Assembly: GCF_030813915.1 (NCBI RefSeq)
Contig: NZ_JAUSUJ010000015.1
Span: 1 to 64,000 of the forward strand
DNA length: 64,000 nucleotides
Direction of reading: 5' to 3'
From: Rhodoplanes tepidamans
GTDB taxonomy: Bacteria > Pseudomonadota > Alphaproteobacteria > Rhizobiales > Xanthobacteraceae
The first letter of the stretch is position 1. Each line of letters starts with the position of its first letter. The notes beneath the pieces are model-generated. The model was given only the letters and a program-made list of their open reading frames with translations. It was not told the DNA's origin and did not search any database. Below, piece by piece: positions 1 to 64,000 of this stretch. The translations under genes and the position numbers were made by a program.

Positions 1-167
1 GACGGCTTGTCGACGATCTTGCCGCCATAGGCCGCCAGCGGCTCCGCCTTCGACCGCGTCCGGTTCCAGATCGACACGTCGTGCCCGGACTTCACCAGCC
101 GCTCGGCCATCGCGTAGCCCATGCGGCCCATGCCGATCCAGCCCACCTTCGGCGTGTTCTGCGACAT
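1..167 (-). CDS. NAD(P)-dependent 3-hydroxyisobutyrate dehydrogenase-family protein, partial
   Basis: Only the first ~55 codons are inside the window; the gene continues past position 1. The N-terminus has a Rossmann dinucleotide-binding glycine motif (GMGRMG, residues 12-17), followed by MAERLVKSGHDVSIWNRTRSK, the usual opening of beta-hydroxyacid dehydrogenases (3-hydroxyisobutyrate, tartronate semialdehyde or glyoxylate/succinic semialdehyde reductases). The ATG at 167 follows a GAGG ribosome-binding site. Substrate specificity lies in the missing C-terminal half, so only the family can be named. It is divergent from the glycosyltransferase at 305, with a shared 137-bp promoter region. Confidence 0.8.
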   Translation of the reverse strand, partial: MSQNTPKVGWIGMGRMGYAMAERLVKSGHDVSIWNRTRSKAEPLAAYGGKIVDKP

Positions 168-304
168 CCTCGTGCTCTCCTCGTTGCGCCGGTGCGTGTT
201 TTCGGAAGACGGAGGTTTGGGGGACGCCGGCGCTTGCGGTATCACACCGGTCCCGGCGCCCAGACGCAAGCGCCCCCACCGCCGAGCACATCGTCGAGAC
301 CCGC

Positions 305-1405
305 ATGGCCGAGATCATCATCGCCGACACGACGCGGCAGTACGACGGGACGCATCTCGAGACGCAGCCGCTCGGCGGCACCGAGTCGTCGGTCATTCGC
401 CTGGCGCGCGAGCTGGCGCGCCGCCGCCACGCCGTGACGGTCTACACCAACTGCACGACGCCGGTGGAGGACCACGGCGTGACGTGGCGGCCGATCGCCG
501 GCGCCCGGCCGGAGACCTGCGACCTTTACGTCGCCTGCCAGCATCCCCGTCTCCTGCGCTTCGTGCGGAAGCCCGGGCGGCGCGCCATCTGGGTGCTGTG
601 GCAGCCCAACCATCTCAAGCACTACAAGCAGCTCGGCCGGGTCTGGTGGTACCGGCCCGTGCCGGTGCTGCAGAGCCTGCACCAGGTGAACATCTGGTCG
701 CCGGTGCTGCCGCGGCGCGATCCGCAGATCCTCATCCCGCTCGGCCTGCCCGAGGACGTGCGCGGACACGCGCCGCTCGCCGCGCCGCCGCCGCGCCGCG
801 CCATCTTCGCCTCCAACCCGCAGCGCAACCTCAGGCGGCTCGTCGAGATCTGGGCCGAGAAGGTGCTGCCCCGCGTGCCCGACGCGGTGCTCGACGTCTA
901 CGGCGTGCACGACATGCCGCCCGGCACCGATGCCTGGGACGTGTGGTCGGGCTCGCTGCTGCCGGCGAACCAGCCGGAAGCGGTGCGCGCCTCGGTGCGG
1001 GTGCATCCGACCGCCACCCGCGAGGGTCTGATCGCGGCGATGCGCGGCTCGCGCGTGCTGGTCTATCTCGGCCACAAGGTCGAGGCGTTCTGCCTCGCGG
1101 TCGCCGAGGCGCAGGCGCTCGGCGTGCCGGCCGTGGTGGCGCCGGTCGCCGCCGTGCCGGAGCGGGTGCTCGACGGCATCACCGGCTTCCACGAGGCCGA
1201 CCCCGACCGCTTCGCCGAGCGCACCGTCGCGCTCCTCACCGACGATGCCCTGTGGCGAAGCCAGCACGAGGCGGCGATCCGCCACCAGCAGGGCATCTCG
1301 TGGAACGAATATGCCGGCCGTTTCGAGGCCGCCCTGCTCGCCGACCGGTTTCCGATCACCCGCTCGGTGCTCGCCGTGCCGCCGGGAGCGGACGAAGCGG
1401 GTTGA
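305..1405 (+). CDS. Glycosyltransferase (GT4/GT-B type)
   Basis: A 366-aa cytosolic glycosyltransferase, probably adding a sugar to a surface glycan. The N-terminal half has the GGTE loop at residues 24-27, followed by a helix and a HAVTVYTNC strand, as in GT-B enzymes that bind a nucleotide sugar. The C-terminal half has the EX7E motif (E260 and E268 in EAFCLAVAE), then LGVPAVVAPVAAVPE, which fits the donor-binding lobe of family 4. Donor and acceptor cannot be read from sequence. The gene stands alone: a divergent dehydrogenase lies upstream and a convergent TonB/TolA-like gene downstream. Confidence 0.8.
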   Translation: MAEIIIADTTRQYDGTHLETQPLGGTESSVIRLARELARRRHAVTVYTNCTTPVEDHGVTWRPIAGARPETCDLYVACQHPRLLRFVRKPGRRAIWVLWQPNHLKHYKQLGRVWWYRPVPVLQSLHQVNIWSPVLPRRDPQILIPLGLPEDVRGHAPLAAPPPRRAIFASNPQRNLRRLVEIWAEKVLPRVPDAVLDVYGVHDMPPGTDAWDVWSGSLLPANQPEAVRASVRVHPTATREGLIAAMRGSRVLVYLGHKVEAFCLAVAEAQALGVPAVVAPVAAVPERVLDGITGFHEADPDRFAERTVALLTDDALWRSQHEAAIRHQQGISWNEYAGRFEAALLADRFPITRSVLAVPPGADEAG

Positions 1406-1414
1406 AACGCCGTC

Positions 1415-1452
1415 AGTCCGGGGCGCGGGCGGCACGCCTGCGAGCCCGGACT
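1415..1452. terminator. Hairpin between convergent genes
   Basis: AGTCCGGG (1415-1422) pairs perfectly with CCCGGACT (1445-1452) 10 bp after the glycosyltransferase stop. No strong T tract follows, so it may be a terminator or a repeat related to the ATTCCGGG palindromes elsewhere in the window. A separate perfect 14-bp palindrome, GGCGCTTAAGCGCC, lies at 1507-1520. Confidence 0.4.
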
Positions 1453-1551
1453 CCATTTCCCGGTGCCGGTGGCTCACGACAGACCGGGCGTATGGGTCCC
1501 GAAACCGGCGCTTAAGCGCCGCCCCGGGACGACGACCGCGTCCGGTTCGGC

Positions 1552-2373
1552 CTACAGCTTCGGCAATCCGGTCAGTCCCGCGGGCGAGAAGGCGAGGTCG
1601 AGGAGCTTCCACTCCTGGTACTTCGCGGCCGGCAGCAGGCCGACCGGCTGGCAGCGGGCGAGTGCCGCCATGGCGGTCTGCATCAGCACGGCGCCCTTGG
1701 GCGAGGCGCTGGCGGCGAGGAGCGTCGGCTCGCCGGCGAGCGCGCCGCTCGGCGCGAGGGCGACGCGCAGCACCACCGAGAGCCGGGCCGGCGCGTCGGC
1801 GAGCGCCGCGGGCGGCTGCCAGCAGGCGCGCAGATGCGCCTTGAAGGCGGCGATCTCGCGATCGGTCAGCTTCGCCTTGCGCTCGGTGGTCTCGTAGCCG
1901 ATCGAGACGTTCATCAGCGGCGAGTCGTACCAGCTCGATGCGCCTTCGCCCTCCGCGGGCTCGGTGGCGGCCGCACCGGTCGGCGACGGGTCGGCCGAGG
2001 CGAGCTGCGGGCCCGGCCGGTCCGCCGTCTCGGGTGCGGTCGCCGCGGCGGCCGCCGGCTCCGCGGGCGGCGCGCTCGCCTGCTGCTGCGGCTCCGAGCG
2101 GGCCGGCTGCGGCGCCGGAGTCTCCACGGCAGCCGGGCTCTGGGCCGCCTCCTGGGCGGGTGGCTCCGCCTGGGCCTGCTGCTGCGGCTCGGCCGGCTTG
2201 TCCGGCTCGGCGGCGGCCTCGGCCTCCTTCGGCCGCTCCGGTATCTCGTCGGGGCGGACCAGCTCGACCGCGATAGGCGTGTTCGCCGCGGCGAAGGGCG
2301 GGCGCACCTGCAGGGCCGCCAGCCCCCACAGGAGGGCGTGCACCATCACCGAGATGGCGAGCGCGAGGCGCAC
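1552..2373 (-). CDS. TonB/TolA-like energy-transducing cell-envelope protein
   Basis: 273 aa. An N-terminal uncleaved membrane anchor (about residues 1-22, MRLALAISVMVHALLWGLAAL) is followed by a 120-residue Pro/Ala/Glu/Gln-rich spacer typical of TonB and TolA periplasmic linkers. The C-terminal ~95 residues contain a folded domain (AFKAHLRACWQPPAALA...) whose RACW/CQPVG cysteine pair resembles the small TolA/TonB C-terminal domain of Rhizobiales. It should reach across the periplasm and couple inner-membrane energy to an outer-membrane process. No ExbB/ExbD, TolQ/TolR or TolB gene is adjacent, so the partner system is unknown. Confidence 0.7.
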   Translation of the reverse strand: MRLALAISVMVHALLWGLAALQVRPPFAAANTPIAVELVRPDEIPERPKEAEAAAEPDKPAEPQQQAQAEPPAQEAAQSPAAVETPAPQPARSEPQQQASAPPAEPAAAAATAPETADRPGPQLASADPSPTGAAATEPAEGEGASSWYDSPLMNVSIGYETTERKAKLTDREIAAFKAHLRACWQPPAALADAPARLSVVLRVALAPSGALAGEPTLLAASASPKGAVLMQTAMAALARCQPVGLLPAAKYQEWKLLDLAFSPAGLTGLPKL

Positions 2374-2527
2374 CGTCGTCCGCTCCGGGTTCGGGGTTCG
2401 GGCCGGCCGTCGCGGGCCGGCCGCCCACTGTGGAGCGTGTCTGGCCGGTTCGCATGGCCAAGTCGTGGCCGGCGTGACGATTTCGCTTCACCTGTGGCCC
2501 GGCTGCAAGGCTGGCGCGGCCGGGCGC

Positions 2528-2920
2528 CTATTCGGGCCGGTGGCAGACGCAGCAGAGCTTGTTGCCCTCGGGGTCGCGGCCGTAGGCGCCGTAGAAATTC
2601 GCGTGGAAGTGGGGCCGCAGGCCCGGCGCGCCCTCGTCGCTGCCGCCATGGGCGAGAAGCGCCGCGTGGAACGCGTCGACGGCGGCCCGCGTCGGCGCCT
2701 CGAATGCCACCATGCAGCCGTTGCCGACCGTGGGGGGCTGGCGGTTCTGCGGCCGCAGCACCCAGAACGGCGGCTCGATTCCGCGAAAGCCCTCCGGCGC
2801 GTAGCCGGCGCCGACCTTGAACGTCTTCGCCCGGGCGATCCCGAGCGTCGCCAGCACGGCGTCGTAGAAGCGGGTCGCGCGCTCGACGTCGGCGGTGCCG
2901 ACCGTGACATGGCTGAGCAT
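2528..2920 (-). CDS. VOC-family (glyoxalase/bleomycin-resistance fold) protein
   Basis: A 130-aa single-domain protein. It starts LSHVTVGTADVERATRFYDAVLATLG, the classical first beta-alpha-beta unit of VOC proteins. It ends with the second unit FYGAYGRDPEGNKLCCVCH, where the DPEGN turn is family-typical. Metal-ligand candidates are H4 and residues in the C-terminal half. Function could be a lyase, a dioxygenase-like enzyme or a binding protein; the substrate cannot be predicted. It stands where hpf and ptsN usually follow rpoN in Rhizobiales. Confidence 0.85.
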   Translation of the reverse strand: MLSHVTVGTADVERATRFYDAVLATLGIARAKTFKVGAGYAPEGFRGIEPPFWVLRPQNRQPPTVGNGCMVAFEAPTRAAVDAFHAALLAHGGSDEGAPGLRPHFHANFYGAYGRDPEGNKLCCVCHRPE

Positions 2921-3026
2921 TCACTGGACTCCCGGCAGGTCTGTCTGCCGCAGAGCCTAGCCGGACCGGCGGCGCGCGGACAGCGTACGCCGGGACCTTG
3001 TTTGCGACCGATTAGCCCCACGCCTG

Positions 3027-3099
3027 CTCGTCCCCGCGAAAGCGGGACCCAAGGCGTCTTGCCGTGTCGTTCGCGGGGCCCCGCCTTGGCCGGGACGAG
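3027..3099. repeat. Imperfect long palindrome (rhizobial intergenic repeat type)
   Basis: Nested inverted repeats: CTCGTCCC (3027-3034) pairs with GGGACGAG (3092-3099), and CCAAGGCG pairs with CGCCTTGG inside. The text CCCGCGAAAGCGGGACCC is of a kind I recall as abundant in Bradyrhizobium/Rhodopseudomonas intergenic DNA. It lies between the rpoN stop and the VOC gene and could form a terminator-like RNA or be a miniature repeat. Confidence 0.6.
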
Positions 3100-3123
3100 C
3101 GGACCGCCAGAACCGGCCTGTGC

Positions 3124-4674
3124 TCAAACCGTCGCGGCCTTCATCTGCTTGTCGCGGCGGCGCTGGACCGAGGAGGGGATGCGCATCGCCTCGCGGTACT
3201 TGGCGACGGTGCGCCGCGCGATGTCGATGCCGGCCTCGCGCAGCTTCTCGACGATGGTGTCGTCGGAGAGCACGTCGTTCGGCGTCTCGGCGTCGATCAG
3301 CTGCTTGATGCGGTGGCGCACCGCCTCGGCCGAATGGGCCTCGCCGCCGTCCGAGGCGGCGATCGACGAGGTGAAGAAGTATTTCAGCTCGAAGGTGCCA
3401 CGCTGGGTCGCCATGTACTTGTTGGCGGTGACGCGCGACACCGTCGACTCGTGCATCCCGATGGCGTCGGCGACGGTCTTGAGGTTGAGGGGCCGCAGGT
3501 GCTCGACCCCGTGGGTCAGGAAGGCGTCCTGCTGGCGGACGATCTCGCTCGCCACCTTGAGGATCGTCTTGGCCCGCTGGTCGAGCGCCCGCACCAGCCA
3601 GGCGGCGCTCTGCAGGCAGTCGGACAGGTAGGTCTTCTCGGTGTCCTTCCGGGCCCGGCCCGCGACGCGCGCGTAATAGGTCTGGTTGACCAGCACCTTG
3701 GGCAGCGTGTCGGAGTTCAGCTCGACGATCCAGGTGCCGTCCGGCGCCTGCCGCACGAACACGTCGGGCACCACCGGCTGCACCGTGGTGGTGCCGAAGC
3801 GCAGGCCGGGCTTGGGATCGAGCCGGCGGATCTCGGCGATCATGTCGGCGATGTCCTCGTCCGACACCCCGCATTTGCGCTTGAGGGCGGCGACGTCGCG
3901 CTTCGCCAGCAGGTCGAGATTGGCGACCAGCGCCTGCATGGCGGGGTCGAAGCGGTCGTTCTCGCGCAGCTGGATCGCCAGGCACTCGGCGAGATTGCGG
4001 GCGCAGATCCCGGACGGGTTGAAGGTCTGCAGCACGGCCAGCACCGCCTCGACCTTCTCGGGCGGGCAGCCGAGCTTCTCGGCCACCTCGGCGGGGTCGC
4101 CGGCGAGGTAGCCGGACTCGTTGACCATGTCGAGCAGGTACTGGCCGATCAGCCGATCGACCGGGTCGGTCACGGCGAGGGCGAGCTGCTCGGCCAGATG
4201 GTCGGCCAGCGTCGTCTCGGCCGCCACGAAGGCCTCGAGATTGTAGTCGTCGTCGTCGCGGCCGCCGGAGCCGACCGCCGACCATTCCGAGTAGCCGGCC
4301 GGGCGCTCCTCGGCGAGGCGCGACAGGCCGGGGCCGGACTCGTCGGGAAAGACGTTCTCGAGGTCGGTGCCGAGCCGGTCCTCGATCGAGGCGCGGCTGG
4401 TGTCGGCGGTGTCCGCCATCCACTCCTCGGCGGCGTCGCGCGGGGCGGCCGGCGGCTCGGCCCCGGGCGGGGCCGCGTCGGCGCCGTTCGGCTCCGGTGC
4501 GCCCGGCTCGTCGCCGCTGTCGCGCTCCAGCAGCGGATTGCGCTCCAGCTCCCCCTCGACATAGGCCGAGAGGTCGAGATGAGAGAGCTGCAGCAGCTTG
4601 ATGGCCTGCAGCAGCTGGGGGGTCATCACCAGCGACTGGGTCTGTCGAAGCTGCAGCCGTTGCGAAAGCGCCAT
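3124..4674 (-). CDS. rpoN: RNA polymerase sigma-54 factor RpoN
   Basis: 516 aa, usual length for alphaproteobacterial sigma-54. Region I is the glutamine/leucine-rich start (LRQTQSLVMTPQLLQAIKLL), which contacts activators. Region II is the acidic, low-complexity stretch at about residues 45-130. The core-binding region follows, then the helix-turn-helix near HESTVSRVTANKYM. The RpoN box ARRTVAKYR at 486-494 reads the -24 element. It directs transcription of nitrogen, C4-dicarboxylate and other activator-dependent genes. It lies downstream of lptB on the same strand, as in other Rhizobiales, but with a 274-bp gap holding an 18-bp palindrome. The usual downstream hpf and ptsN genes are absent. 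Confidence 0.98.
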   Translation of the reverse strand: MALSQRLQLRQTQSLVMTPQLLQAIKLLQLSHLDLSAYVEGELERNPLLERDSGDEPGAPEPNGADAAPPGAEPPAAPRDAAEEWMADTADTSRASIEDRLGTDLENVFPDESGPGLSRLAEERPAGYSEWSAVGSGGRDDDDYNLEAFVAAETTLADHLAEQLALAVTDPVDRLIGQYLLDMVNESGYLAGDPAEVAEKLGCPPEKVEAVLAVLQTFNPSGICARNLAECLAIQLRENDRFDPAMQALVANLDLLAKRDVAALKRKCGVSDEDIADMIAEIRRLDPKPGLRFGTTTVQPVVPDVFVRQAPDGTWIVELNSDTLPKVLVNQTYYARVAGRARKDTEKTYLSDCLQSAAWLVRALDQRAKTILKVASEIVRQQDAFLTHGVEHLRPLNLKTVADAIGMHESTVSRVTANKYMATQRGTFELKYFFTSSIAASDGGEAHSAEAVRHRIKQLIDAETPNDVLSDDTIVEKLREAGIDIARRTVAKYREAMRIPSSVQRRRDKQMKAATV

Positions 4675-4830
4675 GGAAACCCCGGAACTTGGTCCGGTTC
4701 TTGCTTATCGAGTTTGTCGTCTCCTGTACATCCGAATCTTTGCGGGGTTTTTCGGTTTGTCGGCGCGGACCCGACGGACGGGCCGGGGGGCTTTCAGGAG
4801 ACGCCGCATGGGGGCGATCGGCGACTCCGG

Positions 4831-4848
4831 GATCACGATATCGTGATC
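4831..4848. promoter_or_regulatory. Perfect 18-bp palindrome upstream of rpoN
   Basis: GATCACGATATCGTGATC is a perfect dyad 157 bp upstream of the rpoN start, in the gap after lptB. Such a symmetric, AT-containing site in a very GC-rich region fits a homodimeric regulator operator. Its half-site TCGTGA recurs in other inverted arrangements at 10900-10913 and 18882-18905. Confidence 0.5.
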
Positions 4849-4948
4849 GACAAGCCGCAAGCTCTGGAAATACAGGCGATTGTCGGGCGAAGGGGGCGTG
4901 CGTGCCCGAAGCGACTCCGGCGGTCCCGGCGCCGACCGGCGGGCCTGC

Positions 4949-5872
4949 CTACATGCGGAAGCTCTCGCCGAGATAGAGGCGGCGCACGTCGGGATTGTTG
5001 ACGATGTCCTCGGTGGCGCCCTCGGTCAGCACCTCGCCCGAGTAGATGATGTAGGCGCGGTCGGTCAGGCCCAGCGTCTCGCGGACATTGTGGTCGGTGA
5101 TCAGCACCCCGATGCCGCGCTGGGTCAGATGGCGGACCAGCGCCTGGATGTCGCCGACCGCGATCGGGTCGATGCCGGCGAACGGCTCGTCGAGCAGCAT
5201 GTAGCTCGGCCGGCTGGCCAGCGCCCGGGCGATCTCGACGCGGCGGCGCTCGCCGCCCGACAAGGCGATCGACGGCGATTTCCGCAGCCGGGTGATGTTG
5301 AACTCCTCGAGCAGGGAGTCGAGATCCTGCTCGCGGCGCTTCTTGTTGGGCTCGACGATCTCCAGCACGGCCCGGATGTTGTCCTCGACGTTGAGGCCGC
5401 GGAAGATCGACGGCTCCTGCGCCAGATAGCCGATGCCGAGACGGGCCCGCTGGTACATGGGCAGGGCGGTGACGTCGTAGCCGTCGAGCTCGATGCGGCC
5501 GCGGTCCGCCTTGATCAGCCCGGTGATCATGTAGAACACCGTCGTCTTGCCGGCGCCGTTGGGGCCGAGCAGGCCGACCGCCTCGCCGCGCCGGACATAG
5601 AGGCTGACGCCCTTCACCACCTTGCGGCCGACGAAGGTCTTCTCCACCCCGTGGATGGCGAGATAGCCGTGCGCGGCCGCCTGCCGGGCCTGCTGGTCGT
5701 GCCAGCGGGCCTCCTCCTCGTCATAGGCGTGCGCGTGACCGTCGTGGCGGGTGTCCAGGCTCATGGGTGCGGATCCGGTCGGGATCGGCTCGTCGTTCCA
5801 GCCGGCGCCCGCGATGTCCCGCCCCCGCTGCTTCGGGGGACGGGGTTTGAATCTGCCAAAGAAACCGGCCAC
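4949..5872 (-). CDS. lptB: LPS export ABC transporter ATP-binding protein LptB
   Basis: The ATPase of the LptB2FG complex, which powers lipopolysaccharide extraction from the inner membrane. In the long form used here (307 aa) the Walker A motif GPNGAGKTT lies at about 103-111, and signature LSGGERRR and Walker B YMLLDEPFAGID follow; the C-terminus YLGESFRM is typical of LptB. I chose the GTG at 5872 because it has a GAGG site 6-7 nt upstream. It also adds a basic N-terminus (VAGFFGRFKPRPPKQRGRD) like that of related LptB proteins. The alternative ATG at 5764 gives 271 aa but has a poor ribosome-binding site. It follows lptC and lptA on the same strand. Confidence 0.95.
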   Translation of the reverse strand: MAGFFGRFKPRPPKQRGRDIAGAGWNDEPIPTGSAPMSLDTRHDGHAHAYDEEEARWHDQQARQAAAHGYLAIHGVEKTFVGRKVVKGVSLYVRRGEAVGLLGPNGAGKTTVFYMITGLIKADRGRIELDGYDVTALPMYQRARLGIGYLAQEPSIFRGLNVEDNIRAVLEIVEPNKKRREQDLDSLLEEFNITRLRKSPSIALSGGERRRVEIARALASRPSYMLLDEPFAGIDPIAVGDIQALVRHLTQRGIGVLITDHNVRETLGLTDRAYIIYSGEVLTEGATEDIVNNPDVRRLYLGESFRM

Positions 5873-6042
5873 GCGCGCCTCGACGCCTCCGAGCCCATCA
5901 GGACGGGATCCGGCTGCGGATCCGGGCCGGACCATAGCGGGTTGCGCGGCCCGGGCAAACGCGGCCGCCGCGGGGCGGGCCGCGACCCGGGCAGGCTCGA
6001 TCGGAGGAGGCTGGAACGCAACGCCCGGACCGCCGCTGTCGC

Positions 6043-6789
6043 CTAGTACAGGCCGCCGGTCGGGCTGCCGGCCCCGGACCGCGGCCGCGCCGGCTCGCGG
6101 GCGGCGTCGCGGCTGCCGCCGCCCGGCCCTGGCCCGCCGCCATTGCCGCCGTCCTGGCGGTTCTGGCTGCCCGGCATCAGCACGGCCCGCACCCGGCACT
6201 GGCTGCCCGTATTGCCGCATTCGACGCGCGACACCCCGGTGGTCATGTCGACCACCAGCCGGTCGCCCTTCACGGCGTTCGGCCCCTGCGAGATGACGAC
6301 GTTGCCGATCAGCGTCACGGTGTTGCTCTTCATGTCGAAGATGCCGTTGTCGCCGACCGCCACCTGGTCCTTCTGCGACACGACGACGTCGCCGCGCGCC
6401 TCGATGCGCTTGATCTGCTGCGAGCCGCCGCCTCCCGCCATGGCGTTGGTGCTGGCGGGCTTGGCCTTGGGGTCGGGCTTGCCGTCCTGCTTGGCGTCGG
6501 GCTCGTAGAACACCACCAGGCTGCGGCATTTGAGGGTGACGTCGCCCTGCACCAGATGGACGTCGCCCGCGAAGGTGGCGGTCTTCTCCTTGTCGCGCAC
6601 CTCCAGCGAGGCGGACTCGATCCGCACCGGCTTGTCGCGGTTCTGGGCGAAGCCCTGCAGGGCGTTCGGCGTGTTGGAGCCGCCGCTCGGCTGCGCCGCC
6701 GCCGGGGCGGCGAGAAGCACCGTGGCGACCAGGCCGGCCGCGAGGGCCGCCGCGGCGGTGCTGCGGTATCGTGAACGATGCGGCGTCAT
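6043..6789 (-). CDS. lptA: LPS transport periplasmic bridge protein LptA
   Basis: 248 aa. A Sec signal peptide (about residues 1-32, ending APAAAQ) precedes an OstA-type beta-jellyroll (PVRIESASLEVRDKEKTATFAGDVHLVQG... VVISQGPNAVKGDRLVVDMTTG). LptA oligomers bridge LptC to LptD and carry LPS across the periplasm. A glycine-rich insertion lies near residue 125, and the tail is a Gly/Pro/Arg-rich low-complexity extension (about 205-248). The start codon overlaps the lptC stop (ATGA at 6786-6789), so the two are translationally coupled. Confidence 0.93.
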   Translation of the reverse strand: MTPHRSRYRSTAAAALAAGLVATVLLAAPAAAQPSGGSNTPNALQGFAQNRDKPVRIESASLEVRDKEKTATFAGDVHLVQGDVTLKCRSLVVFYEPDAKQDGKPDPKAKPASTNAMAGGGGSQQIKRIEARGDVVVSQKDQVAVGDNGIFDMKSNTVTLIGNVVISQGPNAVKGDRLVVDMTTGVSRVECGNTGSQCRVRAVLMPGSQNRQDGGNGGGPGPGGGSRDAAREPARPRSGAGSPTGGLY

Positions 6790-7583
6790 CGTTGCCCCGC
6801 TCCCGCCCGTGCGGCCCCGCCCGGCGGGCTGCCCGCGGCGTCGCCGGAGCCGATCGTCGCGAGGTCGGCGCCGATGTTGAGGGTGGTCAGCACGCCCTTG
6901 CTGAACCGCACCACCGAACCGCCGTCCGAGATGTCGAGCCGGTTGGCGTCGACGGTGCCGTTGGGAATACGAACCGCCACCGGCTGCTCGGAGACGATGG
7001 TGCCCTTCTTCACGTCGAGCACGGCCTCCTGCAGCCGGGCCTCGAAGCCCTTGCCGGTGCGCACCAGGATGTTCTCGGTCAGCTTCAGGTTGTCCTGCTT
7101 GGTGTCGTAGAGGCCGTTGACGGCCGTTACCGTGATGGCGCCCTGGTCGTCGGTCTGCACCTGCGCCTTGAGCTCCTTGAGCTCGAGCAGGCTGGGCTTG
7201 GTGAGGTCCTGCGAGGCGGCCTGGGCGGTCAGCTCGTAGGGCTTCTGGTCGGCGGTGAAGCCGGCGAGCCGCGGCAGCTCCATGGTGATCTTGGTGCCGC
7301 TGACGACGAGCTTGCCGGGATCGATCTGCGCCTCGATCGGCTGGAACGGATTGAAGAACACGGCCACCACGAGCACCCCGCCGACCGCCACGATGCCGGC
7401 CGGGATGGCGATCCGCATGATCCGGATGAAGCGGCTGTGCCGCCGCGCCTTGCGGAACCGGCGGTCGCTGTCGTTCGCCGGCAGCAGCCGCGCGCGGGAG
7501 TCCTCGCGCGCACCGGCGTCGCGCCGTGTCGTGTCGCGTCGCGGGGCCTCTCGGTATGCGGGCGCGGCGGTCAGGTGGTTCAT
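6786..7583 (-). CDS. lptC: LPS export ABC transporter periplasmic protein LptC
   Basis: 265 aa, starting at the ATG at 7583 (MNHLTAAPAYREAP). A basic, disordered N-terminal ~60 residues precede a single transmembrane helix (IAIPAGIVAVGGVLVVAVFF). An LptC/OstA periplasmic domain follows (KLVVSGTKITMELPRLAGF...; VNGLYDTKQDNLKLTENILVRT). It passes LPS from LptFG to LptA. The gene overlaps lptA by four bases and belongs to the lptC-lptA-lptB run. The open frame extends upstream of 7583 without homology to LptC, so that part was excluded. Confidence 0.92.
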   Translation of the reverse strand: MNHLTAAPAYREAPRRDTTRRDAGAREDSRARLLPANDSDRRFRKARRHSRFIRIMRIAIPAGIVAVGGVLVVAVFFNPFQPIEAQIDPGKLVVSGTKITMELPRLAGFTADQKPYELTAQAASQDLTKPSLLELKELKAQVQTDDQGAITVTAVNGLYDTKQDNLKLTENILVRTGKGFEARLQEAVLDVKKGTIVSEQPVAVRIPNGTVDANRLDISDGGSVVRFSKGVLTTLNIGADLATIGSGDAAGSPPGGAARAGAGQR

Positions 7584-7681
7584 CCCCAGCGTCTGGCTCC
7601 GGAACCGAACGTCCCTCGCCGGGCGCTCACGGCCCGCCAAGGTCGCCTTCGAATATGGCCGTCCCGCGGCGGCAGCGGATC

Positions 7682-8296
7682 TCACGAATGGGCGAAGATG
7701 TCCTCGTCCGCCCAGCCGGCGAGGTCGAGGGTCGCCCGCACCGGCAGGAACGCGAAGCACGCCGCCGCCAGCGGGGTCCGGCCTTCGCGCGCCAGCATCT
7801 CCTCGAGCCGGGCCTTGAGGGCATGGAGATGCAGGACGTCCGAGGCCGCGTAGGCGATCTGGGCCTCGGTGAGTTCGGTCGCGCCCCAGTCGGACGATTG
7901 CTGCTGCTTCGACACGTCGATGCCCAGCACCTCCTTGGTCAGATCCTTCAGGCCGTGCCGGTCCGTGTAGGTGCGGGTCAGCCGCGAGGCGATCTTGGTG
8001 CACCAGACCGGGCCCGGCATCACCCCGAAGGTCTTGTAGAGCACGGCGAGGTCGAAGCGGGCGAAGTGGAAGATCTTCAGCCGCGACGGATCGGCGAGCA
8101 GCGCCTCGAGGTTGGGGGCCCGCGGGTTGTCGCGCGGGATCTGGACCACGTCGGCGGAGCCGTCGCCGGGCGAGAGCTGGACGACGCACAGGCGGTCGCG
8201 CCCCGGCTGCAGACCCATGGTCTCGGTGTCGATGGCGACCGCCCCGGTGTAGCGCGCGAGGTCGGGCAGGTCGCCGCGGTGCAGGCGGATGGTCAT
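7682..8296 (-). CDS. rnd: Ribonuclease D (short form)
   Basis: A 204-aa DEDDy 3'-5' exoribonuclease acting on structured RNAs and tRNA 3' ends. The four acidic metal ligands are visible: D and E in IDTETMGL, D in FARFDLAVL, and D with the catalytic tyrosine in IAYAASDVLHL. The HRDC domains of the E. coli enzyme are absent, giving the compact form usual in alphaproteobacteria. Start ATG at 8296. It lies 98 bp upstream of lptC on the same strand, a conserved Rhizobiales arrangement. Confidence 0.92.
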   Translation of the reverse strand: MTIRLHRGDLPDLARYTGAVAIDTETMGLQPGRDRLCVVQLSPGDGSADVVQIPRDNPRAPNLEALLADPSRLKIFHFARFDLAVLYKTFGVMPGPVWCTKIASRLTRTYTDRHGLKDLTKEVLGIDVSKQQQSSDWGATELTEAQIAYAASDVLHLHALKARLEEMLAREGRTPLAAACFAFLPVRATLDLAGWADEDIFAHS

Positions 8297-8653
8297 GGTT
8301 GCCGTCGCAGCAGTCTGGTCGCGAGAGGTGCGCTCGTCGCGGGTGCGGTGGACGCGCTCGCGCACGTCGACCCGAAAGATGGCGCGCTCGCGCGCGCCGC
8401 GGGGTTCGGCCGGAACGCCCGAACGGGCCGGCGCGGTCCCCGCGCCGCCGGCCCAATCGTCTGACGAACAAGCGTTTTCAGCCTCAATTCGGCCACCTGT
8501 GTAGCACACGCTCGGCGATGGTCAACGGCGCGCGAGTACCGATGCGCCGACGCCACGGGGGTGCGGCCGCGGTCCGGCCGCAGGGGACCGGCCGGTTCGG
8601 CCGGTCACGTCGAACGGGGAACCGGCCCGACGGGCCGGTCGGGGGACGGGACC
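8297..8653. other. 357-bp divergent intergenic region, rnd / rlpA
   Basis: No gene supported. It should hold the promoters of rnd (minus) and rlpA (plus). The rlpA-proximal half carries two tandem hairpins (listed separately). The relatively AT-rich stretch around 8460-8515 is the most promoter-like part, but no clear -35/-10 pair could be assigned. Confidence 0.5.
8586..8639 (+). promoter_or_regulatory. Two tandem perfect hairpins in the rlpA leader
   Basis: Hairpin 1: GACCGGCC (8586-8593), 5-nt loop, GGCCGGTC (8599-8606). Hairpin 2: ACCGGCCC (8621-8628), 3-nt loop, GGGCCGGT (8632-8639). The second ends 14 bp before the rlpA ATG and touches the G-rich ribosome-binding region, so it could act on translation or attenuation. 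Confidence 0.45.
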
Positions 8654-9403
8654 ATGCGCGCGTCTGCGTTGCATCGATTGCCATTGCATGCACTTCCGCG
8701 TGTATCGCCGGCACGGGAGCCCCGCTGGCGGGCCCCGCTGGTCTGGGCACTCGGCTGGGCCGGCCTCTGGGCCGGGCTGGCCGGCGATCCGCTGCCCGCG
8801 GCGGCCACCGAATCCGACATCGAGCGGACGCGAACCCGGATCGCCGCGGCGATGCCGGACGGCACCGTTCCGGTGCCGCGGCCGCGGCCGGCCGCCGCCG
8901 GGCCGGCGCCGGCGACGCCGCTCCCGCAGACCGCCGCCCCGGTGCCACCGCCCCCCCGCCCGGCGGTCCAGCCGGCCCGGCCGATCCTGGCCTCGGCCGA
9001 GGCGGTCCCGCTGCCCGAGGCCGCCGCGACGCCCGAGCCCGTGTCGGCCGGACCGAGGCTGGCGTCCCTGACGCCGCCCTCGGTGCCGCTGCCGCGGGTC
9101 CGTCCGACGGCCCCGGCGGGCGGTTCGGTGTGCGGCGAGGGCAAGCCGATCCGCTCGGCCTTCTACTGGCAGGGCACCAGGACGGCGAGCGGCCAGCGCT
9201 TCGATCCGGACGGCTACACGGCGGCGCACCGCACCCTGCCGTTCGGCACCAGGCTGACGGTCAAGAACCCGCGCACCGGCCGCTCGGTCGAGGTGGTGGT
9301 CAACGACCGCGGCCCGTTCACCAAGGGGCTCAATCTCGACATCAGCCGCGGCGCCGCCCGCGCCATCGGCTTCACCGGGGTCGGTACCGTCTGCCTGATG
9401 TGA
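8654..9403 (+). CDS. rlpA: Septal ring lytic transglycosylase RlpA-family protein
   Basis: 249 aa from the ATG at 8654 (MRASALHRL). An N-terminal hydrophobic segment (WALGWAGLWAGLAG) should target it to the envelope. Next is a Pro/Ala-rich linker of about 100 residues, then a C-terminal double-psi beta-barrel: SAFYWQGTRTASGQRFDPDGYTAAHRTLPFGTRLTV... VVNDRGPFTKGLNLDISRGAARAIGF. The motif N-D-R-G-P-F and the late aspartate are the RlpA/expansin active-site signature for cleaving peptidoglycan glycan strands. No C-terminal SPOR domain is present. A 280-aa version from 8561 would read through the hairpins and is less likely. Confidence 0.85.
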   Translation: MRASALHRLPLHALPRVSPAREPRWRAPLVWALGWAGLWAGLAGDPLPAAATESDIERTRTRIAAAMPDGTVPVPRPRPAAAGPAPATPLPQTAAPVPPPPRPAVQPARPILASAEAVPLPEAAATPEPVSAGPRLASLTPPSVPLPRVRPTAPAGGSVCGEGKPIRSAFYWQGTRTASGQRFDPDGYTAAHRTLPFGTRLTVKNPRTGRSVEVVVNDRGPFTKGLNLDISRGAARAIGFTGVGTVCLM

Positions 9404-9418
9404 GGCGGCCCGGCCGCC
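9404..9418. terminator. Hairpin between convergent rlpA and LysR gene
   Basis: GGCGGCC, one-base gap, GGCCGCC immediately after the rlpA stop, with the LysR gene ending at 9435. Very GC-rich stem without a T tract; may serve both directions. Confidence 0.4.
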
Positions 9419-9434
9419 GCGGTGCCGCGCCGGC

Positions 9435-10373
9435 TCAGGGGGCGGCGAGATCGGAGGCGCGGATGTCCGTCTCCTCCTGCGCCAGGGTGCGCAGGATCTT
9501 GGCGAAGCGGGCGGCGATCGGCGACAGCTTCTCGCCGCGCCGCCAGATCAGCCCGACCGGCCGCAGCGGCCCCAGGCCCTCCAGCGGGATCACCCGCAGG
9601 CGGCCGGCCGCCGCCTCGACCTCGACCAGCCGGGGCGAGATGATCGACACGCAGCCGGCCCGCATCACCATCGACTTGATGGCCAGGATCGAGTTGGTCG
9701 AGATGCCGCGGTCCGGCCAGTCGAAGCCGGACGACATGAAGACCTGCTCCATCTGCTGACGGAACGCGCTGCCGCCGGCCGGCAGCACCCACTGCACGTC
9801 CTTGAGGTCGGAGAGCCGCACCGTGCCGCGCGACGCCAGCGGGTGGTCGGGCGCCGTGATCAGCGACCAGTCCACCTCGAACAGCGCCTCCTCCTCGATG
9901 TCGGGGAAGTGGGTCGCGATGCCGAGCCGGCGGACCAGCAGGTCGAGCTGGCGGGTCCGCAGCATCTCGGTGATCTCGTGGTCGAGGCCGTCGACGATCG
10001 AGATGCCGATATTGGGGCTCTCGCGCAGCAGCGCCTCGATGCAGCGCGGCACCAGCTGGACGGCGCTGACCGGCGTGATGCCGATGGCCAGCGTGCCCTC
10101 GAGCCCGAGCGAGCGCATGCGGATCTCCTCGCCGGCGCGGCCGAGCAGCGATTCGAGCGCCTGGGCGTAGAACACCAGCGCGTCGCCGAAGTCGTTGAGC
10201 CGCGCCCCCTGGCGGCCGCGCTCCAGCACCTTGACGCCGACCTCGCGCTCCAGGAGCGCGATGCTCTGCGACAGCGCCGGCTGCGACATGTTGACGGCTT
10301 CGGCCGCTCCGCTGATCGAGCCGTGCCGCGCCACGGCCAACAGTTCGAGAAGCCGGCGCGGTTCGATCTTCAT
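9435..10373 (-). CDS. LysR-family transcriptional regulator
   Basis: 312 aa. An N-terminal winged helix-turn-helix (residues ~1-60: LLELLAVARHGSISGAAEAVNMSQPALSQSIALLEREVG) is followed by a periplasmic-binding-protein-like effector domain to residue ~300. It reads away from the catabolic cluster that begins at 11032, the classical divergent arrangement of LysR regulators and their target operons. A small acid or CoA-pathway intermediate is the likely inducer. Regulation of the cluster is inference from position only; the 658-bp spacing is unusually long for a LysR target. Confidence 0.9.
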   Translation of the reverse strand: MKIEPRRLLELLAVARHGSISGAAEAVNMSQPALSQSIALLEREVGVKVLERGRQGARLNDFGDALVFYAQALESLLGRAGEEIRMRSLGLEGTLAIGITPVSAVQLVPRCIEALLRESPNIGISIVDGLDHEITEMLRTRQLDLLVRRLGIATHFPDIEEEALFEVDWSLITAPDHPLASRGTVRLSDLKDVQWVLPAGGSAFRQQMEQVFMSSGFDWPDRGISTNSILAIKSMVMRAGCVSIISPRLVEVEAAAGRLRVIPLEGLGPLRPVGLIWRRGEKLSPIAARFAKILRTLAQEETDIRASDLAAP

Positions 10374-10837
10374 CGCGGGGTCGATCCTGTCGGCGGCAGG
10401 GCCCGGGCCGCCCGATGACGGCGGAGCCTATACGCTTCGACCGCCCGGCGGAAGGCGAAGCCGGGTGGCCGGCCTTAATTCTCGGTTGTGGCTGCGCCGC
10501 TCCTTCGCGTGACAGCCGATGTGTCCCGCGGCCGCCGGCAGCCCAGCCGCGCCGGCTGTGCATGGATCGGTTCGGGCCGCGTCCGGCGCCCGCTTCGCGC
10601 CACGGCACCGACGGTCCGCCCGGCAGGCCGTCGCCGTGGTTGCCTCGAATCCGCGCAGATCCGCGAGATCGTCCTGAGTCGCAGGCCGATCCGGACCGGC
10701 CGGCGGGGCGCGCCGCGATCGACCGCTGCCGCATTTTGCGGCGGCGCCGAAAGCTCGGGTCGTGCGACGCCGCACGGCCCGTCCGGAGGGCGGCGACCGG
10801 ACATAATCGGTCCCGATAGCGTTCCCAAAACTCCGTA

Positions 10838-10866
10838 TTGGACCTTCGTCGCAGCGCGATCCTAAT
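10838..10866 (+). promoter_or_regulatory. Candidate sigma-70 promoter of the catabolic cluster
   Basis: TTGGAC (10838-10843), 17-bp spacer, CCTAAT (10861-10866). Predicted start near 10873. The ATCGG-N2-CCGAT dyad lies 20-30 bp upstream of the -35 element, where a LysR activator would bind. Confidence 0.45.
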
Positions 10867-10899
10867 CTCCGCCCCGACGACGACCTCGAGCCCCCGGAG

Positions 10900-10913
10900 G
10901 TCGTGATCACGAC
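10900..10913. promoter_or_regulatory. Perfect 14-bp palindrome, candidate operator
   Basis: GTCGTGATCACGAC, about 28 bp downstream of the predicted transcription start and 119 bp before the FAH gene. Position suits a repressor site. It shares the TCGTGA half-site with palindromes at 4831-4848 and 18880-18907. Confidence 0.45.
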
Positions 10914-11031
10914 AGCGACTCATCCGACCGATCGGTGCCCCACCGACGAGGGCCGCATCGCCGGCCGCCGCGACCACCCCCCGGTCGCGGGTCGGGGAGA
11001 TACCGGAAACGCCTGCAGCAGGAGACGAGGC

Positions 11032-11928
11032 ATGAAGCTAGCCACATTCAAGGTCGGGACCGAGGAACTGGTCGGCGCCGTCGACGGCAACGAGATCGTC
11101 GTGATCGACGTGCCGGACATGCGCACGCTGTTCGCGCTCGGCACGCCGGTCAAGGAGCAGGCCGAGAAGCGCCTGACCAAGCGCCGCTTCAAGCTCGCCG
11201 ACGTCAAGCTGTGCGCGCCGATCCAGCCGAAGAAGATCTTCCATACCGCCGGCAACTACGCGGAGCACGCCCACGAGGGCGACCGCTCCAACTGGGTCGC
11301 CGCGATCAAGCCGTGGATCGTGTTCTTCCAGAACGTCGACGCCGTCATCGGTCCCGAGGACCCGGTCGTCTATCCGGAGCACCTGACGAAGTGCCTCGAC
11401 TACGAGCTCGAGCTGTGCGTCGTCCTCGCCAAGCCGGGCAAGTTCTTCACCGAGAAGGAAGCGTCCGACTACATCGGCGGCTACGTGATCTTCAACGACA
11501 TCACGGCGCGCGACATCCAGCGCCGCGAGATGGAGTCGGCGAACTTCTGCTTCTCGAAGTCGATCGACACGTTCTGCCCGTTCGGCCCGTGGATCGTGAC
11601 GCCGGACGAGATTCCGGACCCGTACAATCTGAACCTCGAGCTGCGGGTGAACGGCGAGAAGCGCCAGATCTCCAACTCGAGCCATATGTCGGTGACGATC
11701 CCGCAGCTCCTCTCCAAGTTCTCGCCGCTCGGCTACAACGCCGGCGACATCCTCACCACCGGCACGGTGTCGGGCGTCGCGGCGTTCAGCGCCGATCCGG
11801 AGGCCTGGTACCTCAAGCCGGGCGACGTGATGGAGGCCGAGATCGAGAAGATCGGCGTGCTGCGCAACAAGGTGATCTCGTGGAAAGAGGCCTACGGGGT
11901 CGACGCGCCGGCGTGGCAGGGCTTCTGA
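11032..11928 (+). CDS. Fumarylacetoacetate hydrolase (FAH)-family protein
   Basis: 298 aa from the ATG at 11032, preceded by AGGAGACGAGG. The FAH fold is recognisable from AGNYAEHAHE, the metal ligands in LDYELELCVVL (two glutamates) and FNDITARDIQRREME (aspartate), and the late TTGTVSGVAAF. Members cleave acylpyruvates, decarboxylate or isomerise ring-fission acids, or hydrate 2-oxo dienoic acids with a divalent metal. As first gene of the cluster it probably acts on a 1,3-dioxo or 2-oxo acid intermediate. Exact reaction unknown. Confidence 0.85.
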   Translation: MKLATFKVGTEELVGAVDGNEIVVIDVPDMRTLFALGTPVKEQAEKRLTKRRFKLADVKLCAPIQPKKIFHTAGNYAEHAHEGDRSNWVAAIKPWIVFFQNVDAVIGPEDPVVYPEHLTKCLDYELELCVVLAKPGKFFTEKEASDYIGGYVIFNDITARDIQRREMESANFCFSKSIDTFCPFGPWIVTPDEIPDPYNLNLELRVNGEKRQISNSSHMSVTIPQLLSKFSPLGYNAGDILTTGTVSGVAAFSADPEAWYLKPGDVMEAEIEKIGVLRNKVISWKEAYGVDAPAWQGF

Positions 11929-11937
11929 GAGGGCGTC

Positions 11938-13116
11938 ATGATCGATCGCACCAAGGTCTGGTCCGGCACGCTCAACGACGTCGCCCTCGCGGGCCGTCCG
12001 AAGCGCGCCGCCAAGTTCTACGACACCACGCTGCGTGACGGCGAGCAGGCGGTCGGCGCGGCCTTCGATCCCGAGCAGAAGCTCGAGATCGCCAGGATGG
12101 TCGACGGACTCGGCGTCGGCCGCATCGAGGCCGGCTTCCCGCGCGTCTCCGACGAGGACAAGGAGGCGATCCGGGCGATCGCCAAGGCCGGCCTGAAGGC
12201 CGAGGTGTGGGGCTTCTCCCGCGCCCTGGTCGACGACGTCGCCGCCGTGGTCGAGCTCGGCCTGAAGTACTGCGTCATCGAGGCGCCGATCTCCGATCCC
12301 AAGCTCGCCGCGCTCGAGGTCACCCGCGAGAAGGTGCTGGACCGGATCAGGAAGGCGGTGTCGTTCGCCACCGAGAACGGCATCCATGTCTGCTTCTTCG
12401 GCGTCGACTCGACGCGCGCCGATCTCGGCTTCTTCGAGCACGTCTACAAGGCGGCGCTCGACGTCGGCGCCAAGGAGATCGCGGTCGTCGACACGCTCGG
12501 CATCGCCACCCCCGAGGCGGTGACGTTCCTGATCGGCAAGGCGCGCGGCTGGGTCGGTCCTTCGGTGCCGATCCACTACCACGGCCACAACGACTTCGGC
12601 CTCGCCACGGCGAGCGCCGTGGCGGCGATCGACGCCGGCGCCTCGTGGATCCACGGGACCGTCGACGGCATCGGCGAGCGCGGCGGCAACGCCAACATCC
12701 CGGAGATCGCGCTGGCGCTGGAGCTGCTCTACGGCATCGACACCGGCATCGACCTCACCAAGGTCCGCAAGGCGTCGGAGCGGCTGCGGCAGATCGCCCG
12801 CTACGGCCTCGAGCCGTGGAAGCCGGTGGTCGGCGAGAACCTGTTCGTGCGCGAGACCGGCGCGGTGGCGGCCCAGTTCCACCTGCCGCACGCGATCGAG
12901 CCCTACGCGGCCTCGCTGCTCGACACGCCGCGCGGCATCGTGCTCGGCAAGAAGAGCGGCGCCGCCTCGATCACCCTCAAATGCGAGGAGCTCGGGCTGA
13001 AGACCGGGGAGGACAAGGTCCCGGTGCTGCTCGCCGAGGTGAAGAAGCTCGCCCTTCAGAAGCGCGGTCTGCTGACCGACGCGGAATTCGTCGAGATCGT
13101 GAAACGCCACGGCTGA
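11938..13116 (+). CDS. DRE-TIM metallolyase, homocitrate/isopropylmalate-synthase-like
   Basis: 392 aa. The (beta/alpha)8 barrel opens with FYDTTLRDGEQ (about residues 27-37), the DRE-TIM signature with catalytic Arg and Asp. It has the metal-binding HYHGHNDFG and GIGERGGNANIPE, followed by C-terminal subdomains with FVRETGAVAAQF and LGKKSGAASI typical of homocitrate/NifV-type enzymes. Enzymes of this superfamily make or break C-C bonds between a 2-oxo acid and an acyl-CoA. No lysine or nif genes are nearby, so a catabolic acyl-CoA lyase or an oxo-acid condensation is more likely than true homocitrate synthase. Starts 9 bp after the FAH gene. Confidence 0.8.
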   Translation: MIDRTKVWSGTLNDVALAGRPKRAAKFYDTTLRDGEQAVGAAFDPEQKLEIARMVDGLGVGRIEAGFPRVSDEDKEAIRAIAKAGLKAEVWGFSRALVDDVAAVVELGLKYCVIEAPISDPKLAALEVTREKVLDRIRKAVSFATENGIHVCFFGVDSTRADLGFFEHVYKAALDVGAKEIAVVDTLGIATPEAVTFLIGKARGWVGPSVPIHYHGHNDFGLATASAVAAIDAGASWIHGTVDGIGERGGNANIPEIALALELLYGIDTGIDLTKVRKASERLRQIARYGLEPWKPVVGENLFVRETGAVAAQFHLPHAIEPYAASLLDTPRGIVLGKKSGAASITLKCEELGLKTGEDKVPVLLAEVKKLALQKRGLLTDAEFVEIVKRHG

Positions 13117-13201
13117 GCCCCCGAACCTCGTGCAGACGAGACGACCCGGCCGCACGCGCGGCCGGGACCGGGGAGCTCACGCCTGAAGAAGGAAGACTGA
13201 G

Positions 13202-13972
13202 ATGGGTCGTTTCCAGGACAAGAAGGCTCTCGTGACCGGCTCCGGCCGCGGCTTCGGTGCCGTGCTGGCGCTCGCCTTCGCGGACGAGGGCGCCGACGTC
13301 GTCGTCCACTACAACTCCTCCGCCAAGGGCGCCGAGGAGGTGGTGAAGCAGATCGAGGCGAAGGGCCGCAAGGCGATCGCCGTGAAGGGCGACATCGCCT
13401 CGCACGCCGACGTGCTGAAGATCGCCGAGACCTGCTTCGGGACGTTCGGCGGCTGCGACGTGCTGGTCAACAATGTCGGCGACATGGCGCTCGACCAGAA
13501 GTCCTGGCGCGAGTTCGACGAGAAGGTGATCGAGCACACGCTCAAGGTGGACATCATGGGCACCATGTTCATGATCCACGAGATCGGCTCGCGCATGCTC
13601 GACTCGGGCCGCGGCGGCACGATCGTCAACATCGGCTCGCAGGTGGTGATCGCCGGCAGCCCGCGCGCGCCGCAGTACGCGGCCGCCAAGTACGGCGTGA
13701 TCGGTCTCACCAAGTCCTACGCCCGCGCGCTCGCGCCGCTGGTGCGGGTCAACACGCTCGGCGCCGCCTTCATGGAGACCGAGGCGCTGAAGAACCGCTA
13801 CGACTGGAAGCACGGTCGCCGCGAGGAGGTTCTCAAGCAGACCCCCCTCGCCCGCATCGCCACCCCCGAGGACATGGTCGGCCCGACCCTGTTCCTGGCC
13901 GCCGACGACTCCAAGCACATGACCGGCCAGTTCCTGCTGGCCAATGGCGGCCTGGCGATGGTCGGCGCCTGA
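13202..13972 (+). CDS. Short-chain dehydrogenase/reductase (FabG-like)
   Basis: 256 aa. Classical SDR with cofactor motif TGSGRGFG (about residues 12-19), NNVG strand motif (about residues 90-93), and catalytic Ser in NIGSQVVIAG with Tyr-x-x-x-Lys in YAAAKYG. Likely interconverts a 3-hydroxyacyl and 3-oxoacyl thioester or a related alcohol/ketone with NAD(P)H. It sits in the catabolic cluster with an 85-bp gap upstream and its own ribosome-binding site (GAAGGAAG). Confidence 0.88.
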   Translation: MGRFQDKKALVTGSGRGFGAVLALAFADEGADVVVHYNSSAKGAEEVVKQIEAKGRKAIAVKGDIASHADVLKIAETCFGTFGGCDVLVNNVGDMALDQKSWREFDEKVIEHTLKVDIMGTMFMIHEIGSRMLDSGRGGTIVNIGSQVVIAGSPRAPQYAAAKYGVIGLTKSYARALAPLVRVNTLGAAFMETEALKNRYDWKHGRREEVLKQTPLARIATPEDMVGPTLFLAADDSKHMTGQFLLANGGLAMVGA

Positions 13973-14103
13973 GCGGGGCACCGCATCGGGGGCGGGCCGC
14001 CGCGACCTCCCACGCGGCGACCCGCCGCCCCGATGCAACGAGGACGCGCGAAATCGGAGCGGGTACAGTGGACCAGGATACCGCATCGAGGAAAGGCGCG
14101 ACC

Positions 14104-14904
14104 ATGACGGCGACCCTGGACGTCTCCCGGAGCAATCACGTGATGCTCCTGAAGATCACCGACCCGAAGACCCGGAACGCCCTGTCGGGCGAGCGCTTCT
14201 ACAAGGCGATCGAGGACGCGGTCCGCACCGCCAACGACGACCTCGACATCCGCTGCGTCATCGTCACCGGCGACGGCAAGGCGTTCTCGTCGGGCGGCAA
14301 CGTGCAGGACATGCACGGCCGCAAGGGCATGTTCGGCGGCGAGCCGCAGCAGATCGCCGAGCAGTACCGGGCCGGCATCCAGCGCATCCCGATGGCGATG
14401 TGGAAGCTCGACGTGCCGGCGATCGCCGCCGTCAACGGCCCGGCGATCGGGGCGGGCTGCGACCTCGCCTGCATGTGCGACATCCGCATCGCCTCCGACC
14501 GGGCCGTCTTCGCCGAGAGCTTCGTCAAGGTCGGCATCGTGCCGGGCGACGGCGGCTCGTGGCTGCTGCCGCGCGCCATCGGCTACGCGCGGGCCGCCGA
14601 GATGGCCTTCACGGGCGACCCGATCGACGCCGACGAGGCGCGCGAGATCGGCCTCGTCTCCCGCGTGGTGCCGCACGACCAGCTGATGACGGTCGCCTTC
14701 GAGATCGCCGGGCGCATCGCCGCCAACCCCCCGCACGCGCTGCGCTGGACCAAGCGGCTGCTGCGCGAATCCCAGATCGCCCGCCTCGACACGGTGCTGG
14801 AGATGGCGGCCGCCTACCAAGCGCTGTCGCACCAGACCGAGGATCACGCCGAGGCGGTCGCGGCACTGCTGGAAAAGCGGCGGCCCGAGTTCAAGGGACG
14901 CTAG
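14104..14904 (+). CDS. Enoyl-CoA hydratase/isomerase (crotonase) family protein, copy 1
   Basis: 266 aa from the ATG at 14104, preceded by GAGGAAAGG; a GTG at 14068 is possible but weaker. Crotonase fold with oxyanion-hole segments DGKAFSSGGNVQDM and AAVNGPAIGAGCDLACMCD. At the usual first catalytic glutamate position it has the segment EAFVKVGIVPGDGG-like (ESFVKVGIVPGDGGSW). Likely hydrates or isomerises an unsaturated CoA ester. First of three crotonases in this cluster; the paralogues differ clearly, so they probably handle different intermediates. Confidence 0.88.
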   Translation: MTATLDVSRSNHVMLLKITDPKTRNALSGERFYKAIEDAVRTANDDLDIRCVIVTGDGKAFSSGGNVQDMHGRKGMFGGEPQQIAEQYRAGIQRIPMAMWKLDVPAIAAVNGPAIGAGCDLACMCDIRIASDRAVFAESFVKVGIVPGDGGSWLLPRAIGYARAAEMAFTGDPIDADEAREIGLVSRVVPHDQLMTVAFEIAGRIAANPPHALRWTKRLLRESQIARLDTVLEMAAAYQALSHQTEDHAEAVAALLEKRRPEFKGR

Positions 14905-14923
14905 TCCGTACGGAGTGAATGGC

Positions 14924-15706
14924 ATGACCGCCGGCCCGGAACACCCGCTGCTGCTGATCGACCGCCCGAGCGACGGCGTCGCGATCGTCCGCATCAACCG
15001 GCCGGAGGTGCGCAACGCCCTCAATCTGGCGTTGCGGCAGGCGCTCGCCGCGACCTTCCGGGACCTCGCGGCGGAGCCCGGCCTGCGCTGCATCGTGCTG
15101 ACCGGCGACGACAAGGCGTTCTGCGCCGGCGCCGACCTGTCCGAATACGTCGATGCCGACCCGGTCGAGATCCTCGAGCGCGACATGGGCCGGCTGTGGG
15201 GCGCCATCGCCGACTGCCCGGTGCCGGTGATCGCCGCGGTCAGCGGCTTCGCGCTCGGCGGCGGCTGCGAGCTCGCCATGCACGCCGACATCATCGTGGC
15301 GGGCCGCTCGGCCAAGTTCGGCCAGCCCGAGGTGATGATCGGCATCACGCCGGGCGGCGGCGCCACCCAGCGGCTCACCCGCGCCGTCGGCAAGTTCAAC
15401 GCCATGCGGCTGATGCTGACCGGCGAGATCGTCGACGCCGAGGAGGCCCGCGCGATCGGCCTGGTCAGCCGGCTGGTCGACGACGACGCCGTGATGGCGG
15501 AGGCGCTGCGCCTCGCCGGCCTGATCGTGTCGGCGGCGCCGATCGCGGTGCGAAAGACCAAGGAGCTGGTGCTGGAGAGCCAGAACGTGCCGCTCGACGC
15601 CGGCCTGCGCAGCGAGCGCGCGGCGTTCCAGCTCACCTTCGCCACCCGCGACAAGCACGACCGCATGCGGGCCTTCCTCGACCGCAAGAAGGGCCCGCGG
15701 CGATGA
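14924..15706 (+). CDS. Enoyl-CoA hydratase/isomerase family protein, copy 2
   Basis: 260 aa from the ATG at 14924, with GGAGTGA 7-8 bp upstream; the GTG at 14915 is an alternative. Oxyanion-hole segments are DDKAFCAGADLSEY and [39 protein letters not shown] carries the catalytic glutamates of typical enoyl-CoA hydratases. It follows crotonase 1 by 19 bp and precedes the transporter. Its active-site pattern is closer to copy 3 than to copy 1. Confidence 0.9.
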   Translation: MTAGPEHPLLLIDRPSDGVAIVRINRPEVRNALNLALRQALAATFRDLAAEPGLRCIVLTGDDKAFCAGADLSEYVDADPVEILERDMGRLWGAIADCPVPVIAAVSGFALGGGCELAMHADIIVAGRSAKFGQPEVMIGITPGGGATQRLTRAVGKFNAMRLMLTGEIVDAEEARAIGLVSRLVDDDAVMAEALRLAGLIVSAAPIAVRKTKELVLESQNVPLDAGLRSERAAFQLTFATRDKHDRMRAFLDRKKGPRR

Positions 15707-15814
15707 GAGACCGGGCACGTCCGCGCGACGTGCCGCCAACACAACAAGGGTGCAGGATCCGGAGGTCACGCCCGCTGCACGACCAATAACCGAACCCCCA
15801 TCGGAGTAGATGCG

Positions 15815-17146
15815 ATGTCACAGACAACCGCGACCGCGGACGGCGGAGCCTTGCCTGCCGCGGACGCCAAGACGACCCCGGCCTTTCGCCGGCTGGTGGT
15901 CGCGTCGTCGCTGGGCTCGGCGATCGAGCACTACGACTTCTTCATCTATGCGTTCACGGCGCCGCTGGTGTTCGACCACTTCTTCTTCCCGAAGATGGAT
16001 TCGGTCGCCAGCATGATGGCCGTCTACGCCACTTTCGCGGTCGGCTTCGTGGCCCGGCCACTCGGCGGCATGGTGTTCGGCCACTACGGCGACAAGATCG
16101 GCCGCAAGGCCATGCTGATGATGACCTTCGTCATCATGGGCGTCGCCTCGTTCCTGATCGGTTGCCTGCCGCGCTACGACTCGGCCGGCCTGTTCGCGCC
16201 GATCGCCCTCGTGGTGCTGCGCTTCATGCAGGGCTTCGCGTTCGGCGGCGAGTACATGAACGCCGTGTCTCTGACGCTGGAGAACGCGCCGCAGAAGCGG
16301 CGCGGATTCTTCGCCTCCTGGGTGAACGCCTCCGGCCCCATCGGCATCATCGTCGCCTCCGGCCTGATCGCCATCCTGTCCGGAGTCTACGGCAAGGACA
16401 GCTTCATCGACTGGGTGTGGCGCATCCCGTTCCTGTTCAGCTTCGTGCTGGTGGTGATCGGCACCTACATCCGGCACTCGGTCGACGAGTCGCTGCTCCT
16501 CAAGAAGAAGCAGGGCGAGGCCGGCACCCAGAAGGCGCCGATCCTGGCGGCCCTGCGGTCGCACAAGAAGTCGATCGTGCTCGGCTGCCTGGCCAACATG
16601 GTCCACTCCTCGTTCCAGTACCTGTCGACCGTGTTCGTCATCGGCTATGCCGTGAAGACGCTCGGCATGTCGCCGGCCCAGGTCACGTCGGGCCCGATGT
16701 TCGCCAACATCGCCGAGATGCTGATGGTGCCGCTCATCGCCTTCTACAGCGACAGGTTCGGCCGCAAGCCGTTCATGATCCTGGGGGTCGTGCTGGCCAT
16801 GATCTGGTTCCCGATCTTCTTCCAGATCCTCGCCATGAAGGACCCGATCCTCCTGATCGGCGGCCTGGTGATCTCCATCGGCCTCATCCACGGCCTGATG
16901 TTCGCCCCCGAGGCGGCCTTCACGGCGGAGCTGTTCCCGACCGAGATCCGGGTCTCCGGCTCGTCGCTCGGCAAGCAGTTCGGCATCATCTTCGGCGGCG
17001 GCATGGCGCCGCTGGTCGCGACCTGGCTGATGGGCCAGGCCGGCGGCAGCACCACGCCGGTGATCGTCTACTTCGAGGTGATCGCCGCCATGGCCTTCGT
17101 CGGCATGCTGCTGGCACCCGACAAGGCCAAGAAGGTCCTGGACTGA
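15815..17146 (+). CDS. MFS transporter, metabolite:H+ symporter (MHS) type
   Basis: 443 aa with about 12 hydrophobic segments. The opening SSLGSAIEHYDFFIYAFTAPLVF is the MHS signature. GHYGDKIGRKAMLM is MFS motif A, repeated as SDRFGRKPFMI in the second half, and QGFAFGGEYMNAV is the conserved fourth-helix motif. MHS proteins import small organic acids or betaines with protons. Placed between the crotonases and the hydroxyacyl-CoA dehydrogenase, it is the probable uptake system for the cluster's growth substrate. Confidence 0.9.
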   Translation: MSQTTATADGGALPAADAKTTPAFRRLVVASSLGSAIEHYDFFIYAFTAPLVFDHFFFPKMDSVASMMAVYATFAVGFVARPLGGMVFGHYGDKIGRKAMLMMTFVIMGVASFLIGCLPRYDSAGLFAPIALVVLRFMQGFAFGGEYMNAVSLTLENAPQKRRGFFASWVNASGPIGIIVASGLIAILSGVYGKDSFIDWVWRIPFLFSFVLVVIGTYIRHSVDESLLLKKKQGEAGTQKAPILAALRSHKKSIVLGCLANMVHSSFQYLSTVFVIGYAVKTLGMSPAQVTSGPMFANIAEMLMVPLIAFYSDRFGRKPFMILGVVLAMIWFPIFFQILAMKDPILLIGGLVISIGLIHGLMFAPEAAFTAELFPTEIRVSGSSLGKQFGIIFGGGMAPLVATWLMGQAGGSTTPVIVYFEVIAAMAFVGMLLAPDKAKKVLD

Positions 17147-17190
17147 GAAGAAGCTGGACGAGCACGAAGACAGGGCGCAAACGCGCCGTG

Positions 17191-17217
17191 GAGCCGGGGC
17201 GTCCGCCCCGGCTCTTT
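17191..17217 (+). terminator. Strong hairpin followed by TTT after the MHS gene
   Basis: GAGCCGGGGC (17191-17200), GTCC loop, GCCCCGGCTC (17205-17214), then TTT. A second perfect hairpin, CCGGCCGC-CT-GCGGCCGG, follows at 17230-17247. May terminate or attenuate between the transporter and the dehydrogenase gene, or stabilise mRNA ends. Confidence 0.6.
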
Positions 17218-17265
17218 CCCGAGACACTCCCGGCCGCCTGCGGCCGGCGAACCCGGACGACGACC

Positions 17266-18603
17266 ATGAGCCAAGACATTCGACCGGCCGACATCAAATC
17301 CGTGGCGGTGATCGGCGGCGGCACCATGGGGAGCGGCATCGCCGCCGCCTGTGCGGCGGCCGGCCGCGACGTGCTGCTCCTGGAGGCGAACGAGGCGCTC
17401 GCCGAGAAGGCGAAGGCCCGCGTCGAGAGCCTGGCGGCCGACGACGCCGAGACGGCGCTGTTCCGCGACAAGGTCGCGGTCGGCACGCTGGCGACGGACG
17501 GCGCCCGGCTGGCCGCCGCCGACTGGATCTGCGAGGCCGTCATCGAGACGCTCGACGCCAAGAAGGCCGTGCTCGCGGCGATCGAGCCGCTGCGCCGCGA
17601 CGGCTCGATCGTCACCACCAACACCTCCGGCATCCCGCTCTCCGCCATCGTCGCGGGCGAGCCCGAGCGGCTGAAGCGCGACATGCTGGTGACGCACTTC
17701 TTCAACCCGGTGCGGGTGATGCGGCTCCTGGAGATCGTCACCGGGCCCGACACCCGGGCCGATGCCCGCGAGACGCTCGGCGGCTTCCTGCGCGACGTCC
17801 TGAAGAAGGGCCTGGTCAGCGCCAAGGACACGCCGAACTTCATCGGCAACCGCATCGGCCTCTACTTCATCCTGTCGGGCCTGCATCTCGGGGCGCAGCA
17901 CCGCGCCCGCGGCATGCGCATCGATCGCATCGACGCGCTGCTCGGGGCGCCGGTCGGGTTTCCGGGCACGGCGCTCTACGGCCTGGTCGACCTGATCGGT
18001 CTCGACGTCGTCTCGTCGATCGCGAAGAACCTCGCCGAGACGCTGCCCGAGGGCGACGCCGGCCGCGCCTTCGCGTCGCTGCCGGCCGCCGAGGCGGCGA
18101 TGCTGGCGCGCGGGCAGCTCGGCCGCAAGAGCGGCGGCGGCTTCTATCGCATGCAGAAGGCGGCCGACGGCTCCAAGCTGAAGGAGGTCTTCGATCCCGA
18201 AGCCGCCGGCGGGGCCGGCAGCTGGGGACCGTCCTCGAAGATCGAGCTCGACGGGGACTCCGCCGCGCTGGAGACGCTGTTCTTCGCCGAGACCGCCGAC
18301 GGCGCGCTGGTGCGCGACGTGCTCGGCGGCACGCTGCTCTACGCCGCGGATCTGGTGCCGGAGATCTCCGACGACATCGTCAATGTCGATCGCGCCATGC
18401 GCTGGGGCTTCAACTGGGCCAAGGGCCCGTTCGAGCTCCTCGACCGCATCGGGCCGCAGCGCGTGATCGACCGGCTCGCCGGCGAGGGCCGGCCGCTGCC
18501 CCGCATGCTCGCGGTGCTCCAGAAGGCCGGCACGGCGCGCTTCTACGACGGCGCGACCTGTCTCGGCACCGACGGGCGCATGCACCCGATGCCGGCCGAG
18601 TGA
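17266..18603 (+). CDS. 3-hydroxyacyl-CoA dehydrogenase
   Basis: 445 aa from the ATG at 17266. N-terminal NAD-binding domain with VIGGGTMGSGIAAACAAAG (residues ~14-32). Next come the catalytic segment MLVTHFFNPVRVMRLLEIV (His) and NFIGNRIG, then two C-terminal 3HCDH helical domains, the second near the C-terminus (MRWGFNWAKGPFELLDRIGP). It oxidises 3-hydroxyacyl-CoA to 3-oxoacyl-CoA and lacks a fused crotonase domain, so the separate crotonases of the cluster supply the hydration step. The hairpins at 17191-17247 separate it from the transporter. Confidence 0.93.
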   Translation: MSQDIRPADIKSVAVIGGGTMGSGIAAACAAAGRDVLLLEANEALAEKAKARVESLAADDAETALFRDKVAVGTLATDGARLAAADWICEAVIETLDAKKAVLAAIEPLRRDGSIVTTNTSGIPLSAIVAGEPERLKRDMLVTHFFNPVRVMRLLEIVTGPDTRADARETLGGFLRDVLKKGLVSAKDTPNFIGNRIGLYFILSGLHLGAQHRARGMRIDRIDALLGAPVGFPGTALYGLVDLIGLDVVSSIAKNLAETLPEGDAGRAFASLPAAEAAMLARGQLGRKSGGGFYRMQKAADGSKLKEVFDPEAAGGAGSWGPSSKIELDGDSAALETLFFAETADGALVRDVLGGTLLYAADLVPEISDDIVNVDRAMRWGFNWAKGPFELLDRIGPQRVIDRLAGEGRPLPRMLAVLQKAGTARFYDGATCLGTDGRMHPMPAE

Positions 18604-18979
18604 GCGCGGCGGGACGATCACGATGAAACGACCGTTCCCGGGGGATCAGCGGCCAGGGCCGGTGCGCAAGGCGCAGCGGTCCGAGCCGGGCAGCACGTCG
18701 CTCTATCTCGTGCTGATGCGGGCCGAGTCAGGCTCCCGTCGGTCGTCCGGCACCAGGAGCCGTGCAGGCGCCCGCATGGATCCGGTGCGACGATCCCACC
18801 GAGGATCGCCGTCGTGACTGGGCGTGACCCCCGAACGCGAGCATGGAGCGACCCCGGCCGCTCCGTCGTACGGACCGATCGTCACGATGCCGTCCGACAT
18901 CGTGACGGGCGGCGCCGGGTCGGCTCCCGCGGATCCGGGCGCCACGGGCTGCTTCGGGCATCGTGACGAGGACTCCTCC
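18604..18979. other. 376-bp gap with repeated TCGTGA-type sites
   Basis: No gene supported. It contains one TCACGA at 18618-18623, an inverted pair CGTCACGATG / CATCGTGACG (18880-18889 and 18898-18907, 8-bp loop), and a third direct copy CATCGTGACG at 18959-18968 that overlaps the ribosome-binding site of the oxidase gene. This suggests a separately regulated promoter within the cluster. Confidence 0.5.
18880..18968. promoter_or_regulatory. Three copies of a 10-bp element before the 2-hydroxyacid oxidase
   Basis: CGTCACGATG (18880-18889) is the exact reverse complement of CATCGTGACG, found at 18898-18907 and again at 18959-18968. The first two form a perfect dyad with an 8-bp centre; the third lies over the GACGAGGA ribosome-binding site. 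Fits cooperative binding of a dimeric regulator, or an RNA switch. Confidence 0.5.
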
Positions 18980-20200
18980 TTGACCATCCATCGGCGAGAT
19001 CTCCTGCTCACCGGCACACTGGCCGCCACCGCGGCGGCAGCGCACGCCTCCACTGCCGTCGCGCAAGTGGACACCTCGGCACGGCCGTCGGCCCAGGCCG
19101 ACGCCTCGGCGGCCGCCTATGCGGCACCGGCACCCGAGCAGAAAATCAATGTCGTCAGCCTGCGCGACATCGAGCGCCAGGCCGAGAAGGTGCTGCCGCC
19201 GTTCGGCTTCCACTTCATCGCCGGCGGCAGCGGCGACGAGTGGACGTTGCGCGAGAACGAGGCGGCGTTCGACCGCCTGGTGATCGAGCCGCGCTTCCTG
19301 TCCGGCGTGAAGACGCCGAACCCGGCCACGTCCATCCTGGGATCGAAGCTCTCGCTCCCGGTCCTCGCCTCGCCGATGGGCATGCACGGCTTCGCCCATG
19401 CGGGGAAGGAGGCCGGAACCGCGAAGGGAACGGCCGCGGCCGGCTCTCTCTACGTCACGCCCTCGGTCTCCAACCTGTCGATGGAGGAGATCGCGGCGGC
19501 GGCCGGCGCGGGCGCCAAGTGGTTCCAGATCTACTTCCCCGAAGATCCGGGATATGCGCGTGAGCAGCTGCAGCGGGCCAAGGCGGCCGGCTACACGGCG
19601 ATCGTCCTGACCGTCGACGCGACGTCGTTCGGCAATCGCGAGCGTCCCGCCAAGCTGGGCCTCAAGCCGCCGCCGCATCTCGGCTTCGGCAACATGCCCA
19701 AGTCGCCGGCGCTCGCCGGGCAGAATCCCGACATGCAGAAGAAGGACCTGACCTTCGCCGACGTCGCCTTCTGCCAGAAGGAGAGCGGGCTCCCGGTGAT
19801 CGTCAAGGGCGTTCTCACCGCCGGGCTGGCGAGCGACTGCGTCAAACACGGCTGCGCCGGCGTGTGGGTGTCCAACCACGGCGGTCGTCAGCTCGACCAT
19901 TCACCGGCGACGATCGCGGTCCTGCCGAAGATCGCCGATGCGGTCGGCGGCAAGGTGCCGATCATCGTCGACAGCGGCATCCGCCGCGGCCAGGACGTGT
20001 TCCGCTGCCTGGCACTCGGCGCCAGCGTCGTGGGCATCGGCCGGCCGCTCCTCTACGGGCTCGCGCTGGGCGGCGCCCAGGGCGTCGAGGCCGTCTTCCA
20101 GCGGCTGCGCACCGAGCTTCTGATGACCATGCAGCTCGCCGGGGTCGCCTCCGTCGACAAGATCACGGCCGACTACGTCGCGCCGGCCGTGAGATCGTAA
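18980..20200 (+). CDS. FMN-dependent 2-hydroxyacid oxidase/dehydrogenase with Tat signal
   Basis: 406 aa from a TTG at 18980, chosen because it gives a twin-arginine signal right at the N-terminus ([23 protein letters not shown]...STAVAQ) with GACGAGGA upstream; longer starts at 18887 or 18824 bury the signal. The mature part is the FMN TIM barrel of the lactate/glycolate/mandelate family: [28 protein letters not shown] (FMN lysine), [10 protein letters not shown] (catalytic His and Arg), DSGIRRGQD. Export implies oxidation of a 2-hydroxyacid to a 2-oxo acid outside the cytoplasm; export of a flavoprotein of this family is uncommon. It could feed the adjacent pathway. Confidence 0.85.
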
Positions 20201-20261
20201 CCGAACCGTCGCTCACGGGCGGCCGGTTCGCCGGCCGCCCGATCACACGAGACAACGAGAC

Positions 20262-21065
20262 ATGACCTACGAGACCCTGATCGTCGAAACCGTGGGGCGC
20301 GTCGGCGTCATCCGGCTGAACCGGCCGAAGGCGCTGAACGCGCTGAATTCGACGCTCGCGGACGAGCTCCGGGCGGCGTTCGCGGCGTTCGAGCAGGACG
20401 ACGGCATCGGCTGCATCGTCGTCACCGGCAGCGAGAAGGCCTTCGCGGCCGGCGCCGACATCAAGGAGATGGCGCCACGCTCCTTCATCGACAATTTCAG
20501 CGCCAACTACATGGCGAACTGGGACAGCCCGGCGCGCTCGCGCAAGCCGTCGATCGCGGCGGTGGCGGGCTTCGCGCTCGGTGGTGGCTGCGAGCTGGCC
20601 ATGCAGTGCGACCTGATCATCGCGGCCGACAACGCCAGGTTCGGCCAGCCGGAGATCACGCTGGGCATCGTGCCCGGCCTCGGCGGCACCCAGCGCATGA
20701 CGCGGGCGGTCGGCAAGGCCAAGGCCATGGATCTCGTGCTGACCGGCCGGATGATGGATGCGGCGGAGGCCGAGCGCTGCGGGCTCGTCTCGCGCGTCGT
20801 GCCGCTCGCCGAGCTGATGGACGTCGCCATGACGGCGGCCGAGACCATCGCCTCGATGTCGCTGCCGGCCGTGATGACGGCCAAGGAGCTGGTGCAGCGC
20901 GCCCACGAGCTGCCGCTCGCCGAGGGCCTGCGTTTCGAGCGCCGCGCCTTCCATGCGCTGTTCGGCACCGACGGCCAGCGTGAGGGCATGCAGGCCTTCC
21001 TGGAGAAGCGCAAGCCGCAGTTCAACCGGGCGTCGTCGGCGAACCTTCCTGCCGCGGCAGAGTAG
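20262..21065 (+). CDS. Enoyl-CoA hydratase, copy 3
   Basis: 267 aa. A textbook enoyl-CoA hydratase: [18 protein letters not shown], then [14 protein letters not shown] (oxyanion hole), [23 protein letters not shown], and [20 protein letters not shown] with both catalytic glutamates. [12 protein letters not shown] and [25 protein letters not shown] complete the C-terminus. Adds water to trans-2-enoyl-CoA esters such as crotonyl-CoA. Directly upstream of the GcdA-like gene, whose expected product in glutaconate-type pathways is crotonyl-CoA. Confidence 0.93.
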
Positions 21066-21182
21066 AACGGCCGCGCCGCGCCTCCTCCACCGATTCGCTT
21101 GACGGCGGTGCGACGGAGGCCGATGCCTCGACTGTCCCGCCTCGTCCCGCCGTCCGGCGGCGATCATTCTCAGGAGTTCAGC

Positions 21183-22916
21183 ATGCGACCCTATTTCGAG
21201 CGGATGCCGGAGTTCGGCAAGGCTCTGAAGGAGAACCGCGTCGCCCGGACACAGGACAGCCGACGAAGCCTCGAGGCGGTCGAGGCGGAGCTCGCCAGGC
21301 TGCGCGAGGCGCGCCGCGAGGTCGGCATCCCGACCGAGGAGATCAACAAGCGCGGCGGCCTCACCATCTGGCAGCGCCTCGGCTATCTGGTCGATCCCGG
21401 CACCTGGCATCCGCTGCACAGCCTGTACGATCCGGAGAGCAACCCGGAAGGCACCACCAACGTGGTCGACGGGCTGGCCAAGATCGCCGGCCGCTGGGCC
21501 GTGGTGATCGGCTTCGACAACAAGGTGCTGGCCGGCGCCTGGATCCCCGGACAGTCGGAGAACATCCTCAAGGTCACCGACATCGCCAAACGGCTGCGGG
21601 TGCCGCTGGTGTGGCTGGTCAACTGCAGCGGCGTGAAGATGCCGGACCAGGAGAAGTTCTATGCCGGCCGGCGCGGCTCGGGCACGCCGTTCTATCGGCA
21701 CGCCGAGCTCGAGCAACTCGGCATTCCGGTGCTCGCCGGCATCTACGGCACCAACCCGGCCGGCGGCGGCTATCAGGCGATCTCGCCGACCATCCTGATC
21801 GCCCACAAGGACGCCAACATGGCGGTGGGCGGCGTCGGCATCGTCTCCGGCATGGCGCCGAAGGGCGGCTTCGATGCCGAGGTGCTGGAGGATCTGATCG
21901 CCAAGACGCGCGAGATGCGCACCAAGCCGCCCGGCAGCGTCGCCACCCATTTCGAGCACACCGGCTTCTTCACCCGCGTCTACGAGGAAGAGACCGGCGT
22001 GCTGGAGGGCATCAAGGACTACATGCGGATGCTGCCGGCCTACGATCCGGAGTTCTTCCGCGTCGCCGCGCCGGCGGAGCCGCGCTTCTCGGCCGACGAC
22101 CTCTATCACCTGCTGCCGTTCGACCAGGGCGAGACCTACTCGTTCGACGACATCCTGGCGCGGCTCGTCGACGGCAGTGAGACGATGGAGTTCCGGCCCG
22201 ACTACGGTCCGGAGATCTTCACCGGCCTGGTCAAGATCGACGGCTACCTCACCGGGGTGATCGGCAACCGGCAGGGGCTGCTGCCGCGCGGCTATCCGGA
22301 ATACGCGGACTATCCGGGCATCGGCGGCAAGCTCTACCGCCAGGGCCTGATCAAGATGAGCGAGTTCGTCACCCACTGCAGCCGCGACCGGGTGCCGGTG
22401 ATCTGGTTCCAGGACACGACCGGCATCGACGTCGGCGACGTCGCGGAGCGGGCCGAGCTGCTCGGCCTCGGCCAGTCGCTGATCTACTCGATCCAGCAGA
22501 CCGACGTGCCGATGATGCTGGTGGTGCTGCGCAAGGGCTCGGCCGCCGCGCACTACGTGATGGGCGGCCCGACGGCGAACCGGCACAACGCCTTCACGGT
22601 CGGCACCGCGGCGACCGAGATCTACGTGATGCACGGCGAGACCGCGGCGGTCGCGGCCTACGGCCGCCGCGCCGTCAAGGACAAGGACGCCGGCAAGCCG
22701 CTGCAGCCGGTCGCCGACAAGATGAACGAGATGGCGCGGAAGTACTACGAGACGTCGCGCCCCGCCTGGTGCGCCCAGCACGGCTTCGTCGACGAGATCG
22801 TCGACCTGACCAGCCTGCGCAGCTACCTGATGGCCTTCGCGGGTGCCGTCTATCAGAATCCCGGCTCGCTCTGCCCGCGCCATCAGATGCTGCTGCCGCG
22901 GCTGATTCGCGGCTGA
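21183..22916 (+). CDS. Biotin-dependent acyl-CoA carboxyltransferase, glutaconyl-CoA decarboxylase alpha (GcdA)-like
   Basis: 577 aa from the ATG at 21183 (MRPYFERMPEFGK, CAGGAGT upstream). Two crotonase-like carboxyltransferase halves are visible: VNCSGVKMPDQEKFYAGRRGSGTPFYRHAELEQLGIP with GIYGTNPAGGGY, and GGKLYRQGLIKMSEFVTHCSRDRVPVIWFQDTTGIDVG with RKGSAAAHYVMGGP. Length and motifs match, from memory, the alpha subunit of Na+-pumping glutaconyl-CoA decarboxylase better than propionyl- or methylcrotonyl-CoA carboxylase beta subunits. It should move CO2 between an acyl-CoA and a biotin carrier. No biotin carrier, biotin carboxylase or GcdB-like membrane gene is in the window, so the partner and direction are unknown. 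Confidence 0.85.
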   Translation: MRPYFERMPEFGKALKENRVARTQDSRRSLEAVEAELARLREARREVGIPTEEINKRGGLTIWQRLGYLVDPGTWHPLHSLYDPESNPEGTTNVVDGLAKIAGRWAVVIGFDNKVLAGAWIPGQSENILKVTDIAKRLRVPLVWLVNCSGVKMPDQEKFYAGRRGSGTPFYRHAELEQLGIPVLAGIYGTNPAGGGYQAISPTILIAHKDANMAVGGVGIVSGMAPKGGFDAEVLEDLIAKTREMRTKPPGSVATHFEHTGFFTRVYEEETGVLEGIKDYMRMLPAYDPEFFRVAAPAEPRFSADDLYHLLPFDQGETYSFDDILARLVDGSETMEFRPDYGPEIFTGLVKIDGYLTGVIGNRQGLLPRGYPEYADYPGIGGKLYRQGLIKMSEFVTHCSRDRVPVIWFQDTTGIDVGDVAERAELLGLGQSLIYSIQQTDVPMMLVVLRKGSAAAHYVMGGPTANRHNAFTVGTAATEIYVMHGETAAVAAYGRRAVKDKDAGKPLQPVADKMNEMARKYYETSRPAWCAQHGFVDEIVDLTSLRSYLMAFAGAVYQNPGSLCPRHQMLLPRLIRG

Positions 22917-22931
22917 TCCGCCGACCCGGAC

Positions 22932-22951
22932 GGGCCGCCCCGGGGCGGCCC
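22932..22951. terminator. Perfect GC palindrome at the end of the catabolic cluster
   Basis: GGGCCGCCCC immediately followed by its reverse complement GGGGCGGCCC, 15 bp after the GcdA-like stop. Stem-capable but lacks a loop and T run; probably a terminator or mRNA 3'-end stabiliser. Confidence 0.45.
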
Positions 22952-23117
22952 CGACCGCGGCCGAGCGTCGCGCCCGGCCGGTGCAGTGCACGCCACGGCT
23001 GTGGACAACCGTCCGGCCGTGGCGGCTTACGCCCTGACTCGCCTAGCCAATCCGGAGTGCTGCTCCGCCGCACGCGCGGCGGCGCGGCGCAATGCGGCTA
23101 CCACCTCCGGGCGCAAA

Positions 23118-23133
23118 TTAATGATTCATTAAC
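23118..23133 (+). promoter_or_regulatory. CtrA-type binding site (TTAA-N7-TTAAC)
   Basis: TTAATGATTCATTAAC matches the alphaproteobacterial CtrA consensus exactly and is also a dyad (TTAATGA / TCATTAA). It lies 144 bp upstream of the start of the membrane protein at 23277, in a locally AT-rich stretch. Suggests cell-cycle or motility-linked expression. Binding is inferred from sequence only. Confidence 0.6.
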
Positions 23134-23276
23134 CAACAGAATTTAAGCACGGTATCGGAATGTGTTAATCATCGTTCCTGATGTGATTCGTCAGGATTTC
23201 CGCGTCCGGTCGGGCTCTTCCCTCCGCCGGGCGAGAACTCGTAACGTAGTGCATATTTTCAAGCTGGAGACGGACC

Positions 23277-24101
23277 ATGCCCTCTGAATCAGCTTTCCGC
23301 GGATTCGACAGGACGTTCTGGACGCGCGCCCTCGGCGCCGTCATGCTCGTGTGCATCGCGGTCGGTTCGACGGCCGCGATGGCGGCGACCCCGGACGCGG
23401 CGCTGGTGGAAGGCTCGCAGCGGCTGCTGATCGCGAGCGTGCTGGTCTTCGCAGCGATCGGCTTCGTCGGCTACCGCATGGCCGGGGGCTACATCGAGTC
23501 GCTGACCAAGCACGACGTCGAGATCGCCACGCCCGCCAACGACGACGTCGCCGCGGCGCCGGTCCGCGCCGCCGAGCCGGTCGCCGATCTGGTCGCCGTC
23601 GTGGCCCCGCGCGTCGCCCCGGTGACCGGCGTCACCAGCCCGGTGCGTGGCCGTCTCGCCGCCGAGCGTTTCGCCCGCCCCATCACGGTCGCTCCGAAGA
23701 TCGTCGAGCCGCAGCCCGTCCAGCGCCTGTTCATGCGCCCGGCGACGCCGAGCGGCGTTTCCGGCCGGGTCGAGCCGCGCCGCGCCGCGCCCGTCACTCC
23801 GGTGACCAGCGCCGTGACGAGCCCGGTGACGCCGCGCAGCGCGGTGGCGAGCCCGGTGGTCGGCCGCAGCGGCCGTCCGTCGCCCGTGACCAGCAGCGTG
23901 CAGCCGCGGCAGGCGGAGCGCGTCGTCGCCCGCGCCACCCCGAGCCGCAGCGAGCCGGCTCGCGAGGCGCGCGTCGAGACCGCCCGTTCGGAGACCACGG
24001 CCCGTCGCGAGACGGTGCGCACCGCGGTTGCCGCACGCGCCGTGACCAGCCCGGTGCAGGGTGTCCGCGGCCGCGAGTCGGCGGTGCGGGCCCGCGGCTG
24101 A
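23277..24101 (+). CDS. Membrane-anchored protein with TSPV repeats, unknown function
   Basis: 274 aa; not recognised. Two hydrophobic helices near the N-terminus (about residues 18-37 and 48-66, LLIASVLVFAAIGFVGYRMAGG) would anchor it. The remaining ~200 residues are low-complexity, rich in Ala, Arg, Pro, Val and Thr. They carry recurring TSPV/ASPV/PSPVTS words (VTSPVRGR, VTSPVTPR, VASPVVGR, VTSPVQGVRGR) in a basic, disordered context. Preceded by CTGGAGACGG and by the CtrA box at 23118. The tail may bind DNA, peptidoglycan or acidic protein partners; this is speculation. Ends at the strong inverted repeat at 24108. Confidence 0.75.
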   Translation: MPSESAFRGFDRTFWTRALGAVMLVCIAVGSTAAMAATPDAALVEGSQRLLIASVLVFAAIGFVGYRMAGGYIESLTKHDVEIATPANDDVAAAPVRAAEPVADLVAVVAPRVAPVTGVTSPVRGRLAAERFARPITVAPKIVEPQPVQRLFMRPATPSGVSGRVEPRRAAPVTPVTSAVTSPVTPRSAVASPVVGRSGRPSPVTSSVQPRQAERVVARATPSRSEPAREARVETARSETTARRETVRTAVAARAVTSPVQGVRGRESAVRARG

Positions 24102-24107
24102 CGCCGC

Positions 24108-24148
24108 GATCCGGACCCCGCCGTCCGGCCGGACCCGCGGTCCGGATC
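24108..24148 (+). terminator. Nested inverted repeat after the TSPV-repeat gene
   Basis: GATCCGGACC (24108-24117) pairs with GGTCCGGATC (24139-24148), enclosing a second perfect palindrome GTCCGGCCGGAC (24123-24134). Begins 7 bp after the stop codon; probable terminator for the upstream gene. Confidence 0.55.
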
Positions 24149-24280
24149 ACCCGACGACAGCCCGGCCGCGGCAGCGCGGCCGGCGATACGATCAGAGACC
24201 GGACGTCACCGGTGCCGTGACCGCGGCCGCCCGTCAGGGCCGGCCGCGCACGTGCACCGGACAGGCCTTTTCGGCCGTCC

Positions 24281-24592
24281 TCAGCGTCCGGCGACGACGC
24301 CCATCTCGGGCCGGCGCGTGTTCGCTCCCATCAGCCCCACCGTGGCGATCCGGCTGGCCAGCGCGCGCTTGGCCTGGTCGAGGCTGGTCGCGACGCCGCG
24401 GTCCTCGGGCGTGCCGTGGGCGGCGTCGATCGACCAGTACCAGCGCCGGAAGGCGCCCTGGGCGAACGAGCTCATGACGCGGCCGACGCGCCGCTGGTTG
24501 ATCATCACGATGAAGTCTTCCGGCCGCGGGCTCTCGTCGTAGACCGGGGTCAGCACCCTCTCCAGGGTCAGGCTCTGCAGCGTGTCGAGCAT
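24281..24592 (-). CDS. Small protein of unknown function (103 aa)
   Basis: 103 aa, MLDTLQSLTLERVLTPVYDE..., not recognised. Predicted soluble with alternating charged and hydrophobic segments; INQRRVGRVMSS and FRRWYWSIDAA resemble a beta-strand pair with aromatic residues, and the middle DQAKRALASRIATVGLM a helix. Starts 2 bp after the stop of the 53-aa membrane peptide (TGACCATG), so the two are almost certainly co-translated. Clear codon bias supports it as real. No function can be given. Confidence 0.65.
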   Translation of the reverse strand: MLDTLQSLTLERVLTPVYDESPRPEDFIVMINQRRVGRVMSSFAQGAFRRWYWSIDAAHGTPEDRGVATSLDQAKRALASRIATVGLMGANTRRPEMGVVAGR

Positions 24593-24594
24593 GG

Positions 24595-24756
24595 TCAGGG
24601 TCCCGAGCGTGTGAGGTCGGATCTGGGGGCGAATTGACGGGCATGGGCGTCGCCCACCGCGACCCGCTCCAGCGCGTGGAGCGCGACGATCGCGGCGACG
24701 ACGACGGCCGCGGCGCCGACCCAGGCCGGGCCGGCGGGCGTCTTTCGAGCAGTCAT
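24595..24756 (-). CDS. 53-aa single-pass membrane peptide
   Basis: Very short gene: MTARKTPAGPAWVGAAAVVVAAIVALHALERVAVG..., with a positively charged N-terminus, one predicted transmembrane helix (about residues 12-29) and an Arg/Asp-containing tail ending in SGP. Its stop is 2 bp from the next ATG (24592). The third base of codons is strongly G/C, supporting translation. Probably a membrane partner or anchor for the 103-aa protein; not recognised. Confidence 0.5.
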   Translation of the reverse strand: MTARKTPAGPAWVGAAAVVVAAIVALHALERVAVGDAHARQFAPRSDLTRSGP

Positions 24757-25060
24757 GGATCGGTCTCCGGCCCGGCGACATGCCGGGCTGGAAGGCGGAA
24801 CGGCCGCTGGGGCGGGCCGGCGGAAGTCGCGTGCCGGCCGATCTCGACGGCCGATCGGGGGTCCCGACCTTCGGGTGCTTCCCTACGCCTGCGCGGGGCC
24901 CGTGTATAATATCGAGTTTTCCATTCGGCATTGGCCGAAGTTATGGCCGGCGCCCGATCGCTCCGTCTTCAGGATTGCTCGCAACGGTTCGGACACCGAG
25001 CCGATACGGCCTCGAAACCGGACCGAACCGCGCGGCCCGGACCCGTCCGCGCCCGGGGCC
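24757..25060. other. 304-bp gap before the small two-gene operon
   Basis: Contains a hairpin TTCGGC-attg-GCCGAA at 24924-24939 and an isolated AT-rich block with TATAAT at 24905-24910 (plus strand) or TATTAT on the minus strand. It should hold the promoter of the 53-aa/103-aa pair, but no good -35 partner is visible on either strand. Also holds the 3' end region of the DUF1254 gene. Confidence 0.45.
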
Positions 25061-26542
25061 TCACGACACCCGGACGAGCCCGGGCGGCCGCCAGGTTCCG
25101 GCGCCGGCCGGCAGGATCGACGGCGCCTCGGTCTTCGGCCAGTAGAGCCGCATCACGATGTACATCGGCCCGTCCGGCGCGGGCAGCCAGTTGGCCTCGC
25201 GGTCGGGGCCGGGCGAGCGGTGCTGGATGTGGAGGGTCAGCGAGCCGTCCGGGTTCGTCTTCAGCGACGGCAGCATCGGCGAGTTGATCAGATAACGGTC
25301 GATCGGGTTCCTGATCAGGAGCTGCGTCCTGCCGTCGTACATGGTGACCGACCAGAAGGCGTTGACGGGCGGCAGCTGGCCGGCCGGGAAGGTCAGCGTG
25401 TAGCTGTGCCGGGCGCCGTCGAGCGCCTCGCCGGTCTGGTCGACGCGGGTCGCCGGATACATCGCCTCCTCGGCATCGTTGCCGAAGATGCCGGCCTGCG
25501 CGGCGGCGGCGCGCCTCAGCCAGTCGCCGTGGAAGAAGGCGGCGTCGCCGAACGGCGAGCCGACGCGCCATCCGTCGATGTCGCGGCCCAGCGACTTCAC
25601 CGCCTCCTCGACCTTGCGCTGACCCTCCTTCATGCCGATCGCGACCTCGAGCTTGTCCTCGACCGACAGGTCCTCGAACGCGAAGGTCTTGCCCGGACCG
25701 ATCCCGATCGTGGCCAGCTTCTCGCGGATCTCCCGCTCCTCCGGCAGCGCCGGGGCGAACCGCAGGGCGAAGTCGAGATAGGCGAAGAAGTCCGTCTTCA
25801 CGCGCTCCTTGTCGAACCGCGGAAAGTCGATCGCCGGCGCGGCCGGCGGCGCGGGCTGCTTCAGATAGGCCGACAGCGGCTGCGCCCGGTAGCCGGCCTG
25901 GACGGCCTTGACCTTGTCCATGTCGGCCGGATCGAACAGCTGGGTGCGGAAGATGGCGAGCGAGAACTCGGTCGACGAGCGAAAGACCCTGCTGATGCCG
26001 GCCGGCCGCGGGCCGGTCCAGTGCGGACCCACCGCCATGACGTCGGCGGCCGCCGAGCCGGTCGTGCGGCTGCCGGCATAGCCGTAGTTGAAGGTGTTGC
26101 CGTCGCAGAGCTGGACCGAGAAGTAGCGCTCGGGATCGACCGCCGGCACCGACAGCACCATCGGCTCGGCGCGCAGGTCGAGCCACACCATCGAATAGGG
26201 CGTGTCGCTGTTCGGCGTGACGATCGAGGTGTCCCGCCAGGTGAAGACGCGCGCCTCGTTGTGCAGCGTGTTGAACGGCGCCTTCCACTGCCCGGAATTC
26301 CGGTCGATCACGAAGTCGTACAGCACGCCGTAGTTCATCACGATCGGCAGCCCGTAGACGAAGCCCGCCTCGGCGATGTCCTTGGCCTTGAAGAAGCCCG
26401 GCCGGGCCGGCGCGGCCGCGGGCCGCGGCGTCGCCCCGCCCGGCGCCTGGGCCGCCGCCGGCCGCGGCCCGATCGCCCCGAGCACCGGTGCCGCGACCGC
26501 GCCCAGCGCCGCGCCGCGCAGAAAGTCCCGCTTGCTGACCAT
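25061..26542 (-). CDS. DUF1254/DUF1214-domain exported protein
   Basis: 493 aa from the ATG at 26542. Tat-type signal: MVSKRDFLRGAALGAVAAPVLG (KR rather than RR before DFL), ending at AAAQA. The mature part has DUF1254 (AEAGFVYGLPIVMNYGVLYDF... TPNSDTPYSMVWLDLRAEPMVLSVPA) and C-terminal DUF1214 (YTLTFPAGQLPPVNAFWSVTMYDGRTQLLIRNPIDRY... LPAPDGPMYIVMRLYWP). These large periplasmic proteins are common in environmental bacteria; their reaction is not established. Stands alone on its strand, with a 399-bp upstream region. Confidence 0.88.
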   Translation of the reverse strand: MVSKRDFLRGAALGAVAAPVLGAIGPRPAAAQAPGGATPRPAAAPARPGFFKAKDIAEAGFVYGLPIVMNYGVLYDFVIDRNSGQWKAPFNTLHNEARVFTWRDTSIVTPNSDTPYSMVWLDLRAEPMVLSVPAVDPERYFSVQLCDGNTFNYGYAGSRTTGSAAADVMAVGPHWTGPRPAGISRVFRSSTEFSLAIFRTQLFDPADMDKVKAVQAGYRAQPLSAYLKQPAPPAAPAIDFPRFDKERVKTDFFAYLDFALRFAPALPEEREIREKLATIGIGPGKTFAFEDLSVEDKLEVAIGMKEGQRKVEEAVKSLGRDIDGWRVGSPFGDAAFFHGDWLRRAAAAQAGIFGNDAEEAMYPATRVDQTGEALDGARHSYTLTFPAGQLPPVNAFWSVTMYDGRTQLLIRNPIDRYLINSPMLPSLKTNPDGSLTLHIQHRSPGPDREANWLPAPDGPMYIVMRLYWPKTEAPSILPAGAGTWRPPGLVRVS

Positions 26543-26941
26543 GTTGGTTCCCCCGATCCCGCCGGCGCGCCGCCGGCACGCGCCCGCTGGCCGGCGCACC
26601 CTGCCGCCGGGCGCCGCAACGGTACTGCGTGGCTCCTCACGGACTATGCAGAATCGGCCGCGGTCCGCGGCGGTGCCGGGCTTGTGATCGGAGAGCCTTT
26701 GCGCGGAGACGGCCGCCGGGGCGCGAGGAACGACGATGGCCGTGTGCTCTGTTCGGGCTCGGGGACCGGCCGTGCCGGGCCGTTCGTCAGAGCTCTCCTG
26801 CGCCGCGATCCGCATCACGGCGGACGCGAGCGCGATACGGAGGTGACCCGGCCGGCCTTCGGCCGCGTGCCAGCGGCCCGTGTCCGGGCGTCAGTAACCG
26901 TGTCGATTGTCGGAAATCTCAGGGCCGGCTTGGGCTGGGCT
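26543..26941. other. 399-bp gap between the DUF1254 gene and tRNA-Leu
   Basis: No gene supported. Expected to hold the promoter and leader of the DUF1254 gene on the minus strand; no convincing promoter, operator or hairpin was recognised. Several overlapping open frames exist only because stop codons are rare in DNA this GC-rich. Confidence 0.4.
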
Positions 26942-27026
26942 TGGTGCCCAGGAGAGGACTCGAACCTCCACGGCTTGCACCACTGGTACCTGAAACCAGC
27001 GCGTCTACCAATTCCGCCACCTGGGC
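26942..27026 (-). tRNA. tRNA-Leu (CAG)
   Basis: 85 nt including an encoded CCA. The acceptor stem GCCCAGG pairs with CCTGGGC. The D-loop GGTAGACGCG is leucine-type. The anticodon stem is CTGGT / ACCAG with loop TTCAGGT (anticodon CAG, reads CUG). A long variable arm and T-arm GGTTCGAGTCC follow. CUG is the dominant leucine codon in this genome, so this should be a heavily used isoacceptor. Confidence 0.97.
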
Positions 27027-27037
27027 CCAAGGCGGCT

Positions 27038-27067
27038 CTCATACGGGGCCGGGTTCCGTCTTGTCAA
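27038..27067 (-). promoter_or_regulatory. Sigma-70 promoter of tRNA-Leu
   Basis: On the minus strand, a perfect TTGACA (27062-27067), 18-bp spacer and TATGAG (27038-27043), ending 11 bp before the tRNA 5' end. Unusually close to consensus for this genome, as expected for a stable RNA gene. Confidence 0.7.
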
Positions 27068-27197
27068 CGGCGCCGTGACCGAAAAGGGTGCGGCGGCTGC
27101 AGGCGCGGCATGCGCGGCCCGGCGGGGAGGTGCTTTCGCGCCTCCTGTCCGGGCCTCCGGCCCCTGCGCGCCGGGATTCGGGTGTCCGAGCCTCCGG

Positions 27198-27221
27198 CCT
27201 CCCGGCCTCCCGGCCTCCCGG
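27198..27221. repeat. Three-copy CCTCCCGG tandem repeat
   Basis: Three exact 8-bp units preceded by an imperfect one (CCTCCGG at 27191-27197). Non-coding; could vary in copy number by slippage. No function inferred. Confidence 0.7.
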
Positions 27222-27534
27222 CCCGCGGCTGCGGCGCCCGCGGCACCGACCCCGTGCCGTCCGGTCCCGAGCCGAGGCGCGCGGCGGCCCGCCATGGCCG
27301 AATCGCCGAGGCGCCCGAACGCCCGGCGTTGGCGAATCGCCTCGGCCCGCGTGGCGGCGGGCGGGGACATGGCGAACGCCGGCGTTCGGGGGGCGCCCGC
27401 CGTCCGCCCGCGGCGGCGGCGCGGACGCGGCTCCCCTGGACGGCCGCCCCGCCATCCCGTATGACCCCGGCAGGCCCGTCCGCCGCCGGCGCCGGCTGCG
27501 GATTCGTGCGAGATAATCGGGAGATCCGGCGGTC

Positions 27535-28518
27535 ATGGCGATGTCCACCCCGACGTCCAGCTCCGACGCCCTCGTCACCATCTTCGGCGGCTCCGGCTTC
27601 CTCGGCCGGCACGTGGTCCGGGCGCTGGCGCCCGAGCTGCACCGGATGCGCATCGCGGTGCGCCGGCCCGATCTTACCGGCCACCTGCAGCCGCTCGGCC
27701 GGGTCGGCCAGATCCACGCCGTGCAGGCGAATCTGCGCAACGCCGACTCGGTCGCGAGCGCGGTGCGCGACGCCGGCGTGGTGATCAACCTGGTCGGCAT
27801 CCTGTTCGAGCGCGGCAAGCAGTCCTTCGAGGCCGTCCACGTGGAGGGCGCCGCCACCGTGGCGCGCGCCGCCGCGGCCCAGGGGGCGCGGCTGATCCAC
27901 GTCTCGGCGATCGGCGCCGATCCCGACTCGTCCGCCCTCTACGCCCGCACCAAGGGCCAGGCCGAGGCCGCCGTGCTGGTCGAGGCGCCGGACGCCGTCA
28001 TCCTGCGGCCGTCGGTGATCTTCGGGCCCGACGACGCCTTCTTCAACAAGTTCGCCGCGATGGCCCGCATCGCCCCGGCCCTGCCGCTGATCGGCGGCGG
28101 CCGCACCCGGTTCCAGCCGGTGTTCGGCGGCGACGTCGCCGAGGCGGTCCGCAAGGCGGTCGACGGCGAGGTGGCGCCCGGCATCTACGAGCTCGGCGGA
28201 CCCGACGTCGCCACCTTCAAGGAGCTGATGCGGCTGGTGCTGGACATCACGCAGCGGCGCCGGCTGCTGCTGCCGGTGCCGTTCTGGGCGGCCAAGCTGC
28301 TCGGCGCGGTGCTGAAGATCCTGCCCAACCCGCCGCTCACCCCCGACCAGGTCGAGCTCCTGAAGGCCGACAACGTCGTCTCCGAGGCGGCGATCCGCGA
28401 GAATCGCACCCTCGCCGGCCTCGGCATCGAGGCGCACACCATGGCGGCCGTGGTGCCGTCCTATCTGTGGCGCTACCGCAAGGCCGGCCAGTTCACGGGC
28501 CGCCGCAGCCTCGCCTGA
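27535..28518 (+). CDS. NDUFA9-like NAD(P)-binding reductase (complex I-associated SDR)
   Basis: 327 aa. Extended/atypical SDR: nucleotide motif TIFGGSGFLGRHVVRAL at residues ~15-31, VNLVGILFERGKQSFEAVHVEGA, the YARTKGQAE active-site region and SVIFGPDDAFFNKFA. It resembles the NDUFA9 subunit of complex I and its alphaproteobacterial homologues, which bind NADPH and help complex stability or quinone metabolism. The start may be ATG 27535 or 27541. No complex I genes are near. Confidence 0.87.
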   Translation: MAMSTPTSSSDALVTIFGGSGFLGRHVVRALAPELHRMRIAVRRPDLTGHLQPLGRVGQIHAVQANLRNADSVASAVRDAGVVINLVGILFERGKQSFEAVHVEGAATVARAAAAQGARLIHVSAIGADPDSSALYARTKGQAEAAVLVEAPDAVILRPSVIFGPDDAFFNKFAAMARIAPALPLIGGGRTRFQPVFGGDVAEAVRKAVDGEVAPGIYELGGPDVATFKELMRLVLDITQRRRLLLPVPFWAAKLLGAVLKILPNPPLTPDQVELLKADNVVSEAAIRENRTLAGLGIEAHTMAAVVPSYLWRYRKAGQFTGRRSLA

Positions 28519-28562
28519 TCCGGCCGCCCGGCCGCGCCCCCCGCACGACCGGAGTGCCCGGA

Positions 28563-29708
<1,146 letters not shown>

Positions 29709-29732
29709 GCCGGTGGGCGCGCCGCGCCCGCC

Positions 29733-30281
29733 CTACAGCACCCGCACCATGAACCGCGCCGCCGCCCCGTAGCTCGCGAGCTTCTCGGCGAGCGCCGGAT
29801 CGTCGACGGCCGAGAAGCCCTGCCGCATCCAGAAGCCCGGCGAGCCGCCGACCGCGACCAGCGACAGGGTGGTGAAGCCCGCCGCGCGGGCGTGCGCGGC
29901 GAGCCGGTCGACGATCGTGGCGCCGGCCCCGCCGCCGCGCGCCGCCGGCAGCAGCGCGAGGTCGTGCAGGTACCAAGTCGTCGGCCGCTCCGGCAGCCCG
30001 CCGAGGAGCGTGTCGAGCGCCGGTGGCGCGCCCGCCCAGGGGTGGCTGACCACGTAGCCGGCGAGGCCGCCCGGGGCCGGGGTGGCCGGGTCGGCGAGCA
30101 CGTGGCAGCCCTCCGGCGCCAGCCGCCGCCGCTCGGCGAAGACGGCCCGGTCCTCGGGAAGATCGGGATGGACCACGGCGGCGACCGCCAGCACGGCGGC
30201 GAGGTCGCCGTCGACCATCGGGCGCCAGGCGGGCCGGCGCGCGGCGGCCGGCAGGGACTGATCGGGCATAACGAACGTCAT
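29733..30281 (-). CDS. GNAT-family N-acetyltransferase
   Basis: 182 aa (ATG at 30281; ATG at 30269 also possible). GNAT fold: WRPMVDGDLAAVLAVAA start, central strand TWYLHDLALLPAARGGGAG with the R/Q-x-x-G-x-G/A acetyl-CoA loop (ARGGGAG), helix ATIVDRLAAHARAAGF, and GGSPGFWMRQGF near the end. Acceptor unknown. Convergent with the LldD-like gene and divergent from the 126-aa membrane protein. Confidence 0.85.
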   Translation of the reverse strand: MTFVMPDQSLPAAARRPAWRPMVDGDLAAVLAVAAVVHPDLPEDRAVFAERRRLAPEGCHVLADPATPAPGGLAGYVVSHPWAGAPPALDTLLGGLPERPTTWYLHDLALLPAARGGGAGATIVDRLAAHARAAGFTTLSLVAVGGSPGFWMRQGFSAVDDPALAEKLASYGAAARFMVRVL

Positions 30282-30384
30282 GGCTGGTGGTGATCGCGAC
30301 ATCGCGCGATGATGCATCCGTAATCTACCGCCGCGCGGCGTTTCGCCACTGGCGATCGGCCGCCGGCCGACCACATGCTGGGCC

Positions 30385-30765
30385 ATGAGCGAGAACCGAT
30401 CCGACGATCCCCGTTCCGGCCGGCCCGACCACCCCCGCGCCGAGAAGCCGCGCGCCGAGCCCGAGATCATCCCGCCGGGCGCGCCCGATCCGCGCCGCCC
30501 CGGCGCCGAGGCCCCGGAGGACTTTCCGGGCGCCGTCTTCATCACGGTCGATCAGGACGGCCGCACCCGGTACACCAAGATCGAGCCCCCCGGCCCGTTC
30601 TCGGTCGCCATCGGCATGCTGGTGCTGGGCGCCATCGTCGCCGCCATCCTCCTGGTGGCGCTCGGCCTGGTGCTGTTCTGGGTGCCGGTGATCGTCATCG
30701 TGATCGCCGTCCTGCTGTTCTCCAGCTACCTCAAGGCCGCCTGGCGGAGGTTCATGGGGCGGTAG
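30385..30765 (+). CDS. Small membrane protein, unknown
   Basis: 126 aa, not recognised. A hydrophilic Pro/Arg/Glu-rich N-terminus (1-50) is followed by FPGAVFITVDQDGRTRYTKIEPPGPF. Two closely spaced transmembrane helices (about 73-95 and 97-115) and a basic C-terminus (LKAAWRRFMGR) follow. Conserved-looking layout for Rhizobiales membrane proteins, but no function is known to me. Ends just before the strong bidirectional hairpin at 30773. Confidence 0.75.
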   Translation: MSENRSDDPRSGRPDHPRAEKPRAEPEIIPPGAPDPRRPGAEAPEDFPGAVFITVDQDGRTRYTKIEPPGPFSVAIGMLVLGAIVAAILLVALGLVLFWVPVIVIVIAVLLFSSYLKAAWRRFMGR

Positions 30766-30772
30766 CCCAGAC

Positions 30773-30811
30773 GCGTTCTCCAAGCGGGCGGTCCGCCGAG
30801 CTGGAGAACGC
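30773..30811. terminator. Bidirectional hairpin terminator
   Basis: GCGTTCTCCA (30773-30782) pairs perfectly with TGGAGAACGC (30802-30811), with further GC pairing inside. Lies between convergent genes ending at 30765 (+) and 30852 (-). Confidence 0.65.
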
Positions 30812-30851
30812 TCCTCAGGACGAGGGCGAAGCGCGGAGACGCGGCCCCGCA

Positions 30852-31274
30852 TCACCCCTTCACGCCGCCCATCCGACAGATCGTCTTCCACTCGGCGGCC
30901 GTGACGGGCTGGACAGAGAGGCGCGACTGCTTGAGCAACGCCATCTCGGCGAGGTTCTTCTCGGCCTTGATCGCCGCGAGCGTCACGGGCGTCTTCAGCG
31001 GCGTCACGGCCTTCAGATCGACCACCACCCACGGGCTGCCGGGCTCGGCCGTCGGATCGGGATAGTGCTCGCGGATGATCTCGGCGATGCCGACGATCTG
31101 CTTCTCGTCGACCGAGTGATAGAAGAACGCGCGGTCCCCCGCCTTCATCTTCATGAGGTTGAGCTTGGCGGTGTGGTTGCGCACGCCGGTCCACGGCTCG
31201 CCCGTGTCGCCACGCTTCACCTGGTCGTCCCACGACCAGGTCGAGGGCTCGGACTTCACCAGCCAGTAGGCCAT
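30852..31274 (-). CDS. EVE-domain protein
   Basis: 140 aa from the ATG at 31274. YWLVKSEPSTWSWDDQVKRGDTGEPWTGVRNHTAKLNLMKMKAGDRAFFYHS is the EVE-domain signature (PUA-like fold, relatives of YTH domains). Such domains bind modified bases in RNA or DNA, and stand-alone EVE proteins are widespread in proteobacteria. A role in modified-base recognition is family knowledge; the ligand here is unknown. A start at 31301 would be inside the palindromic repeat and is unlikely. Confidence 0.92.
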   Translation of the reverse strand: MAYWLVKSEPSTWSWDDQVKRGDTGEPWTGVRNHTAKLNLMKMKAGDRAFFYHSVDEKQIVGIAEIIREHYPDPTAEPGSPWVVVDLKAVTPLKTPVTLAAIKAEKNLAEMALLKQSRLSVQPVTAAEWKTICRMGGVKG

Positions 31275-31296
31275 CGAAGGTTCTCCGTCGCTTCGG

Positions 31297-31336
31297 GTCA
31301 TTCCGGGTTCGCGCGTTCAGCGCGCCCCGGAATGAC
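31297..31336. repeat. Palindromic repeat, GTCATTCCGGG type
   Basis: GTCATTCCGGG (31297-31307) pairs with CCCGGAATGAC (31326-31336); the inner GCGCG/CGCGC arms pair too. Same family as copies at 43255-43288, 43317-43351 and 63107-63148. Sits in the gap between gpsA and the EVE gene. Confidence 0.8.
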
Positions 31337-31346
31337 GGGGTCGTCG

Positions 31347-32339
31347 TCAATGCTCCGCCCGGAACGGCCGGGTGGTCAGCGCTTCGATCGCCTGGCCGAC
31401 GCTGAGGCGGCCGTCGAGCACGGCCGCGACCGCGGTCGCGATCGGCATGTCGACGTCGCGCTCGCCCGCCATCTCGACCAGCACCGGCGCCGTGAAGGCG
31501 CCCTCGGCGAGCAGGCCGCCGTGCCGGGCCTCCTCCGGCGAAAGCCCCTCGCCGATCGCGATGCCGAGCGAGAAGTTGCGCGACTGCGGGCTCGAGCAGG
31601 TGAGGATCAGGTCGCCGAGGCCGGACAGGCCGGTCAGCGTCTCGGACCGCGCTCCGTAGGCGCGGCCGAACCGCATCAGCTCGGCGAAGCCGCGCGTCGT
31701 CAGCGCCGCTGCGGCGCTGGCACCGAGCCGCCGGCCGCGCACGATGCCGACCGCGATGGCGAGCACGTTCTTGGCGGCGCCGCCGATCTCGACGCCGCGC
31801 AGGTCGGTGGCGTGGTAGGGGCGGAACGTCGTGGTGCCGAGCGCATGGGCGAGCGCGACCGCGACGGCGTCGTCGCCCGCCGCGAGCGTCACGGCGGTCG
31901 GCAGGCCGCGGGCGACGTCGGACGCGAAGCTCGGGCCCGACAGGATCGCCGGCGTCGCCGACGGCAGCGCCGCCGCGATCACCTCGGTCATGAAGCGGCG
32001 GCTGCCGCGCTCGATCCCCTTGGCGCAGGCGACCACCGGGGTGCCGGGCCGCAGCACCGGCGCGAGGGTCGCGGCGACCGGCCCGTGCGCCTGCGCCGGC
32101 ACGACCAGCAGCACGGCGTCGGCGCCGGCGGCCGCTTCGGCCCCGGCCGCGATCGCGATGCCGGGATCGAGGGCGACGTCCGGCAGGTGCGGCGAGGCGC
32201 CGGCGCGGCGCACCGCCTCGGCGGCCGCCGCGTCGCGGGCGACCAGCACGACCTCGCGGCCGGCCCGGGCCGCGACATTGGCGAGCGCGGCGCCCCAGGC
32301 GCCGGCCCCGATCACGACGATGCGCTGGAGCGTCACCAC
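31347..32339 (-). CDS. gpsA: Glycerol-3-phosphate dehydrogenase [NAD(P)+]
   Basis: 330 aa. N-terminal Rossmann motif [18 protein letters not shown] (residues ~8-25), then [40 protein letters not shown], and the catalytic lysine region [17 protein letters not shown]. The C-terminal substrate domain has [15 protein letters not shown] and [11 protein letters not shown]. Makes sn-glycerol 3-phosphate from dihydroxyacetone phosphate for phospholipid synthesis. Start is one of two adjacent GTG codons (32339, 32336), 7-8 bp after the tsaD stop, so it is coupled to tsaD. Confidence 0.96.
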
Positions 32340-32346
32340 GGCCGGA

Positions 32347-33462
32347 TCACGTCGGAACGGGGGCGCCGGACGGCCCGGCTTCGCCGGCGAGGCCGCCGCC
32401 GGCGAGGCGGGGGTGCGGCTCGGCCGGCTTGCGGACGTGGTCGAGCGGCCAGCGCGGCTTCGGCGCCGCGTCGAGCGTGTCGGTGAGGCCGTAGGCGAGG
32501 CGCTCGGCGCCGGCCCAGGCGATCATCGCGCCGTTGTCGGTGCACAGCTCGGGGCGCGGCAGCACCAGCACGGTGCCGCCGTCGAGCGCGCAGGCGTTGA
32601 GGAGCTTGCGGATCGCCTGGTTGGAGGCGACGCCACCGGCCGCGACCAGCGCCATCGGCGCGCCGAAGCGCTCGCGGAACAGCGCCAGGCCGGCGCGCAG
32701 CCGGTCCTTCACCATGTCGGCGACGGCCTGCTGGAACGAGGCGCACAGGTCGGCGACGTCCTGGTCGGAGAGCGGTGCCGCCTTCTGGGCCTCCAGCCGC
32801 ACCGCGGTCTTGAGGCCGGAGAGCGAGAAGTCGGCGTCCGGCCGGCCGACCATCGGGCGCGGCAGGGCGAAGCGCCCGGGATCGCCGTCGCGCGCGGCGC
32901 GCTCCACGGCGGGGCCGCCCGGATAGCCGAGGCCGAGCGTCTTGGCGGTCTTGTCGAAGGCCTCGCCGATGGCGTCGTCGAGCGTGGTCCCGATGCGGAC
33001 GTAGTCGCCGACCCCGAGCACCGCGACGATCTGGGTGTGGCCGCCGGAGGCGAGGAACAGGCAATAGGGGAACGGCAGGTCGTTGGTCAGCCGCGCCGTG
33101 AGGGCGTGCGCCTCGAGATGGTTGACGGCGAGCAGCGGCTTCTCGTGGACGAGGGCGATCGCCTTGGCCGTGGTGAGGCCGACGATCAGGCCGCCGATCA
33201 GGCCGGGCCCGGCGGCGGCGGCGATGCCGTCCAGCGAGGCGAAGCTGCGGCCGGCCTCGCGCATCGCCTGGGCGATCAGCCCGTCGAGGATCTCGACATG
33301 GGCGCGCGCCGCGATCTCCGGCACCACGCCGCCGAAGGCGGCGTGCTCGTCGATCTGCGAGAAGACCACGTTGGACAGAATCCGGCCACGGCCGTCCGCG
33401 TCGCGCTCGACCACGGCGGCGGCCGTCTCGTCGCAGGTCGTCTCCAGCCCGAGAACGATCAT
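32347..33462 (-). CDS. tsaD: tRNA N6-adenosine threonylcarbamoyltransferase TsaD
   Basis: 371 aa. [19 protein letters not shown] opening, metal-binding HLEAHAL motif (about residues 111-117), [26 protein letters not shown] and [16 protein letters not shown] are all characteristic. With TsaB/TsaE it installs t6A37 on ANN-decoding tRNAs. Carries an extended C-terminus (~30 residues, [14 protein letters not shown]...). Divergent from hemC, with a 133-bp shared promoter holding an inverted repeat. Confidence 0.97.
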
Positions 33463-33516
33463 CGGTGAACGATCATGGATACCGGCGACTACGCACGTCG
33501 CCTCCGTCCCCTTCCC

Positions 33517-33553
33517 TTGCGCAGGAGGCGCTCCTATAAGTCCTTCTGCGCAA
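33517..33553. promoter_or_regulatory. Inverted repeat around TATAAG between tsaD and hemC
   Basis: TTGCGCAGGAGG (33517-33528) and CCTTCTGCGCAA (33542-33553) pair at 11 of 12 positions. The 13-bp centre contains TATAAG (33535-33540). Its position between two divergent essential genes, 43 bp from hemC and 55 bp from tsaD, suits an operator covering one or both promoters. Confidence 0.5.
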
Positions 33554-33595
33554 ACCCGCTTCCATTAGGGTCTCGGCGTAGCATTGTGAGGTCCC

Positions 33596-34534
33596 ATGGC
33601 GCAATCCTCGTCCCCGCCCTTCGTCCGCATCGGCACCCGCGGCAGCCCGCTCGCCCTCTGGCAGGCGCACGAGACGCAGAAGCGCCTCGCCGCCGCGCAC
33701 GGGGTTCCGCTCGAGGCGATCGCGATCACCATCATCAAGACGTCGGGCGACATCATCCAGGATCGTCCGCTCGCCGAGGTCGGCGGCAAGGGGCTGTTCA
33801 CCAAGGAGATCGAGCAGGCGCTGTTCGACAACGCCGTCGATCTCGCCGTGCACTCGTCGAAGGACATGGAGACCAACCTGCCGGACGGGCTGGTGCTCAC
33901 CGCCTGCCTGCCGCGCGAGGACGTGCGCGACGCCTTCATCTGCAAGCGTGCGACGACGCTCGCCGAGCTGCCGGCCGGCGCCGTGGTCGGCACCGCGTCG
34001 CTGCGGCGCGGCGCCATGGTCAAGCGCCTGCGGCCCGACATCGAGGTGGTGTCGATCCGCGGCAATGTCGACACGCGGCTGCGCAAGGTCGAGAGCGGTG
34101 AGGTCGACGCGACCCTGCTCGCCTATGCGGGCCTCAAGCGGCTCGGTCTCGCCGACAAGGCGACCTCGCTGTTCGACATCGCCGTCTTCCTGCCGGCGGT
34201 CGGCCAGGGGGCGGTCGGCATCGAGTGCCGGGCGGACGACACCCGCACCCGCGACATCCTGGCCGCCATCGACGATGGCGTCACCCGCACGGCGCTGACC
34301 GCCGAGCGCGCCTTCCTGCGGGCGCTCGACGGCTCGTGCCGCACCCCGATCGCCGGCCACGCGACGGTGTCGGGCGACCGCCTGTCGCTGCGCGGCCTGA
34401 TCGTCAAGACCGACGGCAGCGTCGCCCACGAGACCTCGCGCGAGGGCGCGGCGGCCGATGCGGCGGCGCTCGGCGACGACGCGGGCCGCGAGCTGAAGGC
34501 GCGCGGCGGCCCGGACTTCTTCGCGCACGGCTGA
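33596..34534 (+). CDS. hemC: Hydroxymethylbilane synthase (porphobilinogen deaminase)
   Basis: 312 aa, preceded by [22 protein letters not shown], the [26 protein letters not shown] loop, [25 protein letters not shown] and [10 protein letters not shown] substrate-binding segments, and C248 in [13 protein letters not shown], which carries the dipyrromethane cofactor. Polymerises four porphobilinogen molecules in tetrapyrrole synthesis. First gene of hemC-hemD-mitofilin-hemY. Confidence 0.98.
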
Positions 34535-34547
34535 CCGGGAGGCGCGC

Positions 34548-35246
34548 GTGCGGCTCCTGGTCACGCGCCCCGATCCCGACGGCGCCCGTACGGCCGACGC
34601 ATTACGGGCGCGCGGGCACGACGTACTCGCCGCCCCGCTCCTGCGAATCGAGCCGGTCGCCGACGCCGCGATCGGCGACGGTCCGTGGGCCGCCGTGGCC
34701 GTCACCAGCACCAATGCGATCGGCGCCATAGTGTCGCATCCGCAGTTGTCCGCGGCGCCGGTGTTCACGGTCGGCGGCCGGACCGCCAAGGCGGCGCGCG
34801 CCGCCGGCCTCGCCGACGTCCGCTCCGCCGACGGCGACGTGCACGCCCTCGCCGAGCTGATCGCCGCGGCCGTCCAGGGCACCGCCGACCCGGTGCTCTA
34901 TCTCGCCGGCGAGGACCGGGCCGGCGATCTCGAAGCCCTGCTGGCCGGCCGCGGGCTCGCGGTGCGGACCGTCGTGGTCTATCGCGCCGTCGCGCAGACG
35001 CGGCTTCCCGACGCCGTGCGTGCGGCGCTCGCGAGCGGCGGCATCGACGCGGTGCTGCACTATTCGCGGCGCAGCGCCGAGGCGTTCCTGGCCGCCTGCG
35101 CGGTCGATTCTCTCCAAGTGGCGGCGCGCGCGATTCGCCATCTGTGCCTGTCGCCGCAGGTCGCCGCAGCGCTGCGCGAGGGCGGCGCCCAGGACGTGGT
35201 CGCCGCCTCCCGCCCGGATGAGGCGAACCTGTTCGGACTTCTTTAG
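34548..35246 (+). CDS. hemD: Uroporphyrinogen-III synthase
   Basis: 232 aa from a GTG at 34548 with GGGAGG upstream. MRLLVTRPDPDGARTADALRARGHDVLAAPLLRIEP is typical of HemD. VAVTSTNAIGAI, FTVGGRTAKAAR, YLAGEDRAGDLEALLAGRG and VLHYSRRSAEAFL complete the two-lobed fold. It closes and inverts the hydroxymethylbilane made by HemC. 13 bp after hemC, so co-transcribed. Confidence 0.94.
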   Translation: MRLLVTRPDPDGARTADALRARGHDVLAAPLLRIEPVADAAIGDGPWAAVAVTSTNAIGAIVSHPQLSAAPVFTVGGRTAKAARAAGLADVRSADGDVHALAELIAAAVQGTADPVLYLAGEDRAGDLEALLAGRGLAVRTVVVYRAVAQTRLPDAVRAALASGGIDAVLHYSRRSAEAFLAACAVDSLQVAARAIRHLCLSPQVAAALREGGAQDVVAASRPDEANLFGLL

Positions 35247-35372
35247 CGAAGCGGGGTTAGCGATGCTGGCCCCGGGGGCGGGACGGCGTTGTTGTCGTCA
35301 CCAAACCGGCGCAGTATGCGGGTGTGATCCGCATTGCCGCGGAATGGTCCGCAATTGCAGCGGGAGAGGTGG

Positions 35373-36860
35373 ATGGCCGATCAGAAGAAGCCACCGGCAG
35401 ACAAGCCCGACAATCAAGGCCCGCCGCCCTCCGAGGGCAAGGCGCGCCCCGATGCCGAGCTGCGGGCCGGCAAGACTGCCGCGAATCAACCCGAAAGCCC
35501 GGCGCGCGCCGAGCCGGTGCCTGCCGCGACAAAGCCCGCCGCACCGCAGGCTGCCGCGACTCAGCCGCCGACGGCTCCGTCGGCTCCGACTCCGCCGGCT
35601 GTGACTCAGCCCGCCGCGACTCAGGCTGCCGCCGCTCCGTCAGCAGCGACCCCGGCGGCCTCGACCGCGCCCGTCTCGGCCCGGCCCGCCGCCTCGGCGG
35701 CCGGCGACGCCAAGGTCGGCGACGCGAAGACCGGGGCCGGCAAGGATGCAACCAGACCCGCCCCCGGTCCAACCCGAGAGGACACCGTGATGGCGCGGTC
35801 GACGCGCCCCCAGTCGAGCTGGGGAACCCTGTTTTCGGCCGGCCTGGTCGGCGGCGCCGTGGTGGCGCTCGCCGCCGGCTCGGCCTGGATCACGCTCAAG
35901 CCGGGCGACGACGCCGGCAGCCCGACGGCCGCCAAGGTGTCGGCCCTGGAGCTCCGCGTGAACGAGCTCGCCGCCAAGCCGGCGCCGGCCGCCCAGGGTC
36001 CGGCCGATCTCGCCGGCCGGCTCGGCCGGCTCGAGGCGGCGGTCGCCGCGGCCTCGCGCCAGGGCGCCGGCGATCCGGCGCTGGCCGGCCGCCTCGCGGC
36101 CGCCGAAGCCGCCGTGACCAAGCTGACCGAGCAGCTCGCCCGCACCGACAGGCGCCTCGACGAAGCCGCCAAGGCCGCGGCCGCCGGCGGCGGCGTCGCG
36201 GCGCCGGCGGCGCCCGGCGTGCAGCCGGCCGAGCTCGACGCCGTCGCGGCGCGGATCGGCACGGTCGGCACGCAGGTCGGCACGGTCGAGCGCAACCTCG
36301 CGGCCCTGCAGCAGCAGGTCACCCAGCGCGCCAACGCCCCGGTGTCCGACAAGGCGGTGCGGCTCGCGGTTCTCACCTCGGGCCTGCGCACGCTGGTCGA
36401 GCGCGGCGCTCCCTACGCGACCGAGCTGGCCGCGGCCAAGCAGCTGGTCAGCGATCCGCAGACCTTCGGTCCGCTGGAGCCGTTCGCCGCCTCGGGCGTG
36501 CCGAGCGCGCTGGTGCTCGGCCGCGAGCTGTCCGAGGTCGCACCGGCGATGCTGAAGGCCGGCGACCTGCCGGCCGGCGAGGACTATCTCGAGCGCCTGC
36601 AGGCGCAGGCCGAGAAGCTGGTCCGCATCCGGCCCGTGAAGGACCAGCCCGCCAACGACCTCGCCGCCCAGATCGGGCGGGCCGAGGCGAAGGCCCGCCA
36701 GGCCGACCTCGCCGGCGCGCTCGCCGAGCTCGCCAAGCTGCCGGCGCCGGTGCGCGCCCCGGCGGAGCCGTGGATCAAGAAGGCCGAGGCCCGCCAGGCC
36801 GCCGTCGCCGCCGCCCAGCGCGTCTCCACGGCCGCGCTCCAGGCCCTCGCCACTCCATAA
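35373..36860 (+). CDS. Mitofilin (Mic60)-family membrane protein
   Basis: 495 aa from the ATG at 35373 (GGGAGAGG upstream). Long Pro/Ala/Thr-rich cytosolic N-terminus (1-140), one transmembrane helix (about 148-170, LFSAGLVGGAVVALAAGSAWI), a coiled-coil segment (about 185-330, ELRVNELAAK... LTEQLARTDRRLDEAAKA), and the mitofilin C-terminal domain with LAVLTSGLRTLVERGAPYATELAA. Alphaproteobacterial relatives of Mic60 shape membranes and sit next to hemD/hemY, as here. Its link to haem synthesis is by conserved position. Confidence 0.88.
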   Translation: MADQKKPPADKPDNQGPPPSEGKARPDAELRAGKTAANQPESPARAEPVPAATKPAAPQAAATQPPTAPSAPTPPAVTQPAATQAAAAPSAATPAASTAPVSARPAASAAGDAKVGDAKTGAGKDATRPAPGPTREDTVMARSTRPQSSWGTLFSAGLVGGAVVALAAGSAWITLKPGDDAGSPTAAKVSALELRVNELAAKPAPAAQGPADLAGRLGRLEAAVAAASRQGAGDPALAGRLAAAEAAVTKLTEQLARTDRRLDEAAKAAAAGGGVAAPAAPGVQPAELDAVAARIGTVGTQVGTVERNLAALQQQVTQRANAPVSDKAVRLAVLTSGLRTLVERGAPYATELAAAKQLVSDPQTFGPLEPFAASGVPSALVLGRELSEVAPAMLKAGDLPAGEDYLERLQAQAEKLVRIRPVKDQPANDLAAQIGRAEAKARQADLAGALAELAKLPAPVRAPAEPWIKKAEARQAAVAAAQRVSTAALQALATP

Positions 36861-36871
36861 GGACCGATCCG

Positions 36872-38716
36872 ATGATCCGAGTTCTTCTGTTCCTCGCGGC
36901 GGTCACGGCGCTCGCCTTCGGGGCCGTCTGGCTCGCCGACCGGCCCGGCGACATCGCGGTCACGTGGCTCGGCTACCGGGTCGAGACCTCCGTGATGGTC
37001 GGCATCGCGGCGCTGATCGCGTTCGTCGTCGCCGTCATCCTGGTGTGGTCGATCCTGCGGGCGATCGTGAAGGCGCCGGCCGCCTTCGCGGCGCGCCGGC
37101 TCGATCGCCGCGCCCGCAAGGCCTACAAGGCGATCTCCCAGGGCATCGTGGCGATCGGCGCCGGCGACGCGCTCTCGGCCCGCCGCTTCGCCAACGAGGC
37201 ACAGCGCCTCGCCCCCAAGGAGCCGCTGGCGCTGCTGCTCGGGGCCCAGGCGGCCCAGCTCGGCGGCAACCCGGCCGATGCCGAGCGCACCTTCCGGGCC
37301 ATGGCGGCCCGCGAGGACACCAAGCTGCTCGGCCTGCACGGCCTGTTCATCGAGGCGCAGCGCAGCGACAACGCCGCCGCCGCCCGCGCCTTCGCCGAGG
37401 ACGCGGCGAAGGCCGCCCCCAATCTCGCCTGGGCCGCCGAGGCGGTGCTGCAGTATCGCTGCGCCGCCGGCGACTGGACCGGCGCGCTCGCCGCGCTCGA
37501 GCGCAACATGCGCTCCGGCCTCGTCGCCAAGGACACCTACAAGCGCCAACGCGCCGTGCTGCTGACCGGCCGCGCCCTCTCGGGCGAGGTCGACGCCGAG
37601 ATGTCGAAGGCGCTGGTCACCGAGGCGCTCAAGCTGTCGCCCGGCCTGGTGCCGGCGGCGGCGCTCGCCGGCCGGCTGCTCACCGAGAGCGGCCAGGCCC
37701 GCAAGGCCGCCAAGGTGGTGGAGGCCGCCTACGCCATCAACCCGCATCCCGACCTGGTCGAGACCTACGCCGGCATCTTCCCCAACGAGTCGAACCGCGA
37801 CCGGCTGGGGCGCATCCGCGGCCTCGCGAAGCTCGCGCCGAACCATCCGGAGAGCGCCATGGCGGTGGCCCGCGCCGCCATCGACGCCCAGGAGTTCGCC
37901 ACCGCCCGCTCGAGCCTCGCCCCGATGCTCACGATGCCGACCCAGCGCATGGCGTCGATGATGGCCGAGCTGGAGGAGAAGGAAGGCGGCGACGTCGGCC
38001 GCTCGCGCGAGTGGATGCGGCGCGCCCTGCAGGCGACCCGCGACCCGACCTGGACGGCCGACGGCCTCGTCTCGGCGAAGTGGATGCCGGCCTCGCCGAT
38101 CTCCGGCCGCATCGACGCCTTCGAATGGCGCATCCCGATCGCCGATCTCGCCCCGCAGGGCCCGGTGATCGAGCACGACCAGGGCCGCGCCGCCCCGGCC
38201 GCGTCCGTCACGGCAGCGCCGGCCAAGCCGGCCGCCAAGCCCGCCGCCGAGGCGGCGCCCGCGTCGCCGGCCGATCGCGCCGCCGCGGCGAAGCCGGTCT
38301 CCGAGGTGCCGCCCCGCAAGGCCGAGGCCGAGCCGCCGATCCCGCTGCCGCCGCCCGGAAAGACCGACGGGCCGGTGATCGACGCCTCGCCGCCGCCCGT
38401 GGTGGAGACGCCGACCCCGCGCGCCGGACGGGCCGGCCGGCGACCGCCGTCCGGCGCGACGCCGGTGCCGGAGCCGCGCCCCGAAGCGAAGTCCGCAGCC
38501 AAGCCGGAGAGCAGGTCCGAGCCGAAGGTGGAGGCGAAACCCGACTCCAGGACGGAGGCCAAGGCGGCCGAGAACGTCATCGTGCTGCCGCAGCCGCCCG
38601 ACATCCCGGCCCCCGACTTCGTGCCGCCCTCCGACGGGCCGCCCGACGTCGAGGCGGCCAAGGACGAAAAGCCGCCCGAGCCGGTGAAGCAGGAGAGGAA
38701 GCTCTTCTTCCGCTGA
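36872..38716 (+). CDS. hemY: HemY-like membrane TPR protein
   Basis: 614 aa. Two N-terminal transmembrane helices (MIRVLLFLAAVTALAFGAVWLAD; VGIAALIAFVVAVILVWSILR) form the HemY N-terminal domain. TPR-like helical repeats to about residue 430 follow, then a ~180-residue Ala/Pro/Lys-rich acidic-basic tail ending in KLFFR. Named HemY from its operon with hemC/hemD; this is not the protoporphyrinogen oxidase also called HemY. The exact role is unsettled in the family. 11 bp after the mitofilin gene. Confidence 0.9.
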   Translation: MIRVLLFLAAVTALAFGAVWLADRPGDIAVTWLGYRVETSVMVGIAALIAFVVAVILVWSILRAIVKAPAAFAARRLDRRARKAYKAISQGIVAIGAGDALSARRFANEAQRLAPKEPLALLLGAQAAQLGGNPADAERTFRAMAAREDTKLLGLHGLFIEAQRSDNAAAARAFAEDAAKAAPNLAWAAEAVLQYRCAAGDWTGALAALERNMRSGLVAKDTYKRQRAVLLTGRALSGEVDAEMSKALVTEALKLSPGLVPAAALAGRLLTESGQARKAAKVVEAAYAINPHPDLVETYAGIFPNESNRDRLGRIRGLAKLAPNHPESAMAVARAAIDAQEFATARSSLAPMLTMPTQRMASMMAELEEKEGGDVGRSREWMRRALQATRDPTWTADGLVSAKWMPASPISGRIDAFEWRIPIADLAPQGPVIEHDQGRAAPAASVTAAPAKPAAKPAAEAAPASPADRAAAAKPVSEVPPRKAEAEPPIPLPPPGKTDGPVIDASPPPVVETPTPRAGRAGRRPPSGATPVPEPRPEAKSAAKPESRSEPKVEAKPDSRTEAKAAENVIVLPQPPDIPAPDFVPPSDGPPDVEAAKDEKPPEPVKQERKLFFR

Positions 38717-38726
38717 TCCGCCGCGG

Positions 38727-40148
38727 ATGCCGGCCCGGTCCGCGGTCCTGCGTCTCGGCTTCGCCGTGCTCGTCTTCGCCGCCCTCGCGACGGCGATCAC
38801 GAGCCGGCCGGCGAAGCGCATGGTCGATTTCGACCAGATCTTCTACCTGACGATCGCGCACGACCTCGTGCATCACGGGGTCTTCGCCAACGGCATCTTC
38901 GACGACGTGGCCGGCAGCCGGGCGCCGCCGCCGCCCGGCATGTTCTTCGCGCCGCTCTACCCGCTGGCGGTCGCCGGCGTGATGCGGCTCGATGCGCGCT
39001 TCGCCCGCGCCGTCGACTGCACGATCGCCGCCGACGAGAGCCGGCGCGAGCTCACCGGGTGCGAGACCTACGCTACGCCGGTGCTGATCCTGCACGCGCT
39101 GCTTCTCGCCCTGGCGGCGCTGGCGATCGGGCGGACCGGTGAGATCGCCACCGGCGACGCCCGCGTCTTCTACGGCGCGGCGGCGCTCGCCACGGCCGGC
39201 TTCGTGGCGGAGGCCGACCTGTTCTCCTTCGTGATGACCGAAAGCCTGAGCGTCGCGACCTTCGGCCTGTTCGGGCTCACGATGGTCACGGCGCTGGCGC
39301 GCTGGCGGCTCGCCGGCTTCGCGGCCTGCGGGTTCGCCCTCGGCCTCGCCTGCCTGACCCGGCCGACCTTCCTGATCCTGGCGCCCGTGACGCTCGTGAT
39401 CGTCGCCGTGGTCGGCCGCTGGTTCTCGGGCCCGGCGCGCCGTCCGCTGCTGCGGCCGGCGCTCGTCTTCGCGGCCGCGCTCGCCGCGATGCTGACGCCG
39501 TGGCTGGTGCGTAACGCCGTCTCGGTCGGCAAGCCGGGCTTCACCGAGGAGTACGGCAGCGTCGCGCTGATCGAGCGCTTCGCCTTCAACGGGATGACGG
39601 CCCGCGAGTACGTCTGGGCGTTTCCGGCCTGCGTGCCGGTGGTCGGGCCACCCGTGGTCGCGGCGCTCGCCGGTCCCGACGCGACGGCGCGCTTCACCTG
39701 GAACGCGCCGGGCAGCTTCTTCGAGATCGGCCGCGGGCGGCGCAACGCGCTGATCGCCGCGCACGGCCGGCTCGATCCGATCATCGGCGGGGTCGCCCGC
39801 GAGGAGATGGCGGACGGCGGCTGGCTGTGGCATCTCGCGACGTCCGTGCCGCTCGCCTGGTGCGGGCTGTGGGTCGGCGGCCTGTTCGGCCTGATCGTCC
39901 TGCCGCTCGCCGCGCTCGGTCTCGTGCGGGCGGCGCGCCGCGGAAAGCCCCTGGTGATCGCCTGTGCGGTGCCGGCCCTGCTGCTCGTCGGCGTGCACGG
40001 CGTGCTCGCCAATCACTATCCGCGCTACAATCTGGGCCTCGTCGGGCCGATGGCGGTGGCGGCCGCCTGGCTGGTCAGCGATGCGCTGGCGCGCCGCCGG
40101 CGGACGGCTCCGCCTCGCCCGGATCCAGGCCGCGGCGAGCCTCGGTGA
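38727..40148 (+). CDS. Multi-pass membrane glycosyltransferase-like protein (GT39/ArnT-type)
   Basis: 473 aa with about 10 transmembrane segments. Near the N-terminus, an acidic VDFDQIFYLTIAHDLVHHGVF loop sits after the first helix, where polyprenyl-phosphate-sugar-dependent transferases keep catalytic aspartates. LACLTRPTFLILAPV and LTPWLVRNAVSVGKP are also typical (RP and PWxxRN motifs). Likely uses a lipid-linked sugar in the periplasm. It follows hemY by 10 bp. Its 3' end overlaps the DUF2304 gene on the opposite strand by 74 bp. Confidence 0.8.
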   Translation: MPARSAVLRLGFAVLVFAALATAITSRPAKRMVDFDQIFYLTIAHDLVHHGVFANGIFDDVAGSRAPPPPGMFFAPLYPLAVAGVMRLDARFARAVDCTIAADESRRELTGCETYATPVLILHALLLALAALAIGRTGEIATGDARVFYGAAALATAGFVAEADLFSFVMTESLSVATFGLFGLTMVTALARWRLAGFAACGFALGLACLTRPTFLILAPVTLVIVAVVGRWFSGPARRPLLRPALVFAAALAAMLTPWLVRNAVSVGKPGFTEEYGSVALIERFAFNGMTAREYVWAFPACVPVVGPPVVAALAGPDATARFTWNAPGSFFEIGRGRRNALIAAHGRLDPIIGGVAREEMADGGWLWHLATSVPLAWCGLWVGGLFGLIVLPLAALGLVRAARRGKPLVIACAVPALLLVGVHGVLANHYPRYNLGLVGPMAVAAAWLVSDALARRRRTAPPRPDPGRGEPR

Positions 40149-40446
40149 GCGCGATCGCGCGGGCGAGCCGGGTGATCTCCTCCATCTGGGCCCGCAGCTT
40201 GAGGTGCAGGTTCAGCAGCATCAGGAGGCTGATCACCACCCAGGTGTAGACCACGAGGTCGCTGCCGCGGCCGAGGCCGGCCCCGTGCGCCAGCCAGCTG
40301 GCGTGATGCGGCATCCACACCAGATAGAGTCCGGCCGACGCCGCCGCCATCGCCAGGAAGCCGACCACCGGTGCCTTGCGGTGGGCGCTCCAGGCGTAGA
40401 GCAGGACGATCACGAGCAGCAGCGTGAGAACGGCCTGCGCGATCAT
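40075..40446 (-). CDS. DUF2304-domain membrane protein
   Basis: 123 aa, three hydrophobic segments (VLTLLLVIVLLYAWSAH; APVVGFLAMAAASAGLYLVW; VVYTWVVISLLMLLNLHL) and a charged coiled tail (LKLRAQMEEITRLARAIAL). DUF2304 proteins regularly neighbour GT2 dolichol-phosphate-mannose-synthase-like genes and are thought to anchor or assist them. Its ATG overlaps the GT2 stop (ATGA, 40443-40446). Confidence 0.85.
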   Translation of the reverse strand: MIAQAVLTLLLVIVLLYAWSAHRKAPVVGFLAMAAASAGLYLVWMPHHASWLAHGAGLGRGSDLVVYTWVVISLLMLLNLHLKLRAQMEEITRLARAIALTEARRGLDPGEAEPSAGGAPAHR

Positions 40447-41126
40447 CGGTGCATCCGGCGGGCGAACAGGTCGACCAGGATGAAGAGCGCGTCGCTCATG
40501 CGCTGGCCCTTGGCGAGCGAATAGGCGCTGTACTCGATGGTCACCGGCACCTCGACCCAGGGCAGGCCGGCGAGCGCGATCTGGTGCAGGATCTCCGAGG
40601 CGTGCGCCATGCGGTTCTGCCGCAGCCGCAACCGCGACAGGCCGCGCCGCGTCAGCGCCCGCAGGCCGTTGTGCGTATCGGAGACGGCGAGCCCGGTGGT
40701 GAGCCGGGTGAAGGCGGTCGCGGCGGCGAGCAGCAGGCGGCGCGACGGCGGCAGGTCGACCGTGCCGCCGAGGAAGCGGCTGCCGAGCGCATAGTCGGCG
40801 CCCTGCCGGTCGAGCGCCTCGACCAGCCGGGCGATGTCGGACGTGCGGTGCTGGCCGTCGGCGTCGAACGTCACGACCACGTCGGCGTCCTGCGCCAGCG
40901 CGAAATCGAAGCCGGTCTGCAGCGCCGCGCCCTGGCCCAGATTGATCGGATGCGTCACCACGGTGGCGCCGGCCGCCCGTGCCAGCGGCCCGGTGCCGTC
41001 GGCCGAGCCGTCGTCGACCACCACCACGCGGTATCCGGCCTGCACGACGCCGGCGACCACGCCGCCGATCACGGCCGCCTCGTCGTAGGCGGCGATCACC
41101 ACGAATGTCCGCATCGATGTCGGCAT
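40443..41126 (-). CDS. Family 2 glycosyltransferase (polyprenyl-phosphate sugar synthase type)
   Basis: 227 aa. GT-A fold: TFVVIAAYDEAAVIGGVV start, VVVVDDGSADGT (nucleotide-sugar binding), TFDADGQH (D-x-D metal motif), GSRFLGG, and the acceptor region HNGLRALTRRGL. Likely transfers a sugar to undecaprenyl phosphate for the membrane glycosyltransferase at 38727 or a similar enzyme. Forms a translationally coupled pair with DUF2304. Confidence 0.92.
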   Translation of the reverse strand: MPTSMRTFVVIAAYDEAAVIGGVVAGVVQAGYRVVVVDDGSADGTGPLARAAGATVVTHPINLGQGAALQTGFDFALAQDADVVVTFDADGQHRTSDIARLVEALDRQGADYALGSRFLGGTVDLPPSRRLLLAAATAFTRLTTGLAVSDTHNGLRALTRRGLSRLRLRQNRMAHASEILHQIALAGLPWVEVPVTIEYSAYSLAKGQRMSDALFILVDLFARRMHR

Positions 41127-41132
41127 GGCGTC

Positions 41133-41501
41133 TTACCCCGCGACCAGCACCAGCCCGCCAGCGATCACCAGGATGCCGAGGACGAGCCGCAGCGACAGTG
41201 GCTCCGAGAAGGCGAGCGCGGCGACGAACGGTGTCACCGCGAACGCCAGGGCGACGAACGGATAGGCGCGGGCGAGCGGCGTGAAGGTGAGGACCCACAC
41301 CCACATCACCGACAGCGCCCCGTAGAGCAGCACGGCGGCCAGGAACCAGCCGTTCTGCGCGAGGCTGGCGAGCCGGACCGCGACCCCGGCCTCGGCCGGA
41401 ACCCGCAGCGCCGCGAGCTTGAACAGCATCTGTCCGCCGACCATGCCGAGCGCGTAGCCGGCGAGCAGCAGGATCTGGAACGCGGTCAGGCCGTCCTTCA
41501 T
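41133..41501 (-). CDS. Four-helix EamA/SMR-like membrane protein
   Basis: 122 aa from the ATG at 41501. Four hydrophobic helices: FQILLLAGYALGMVGGQMLFKLAA, NGWFLAAVLLYGALSVMWVWVL, AYPFVALAFAVTPFVAALAF and LVLGILVIAGGLVLVAG. Halves of EamA drug/metabolite transporters and the ArnE/ArnF lipid-flippase subunits look like this. Next to GT2 and DUF2304 genes, a lipid-linked sugar flippase subunit is a reasonable guess. Confidence 0.75.
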   Translation of the reverse strand: MKDGLTAFQILLLAGYALGMVGGQMLFKLAALRVPAEAGVAVRLASLAQNGWFLAAVLLYGALSVMWVWVLTFTPLARAYPFVALAFAVTPFVAALAFSEPLSLRLVLGILVIAGGLVLVAG

Positions 41502-41508
41502 GGCCGCC

Positions 41509-42435
41509 TCACGGCTTGCGCAGGACAACGCGCATCGCGTCGAAAAGGTTGACGGGCAGGCCGAGGCGGCTCGCCGCCGGCACGCTGCGGGGCACGCCGT
41601 CGGGCACGGAGCGTGCGCCGAGCCCCGTCATGCGGCCGAGCTGGTGCAGGATCAGCGACATCGGCACGATCTTTCCCGGATGGTCGACATGGGCGAGCTC
41701 GAGCCCGAGCCGCTCGGCGAGGCGGCGGACGCTCGCCACGGTGAAGAACCAGAGATGCTGCGGCGGCGTCATCAGGCGCCAGCCTCGGCCGGCGAGCCGC
41801 GCGACCGGCGACCCGAAGTCGCCGGTGGTGAGCACGACGATACCGCCGCGCGTCAGGCGCCCGGCGAGCAGCGCCAAGGTCTCCTCCGGTGCCGGCAGGT
41901 GCTCGATCACGTCGAGCATGACGACGACGTCGGCCGGGCCGAGCCGGTCGAGCGTGTCGGGTGCGACCACGCCCGTGATCACGTCGAGGCCGCGGTCGCG
42001 GCAGAACGCGGCGGCCTCCTCGGCGATCTCGACGCCGGCCACCTCGTAATGCCGGGCCGCCTCGGCCAGGAAGAAGCCGTAGGCGCAGCCGGCCTCGATC
42101 AGGCGGCCGCCGTCGCGGAAGCGGCGGACGAAATCGACCGTGCGGGAGAACTCGCGCCGCAGCACCGGCTCGGCGCCGCGGTAGTCGGCATAGCCGTCGG
42201 CGTGCCGGCCGGAGAAATAGCCGTCGGTATAATAGGCCGTGGGATCGAAGCCCGCCGTCTCGGTGCGGCCGATCCCGCAGCCCTCGCAGCGCAGGATGGC
42301 GCAGCCATGCTTGCGATAGAGGAGGCGCTGGCGCGTGATCACGCTGCAGGCCGGGCACGGCAAGTGCAGCGGAATCGAGGTGCCGGGCACGGTCTTCTGC
42401 AGCACGCGGAACCCTCGTGGAGCGCCCTGCGACAC
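41509..42435 (-). CDS. Class I SAM-dependent methyltransferase with N-terminal zinc-type motif
   Basis: 308 aa. An N-terminal CPAC...CxGC pair of cysteine motifs (LPCPACSVITRQRLLYRKHGCAILRCEGCGIGRT) likely binds zinc. The SAM-binding fold follows: LIEAGCAYGFFLAEAARHYEVAGVEI (motif I), DVVVMLDVIEHLPAPEETL, and LLAGRLTRGGIVVLTTGDF. The arrangement is common among methyltransferases of polysaccharide and glycolipid clusters. The adjacent EamA, GT2 and DUF2304 genes on the same strand suggest a common cell-surface sugar function. Confidence 0.88.
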   Translation of the reverse strand: MSQGAPRGFRVLQKTVPGTSIPLHLPCPACSVITRQRLLYRKHGCAILRCEGCGIGRTETAGFDPTAYYTDGYFSGRHADGYADYRGAEPVLRREFSRTVDFVRRFRDGGRLIEAGCAYGFFLAEAARHYEVAGVEIAEEAAAFCRDRGLDVITGVVAPDTLDRLGPADVVVMLDVIEHLPAPEETLALLAGRLTRGGIVVLTTGDFGSPVARLAGRGWRLMTPPQHLWFFTVASVRRLAERLGLELAHVDHPGKIVPMSLILHQLGRMTGLGARSVPDGVPRSVPAASRLGLPVNLFDAMRVVLRKP

Positions 42436-42623
42436 CGTTGGACGGCGGCTTCGGCGACGACGAAAACAGCGATGTGTCGGACGGCGCGTCGTGGGCGGGA
42501 CGCGATCGTGGGCGAGCCTACGAACCGATCGCGCTGCAGCACAATCACGCCCCCCGCGACAAACCGGCGCAGCCGGGCGATGCTACCGGACGAGGTCGTA
42601 GGGCGAACAGAAGAGGCGGCTGA

Positions 42624-43214
42624 TCAGGCAAACAGGTCGGCGACCTCGATCACGAGGCCGGGCGGATCGAGCGTCAGCTGACCGGCATCGAGCGTCCGCA
42701 CGACGAGGCGGCCGTGGTCGGCACCGTCACCATCGCCGTCGCCGCCAGCGGCGCGGGCGTGGTGCGTGACCTTGCGGCCGACCGGATCGAGCAGCAGGCA
42801 GTGCGCGACGCTCGCCACCGCGAACCAGCCGGCGAGCCGCGCCGCGCGGGCGTCCGCGGCGCCGCCGTTGGCGCCCGGCATCGGCGCCGCCACGTCGACG
42901 ACGATCACCGGGTCCGTGACGATCAGGCCGCCGCCGACGAGCGGCGCGCCGAGGCGCAGCACCACATCGGGCTCGTAGGCCGTGTCGGCCGCGATCGGCA
43001 CCAGCATGCCGCCCGTGAAGGTCTCGCCGGCGAGGCCGGCGGCCGTCAGTGCATGTTGAAGCACGCGCGCTGTCTTGAAGCGGGTGCGGGCGTGCTCGGG
43101 CGGCTGCGGCGCGACCGGCACGACGCGGCCCGCGATCAGCTCGGCGCGCGGCGGCTCGAGCCGGGCCTCCGCCCAGGACAGGAACTCCGAGACCGTGGAC
43201 GGAGCGGTGCTCAC
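42624..43214 (-). CDS. Uma2-family (DUF820) restriction-endonuclease-fold protein
   Basis: 196 aa from the GTG at 43214 (VSTAPSTVSEFLSWAEARLEPPRAELIAGRVV). The ATG at 43256 would place the start inside a palindromic repeat. Uma2 features: TVSEFL, ELIAGRVV, PDVVLRLG (PD of the PD-(D/E)xK fold) and VIVVDVAAP. A glycine/aspartate-rich loop (AGGDGDGDGADHG) sits near the C-terminus. Cellular function of Uma2 proteins is unknown; they are often multi-copy. Confidence 0.78.
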   Translation of the reverse strand: MSTAPSTVSEFLSWAEARLEPPRAELIAGRVVPVAPQPPEHARTRFKTARVLQHALTAAGLAGETFTGGMLVPIAADTAYEPDVVLRLGAPLVGGGLIVTDPVIVVDVAAPMPGANGGAADARAARLAGWFAVASVAHCLLLDPVGRKVTHHARAAGGDGDGDGADHGRLVVRTLDAGQLTLDPPGLVIEVADLFA

Positions 43215-43254
43215 CGGGCGCTCACACCGGAGTCGTTCGATCGATGTGAACGTC

Positions 43255-43351
43255 ATTCCGGGGCGCAGCGAAGCTGCGAGCCCGGAATCCAGCGGAGAAC
43301 TCCGTGTGCTCGGCTGGATTCCGGGTTCGGCGCTGCGCACCGCCCCGGAAC
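43255..43351. repeat. Two head-to-tail ATTCCGGG palindromic repeats
   Basis: Copy A: ATTCCGGG (43255-43262), inner CGCAGC-gaa-GCTGCG, CCCGGAAT (43281-43288). Copy B: ATTCCGGG (43318-43325) with CCCGGAA (43344-43350). They fill most of the space between the Uma2 gene and typA and match the copies at 31297 and 63107. Confidence 0.8.
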
Positions 43352-43382
43352 GACCAGCTGAACTGATTACCAAGAAGCGGTA

Positions 43383-45209
43383 TCACACGCCCTCGGCGAC
43401 CTTGCGGCGCTCTTCCTTCTTGCGCTCGTTGGGATCGAGCAGCTTCTTGCGCAGCCGGATCGACTTCGGCGTCACCTCGACCAGCTCGTCGTCCTGGATG
43501 TAGGCGAGCGCCTTCTCCAGCGTCATCTTGATCGGTGGGGTGAGGCGCACCGCCTCGTCCTTCGAGGTGGTGCGGATGTTGGTGAGCTTCTTGCCCTTGA
43601 GCACGTTCACCTCGAGATCGTTCTCGCGGGTGTGCTCGCCGACGATCATGCCCTGATAGACCTTCCAGCCCGGCTCGATCATCATCGGGCCGCGGTCCTC
43701 CAGGTTCCACAGCGCGTAGGCGACCGCCTCGCCGGCGTCGGTGGAGATCAGCACGCCGGTGCGGCGGCCCTGCACCTCGCCCTTGTAGGCGGCGTAGCCA
43801 TGGAACAGGCGGTTCATCACCGCGGTGCCGCGGGTGTCGGTCAGCAGCTCGCCCTGGTAGCCGATCAGGCCGCGGGTCGGCGCGTAGAAGACGAGCCGGG
43901 TGCGGCCGCCGCCGGAGGGGCGCATCTCGATCAGCTCGGACTTGCGCTCCGACATCTTCTGCACGACGACGCCCGAGAACTGCTCGTCGACGTCGATGAC
44001 GACCTCCTCGATCGGCTCGCGCATCTCGCCGGTCGCCTCGTCGCGCTGGATCAGCACGCGCGGCCGCGACACCGACAGCTCGTAGCCCTCGCGCCGCATG
44101 GTCTCGATCAGAATGCCGAGCTGGAGCTCGCCGCGGCCGGCGACCTCCATCGAGTCCTTCTCGTCCGACTCGCTGACCCTGAGCGCCACGTTCCCTTCCG
44201 CCTCGCGCAGCAGGCGGTCGCGGATCATGCGGCCCGTCACCTTGTCGCCCTCGGTGCCGGCGAGCGGTGAATCGTTCACCCGGAACGTCATCGACAGCGT
44301 CGGCGGGTCGATCGGCTGGGCCGGCAGCGGCTCGGAGACCTCGGGGGCGCAGATGGTGTGGGCGACGGTCGCCTCGGGGAGGCCGGCCACCGACACGATG
44401 TCGCCCGCGAAGGCCTCCTCGATCGGCTGCCGCTCCAGGCCGCGGAACGCCAGCACCTTGGAGATGCGCCCGGTCTCGACGATCCTGCCGTTGCGGTCCA
44501 GCACCTTGGCGGGCTGGTTCGGCTTCAGCGTGCCGGACGTGATGCGGCCGGTGACGATGCGGCCGAGATACGGGTTCGACTCCAGGATGGTGCCGAGCAT
44601 GCGGAACGGCCCGTGCTCGATGGTCGGCTCCGGCACGTGGGACAGCACGAGGTCGAGCAGCGGCGCCATCGACTCCTTCGGGCCCTCCAGGCTCGGGGCC
44701 ATCCAGCCCTCCTTGGCGGAGCCGTAGAGCACCGGGAAGTCGAGCTGCTCCTCGCTGGCGTCGAGCGCCGCGAACAGGTCGAACACCTCGCCGGCGACCA
44801 CGTCGGGGCGGCCGTCGGGACGGTCGACCTTGTTGATGGCGACGATCGGTCGGAGGCCGATCTTGAGCGCCTTGGAGACGACGAACTTGGTCTGCGGCAG
44901 CGGGCCCTCGGCGGCGTCGACCAGCACGATGGCGCCGTCCACCATGTTGAGGATGCGCTCCACCTCGCCGCCGAAATCGGCGTGGCCGGGGGTGTCGACG
45001 ATGTTGATGCGCACGTCCTTCCAGACGATCGAGGTCGCCTTGGCCAGGATCGTGATGCCGCGCTCGCGCTCCAGGTCGTTGGAATCCATGGCGCGCTCGG
45101 CGACCCGCTGGTTCTCGCGGAACGTGCCGGACTGCTGCAGCAGCCGGTCGACCAGGGTGGTCTTCCCGTGATCGACATGGGCGATGATGGCGACGTTGCG
45201 GAGCTTCAT
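43383..45209 (-). CDS. typA: Translational GTPase TypA/BipA
   Basis: 608 aa. EF-G-like GTPase: [17 protein letters not shown] (P-loop), [14 protein letters not shown] (switch I), [14 protein letters not shown] (switch II), [10 protein letters not shown]. Domains II, III and V and the TypA-specific C-terminal domain follow ([30 protein letters not shown]... [23 protein letters not shown]). It binds 70S ribosomes and supports growth under cold and stress conditions. Confidence 0.98.
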
Positions 45210-45342
45210 AGGGGTCCCTTGAAAAACGGAACGCGGGCCTCCGGGGCCCGCGACATTTGGGCGGGACTATAGACGAGGGCGAGCCGGAGGCAATGGCCCG
45301 GTACGGATCGGGAACGAATTTCGGGCCGGCCGATGCCGTCTA

Positions 45343-45597
45343 TCAGCCGGGCGTATCGCCGGGATGACGGGCCGGACCCGGCCCGGACGGGGCGGCGCGG
45401 TCCCGCATGCGCCGCCGGCCGGCCCGGATCATGAGCACGCCGCCGGCCGCGACCGCGGCACTGGTCGCCCACAGGAGGACGAGCCCGGGGTCGACCAGGG
45501 ACCGGGGGTCGGTCAGGCCGAACGCCACCACGAAGGCGCCGGCGCACAGGCCGGGCAGCAGCAGCACGAGGCCGACCAGGATCATCAGCACGGCCAT
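45343..45597 (-). CDS. Small two-helix membrane protein A, unknown
   Basis: 84 aa: MAVLMILVGLVLLLPGLCAGAFVVAFGL, a second helix GLVLLWATSAAVAAGGVLMIRAG, and a basic Pro-rich tail. Looks like a paralogue of the gene 9 bp upstream (protein B): both have a LPxGLC turn in helix 1 and an Arg-rich segment after helix 2. Not recognised. Confidence 0.6.
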   Translation of the reverse strand: MAVLMILVGLVLLLPGLCAGAFVVAFGLTDPRSLVDPGLVLLWATSAAVAAGGVLMIRAGRRRMRDRAAPSGPGPARHPGDTPG

Positions 45598-45606
45598 GGG
45601 TCTCTC

Positions 45607-45888
45607 CTAGGGGGCGCCGGAGGGTCCGCCGGGATCGCCGGAGCCCTGCCGGCCCGGCTCGCCGGCCGCGCGGCGCAGCCGCCGCGCCCCGAACAGCACC
45701 AGGACGCAGAAGATCCAGCCGATCAGGGCGCCGCCCAGGAACACCACCGACAGGCTCTGCCCGACCGGGTCCTTCTCGAACAGGAGCCCGACCCCGCCGA
45801 TCGTGAAGAAGGCCGAGCACAGGCCCGACGGCAGCGCCAGCAGGCCGATCAGCACGAAGAGGATGAAGTTCCGGCCGGTCTCGGTCAT
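45607..45888 (-). CDS. Small two-helix membrane protein B, unknown
   Basis: 93 aa: MTETGRNFILFVLIGLLALPSGLCSAFFTIGGVGLLF, a second helix SVVFLGGALIGWIFCVLVLFGARRLRRA, and a Gly/Pro-rich tail. Shares the LPxGLC turn and layout of protein A, so the pair probably arose by duplication and works as a heteromeric membrane unit. Function unknown. Confidence 0.6.
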   Translation of the reverse strand: MTETGRNFILFVLIGLLALPSGLCSAFFTIGGVGLLFEKDPVGQSLSVVFLGGALIGWIFCVLVLFGARRLRRAAGEPGRQGSGDPGGPSGAP

Positions 45889-45970
45889 GGCCGTCGATCC
45901 GTGTGCCGTGCAGACGACGGTGCATGCCGGGTCGCATCCTGTAAGCCGTCATGCCCGCGGGCGTCGCCGG

Positions 45971-46015
45971 CATCCACGCCCTTTCGCTGGCGCCCGGCGG
46001 AGCAAGGCGTGGATG
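45971..46015. repeat. Palindromic repeat, CATCCACGCC type
   Basis: CATCCACGCC (45971-45980) pairs with GGCGTGGATG (46006-46015), in a longer element starting with GTCATGCCCG and ending GGCCACGACG. A second intergenic repeat family, different from the ATTCCGGG type; fills the gap downstream of the radical-SAM gene. Confidence 0.6.
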
Positions 46016-46084
46016 GCCGGCACAAGCCCGGCCACGACGTGGCGTGCGTCAGGAGCCCGCGCGCCCCCCGGTCCTGGGTCGGCA

Positions 46085-47497
46085 TCATCTCATCGCTCCC
46101 CGCCGCGCCCGGATCGCCTCCGCGTGCCCGTTCCGGTAGAACAGGTTGTAGGTGTCGAACGGGATGATCCTCCCGTCCGGCGTAACGAAGTGGATGCAGG
46201 AGCGCTTGACGCCGCCGAGGCAGAAGCTGAAGCGGTCCATGAACGACACGATCGCCACCCGGAAGACGTTCTCGTAGCTCAGCCCCTCCGGCACGGTGGC
46301 GCGCGGCAGGCAGCACAGGAACTCGGCGAGCCGCTCCGGCGCGTTCATGGCGCCCGAGGAGAGCGAGAACAGCTCGACGAATGTCTGCTGGAGCGCCGGC
46401 TGCTTCTCGAAACTGATGGTGTTGGGCACCACGGCGACCAGATCCTCGCGCGACAGCATCGACGTGACCGGCAGCACGCGGTCGCCGCTGCGCAGGCCGT
46501 AGGCGATCGCGATCGTCTCCGGATTGCACGGCAGCGGGATCATGTCGGCCTCGCCGAACAGGCCCGAGTCGGCGATCACGCGGCGCCGGATCTCGGAGAG
46601 CACGATGCGGTTCCGTCTGGCGTCGAAGCCGTCGTTGCGGCCGGCGTCCTGCACGGGCTGGAACGTCACGCCACGCACGCACTGCCAGGTCAGCGCGTGC
46701 TTCACCAGCGCGCCGATCTCGTGGTCGTTGACGCCGCGCTTCACGGTGACGACCAGGGTCGTGGAGATCCCGTGACGCTCCAAGTTCTCCAGGGCCTGCT
46801 GCCGGATGCGGCGAAGATCGGCGCCGCGCAGATCCATCAGGGCGTCGCGCTCCAGCGAATCGAACTGCAGATAGATCTCGAGCCCGCGCCGGCGCTCCGC
46901 CAGGCGCGCGCAGAAGTCGGGGTCCTGCGCCAGCAGAAGCCCGTTGGTGTTGACCATGACGTGGCGGATCGGCCGCGCCCGCGCCGCGTCGAGGACGGCG
47001 AAGAAGTCCGGATGCAGGGTCGGCTCGCCGCCGGAGATCTGCAGCAGGTCCGGCTCGCCCTCGCTGGCGACCAGCGCGTCGAGCATCTGCTCGATCGTGG
47101 CGAGCGGCAGATGCACGGGCCGCTGCGGCGACGATCCGGCGAAGCACACCGGACAGGTGAGATTGCAGTGCTCGTTGATCTCGATCAGGGCCAGGCAGGA
47201 ATGCTGCTCGTGGTCCGGGCACAGGCCGCAGTCCCAGGGGCAGCCGTGCTCGGTGCGGCTCTGGAAGGCGAGCGGCGTGTCGCCCGGCTTGATGTAGTCC
47301 TTGCAGCGCTTCCAGTAGGCGGCATCGGTCGAGACCAGGGTCGACTGGACGCCGTGGGTCGGGCAGCGCTTCTCGTAGAAGACGTCGTCGTCGACGATCT
47401 GGATCTTGGCGGGCACGAGCTCCAGGCAGGTCTCGCACAGCGACGTGGTCTGGCCCCAGAAGACATGGGGTCTAGATTTCCGCAGCGGCGCGGTCAT
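46085..47497 (-). CDS. Cysteine-rich radical SAM protein, tetraether-synthase (Tes/MJ0619)-like
   Basis: 470 aa from the ATG at 47497 (GGAG 6 nt upstream; ATG 47503 also possible). Radical SAM CX3CX2C at C111/C115/C118 (HCNLTCPVCFA), with SGGEPTLHP for SAM. There are many further cysteines: C21-x2-C24 and C45-x2-H48 (rubredoxin-like ligand set), a second CX3CX2C at C86/C90/C93, C101, and late ones (FLCCLPR, FCLGGVKRSCIHFVTPDGR). This arrangement, as I remember it, is that of archaeal Tes (MJ0619 family), which joins lipid tails by C-C bonds. It overlaps the Lgt-like gene by 26 bp, so a lipid or lipoprotein substrate is likely. Confidence 0.75.
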   Translation of the reverse strand: MTAPLRKSRPHVFWGQTTSLCETCLELVPAKIQIVDDDVFYEKRCPTHGVQSTLVSTDAAYWKRCKDYIKPGDTPLAFQSRTEHGCPWDCGLCPDHEQHSCLALIEINEHCNLTCPVCFAGSSPQRPVHLPLATIEQMLDALVASEGEPDLLQISGGEPTLHPDFFAVLDAARARPIRHVMVNTNGLLLAQDPDFCARLAERRRGLEIYLQFDSLERDALMDLRGADLRRIRQQALENLERHGISTTLVVTVKRGVNDHEIGALVKHALTWQCVRGVTFQPVQDAGRNDGFDARRNRIVLSEIRRRVIADSGLFGEADMIPLPCNPETIAIAYGLRSGDRVLPVTSMLSREDLVAVVPNTISFEKQPALQQTFVELFSLSSGAMNAPERLAEFLCCLPRATVPEGLSYENVFRVAIVSFMDRFSFCLGGVKRSCIHFVTPDGRIIPFDTYNLFYRNGHAEAIRARRGAMR

Positions 47498-48197
47498 CCG
47501 CATCTCCGGCGTGTTGCGCGGTCACCAGCATGGCCACGGCCCAGGCCACCAGCACGGCGGAGAGCAGGTGGAAGACCGTGAACGGTCCGAGGATCGTGCC
47601 ATAGGGCTTGAAGAACTCCCAGACGAAGCGCTGCAGCCCGTAGAAGCCGACCGCCAGGTAGAATCCTCGGTCGATCCAGGCGGCGTCGCGGTTCGACACC
47701 TTGATCACGTAGACGAGCGCGAAGGCCGCCATGGCGGCGCTCTCGTAGAGCTGGACCGGATGGCGCGGGACGCCGTCGCCGAAGTCGTGCGCCCAGGGCA
47801 ACGCGGTCGGCGTGCCATGGGTGAAATCCTCGAGGCCGGCGAGATGGCAGCCGATGCGGCCGACCGCGACGCCGACGGCGAGCGGCAGGGCGAAGCGCGC
47901 GCCGGTGCGCAAGGAGACGCCGGTCGCCTGCTTGTAGAGCTCGACCCCGAGGATCGCGCCGGCGATGCCGCCCTCGATCGATCGGGCGACCGCCGGCACG
48001 CCGGAGACGATCATGTTGAGGGTGCCGAACAGCACTGCGCCGGTGCCGGCCCCGAGGACCAGCGCCGCCACATAGGCGAGCTCGGTGGTGACCGGCGGGA
48101 AGGCGATCTTCCGCACGCGGGTCAGCCACAGGGCGGCCAGCGCCGCGGCGCCCCAGGCGAGAAGGTCGAAGAGCGTGTGAAGGGCGAAGCCGGACAT
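47472..48197 (-). CDS. Lgt-like membrane protein lacking the catalytic HGG motif
   Basis: 241 aa from the ATG at 48197 ([15 protein letters not shown]); longer starts to 48299 are possible. About seven transmembrane helices. It keeps Lgt hallmarks: [18 protein letters not shown] in place of the GRxGNFxNxE signature, and [10 protein letters not shown] near the end. The HGG motif, with the catalytic histidine of E. coli Lgt, reads EGG ([13 protein letters not shown]). Probably binds phosphatidylglycerol-type lipids but does not perform the normal lipoprotein transfer. Its 3' end overlaps the radical-SAM gene, giving a tight two-gene unit. Confidence 0.8.
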
Positions 48198-48309
48198 GAG
48201 CGATTGTCGTACCGGGCTGCGGCCCGTCATGCCAGCGTACACGAAACCGGCACCCTCGGGGCCGCGCATCGGCGCGGCCACCTCGGGGGGACGGCTCACG
48301 ACGACAGGC

Positions 48310-49893
48310 TCACGCCCCTTCGGCCGGCTTCGTCATGCGCAGGATGGTGGCGACGGCCGCCGGGTCGGGCACCGGACTCGGGCCGGGCCCGACGGCAGGC
48401 TGTCCGCCGGCGAGCTGCCGGCGCCGCTCGGCGACCGCCGCGCGGGCCTGATCGAAGGCGAGCGTAAAGGCGGCGAGCGAGGTGTGGTCGATGCCGTCGC
48501 GGCTGCCCGGCAGCAGCACGCGCGCGAGGATCTCGTCGATCTCCCTGTCGAGCGCGGCGAGCGTCGCGAGATCCTCGGCGGCGTGTGCGCGTCCGATCAG
48601 GGCGAGCAGGCGCTCCAGCAGCCGCTGGCGGCGCGAGCGGGTGTCGGCGCGGAAGTGGCTCGCCAGCCAGGCGAGTCCGGAGCCGACGCCCGACAGCATC
48701 ATGGCGCCGATGTAGATGACGTCGCTGTAGCGGTCGAAGAAGCTCTTCTGGTCGTCGTCGATATAGGCGGCGGCGCCGGGATGCGCCGGCACCGCGGCGT
48801 CGCGGTCGGTGTCTGGCTTCTCGATGCGGGCCGCCATCGGGAATTCCGACGACAGGACCTGGCGCACCGCGAAGATCTGTCGGGTCAGGTCGGCGACCGT
48901 GTCCTCGGGCACGCTGCGGCGGGCGACGAGATAGTGCTTGAAGCCGATGGTCTCGACGGTCTCGGGCGGCTGCGGCGTCTGGCCGCCGAACACGCCGGCC
49001 TTCAGCTCGGCCTCCTCGTAGACGGGGGCGCGGGCCGCGATCGCCTCGGAGGCGCCGATCTCCAGGAAGGTCGGGCCGTCGCGGCCGTTGCTCGCCGCAG
49101 CGACGACGCCGGCGACGTGCGGGCTCGCCACCGGCCCGAGCGCCAGCACGGCGTCGATCGGGGCATGGCGCAGCGCGGTCGTCACGTCGCGGGCGTCGAG
49201 CGGCACCACCGTCACCTTCTCGATCGGCACCTGATACTGGCGCAGGATCGCCTCCAGCACCTCGCGGTCGCCCATGCCGGGGCCGACCAGGCCGATGCGG
49301 CGGCCGGCCAGCGCCTCGATGCTGTCGATCTTCGGCGGCGCCGGGGGCGTCTGGGCGGCGGGCGGCTTGGCGCCCCGCTTGCGGCGGGTCGCGGTCTCGG
49401 CCGGCGGCGCGGCTGGTTTCGGCGGGCCGGCGGCGAGCGAGCCCTCGGCCGGCACCAGAAGCACGGCGACATTGTCGTGCATCACCACCACGGCCTGGCC
49501 GGAGGCCGGGAAGGCGACGTCGCGGCGGACCACGGCGAGGTCGACCTCGCGGTTCTGCAGGGCCCGGGCCGCCGCGGCCGGTCCCTCCTTGATCACCGGC
49601 ACCAGCCGGACCGTGGCGCTGCGGTCGCGGGCGAACTGCTGGGCGATCGCCTGGACGAGCCGGGCGTCCTCGCCGGCCGCCGGCCCGACCGCGATGCGCA
49701 GCCGGCTCGGCCGGTCGGAGAAGTAGAACGCGGCTGCGATCAGGCCGGTGGCGAGAAACAGCCCGATCAGCAAGACGAGCGGGGTCTGGCGCAGCAGCAC
49801 GCGCAGACGGCGCCGGGTGCGGCCCGAGCGAACGCCCGCCGCCCGGTCGCGGGCCACCCCGGCGGCGGCGATGCGGCGGAGCGGCGACGGCAT
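48310..49893 (-). CDS. TAXI-family (TRAP-associated) solute-binding-like membrane protein
   Basis: 527 aa from the ATG at 49893. One N-terminal transmembrane helix (about 33-55, [22 protein letters not shown]) precedes a periplasmic TAXI-type domain: [24 protein letters not shown]..., [67 protein letters not shown] Pro/Ala/Lys-rich insert interrupts it near residue 190. A second transmembrane helix ([21 protein letters not shown]) and a coiled C-terminal cytosolic segment follow. No DctM/DctQ permease is near, so it is more likely a sensor or orphan receptor. Confidence 0.8.
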
Positions 49894-50040
49894 TCTTCGA
49901 GGTCTCCGGGGGCGGGCGGCGGCGGGGTGCGGTTTCGGGCATGTGGGCACGCCGATGCGGCGGCGCAAAGGCACGAGCCCGTGCGGCCGGGATTTCCGCT
50001 CCGGAGGGTAAAGAGGACGTCGGCGGGACCTGCGCGGGAT

Positions 50041-51159
50041 CTATACGCCGGCGGCGCGGCCCCAGGGGCCGAAGCGGGTGCCCTTGGGCAGGGCGTCGCG
50101 CACCATCAGCATCTCGCCGACGGTCTCCGAGGTGACGAGGCCCAGGAGCCGGCCGCCGGCGTCGACGATGCCGACCGCCGGCTTCTGCTTCTCCTGCAGG
50201 ATCGCGAACGCGGCCTCCAGGCGGCCGCGATGGCTCATCAGCGGGATGTCGGCGGTCATCACCTCGGCGACCGGCGCCTGCGGGCCGACGTCCTTGAGGG
50301 CCCGGATCATGTCGGCGCGGCTGAGCACGCCGACCAGGCGGCGCTGGCCGTCGACTACCGGGAACTCCTGCTGGCTGGTGCGCAGCAGCGTCTCGATCGC
50401 CGCCTCGATCGGCTCGTCGGGCGACAGCGTGGCGAACTCGGTGATCATGGCGGCCGAGATCGGAACGTCGCGCGACATCGCCCGGATGGCGACGAGCTGG
50501 GCCTCGGAGGAGGCGGCCAGATAGACGAAGATGGCGATGAAGATCAGCATCGGGTTGGTGAACAGCCCGATGAAGCCGAACGCGAAGGCGGTCGCCTGGC
50601 CGATCCAGGCGGCGATCTCGGTCGCCCGCACATGGCCGAGCCGGATCGCCAGCAGCGCCCGCAGCACCCGGCCGCCGTCCATCGGGAACGCCGGGATCAT
50701 GTTGAACAGCACGAGGAAGATGTTCACGGCGGCGAGCTTGTCGACCATCGAGGTCGCCGTGTTGTCCATGGCGGCGAGATTGCGCACCGACGGGTCGGCG
50801 CCGAACAGCACGATCAGCAGGAAGGCGATCACCACGTTGACGGCCGGCCCGGCGATCGCCACCAGGAACTCCTCGCCCGGCGCTTCGGGAATCCGCTCCA
50901 GGCGCGCGACGCCGCCGATCGGCAGCAGCGTCACGTCGGGCGTCGCCACCCCGAAGGCACGGGCCGCGAAGATGTGACCGAACTCGTGGGCCAGCACGCA
51001 GGCGAACAGGAGCAGCATGAAGACGAGGCCGCTCACCGCGGCGTCGGCGCCGCCCTGCGCCCAGCTCGCCGCGAAGATCCAGACCAGGAACAAGAGAAAG
51101 GTGACGTGGATGCGCACCGCGGTGCCGGCGATCGCCCCGATATTGATCGACCACGGCAT
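50041..51159 (-). CDS. Site-2-protease-family M50 zinc metalloprotease with CBS domains
   Basis: 372 aa. Six or so transmembrane helices carrying [15 protein letters not shown] (HExxH zinc site, about residues 58-62) and [18 protein letters not shown] (the NPDG-like third ligand). Two CBS domains follow (about 245-365: [21 protein letters not shown]... [22 protein letters not shown]). Intramembrane proteases of this SpoIVFB/Rip3-like class cut membrane-bound substrates; the CBS pair may sense adenine nucleotides. Divergent from the pterin dehydratase gene. Confidence 0.92.
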
Positions 51160-51261
51160 GTGCGCCTCCTCGTCCGGTCGCCGGACCTCTCGACGAGAGA
51201 TATGATCGCACCGGCCCGCCCACCAGACGCGGCGCGCCGGATGCGACGAGGAGGACCCCCG

Positions 51262-51570
51262 ATGACCGAACGACTGAGCCCCGCGCGCCGCCGCGAGGCG
51301 CTCGCCGGCCTGCCGGGCTGGCAGGATGCCGAGGATCGCGACGCCATCTCGAAGGTCTTCACCTTCGCCGATTTCAACGCCGCCTTCGGGTTCATGAGCC
51401 GGGTCGCGCTCGCCGCCGAAAAGCTCGACCACCATCCCGAATGGTTCAACGTCTATCGCACGGTGAGCGTGACGCTTTCGACCCACGACGCGGGCGGCGT
51501 CACCGAGCGCGACATCTCGCTCGCGACCGCCATGGAGGCGATCGCGGCCGGCACGGGACTGAAGCCGTGA
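51262..51570 (+). CDS. phhB: Pterin-4a-carbinolamine dehydratase
   Basis: 102 aa. Contains the full signature [34 protein letters not shown], including the catalytic HHP and the ST-H-x-x-G-x-T strand. Dehydrates the 4a-hydroxy-tetrahydropterin formed by aromatic amino acid hydroxylases. No phenylalanine hydroxylase is in the window. Ribosome-binding site GAGGAGG; the gene lies 102 bp from the divergent M50 protease. Confidence 0.94.
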
Positions 51571-51688
51571 CCGGCCGTCGCCGCCCCGCGGGGAACCGGC
51601 CCGGCCGCCGATCCGGCGGCTTGAACCGACCGTCGTGGTCCCCATCTGCAAGACACGTCCGCCGGGTGGCGGACCACGGGGAAAGGCC

Positions 51689-52066
51689 ATGATCTTCACG
51701 GGTGCACGGTTCGGTGCGGACGCCACGGCCGAGACGACGCGCGAGCCGCGCGACGAGGAGACGGTGCGGCGCGGCTTCTGGCCGAAGCTGAAGCGCGTCG
51801 TCGCCCGCGTCCCGTTCGCCGAGGAGCTGCTGGCCGCCTACTACTGCGCCCTCGACCGCGGGACGCCGCACCATGTCCGGGTCGCCCTGTTCGGGGCGCT
51901 GGCCTATTTCGTGATGCCGTCCGACATGGTGCCGGACCTGGTGCCGGCCCTCGGCTTCACCGACGACGCGGCCGTCATCGCCACCGTGGTCCGGTTGTTC
52001 TTCACCCATCTCACCCCCGAGCACCGGAGCGCCGCCCGCCACGCCCTCGACGAAATGGCGCGCTAG
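51689..52066 (+). CDS. YkvA-family (DUF1232) membrane protein
   Basis: 125 aa from the ATG at 51689 (GGGGAAAGG upstream). The core LFGALAYFVMPSDMVPDLVPALGFTDDAAVIATVVRLF is the DUF1232 signature (YxxxPxDxxPDxxPxxGxxDD). Function is not established. Preceded by a soluble basic N-terminal region. Stands alone on the strand after phhB. Confidence 0.9.
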   Translation: MIFTGARFGADATAETTREPRDEETVRRGFWPKLKRVVARVPFAEELLAAYYCALDRGTPHHVRVALFGALAYFVMPSDMVPDLVPALGFTDDAAVIATVVRLFFTHLTPEHRSAARHALDEMAR

Positions 52067-52253
52067 AGAGCCGCGAATCGGGGCACAGTGGCGCGGGGGC
52101 GCCGGGGCGTTCTCGACGATGCAGGTCTCCGCGGCTGCGCGCCCGATCGCGCGGCCCCGTCCGGAACAGCATGACGCTCGGGATAGTGACGGGTTGAGAA
52201 TGGGTTACGACATCCGCAACGGGTCGGCCGCGGGGCCGACCACACGCCGCGCC

Positions 52254-52925
52254 ATGGTGCATGTCCATGTGGCGCATCTCCGCTCGATGCCGCTGGTCGC
52301 CGCGCTGCTGGCCGCCGGGGCGGCGCTCGGCCTCGGTGGACCGTCGCCGGCGCTCGCCCAGCCGGCGCCCGCGGCGACGCCGCCGGCCCAGCGTCCGGCG
52401 CAGCCGCCGAAGCCGAAGCCGCCGGCCCGGCCCGCCGCCACGGCTCCGGCGCAGCCGCCGGCCGCCGCCACCGGCGGGGCGCAGCCGCAGCTGCTCGGCC
52501 AGTACGGTGGCTGGGGCGCCTACACGGCGAGCCCGGGCGGCCGCAAGGTGTGCTTCGCGCTGGCCAAGCCGAGCCGCGCCGACACCACGCCCCCGAACCG
52601 GCCGCGCGACCCCGCCTTCCTGTTCGTGTCGTCGCGCCCCGGCGAGCGGGTGAAGGACGAGATCTCGGTGATCTTCGGCTACGGCTTCAAGCCGAACGCC
52701 GACGCCACCCTGGAGGTCGGCGGCGCCAGCTTCGCGATGTACACCCAGGCCGACGGCGGCTGGATCAAGAACGCCGCCGAGGAGCCGCGGCTCGTCGAGT
52801 CGCTGCGCCGCGCCAACGACGCCACCATCAAGGGCGTCTCGGCCCGCGGCACCGCCTCGACCGACGTCTATGTCCTGAAAGGCCTCGCCCAGGCGCTCGA
52901 CCGCGTCGCCCAGGAGTGCCGGTGA
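52254..52925 (+). CDS. IalB-family (invasion-associated locus B) exported protein
   Basis: 223 aa from the ATG at 52254 (upstream in-frame ATG at 52200 and others possible). Signal peptide MPLVAALLAAGAALGLGGPSPALAQ within the first ~40 residues, then a Pro/Ala/Lys linker, then the IalB domain: YGGWGAYTASPGGRKVCFALAKPSRADTTPPNRPRDPAFLFVSSRPGERVKDEISVIFGYGF, with VLKGLAQALDRVAQECR at the end. IalB-like proteins are periplasmic and widespread in Rhizobiales; their biochemical role is unclear. Confidence 0.88.
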   Translation: MVHVHVAHLRSMPLVAALLAAGAALGLGGPSPALAQPAPAATPPAQRPAQPPKPKPPARPAATAPAQPPAAATGGAQPQLLGQYGGWGAYTASPGGRKVCFALAKPSRADTTPPNRPRDPAFLFVSSRPGERVKDEISVIFGYGFKPNADATLEVGGASFAMYTQADGGWIKNAAEEPRLVESLRRANDATIKGVSARGTASTDVYVLKGLAQALDRVAQECR

Positions 52926-52946
52926 AGTACCGCGTTCCGCCGCCGG

Positions 52947-53303
52947 TCAGCCGGTCTGCGACCCCGCCGTCGTGAAGCGGATGCGGCCACGCTCGCCCGG
53001 CACCCGCCCGTCCCGCGGGTGCGACACGATTTCCACGTCGCGGTCGAACGCGGTCAGGAAGGTCATCAGGCGGTCGACCGAGTACTCTCGGAACGTGCCC
53101 TTGAATAGCCGCGACACCTCGGGTTGCGTGATTCCCATCAGAGCGCCGGCCGCCGCCTGGGTCAGCTTGCGCTCGCGCGTCATGCGATAGATCTCGGCGA
53201 CGATCTGGGCCTTGAGGAAATGGCGCTCCGCGTCGGGCCGGCCGAGGTCGGCGAAGACGTTGTCGCCGCTCTCGTGGACTTCGATCGTCGATTTGCGCGT
53301 CAT
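52947..53303 (-). CDS. HigA-like XRE-family antitoxin
   Basis: 118 aa from the ATG at 53303. Helix-turn-helix KLTQAAAGALMGITQPEVSRLFKG (about residues 48-71), then SVDRLMTFLTAFDRDVEIV, typical of antitoxins that follow Gp49/RelE-like toxins. Its ATG overlaps the ancestral toxin stop (ATGA at 53300-53303). The gene looks intact, whereas the toxin upstream is broken. It should still bind the promoter/operator at 53639-53667. Confidence 0.9.
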   Translation of the reverse strand: MTRKSTIEVHESGDNVFADLGRPDAERHFLKAQIVAEIYRMTRERKLTQAAAGALMGITQPEVSRLFKGTFREYSVDRLMTFLTAFDRDVEIVSHPRDGRVPGERGRIRFTTAGSQTG

Positions 53304-53639
53304 GACTTCGTCTCCCGCCTGGATCGCGCCGCGACGTCGGCCTCGGCGTCTCGTAATCGCCGGCGGACCAGCGCGAGGTCCTGCTTCGTCGTTTCGCTGC
53401 CCCGCTTCGATTTTCTTGAACGCGTGCAGCACATAGACGGCCGCCTCGAACCGCACCGTATAGACCGCCCGACAGGTGTCGCGGTCGAAGTCGTCGATCA
53501 GCTCCACGACGCCGCTGCCGAATCCCCTCAGCGGTTTCGCCGACGGAGGGTGCTGCCCGGTCTGGGCGAGGAACAGCAGGAATCCGAACGAATCCTGCGC
53601 GGCCGCATCGACCGGGAAAGGTGCGCCATCGAGCGATGA
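53300..53639 (-). pseudogene. Decayed RelE/HigB (Gp49-like) toxin gene
   Basis: The frame SSLDGAPFPVDAAAQDSFGF LLFLAQTG ... GFGSGVVELIDDFD...RAVYTVRFEAAVYVLHAFKK matches the Gp49-like toxin family, but the expected N-terminus is cut off by a TAA (53640-53642) with no start codon after it. At a run of four A's (T's on the plus strand, 53411-53414) one extra base shifts the frame. With it removed, FKKSKRGSETTKQDL...RRETKS continues to a TGA overlapping the antitoxin ATG. Unshifted, the frame instead fuses into the antitoxin. Confidence 0.8.
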
Positions 53640-53667
53640 TTATGAGTAGATGCTCATTTGCCGTCAA
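53639..53667 (-). promoter_or_regulatory. Toxin-antitoxin promoter with operator in the spacer
   Basis: Minus strand: TTGACG (53662-53667), 17-bp spacer, CATAAT (53639-53644). The spacer and -10 hold an inverted repeat ATGAG-N6-CTCAT (53642-53657 on plus), an apt site for the XRE antitoxin to repress its own operon. Confidence 0.65.
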
Positions 53668-53803
53668 GCGTGGGCGGCGCTGTCGGCGTGCGTCGTCAGA
53701 GATCGGGATCGTGCGCCTCGTTGACCCACATGTGATCGGCCGGCGAGGGCGCGCAGCTGCGCGCTCCGGGTTAGCCTTCATCGGCGCGCGAGAGGAGGCT
53801 GGC

Positions 53804-54337
53804 ATGCGGATGCGGATCGGACTGGTCGCGGTGGTGATGGGGTGCGCGGGCCTCGGCGTGGCCGGAGCCGCCGTCGCCCAGGACGCCGCGAGGGCGCGCA
53901 CGGCCGGGCTCGATCGCCCTGTCTGGAGGGTGTTCGAGGACCGCGCCGGCACCCGCGTCGACGTTCCGGCCGGCATCTTCACCGAGGCGGTCGGGCCGGC
54001 GCCGCGCGGCGACGGGGTCGAGCTGCGGTCGGCCGACGGGCGTGCCCGCCTGATGGTCTATGTCGAGGAGAACGACGAGGCCTTCACGCCGGCGCGATTC
54101 GTGCGGACGAATCTCAAGGTGCCGGCCGGCGCGCTGGACTACCGCCGCGTCACCGACCGGTTCTTCGCCGTCTCGGGCGTGAACGACGACGAGATCTTCT
54201 ACAGCCGCTGCAATTTCCCGGCCCGGGCGGCGGGGCGGATGCACTGCATCTACGTCGCCTATCCGCGCGCCGAGGAGAAGGCGTGGGACGACATCGTCAC
54301 CCGGATCAGCCTCTCTTTGCGCGGTTCGCGCAGCTGA
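53804..54337 (+). CDS. Exported protein of unknown function
   Basis: 177 aa from the ATG at 53804 (AGAGGAGG upstream). Signal peptide MRMRIGLVAVVMGCAGLGVAGAAVAQ. The mature domain (~150 aa) reads PVWRVFEDRAGTRVDVPAGIF... GVELRSADGRARLMVYVEEN... FYSRCNFPARAAGRMHCIYVAYPRAEEKAWDDIVTRISLSLR; two cysteines (RCNF, MHCIY) may pair. Similar small periplasmic proteins occur in Rhizobiales without a known role. Confidence 0.75.
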   Translation: MRMRIGLVAVVMGCAGLGVAGAAVAQDAARARTAGLDRPVWRVFEDRAGTRVDVPAGIFTEAVGPAPRGDGVELRSADGRARLMVYVEENDEAFTPARFVRTNLKVPAGALDYRRVTDRFFAVSGVNDDEIFYSRCNFPARAAGRMHCIYVAYPRAEEKAWDDIVTRISLSLRGSRS

Positions 54338-54610
54338 GTTCAAAAATTGTTAGCCACCCCTACAGTGCGTGATGGGCGGAATTTGCCTTATGTGAAAGAT
54401 TCTTACGTCCTTTTTATCCTCATAGGGTAAAACGTGCTATCCAGGGTGGCTATTGTTCGTCCCTCGGTCGTGCGGTATGAGGCAAACGCGCATCTCGTGT
54501 ATGTGTTGTTGCGTTTTTCGCTCAGGGAAGAACGTGATATATCACCACTGGATGCGTCTTTCGCCCCCGAATGACGCGCCGAGCAATCGGATCCCCGACT
54601 GAGAACGACA
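54338..54610. other. AT-rich intergenic island with long-range inverted repeat
   Basis: 273 bp, clearly less GC-rich than its surroundings. TAGCCACCC (54351-54359) and GGGTGGCTA (54444-54452) could close an ~84-nt loop. Inside that loop TTTTATCC / GGGTAAAA forms a smaller hairpin near 54409-54430. A perfect palindrome GTGATATATCAC lies at 54534-54545. Could be a structured leader or small RNA plus promoter for the 115-aa gene. No open frame supported. Confidence 0.5.
54534..54545. promoter_or_regulatory. Perfect 12-bp palindrome GTGATATATCAC
   Basis: Lies 66 bp upstream of the 115-aa gene in the AT-rich island; candidate operator. No promoter elements could be placed with confidence. Confidence 0.4.
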
Positions 54611-54958
54611 ATGGAACCCCTCTATGATCGCCAGGGCCGCGTGCGGGCCTGGCTCCATGCCGAGCACGCCCGCATCGTGAGCCTGCAGGGCAGCCACCTC
54701 GCCTCGATCGACGGCCACAGCGTCTACGACAGCAACGGCCAGCACATCGGTTGGTGGAAGCACGGCCACATGCGCAATTCGCGCGGCGCCGTCGTGGTGT
54801 GGGCGTCCGACGCCTTCGGGCTCGGCGTCATCCGGCCGCCCCAGATGCCGTCGCCGGCCGAGCCCGAGGCTCCGGTGGTCGAAGGCTTCCAGGCCCGCGC
54901 GACGACGCCCGCGCATCCCGCCCGCAGCGCCAGCTGGGCGGTCGAGCTCCCGTTCTGA
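54611..54958 (+). CDS. Small protein resembling the 4-fold beta-flower type
   Basis: 115 aa. The first ~75 residues are short repeating beta-hairpins: PLYDRQGRVRAWL, RIVSLQGSHLASIDG, HSVYDSNGQHIGWWKHGHM, MRNSRGAVVVW. Each unit has a Y/L-D/N-x-x-G turn. This resembles, from memory, the proteins named '4-fold beta flower'; function unknown. The C-terminal 40 residues are Pro/Ala-rich. Preceded by the AT-rich island and followed by a strong hairpin. Confidence 0.7.
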   Translation: MEPLYDRQGRVRAWLHAEHARIVSLQGSHLASIDGHSVYDSNGQHIGWWKHGHMRNSRGAVVVWASDAFGLGVIRPPQMPSPAEPEAPVVEGFQARATTPAHPARSASWAVELPF

Positions 54959-55045
54959 GCTGCCATCCGAACGGCCGGCCGGGCCGCGCGCAGTCCGCGC
55001 GCCCGGCGCCGTCGGCACCGTCTCCCTCGACATCTGTTCGGAAGA

Positions 55046-55084
55046 CGGGACGACGCGATCGGTGAGATCGCGTGCGACGTCCCG
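55046..55084. terminator. Strong bidirectional hairpin
   Basis: CGGGACG..CGCGATC (55046-55060) pairs with GATCGCG..GTCCCG (55066-55084) around a GGTGA loop. Lies between convergent genes: the beta-flower-like gene and hslU. Confidence 0.6.
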
Positions 55085-55111
55085 CGCCGGAGCCGGCCGC
55101 GCCGTCCCGCT

Positions 55112-56418
<1,307 letters not shown>

Positions 56419-56422
<4 letters not shown>

Positions 56423-56904
56423 GGGTCGCGCACCATCAGGAGGGCGGGGCCGTCCGGCGTCGCGACCACGCGATCGCGACGGAAGCCGGCCTTTTCGTAA
56501 GCGCGGATCGCGCGGGCATTGGCGGGTGCGGGATCGGTGACGACCCGCGGGGTGCCGGCGGCGAGGAGCTCGTCGGCGAACTGTCGGACGAAGGCGGAGC
56601 CGTGGCCGCGACCGAGCATGTCGGGCTCGCCGATCGACTGATCGATGCCGCGGGTGCCGACCGGTTGCGGGTCGAAGCATCCGTACGACAGCGGCAGCGC
56701 GTAGCACTGCAGATAGGCGAACGGCACCTCGCCAGCGAGCACCAGATACTGGTCCATGTCCGGATGGTCGAGATCGCCCCGCACCTGGGCGATCTGCGCG
56801 ATCGGGTCGCCCCACCATTCCGTCATGTGCGGACGGGCCAGCCACGCCGCCATCAGCGGCAGATCGGCGACCGTGAACGGCCGGAACTGGTAGGTCTCAG
56901 CCAA
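56419..56904 (-). CDS. GNAT acetyltransferase (aminoglycoside 6'-acetyltransferase-like) within hslVU
   Basis: 161 aa. [28 protein letters not shown] start, [30 protein letters not shown] (acetyl-CoA loop GRGHGS), and [19 protein letters not shown] end: the layout of AAC(6')-like GNAT proteins. Resistance activity cannot be inferred. The start is a TTG overlapping the hslV stop by 8 bp, and its stop overlaps the hslU start by 4 bp, so the three genes are translationally linked. Confidence 0.88.
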
Positions 56905-57475
56905 CCGGCAGGGTCTCGATGGTGACGTTGCTGTTGGTGTAGACGCAGATGTCGGCGGCGATGGCGAGCGAGCGGCGCACGATGGTCTCGGCGTCGAGGT
57001 CGGTGTCGATCAGGGCGCGCGCCGCGGCGAGCGCGTAGTTGCCGCCGGAGCCGATGCCGACGACGCCGTTCTCCGGCTCCAGCACGTCGCCCGTGCCGGT
57101 CAGCACCAGCGAGATTCGCGGATCGGCGACGATCATCATCGCCTCCAGCCGGCGCAGATAGCGGTCGGTGCGCCAGTCCTTGGCGAGCTCGACGGCCGCC
57201 CGCATGAGCTGACCGGGATACTGCTCGAGCTTGGCCTCCAGTCGCTCGAACAGCGTGAAGGCATCCGCGGTGGCCCCGGCGAAGCCGCCGATCACGTCGC
57301 CCTTGGCGAGGCGGCGGACCTTCTTGGCGTTCGACTTGACGATGGTCTGGCCGATCGAGACCTGACCGTCGCCGCCGACCGCGACGATGCCGCCCTTGCG
57401 GACCGTGACGATGGTGGTGCCGTGCCAGAGGGCGTGCGACGAGGACGGGTCGGAACGCGTGTGCTCGGAAGACAT
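56897..57475 (-). CDS. hslV: ATP-dependent protease peptidase subunit HslV
   Basis: 192 aa. N-terminal-nucleophile peptidase: propeptide of 19 residues ending WHG, then catalytic Thr20 ([10 protein letters not shown]), [38 protein letters not shown], and [15 protein letters not shown]. Forms the double-hexameric chamber that degrades proteins fed by HslU. First gene of hslV-GNAT-hslU, divergent from hisB. Confidence 0.97.
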
Positions 57476-57773
57476 GGACGATGAAACCCCGGTGACGCCC
57501 TGATCTAGGAGCCGTCCGGCACCTTTGCAACGCGACGCCGGCTCGGACGCGTCCGACGGCCCCCCGCCCGGCAGCGGGCCAGCCGGCAGGAGCGCCCTCT
57601 TCCGGCCGGCTGGAAACGGCGGCGCGGGGACGCAGACCCGCATCCCGCCGCGGTGCGCCGCAGTGGCGGAACCCGGGCGGCCCTGATAAAAGGCCGGCGG
57701 TTCAGACGAATGGTCGCACCCATGGCCGAGGCCCGGGGCGGCCCGGCCGTTCGGCCGGCAGGAAGGCATGTCC

Positions 57774-58367
57774 ATGCGCACTGCAACCGTGAAGCGCACC
57801 ACCCGGGAGACGGACGTCGAGGTGACGGTCGATCTCGACGGCGCCGGCAAGGTGTCGAGCGAGACCGGCATCGGCTTCCTCGACCACATGCTGGACCTGC
57901 TCGGCCGGCATGCGCGCTTCGACCTGTCGGTCCGCGCCAAGGGCGACCTGCACATCGACCAGCACCACACCGCCGAGGATGTCGGCATCACGCTCGGCCA
58001 GGCGGTCCGCAAGGCGCTGGGCGACATGAAGGGCATCACCCGCTACGCCGACGTCCATCTGCCGATGGACGAGACGCTGACCCGGGTGGCGATCGACATC
58101 TCGGGGCGGCCGTATCTGGTGTTTCGCACCACGTTCGGGCGCGACACGATCGGCGGCTTCGACACCGAGCTGGTGCGCGAGTGGTTCCAGGCCTTCGCCA
58201 TGAACGCCGGGATCACCTTGCACGTCGAGACGCTGTACGGCGACAACGACCACCATATATCGGAGTCCTGCTTCAAGGGGCTCGCCCGGGCGTTGCGGGC
58301 CGCGGTCGCGATCGACGCACGGAGCAAGGACGAGGTCCCCTCGACCAAGGGAAGCCTGGGCGGCTGA
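57774..58367 (+). CDS. hisB: Imidazoleglycerol-phosphate dehydratase
   Basis: 197 aa from the ATG at 57774 (GGAAGG 7 bp upstream; ATG at 57768 is too close). [32 protein letters not shown] and [14 protein letters not shown] hold the histidine and glutamate ligands of the two manganese ions. Sixth step of histidine synthesis, monofunctional form. Heads the operon hisB-DUF2628-hisH-hisA-(two unknowns)-hisF-hisE-coaA. Confidence 0.97.
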
Positions 58368-58438
58368 CGGCCCGGCAGGGAACCGACGGGCGGCGCGGCC
58401 GATTGCTCGCCGAGGCCGCGGCCAGCGAAGGACGAAAC

Positions 58439-58933
58439 ATGGCGGTATATGCGGTGCTGGAGCCCCCTGCCCGGCCGGACGGCCAGCCGGCCGATCCCGA
58501 CCGCGTGCGTTTCGTGCGCGACGGGTTCTCCTGGGGGGCCTTCCTGTTCGGCCCGTTGTGGATGATCCGGCACCGGCTGTGGCTGGTGCTGGTGTGCTGG
58601 CTCCTGGTCATGGCGGGGTTCGGCGTGGCGCACGCGGCGCTGTCGGTGCCGACCGGCGCCCGCCTGGCCGTCTCGGTGCTGATCGCCCTGCTGATCGGGC
58701 TTGAATCGGCGACCCTGCGGCGGTGGACGCTGCTGCGCCGCGGCTGGCGCGAGGCCGGCATCGTGATCGCCGACGATCTCGAAGGCGCGGAGCAGCGCTA
58801 TTTCGCCCGTCGCGCCGAGGCGGTCGCCGGCGCGCCCGGTCACGGCGACCCGTGGACCGACGCTCCGGCGCCGCGGCTGCGGCCGGCGGGCCGCGTGCTC
58901 GGCCTGTTCCCGATGCCGGGAGCCGGGCGATGA
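58439..58933 (+). CDS. DUF2628 membrane protein in the his operon
   Basis: 164 aa. [10 protein letters not shown]... [44 protein letters not shown], then a second hydrophobic segment [26 protein letters not shown]2628 signature (GFSWxAFxFGxxWxLxxRLW). Regularly found between hisB and hisH in Rhizobiales; function unknown. Its stop overlaps the hisH start (ATGA at 58930-58933). Confidence 0.88.
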
Positions 58934-59580
58934 CGGTCGCCATCATCGACTACGGCTCCGGCAACCTCCACTCGGCCGCCAAGGCCTTCGAGCGGGCGGC
59001 GCGCGAAAGCGGTCACGACCAGCCGATCCTGGTGACCCGTGATCCGGAGGCGGTGCGCGCCGCCGACCGGGTGGTGCTGCCGGGCGTCGGCGCCTTCGCC
59101 GACTGCCGCCGCGGCCTCGACGCCGTGACCGGCATGGTCGAGGCGCTGGAGGAGACGGTGCGCCGCAAGGGGCGGCCGTTCCTCGGCATCTGCGTCGGCA
59201 TGCAGCTGATGGCGGAGCGCGGCCGCGAATACGAGGTGACCGACGGCCTCGGCTGGATTCCCGGCGAGGTCGACCGCATCACGCCGGCCGATCCGAGCCT
59301 CAAGATCCCGCACATGGGCTGGAACACCCTGAACGCGCTTCAGCCGCATCCGCTGCTCGACGGCATCCCGACCGGCCCGGACGGGCTGCACGCCTATTTC
59401 GTGCACAGCTATCACCTGAAGGCGGCGAACCGCGCCGATCTCGTCGCCGAGGTCGACTATGGCGGCCCGGTCACGGCGATCGTCGCCCACGGCACCGCCG
59501 CCGGGACCCAGTTCCACCCGGAGAAGAGCCAGCGGCTCGGCCTTGCGCTGATCGCCAATTTTTTGAGGTGGGCCCCGTGA
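58930..59580 (+). CDS. hisH: Imidazole glycerol phosphate synthase glutaminase subunit HisH
   Basis: 216 aa. Class I glutamine amidotransferase: [26 protein letters not shown], catalytic C88 in [10 protein letters not shown], and the His/Glu pair in TQFHPEKSQ. Supplies ammonia to HisF. The stop overlaps the hisA GTG start (GTGA at 59577-59580). Confidence 0.98.
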
Positions 59581-60326
59581 TCCTGTTTCCCGCCATCGAC
59601 CTGAAGGACGGTCTCGCGGTGCGCCTGGAGCAGGGCGACATGGCGCGCGCCACCATCTTCAACCGCGATCCCGCCGAGCAGGCCCGCCAGTTCGAGGAGA
59701 TCGGCTTCCAGTATCTCCACATCGTCGATCTCGACGGCGCCTTCGCGGGCAAGCCCGTCAATGCCGCGGCGGTCGAGCGGATCCTCGAGCTCGTCTCGAT
59801 CCCGGTGCAGCTCGGCGGCGGCATCCGCAACCTCGCGACCGTCGAGGGCTGGCTGGAGAAGGGCATCACCCGGGTGATCATCGGGACCGCGGCGGTGCGC
59901 GATCCCGAGCTGGTGAAGACGGCGGCGAAGCGCTTCCCGGGCCGCGTGGCGGTCGGGCTCGACGCCCGCGGCGGCCGCGTCGCCGTCGAGGGCTGGGCCG
60001 AGGTGTCGGACCTGCCGGCGCTCGAACTGGCGAAGCGTTTCGAGGACGCCGGTGTCGCCGCCATCGTCTACACCGAGATCAGCCGCGACGGCATGCTGAC
60101 CGGGCTCGATCTGGACGCCACCATCGCGCTCGCCGAGGCGATCGCGATTCCGGTCATCGCCTCCGGCGGCCTCGCCTCGATGACGGACATCGAGAAGCTC
60201 GTCGAGCCGCGCGCCCAAAGGCTCGCCGGCGCGATCGCCGGCCGCGCCCTCTACGACGGCCGTCTCGACGCCAGGAAGGCGCTGGCGCTGCTGCGGTCGG
60301 CGGCAACCGAGGCAAGGCCTGCCTAG
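59577..60326 (+). CDS. hisA: Phosphoribosylformimino-5-aminoimidazole carboxamide ribotide isomerase HisA
   Basis: 249 aa from a GTG at 59577 with GAGG upstream. TIM barrel: [19 protein letters not shown] (catalytic Asp), [37 protein letters not shown]. Followed with no spacer (TAGATG) by an unknown gene rather than by hisF, which is the notable feature here. Confidence 0.97.
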
Positions 60327-60704
60327 ATGCTCAGGCTGGACCAGATCGTTCGGGCCGGCCTGTCGCGGGTCGACACCATCCGGGTGGTCCGGACCGCGGT
60401 CAATCCGATGCTGTGGCTGGTCGGGCTGACGATGCCGGTGTCGCTTCTCGTGGTCATCCTGGTCGACGACCGGTCGATCCGGCTGGTCTTCGCCGGTTTG
60501 GCCTCGATCCCTGTACTTGCTACGCTCGTCGCCTATTTCATCTTCGTGTTCCGCGACCCGGATCGACTTCAGTCCGAAGAGTATAGAATTCGCCAGAGGG
60601 CGATACAGCTACTGTACAGGATCGGCGGCACGAGCGAGATCGTGGACGTGGCGACCCAGCAGCCGCGCCTCGAGATCGAACGGAGGAGCGAGGAGGCCGA
60701 ATGA
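60327..60704 (+). CDS. Unknown membrane protein inserted in the his operon
   Basis: 125 aa, not recognised. Soluble N-terminus ([26 protein letters not shown]), two transmembrane helices (about 28-46 [19 protein letters not shown]; 54-74 [23 protein letters not shown]), then a charged cytosolic tail ([26 protein letters not shown]...). Codon use is noticeably less GC-rich than in hisA and hisF. Its ATG abuts the hisA stop and its stop overlaps the next start (ATGA, 60701-60704). It looks like the membrane half of a two-gene cassette. Confidence 0.72.
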
Positions 60705-60988
60705 TCAGTCGAACCTACCTGCTCGTCATCGAGGACGAAGCCGGGCCGAATACGGTGCGGACGCTTCACGGCGCCCTGGGCCTGCAGTCCGGCGACGCCG
60801 TTTATCACATCGACGACGGCACCAAGGTCGTCCGCACGGCGCTTCCGATCGACATCCTCACGACGAGGCTGAACGAGTCGTTCACGTCGTTCTTCATCAC
60901 CGACATCACGAAATCCGACCGTGCGGGGAAGATGCATCCCAGATTCTGGGACTTTCTCCGCGAGGACGAGAAAGTCGCAGCAGAATAG
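60701..60988 (+). CDS. Small unknown protein in the his operon, possibly SinR/Cas2-like fold
   Basis: 95 aa. Predicted beta-alpha-beta-beta-alpha-beta order: [58 protein letters not shown], then [10 protein letters not shown] short ferredoxin-like fold with an early acidic strand end and a late aromatic tail recalls SinR-family/Cas2-like small proteins, but the resemblance is weak and was judged by eye. Overlaps the membrane gene upstream by 4 bp and the hisF GTG by 1 bp (TAGTG). Function unknown. Confidence 0.68.
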
Positions 60989-61764
60989 TGTTCAAGGTCC
61001 GCGTCATTCCCTGCCTCGACGTCAAGGACGGCCGTGTCGTCAAGGGCGTCAACTTCGTCGACCTGCGCGACGCCGGCGATCCGGTCGAGGCGGCGATCGC
61101 CTACGACGCCGCCGGCGCCGACGAATTGTGCTTCCTCGACATCACGGCGAGCCACGAGAACCGCGGCACGATCCTGGACGTGGTGCGGCGTACCGCCGAG
61201 GCCTGCTTCATGCCGCTGACCGTCGGCGGCGGCGTGCGCACCGTCGACGACATCCGGGCGCTCCTGCAGTCCGGTGCCGACAAGGTATCGATCAACACGG
61301 CGGCGGTGAACAATCGCCAGTTCGTCGCCGAGGCGGCGGAGAAGTTCGGCAACCAGTGCATCGTGGTGGCGATCGATGCCAAGCGGGTGTCGCCCGACGG
61401 CGCCCCGGCCCGGTGGGAGATCTTCACCCATGGCGGCCGCAAGCCGACCGGGATCGACGCGGTGGAATACGCGAAAGAGGTCGTGGCGCTCGGGGCGGGC
61501 GAGATCCTGCTCACCTCGATGGACCGCGACGGCACCCGGGCCGGCTTCGACATCGCGCTCACCCGCGCCATCGCCGACGCCGTGCCGGTGCCGGTGATCG
61601 CCTCCGGCGGGGTGGGCAATCTCGACCATCTGGTGGGCGGCATAAGGGACGGCCACGCGACCGCGGTGCTGGCCGCCTCGATCTTCCACTTCGGCGAGCA
61701 CACCATCCGCGAGGCCAAGCAGCACATGGCCGCGGCCGGCCTGCCGATGCGCCTCGACCCCTGA
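60988..61764 (+). CDS. hisF: Imidazole glycerol phosphate synthase cyclase subunit HisF
   Basis: 258 aa from a GTG at 60988. TIM barrel: [19 protein letters not shown] (catalytic Asp), [47 protein letters not shown]. Uses HisH-derived ammonia to form IGP and AICAR. The start overlaps the stop of the 95-aa gene, so its translation depends on the inserted cassette. Confidence 0.97.
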
Positions 61765-61806
61765 AAGTTCTCAGCTTTTTCTGGAAAACCGACGGAACGG
61801 CCGACC

Positions 61807-62130
61807 ATGAGCGCCTTCACGCTGCACGACCTCGAGGCCATCATCGCGGCGCGCGCCGGGGCCAGCGCCGCGACCTCCTACACCAAGACGCTGCTCGACA
61901 AGGGCGCCGCCCACTGCGCCAAGAAGATGGGCGAGGAGGCGATCGAGGTGGTGCTGGCCGGCGCAGGGGAGACCCGCGACCGCGTCGTCGCCGAGGCGGC
62001 CGATCTCATGTACCATCTGCTGGTCCTCTTGAAGGCCCGCGACATTCCGTTCGCCGAGGTCGAGGCCTTGCTGAAATCCCGTACGGCGCAATCCGGACTC
62101 GACGAAAAGGCCTCACGGAAGGATGCCTGA
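61807..62130 (+). CDS. hisE: Phosphoribosyl-ATP pyrophosphatase HisE
   Basis: 107 aa. [67 protein letters not shown] is the MazG-like fold with E-E-x2-E and ExxD metal ligands. Second step of histidine synthesis as a stand-alone enzyme (no fused HisI). Overlaps or abuts coaA. Confidence 0.97.
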
Positions 62131-62134
62131 CCCG

Positions 62135-63100
62135 ATGGATCAGCTCGTCGCGCCGCGCTCCGAAAACCGGTTCTCACCCTACCGCGTCTTCTCCCGCGAC
62201 GAATGGGCGGCGCTGCGCGAGGACACGCCGATGACGCTGGAGCCGGCCGAGGTGATCCGGCTGCGCTCGGTGCACGACCGGCTCGACATCGCCGAGATCG
62301 AGGAGATCTACCTCCCGCTGTCGCGCCTCCTGTCGCTCTACGTCGCCGCCACCCAGAAGCTGTTCCGGGCCCAGCAGCGCTTCCTCAACACGGTCGACGC
62401 CAAGGTGCCCTACGTGATCGGCGTCGCCGGCTCGGTGGCGGCCGGCAAGTCGACGACGGCCCGCGTGCTGCAGGCCCTGCTGGCGCGCTGGCCCAACGTG
62501 CCGAAGGTCGACCTGATCACCACCGACGGCTTCCTGTTTCCCAATGCGGTGCTGCAGCAGGAAGGCCTGATGGACAAGAAGGGCTTTCCGGAGAGCTACG
62601 ACCTGCCGGCGCTCCTGCGCTTCCTGTCGCACATCAAGGCGGGCCGCCGGCCGGTGCGGGCGCCCGTCTACTCGCATCTCGTCTACGACGTGGTGCCGAA
62701 CGAGTGCATCGAGATCGATCGCCCCGACATCCTGATCGTCGAGGGCGTCAACGTGCTGCAGGCCGGCCGTCCGCCGAAGGACGGCAAGGCGATCCCGTTC
62801 GTGTCCGACTTCTTCGACTTCTCGGTCTATATCGACGCCGAGGAGGACGTGCTGCGGCACTGGTACGTGAAGCGCTTCCTGGCGCTGCGCGGCACCGCGT
62901 TCCGCGACCCGAAGTCCTATTTCCGCCGCTACTCGCAGCTGACCGACGACGAGGCGGTCGCCATGGCGACCGACATCTGGACGCGCATCAACCTGGTCAA
63001 CCTGCAGGAGAACATCCTGCCGACCCGCCAGCGCGCCGACCTGATCCTTAAGAAGAGCGAGACGCACCGCATCGCCGAGGTCGCCCTGCGGCGGCTGTGA
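62135..63100 (+). CDS. coaA: Type I pantothenate kinase
   Basis: 321 aa from the ATG at 62135; an ATG at 62123 adds four residues and overlaps hisE. Walker [10 protein letters not shown] (99-107), [69 protein letters not shown] are typical of CoaA. Phosphorylates pantothenate, the committed step of coenzyme A synthesis. The hisE-coaA pairing is conserved in Rhizobiales. Confidence 0.97.
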
Positions 63101-63106
63101 TGATCC

Positions 63107-63148
63107 GGTCATTCCGGGTTCGCGGCTTTGCCGCGCCCCGGAATGACC
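63107..63148. repeat. Palindromic repeat, GGTCATTCCGGG type
   Basis: GGTCATTCCGGG (63107-63118) pairs perfectly with CCCGGAATGACC (63137-63148), with inner CGCGGC-ttt-GCCGCG. Longest-armed copy of the family in this window; sits 6 bp after the coaA stop, where it may also terminate transcription. Confidence 0.85.
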
Positions 63149-63179
63149 GAGCTGTGATCGAATCAGCTCACGCGCGAAC

Positions 63180-64000
63180 TCACGCCGCGTGGCGTTCGGC
63201 GCCGGCGCCGAAATGGCCGATGTAGCGGGTGTTGATCAGGCTCACCGGCAGGATCACCAGGATGTCGGTGGTGCCGAACTGGTGGTCGATCACGGCACCG
63301 TCGCCGACCACGGCGCCGAGCCGCAGATAGCCCTTCACCAGCGGCGGCAGCGCGTGCAGGGCGGCCTTCGGGTCGACGCTCTCCCGGGGCAGGCGGTCGA
63401 GCGGTACGAAGCGCCGCGGCAGGGCGCGGGCCCGCCACGCCTCCGGGGCCGGCGCGTAATGGTGCAGGAACGACAGCGGCAGCGCCAGCGCGTCGGGATC
63501 GGTGCCCTCCAGGCTGGCGCAGCCCAGCATCACGTCGATCTTGTGGCGCAGCACATAGGTCCAGATGCCGTGCCACAGCAGCTCGACGGTCCGCTTGTTG
63601 CGGTAGGGCGGCAGCACGCAGGAGCGGCCGAGCTCGAGGAATTTCAGGCCGCGGTGGCGGGCGATCAGCGGCGCGATGTCGAACTCGCCGGCCGTGTAGA
63701 AGCCGCCGCGGCGCTCGGCGATCTCCTGGCGCAGCAGCCGGTAGGTGCCGACCACGGCCGGACCCTGGCGGGTCGGCTTGGCGTGATCGAGCACCAGCAG
63801 GTGGTCGCACAGCGCATCGTAGGGATCGACGTCGCGCCGGGCGATCATCGTCGTGGCGTCGGCGACCGCCGACATCTCCTGGTAGAATACGTCGAAGCGC
63901 AGGCGCTGGGCGCGGCGGATCTCGGCCGCCCGGTGGGCGAGCCGCACCTCGAGCGTGCCGATGCGGCCGAGCGTCTCGTCGCTGCGGCTCAGCCGCGGGT
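63180..64000 (-). CDS. OlsB-like N-acyltransferase (GNAT), partial at window edge
   Basis: At least 273 codons, with the 5' end beyond position 64000. ...RLAHRAAEIRRAQRLRFDVFYQEM, DPYDALCDHLLVLDH, VVGTYRLLRQE, GEFDIAPLI, LELGRSCVLPPYRNKRTVELLWHGI (acyl donor site) and LLPLSFLHHYAPAPE-like segments match acyl-ACP-dependent N-acyltransferases such as OlsB, which makes lyso-ornithine lipid. These enzymes give phosphorus-free membrane lipids under phosphate limitation. OlsA is not in view, so exact substrate is uncertain. Confidence 0.85.
   Translation of the reverse strand, partial: PRLSRSDETLGRIGTLEVRLAHRAAEIRRAQRLRFDVFYQEMSAVADATTMIARRDVDPYDALCDHLLVLDHAKPTRQGPAVVGTYRLLRQEIAERRGGFYTAGEFDIAPLIARHRGLKFLELGRSCVLPPYRNKRTVELLWHGIWTYVLRHKIDVMLGCASLEGTDPDALALPLSFLHHYAPAPEAWRARALPRRFVPLDRLPRESVDPKAALHALPPLVKGYLRLGAVVGDGAVIDHQFGTTDILVILPVSLINTRYIGHFGAGAERHAA

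Follow-up and report, generated by a model that had tools for sequence, protein, structure and literature searches.

What can be modified by a radical-SAM enzyme whose gene overlaps that of an Lgt-like membrane protein? The question is raised by two genes of Rhodoplanes tepidamans, located in a stretch of DNA of 64,000 nucleotides (hereafter the window). An earlier note, made from the sequence alone, described them as a two-gene unit, the Lgt-like protein presenting a lipid whose acyl chain is modified or cross-linked by the radical-SAM enzyme. We assessed both proteins, their relatives and their genomic neighbourhoods, and weighed the readings that these support.

Gene organisation of the locus

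The two genes lie on the minus strand at 46085-48197, and the 26-bp overlap reported earlier agrees with the ORF coordinates. The features considered in this work are the following:

47472-48197, minus strand: Lgt-like membrane protein, 241 aa (Pfam and profile match)
46085-47497, minus strand: Tes-like radical-SAM protein, 470 aa, or 472 if the ATG at 47503 is used (Pfam and structure matches)
45607-45888, minus strand: small membrane protein, 93 aa, G-x-C motif PSGLCS, Cys24 (ORF, alignment)
45343-45597, minus strand: second small membrane protein, 84 aa, G-x-C motif LPGLCA, Cys18 (ORF, alignment)
47847-47849, minus strand: codon of the invariant Cys117 of the Lgt-like protein (GRIGC; Asn146 in E. 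coli Lgt; alignment)
45817-45819, minus strand: codon of the G-x-C cysteine of the 93-aa protein, a candidate modification site
45544-45546, minus strand: codon of the G-x-C cysteine of the 84-aa protein, a candidate modification site

An alternative ATG of the radical-SAM gene lies at 47503, two codons upstream of the ATG at 47497; the latter is favoured, as a GGAG is found 6 bases 5' of it. P0001 designates the radical-SAM protein numbered from 47503, i.e. residue numbers are increased by 2 relative to the start at 47497. Pfam E-values of the window proteins were 5e-21 (Radical_SAM), 1e-16 (Zn_ribbon_HMPTM) and 5e-19 (LGT), so the motifs of the two enzymes are not due to chance.

The radical-SAM enzyme, a relative of tetraether synthase

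All radical-SAM motifs listed in the earlier note were recovered, i.e. C21, C24, C45 and H48, C86-C93 and C111-C118 when counted from 47497. In P0001 they correspond to a rubredoxin-like set (C23/C26/C47/H50), a first CX3CX2C motif (C88/C92/C95) and a second one (C113/C117/C120). The rubredoxin-like set has the spacing CX2CX20CX2H, identical to that of the archaeal tetraether synthase Tes (PMC9433317, excerpt). In the alignment, the first CX3CX2C motif and H98 match the N-terminal auxiliary cluster of Tes, whose ligands are C73, C77, C80 and a histidine (PMC9433317, excerpt); the second, judged by its sequence, is the SAM cluster. Ligands of these three sites were present in 87-89 of the 90 aligned core sequences and the remainder were gaps, among which were counted LP_L115, LP_L126 and LP_L139, short or broken ORFs without the first motif.

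The earlier suggestion of a kinship with Tes was borne out, the protein matching the Tes structure (PDB 7tol) with an E-value of 4.7e-64 and its predicted fold reaching a TM-score of 0.79 (Foldseek). Its likeness to Tes / GDGT-MAS (MJ0619; PDB 7tol, 7tom; NF045702) covers the fold, the rubredoxin-like spacing and the N-terminal auxiliary and SAM clusters. However, it scored 267 bits against an NCBIfam NF045702 cut-off of 450 (a cut-off exceeded in 3 of 14 control genomes), it has an Lgt-like partner, and its C-terminal cysteines differ. Core relatives, unlike Tes, share an invariant C-terminal set, i.e. C326, C397, C398 and C436 (P0001; alignment), whereas C455 and C470 of Tes are kept in 0/90 of them, the two columns being S/T and D/E in 90/90. 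The column of Tes C338, beside an indel, holds Cys in 8/90 core relatives and Thr in the window protein, that of Met439 holds Met in 10/90, and that of Tyr459 holds F, I or M in 90/90. Cysteine ligands of the C-terminal [Fe4S4] cluster of Tes were assigned here from the alignment, the available part of the source naming only Met439. As these cysteines are largely gone in the relatives, plain Tes-type tail coupling cannot be assumed, and in this respect the proposal of the earlier note is not supported in its original form. Identity as a plain Tes orthologue was rejected on the score below cut-off, the altered C-terminal cysteines and the separate clade described below.

TrsS (NF045646) was the top NCBIfam model, with 301 bits over residues 18-460 and a cut-off of 490. 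A phylogenetic tree placed the radical-SAM family in a clade apart from both Tes and TrsS; it was built from 35 of the 92 Lgt-linked rows, one Tes, two TrsS and three methyltransferase-linked sequences, and was rooted at midpoint. The position of the actinobacterial type in this tree is unsettled, given its long branches under midpoint rooting and the few outgroup rows. The Planctomycetota MAG L111 branches among alphaproteobacterial sequences, and its bin assignment may be wrong.

That TrsS is the nearest NCBIfam model by bits would suit a cofactor or metalloenzyme maturation system, as would the company kept by the genome's own true TrsS (G000:C1, L070:9794-11242; 572 bits against the cut-off of 490), which shares a cassette, also present in genome G009, with MoaA and a methyltransferase of the DVU_1556 family. 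The window protein, however, misses the TrsS cut-off, lies on its own branch and has different neighbours. TrsS orthology was rejected because of the score and of the true TrsS elsewhere in the genome, and a role in cofactor maturation because the neighbours are unlike those of the TrsS cassette; this reading, already disfavoured, is highly improbable. Grouping with a known cofactor-maturation family, which the earlier note considered contrary to its proposal, was thus not observed.

The Lgt-like protein

Both Lgt motifs quoted in the earlier note (13 residues together) were found, and EGG replaces HGG in the alignment. Window residues Cys117, His7, Glu75, R114 and R190 correspond to N146, Y26, H103, R143 and R239 of the E. 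coli enzyme, respectively, all five of which count as essential in E. coli Lgt. H103 was found in 0/89 Lgt-like relatives and in 17/17 canonical Lgt. N146, an Asn in 17/17 canonical sequences, was Cys in 89/89 relatives (Asn in 0/89), and Y26, a Tyr in 16/17 canonical sequences (1 gap), was kept in 0/89 and replaced by His in 86/89. Additionally, N149 is replaced and E151 mostly so. The phosphatidylglycerol-site residues R143 and R239, together with Y235 and E202, are kept in 89/89 relatives and H196 in 88/89.

The protein passed the Pfam PF01790 gathering threshold (69.1 against 24.9 bits) and matched the solved Lgt 5azb by profile (3.9e-14), but reached none of the NCBIfam Lgt cut-offs (34.7/428, 30.8/334 and 26.3/118.9 bits). 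With the Lgt-like model (pLDDT 92.5), Foldseek returned nothing at an E-value of 0.001 or better, and no Lgt was found among the matches listed (50 of 124). Likeness to Lgt (PF01790; PDB 5azb) lies in the Pfam score and the five retained residues, and the difference in Y26H, N146C, the loss of H103 and the changes at N149 and mostly E151. Identity as the canonical Lgt was rejected, the genome having a canonical copy at G000:C31.

The same Y26H and N146C changes are described for MSMEG_5408, a second Lgt homologue of M. smegmatis, which is presumed to have low Lgt activity and is reported alone (PMC13251419, excerpt); the word 'radical' is absent from the main text of that source. A partly functional Lgt of Leptospira carries N146C as well, so this change alone does not mean a new reaction, and H103 varies among Lgt (PMC13251419). 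Of the lipid-presenting partner imagined in the earlier note, the partnership and the retention of the lipid-site arginines in the absence of H103 held up; presentation of a lipid itself may be predicted from these residues.

Linkage and co-inheritance of the two enzymes

The pair is kept side by side across several phyla, mostly with tiny cysteine-bearing membrane proteins. Among the 80 best loci of at least 576 relatives, the two genes were linked in 77, and in the remaining 3 fewer than 330 bp of contig precede the radical-SAM gene; the neighbourhood expected by the earlier note is therefore found in related genomes. Within the 77 linked loci of this set, the genes share the same strand in 77/77 and the Lgt-like gene is upstream in 75, overlapping or lying within 100 bp in 64 of these (longest ORFs). 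In 8 of the same best 80 loci, a clustered protein is encoded upstream, and the member scanned (L148) has MFS and PlsC-type acyltransferase domains. Similar pairs were found beyond Pseudomonadota, in the Bacteroidota Persicobacter (L071) and the Actinomycetota Nonomuraea (L074) and M. branderi (L073), the last with two small genes in between; low-GC loci were examined as ORF lists.

Searches for each enzyme identified identical genomes, i.e. 12 of 398 (with 4 and 6 first-look candidates scored per genome) and 9 of 149, both sets having been sampled evenly from larger groups. Between the two enzymes, distance matrices were correlated (r 0.85 over 64 pairs thinned from 89; 0/1000 permutations as high), a value to which shared species history contributes.

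These data bear on the most ordinary reading, namely that one operon happens to contain a bacterial homologue of Tes and a degenerate paralogue of Lgt that have no joint purpose. Each family is indeed known singly, as bacterial Tes homologues (PMC8941075, excerpt) and as MSMEG_5408-type second Lgt (PMC13251419, excerpt). The co-occurrence in 12/12 and 9/9 genomes, the linkage across several phyla and the new invariant residues constrained in both enzymes nevertheless argue against it, and we regard this already disfavoured reading as having very little chance of being correct.

Small G-x-C membrane proteins

A third component, missed by the two-gene description, is co-inherited with the pair: small membrane proteins, often in tandem, with an intramembrane G-x-C cysteine. 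By profile search, in which at most 37 first-look candidates were scored per genome, they were found at the pair locus in 9/9 pair-positive genomes (E 2.1e-15 or better); the 140 other genomes gave 4 weak unlinked matches, none better than 7.6e-5. A membrane G-x-C was present in 93 of 198 small TM ORFs near the pair versus 8 of 289 elsewhere. The A3 alignment of the small proteins has Gly in 26/26 and Cys in 25/26 sequences with 26% mean column identity, and genome G012 has six copies. An exact G-x-C is missing in 12 of the 85 profile hits.

Neither profile nor motif revealed a small protein in 9 of the best 80 loci of at least 576 relatives (L097, L102, L129, L134, L140, L144, L149, L153 and L154); upstream sequence is missing at L129, the downstream sequence of L097 is limited to 1.6 kb, and L102 encodes an LTLGC protein. 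Homology between small-protein types from different phyla could not be demonstrated. The canonical lipobox [LVI][ASTVIG][GAS]C was found at 0/73 G-x-C sites. Membership of a known family was rejected, since no passing match was obtained with Pfam (seven small proteins; best E 0.0033, all below cut-off) or with NCBIfam (five small proteins; nothing up to E 0.01).

Neighbours that are small, multi-copy and cysteine-bearing could suggest a RiPP-like maturation, in which the radical-SAM enzyme would modify the small protein, e.g. by turning its G-x-C cysteine into a thioether, with the Lgt-like protein acting as its receptor in the membrane or as its acyl transferase. Foldseek matches of the radical-SAM model include the RiPP maturases SkfB and SuiB, at lower TM (0.38 and 0.36). 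Yet Pfam detected no SPASM domain up to E 0.1, Tes and TrsS are by far the best matches, and the top 40, partly annotated, neighbour clusters revealed no recurring export gene. Several SPASM-type NCBIfam models match weakly, every one under its cut-off. We consider this reading improbable.

The small proteins also weigh on the proposal that the pair is a membrane-lipid synthase, the radical-SAM enzyme coupling or altering phospholipid acyl chains shown by the Lgt-like protein and the small proteins serving as scaffolds or regulators. It accords with Tes as nearest solved relative, with the retained phosphatidylglycerol site, with the brGDGT making proposed for bacterial Tes homologues (PMC8941075, excerpt) and with the clustered upstream protein (8 of the best 80 of at least 576), whose scanned member L148, with its MFS and PlsC-type domains, fits phospholipid turnover. 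Against it, two C-terminal cysteines of Tes are gone in 90/90 relatives and another set is gained, and the tandem, variable, cysteine-bearing proteins that track the pair are left unaccounted for. We deem it rather unlikely; given the co-inherited small proteins, protein lipidation is no less likely than a reading based on membrane lipids alone.

A possible three-part membrane modification system

We tentatively favour, at somewhat less than an even chance, a three-part membrane modification system made of small acceptors, the Lgt-like enzyme and the Tes-like radical-SAM enzyme. Its parts, motifs, linkage and co-inheritance are observed. The often tandem and variable small proteins would be the acceptors, each with a single conserved cysteine; the motif around it, G-x-C or in some cases x-G-C or x-A-C, lies inside a hydrophobic helix or at its end. 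The Lgt-like enzyme (R143, R239, Y235 and E202 kept; H103 lost; N146C and Y26H gained) would bind a phospholipid and put a glycerolipid or acyl group on the small-protein cysteine, or hold it there. The Tes-like enzyme, which is cytosolic and has several Fe-S sites and a rebuilt C-terminal cysteine set, would take a hydrogen from an unactivated carbon atom, probably one of the lipid chain, and might then make a bond, either C-S or C-C. This would yield a lipoprotein-like species modified by radical chemistry, or a lipid species with crosslinked tails. We infer the acceptor role of the small proteins, the lipid substrate, the order of the steps and the type of bond.

This three-part system is supported by the linkage and co-occurrence of the pair, the similar pairs in other phyla, the correlated distance matrices, the tracking by small proteins, the excess of membrane G-x-C motifs near the pair and the kept phosphatidylglycerol-site residues, as well as by the Tes fold and the lipid-chain chemistry of the nearest solved relative. 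Several results argue against it, i.e. the 9 of the best 80 loci (of at least 576) where no small protein was found, the 0/73 lipobox matches, the Tes C455 and C470 missing in 90/90, the small-protein types not demonstrably homologous between phyla, the 12/85 hits without exact G-x-C and the lack of a significant Foldseek match for the Lgt-like model. Radical-SAM enzymes are cytosolic. The active site of Lgt presumably faces the periplasm (PMC4728403, excerpt), which leaves a direct hand-over between the two enzymes without explanation and also counts against the system.

A more specific form of the three-part system is unlikely, although conceivable: the radical-SAM enzyme, together with the Lgt-derived enzyme and the Cys and His newly acquired in its cavity, would covalently attach the intramembrane G-x-C cysteine to an unactivated phospholipid-tail carbon, or to a diacylglyceryl whose tail is then coupled. 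Many bacteria would thereby have lipoproteins that are anchored by a lipid tail or span the membrane.

Implications for the Tes superfamily

A known system near to the window pair, compared by description, is the bacterial membrane-spanning lipid synthase Mss, which couples lipid tails; in the available part of PMC13274423 it is discussed with Ger/PlsA and with no Lgt-like partner. Bacterial Tes homologues, their function untried, have been counted by the hundreds and taken as a basis for guessing which organisms produce membrane-spanning lipids in soil and sea (PMC8941075, PMC11868695, excerpts). Our analysis sets apart one defined and widespread Tes-superfamily subgroup that has a partner enzyme of its own and candidate acceptors; the presence of this Lgt-linked subgroup should not, by itself, be taken as evidence for tetraether lipids. 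Second Lgt copies carrying Y26H and N146C may find a context in this pair. Should the small proteins indeed be acceptors, the linkage between lipid and protein would be of a type not found in the literature searched. Finally, the pair and its small proteins point to an uncharacterised modification of membrane lipids or of lipid-anchored proteins.

Gene pair and adjoining small genes

An earlier note had described an overlapping gene pair at 46085-48197 of the window. Both genes proved to be real and to lie on the minus strand with 26 bp in common, and every motif quoted for the two proteins was found. The features considered here are the following:

47472-48197, minus strand: Lgt-like gene, open reading frame with Pfam LGT
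46085-47497, minus strand: radical-SAM gene, open reading frame with Pfam Radical_SAM and HMPTM zinc ribbon
45607-45888, directly downstream of the radical-SAM gene: small membrane protein with a G-x-C motif (PSGLCS)
45343-45597, directly downstream of the radical-SAM gene: small membrane protein with a G-x-C motif (LPGLCA)

Linkage and distribution of the pair

The radical-SAM gene was detected at 74 % identity or more in 9 of 149 genomes of the same family, and the Lgt-like gene (at least 59 %) adjoins it in all nine. In a further genome, G043, only a radical-SAM remnant was found (64 aligned residues, L069:9284-9475), between the same flanking genes, typA and an NMT1-like gene, and a search of this genome gave no Lgt-like and no small-protein match; the whole unit has apparently undergone natural loss. 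The NMT1-like protein of the window is encoded upstream of the pair (48310-49893), and a relative stands beside the pair in seven of the nine pair-positive stretches, as well as in G043. Within the phylum, both profiles matched strongly in the same 12 of 398 genomes; the Lgt-like proteins scored at least 164 bits and other Lgts at most 99 bits, leaving a clear gap.

A scan of genomes retrieved at least 576 radical-SAM relatives, including, among the matches listed, a protein of Rhodoplanes elegans DSM 11907 with 88 % identity to that of the window. According to record titles, the best 80 loci include cultured Pseudomonadota, Cyanobacteriota and Brevibacillus, together with genomes of uncultured Planctomycetota, Omnitrophota, Melainabacteria and Methylacidiphilales. 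An Lgt-like gene is present on the same strand in 77 of these 80 loci (75 upstream, of which five at more than 300 bp and up to 3.2 kb, and two downstream); in the other three, fewer than 330 bp of sequence precede the radical-SAM gene. This linkage strongly supports the view of the earlier note that the two proteins are partners.

In records of a plasmid collection, the pair genes overlap in Persicobacter (Bacteroidota), are separated by two small genes in Mycobacterium branderi, and in Nonomuraea lie 13 bp apart by called starts while overlapping by longest open reading frames. Two other Tes-superfamily matches, on M. vanbaalenii and Halorarius plasmids, have a methyltransferase as neighbour instead of an Lgt-like gene.

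Other neighbours were recorded. A PhoD-like phosphatase (tested in L064, 12269-13840) is encoded upstream of the Lgt-like gene in loci L064, L065 and L066, directly so in L064. A clustered protein is encoded upstream of the radical-SAM gene in eight of the best 80 loci (L128, L131, L132, L136, L138, L146, L148:2864-4762 and L151), seven being betaproteobacterial by title and L138 titled Proteobacteria only. The L148 member, the single one tested, combines MFS and PlsC-type acyltransferase domains, which fits phospholipid turnover.

Radical-SAM protein

When all PDB sequences were searched, the main match of the radical-SAM protein was the tetraether synthase (Tes) of Methanocaldococcus jannaschii (7tol, E 4.7e-64), and this rose to E 2.3e-87 with a 10-sequence profile. 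The predicted model (mean pLDDT 85.6) likewise matched the PDB structures 7tom (E 6e-39) and 7tol (E 9e-39) with a TM of 0.79, the runner-up reaching only 2e-10. Pfam returned Radical_SAM and the HMPTM zinc ribbon. In NCBIfam, the scores were 301 bits for TrsS (cut-off 490) and 267 bits for Tes (cut-off 450), below the threshold of either equivalog.

An alignment was built from 90 relatives like the window protein (core type), two actinobacterial proteins, Tes, two TrsS (572 and 578 bits) and three methyltransferase-linked proteins. The core type keeps the rubredoxin-like site, the N-terminal auxiliary cluster and the SAM cluster of Tes (87-89 of 90, the remainder being gaps). In all 90, Tes C455 is replaced by S/T and Tes C470 by D/E, and the C338 column, which lies beside an indel, holds Cys in 8/90. 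Judging from the alignment, these three Tes cysteines would be cluster ligands. Met439 of Tes has been named as the labile ligand, and the Y459F and M439A variants are reported to remain active (PMC9433317). Invariant in all 90 core relatives are C326, C397, C398, C436 and H438 (window protein, numbered from ATG 47503). The actinobacterial type is the opposite of the core type, with the C-terminal cysteines kept and the N-terminal auxiliary cluster absent (L073:6271-9434, L074:4834-7395).

In the tree, a branch (98/96) separates 33 core rows from Tes, TrsS and the methyltransferase-linked rows. The radical-SAM gene of L111, a Planctomycetota MAG, lies within the alphaproteobacterial part, which may reflect gene transfer or misbinning.

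The source genome also has a true TrsS (572 bits, cut-off 490; G000:C1:429829-430785, L070:9794-11242); its cassette also contains MoaA and a DVU_1556 family methyltransferase and is common to the congener G009. TrsS is given as a selenoprotein in a review (PMC13188914). Three Tes-superfamily genes directly followed by a methyltransferase gene (L072:7986-9569, L075:5004-6455, L067:2260-3732) score under both the Tes and TrsS cut-offs and are further uncharacterised subgroups; the methyltransferase is annotated in L072 and L075 and is DVU_1556-like in L067 (132 bits, cut-off 155).

Published work reports 456 bacterial Tes homologues as proposed makers of brGDGTs (PMC8941075) and homologues in 281 Black Sea MAGs with function unconfirmed there (PMC11868695). 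Bacterial homologues are also counted among the cases that the Tes structure leaves open (PMC9433317). Among the open-licence PubMed Central texts, as far as accessible, no paper was found tying them to an Lgt-like partner or small cysteine proteins; the consulted part of a graspetide paper sharing both terms describes no such pair (PMC8939145).

Lgt-like protein

The Lgt-like protein passed Pfam LGT (69 bits) and did not reach the NCBIfam Lgt cut-offs. A PDB sequence search with the single sequence gave no match up to E 1, and the family profile matched E. coli Lgt (5azb, 3.9e-14). Foldseek of the high-confidence predicted model (pLDDT 92.5) against the PDB gave no significant match, which may either speak against a simple Lgt fold claim or reflect a limit of the method for membrane-helix bundles.

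When 89 Lgt-likes were aligned to E. coli Lgt and a set of 17 canonical Lgts, R143, R239, Y235 and E202 proved to be retained in 89/89. In contrast, the N146 column is Cys in 89/89, the H103 column has no His in 89/89 (V 33, E 32, L 11, A 10, I 2, M 1), and the Y26 column is His in 86/89, with three gaps. E. coli Lgt requires Y26, H103, R143, N146, G154 and R239 (PMC13251419), its phosphatidylglycerol site holds R143 and R239, and its active site is presumably on the periplasmic side (PMC4728403). A second M. smegmatis Lgt carries Y26H and N146C, and a Leptospira Lgt with N146C is partly functional (PMC13251419), so that the changed residues do not establish a loss of transferase activity in the Lgt-likes.

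Small G-x-C membrane proteins

The small proteins beside the pair have about 60-110 residues, and their steadiest trait is a G-x-C cysteine inside a hydrophobic helix or at its end. Alignment of 26 of them, almost all with proteobacterial record titles, gave Gly in 26/26 and Cys in 25/26, with a mean column identity of 26 %. Cyanobacteria and Brevibacillus carry a different type whose cysteine sits in the last helix, some members having x-G-C or x-A-C; actinobacteria have a third type, and the Persicobacter protein (59 residues) overlaps the radical-SAM gene. Pfam gave no family over cut-off for the seven proteins tested, and NCBIfam no match for five. When the two small open reading frames of the window were compared with those of G117, another pair-positive genome, third codon positions differed most often (13, 8, 26 and 19, 15, 35), as for coding sequence.

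Genome-wide, the first small-protein profile matched all nine pair-positive family genomes (E at most 2.1e-15; one genome has six copies), always at the pair locus save one weak extra in G117; of the other 140 family genomes, four gave weak matches (7.6e-5 to 6.1e-4) and the remainder none. As this profile was built partly from pair loci of the searched genomes, the locus matches are expected, and it is the near absence elsewhere that is informative. Across the best 80 loci, a membrane G-x-C occurred in 93/198 small hydrophobic open reading frames lying on the same strand no more than 2.5 kb away versus 8/289 elsewhere, kinship inflating the significance. The profile matched near the pair in 60 loci and nowhere else within them, and by profile or motif a small G-x-C neighbour is present in 71.

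The canonical lipobox is matched at 0 of 73 G-x-C sites; A, S, T or G follows the cysteine in 66/73, as is usual after lipoprotein cysteines.

Proposed function

Being small, often tandem and variable around one fixed cysteine, these proteins are what substrates would look like. The Lgt-like enzyme would retain a lipid donor site while residues required by the canonical reaction are changed, and the invariant Cys and nearly invariant His in its cavity could hold an acyl or diacylglyceryl group. The likeliest reading, in which the G-x-C cysteine would bear a lipid and the lipid chain would undergo a radical step, links the observations with the least additional assumption. It does not explain how a transferase facing the periplasm would share one substrate with a radical enzyme in the cytosol. 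The specific tail-crosslinking idea of the earlier note is a possible reading, weakened by the changed C-terminal cysteines. The radical-SAM gene, the Lgt-like gene and the small proteins are three co-inherited parts, and the system is larger than was first seen.
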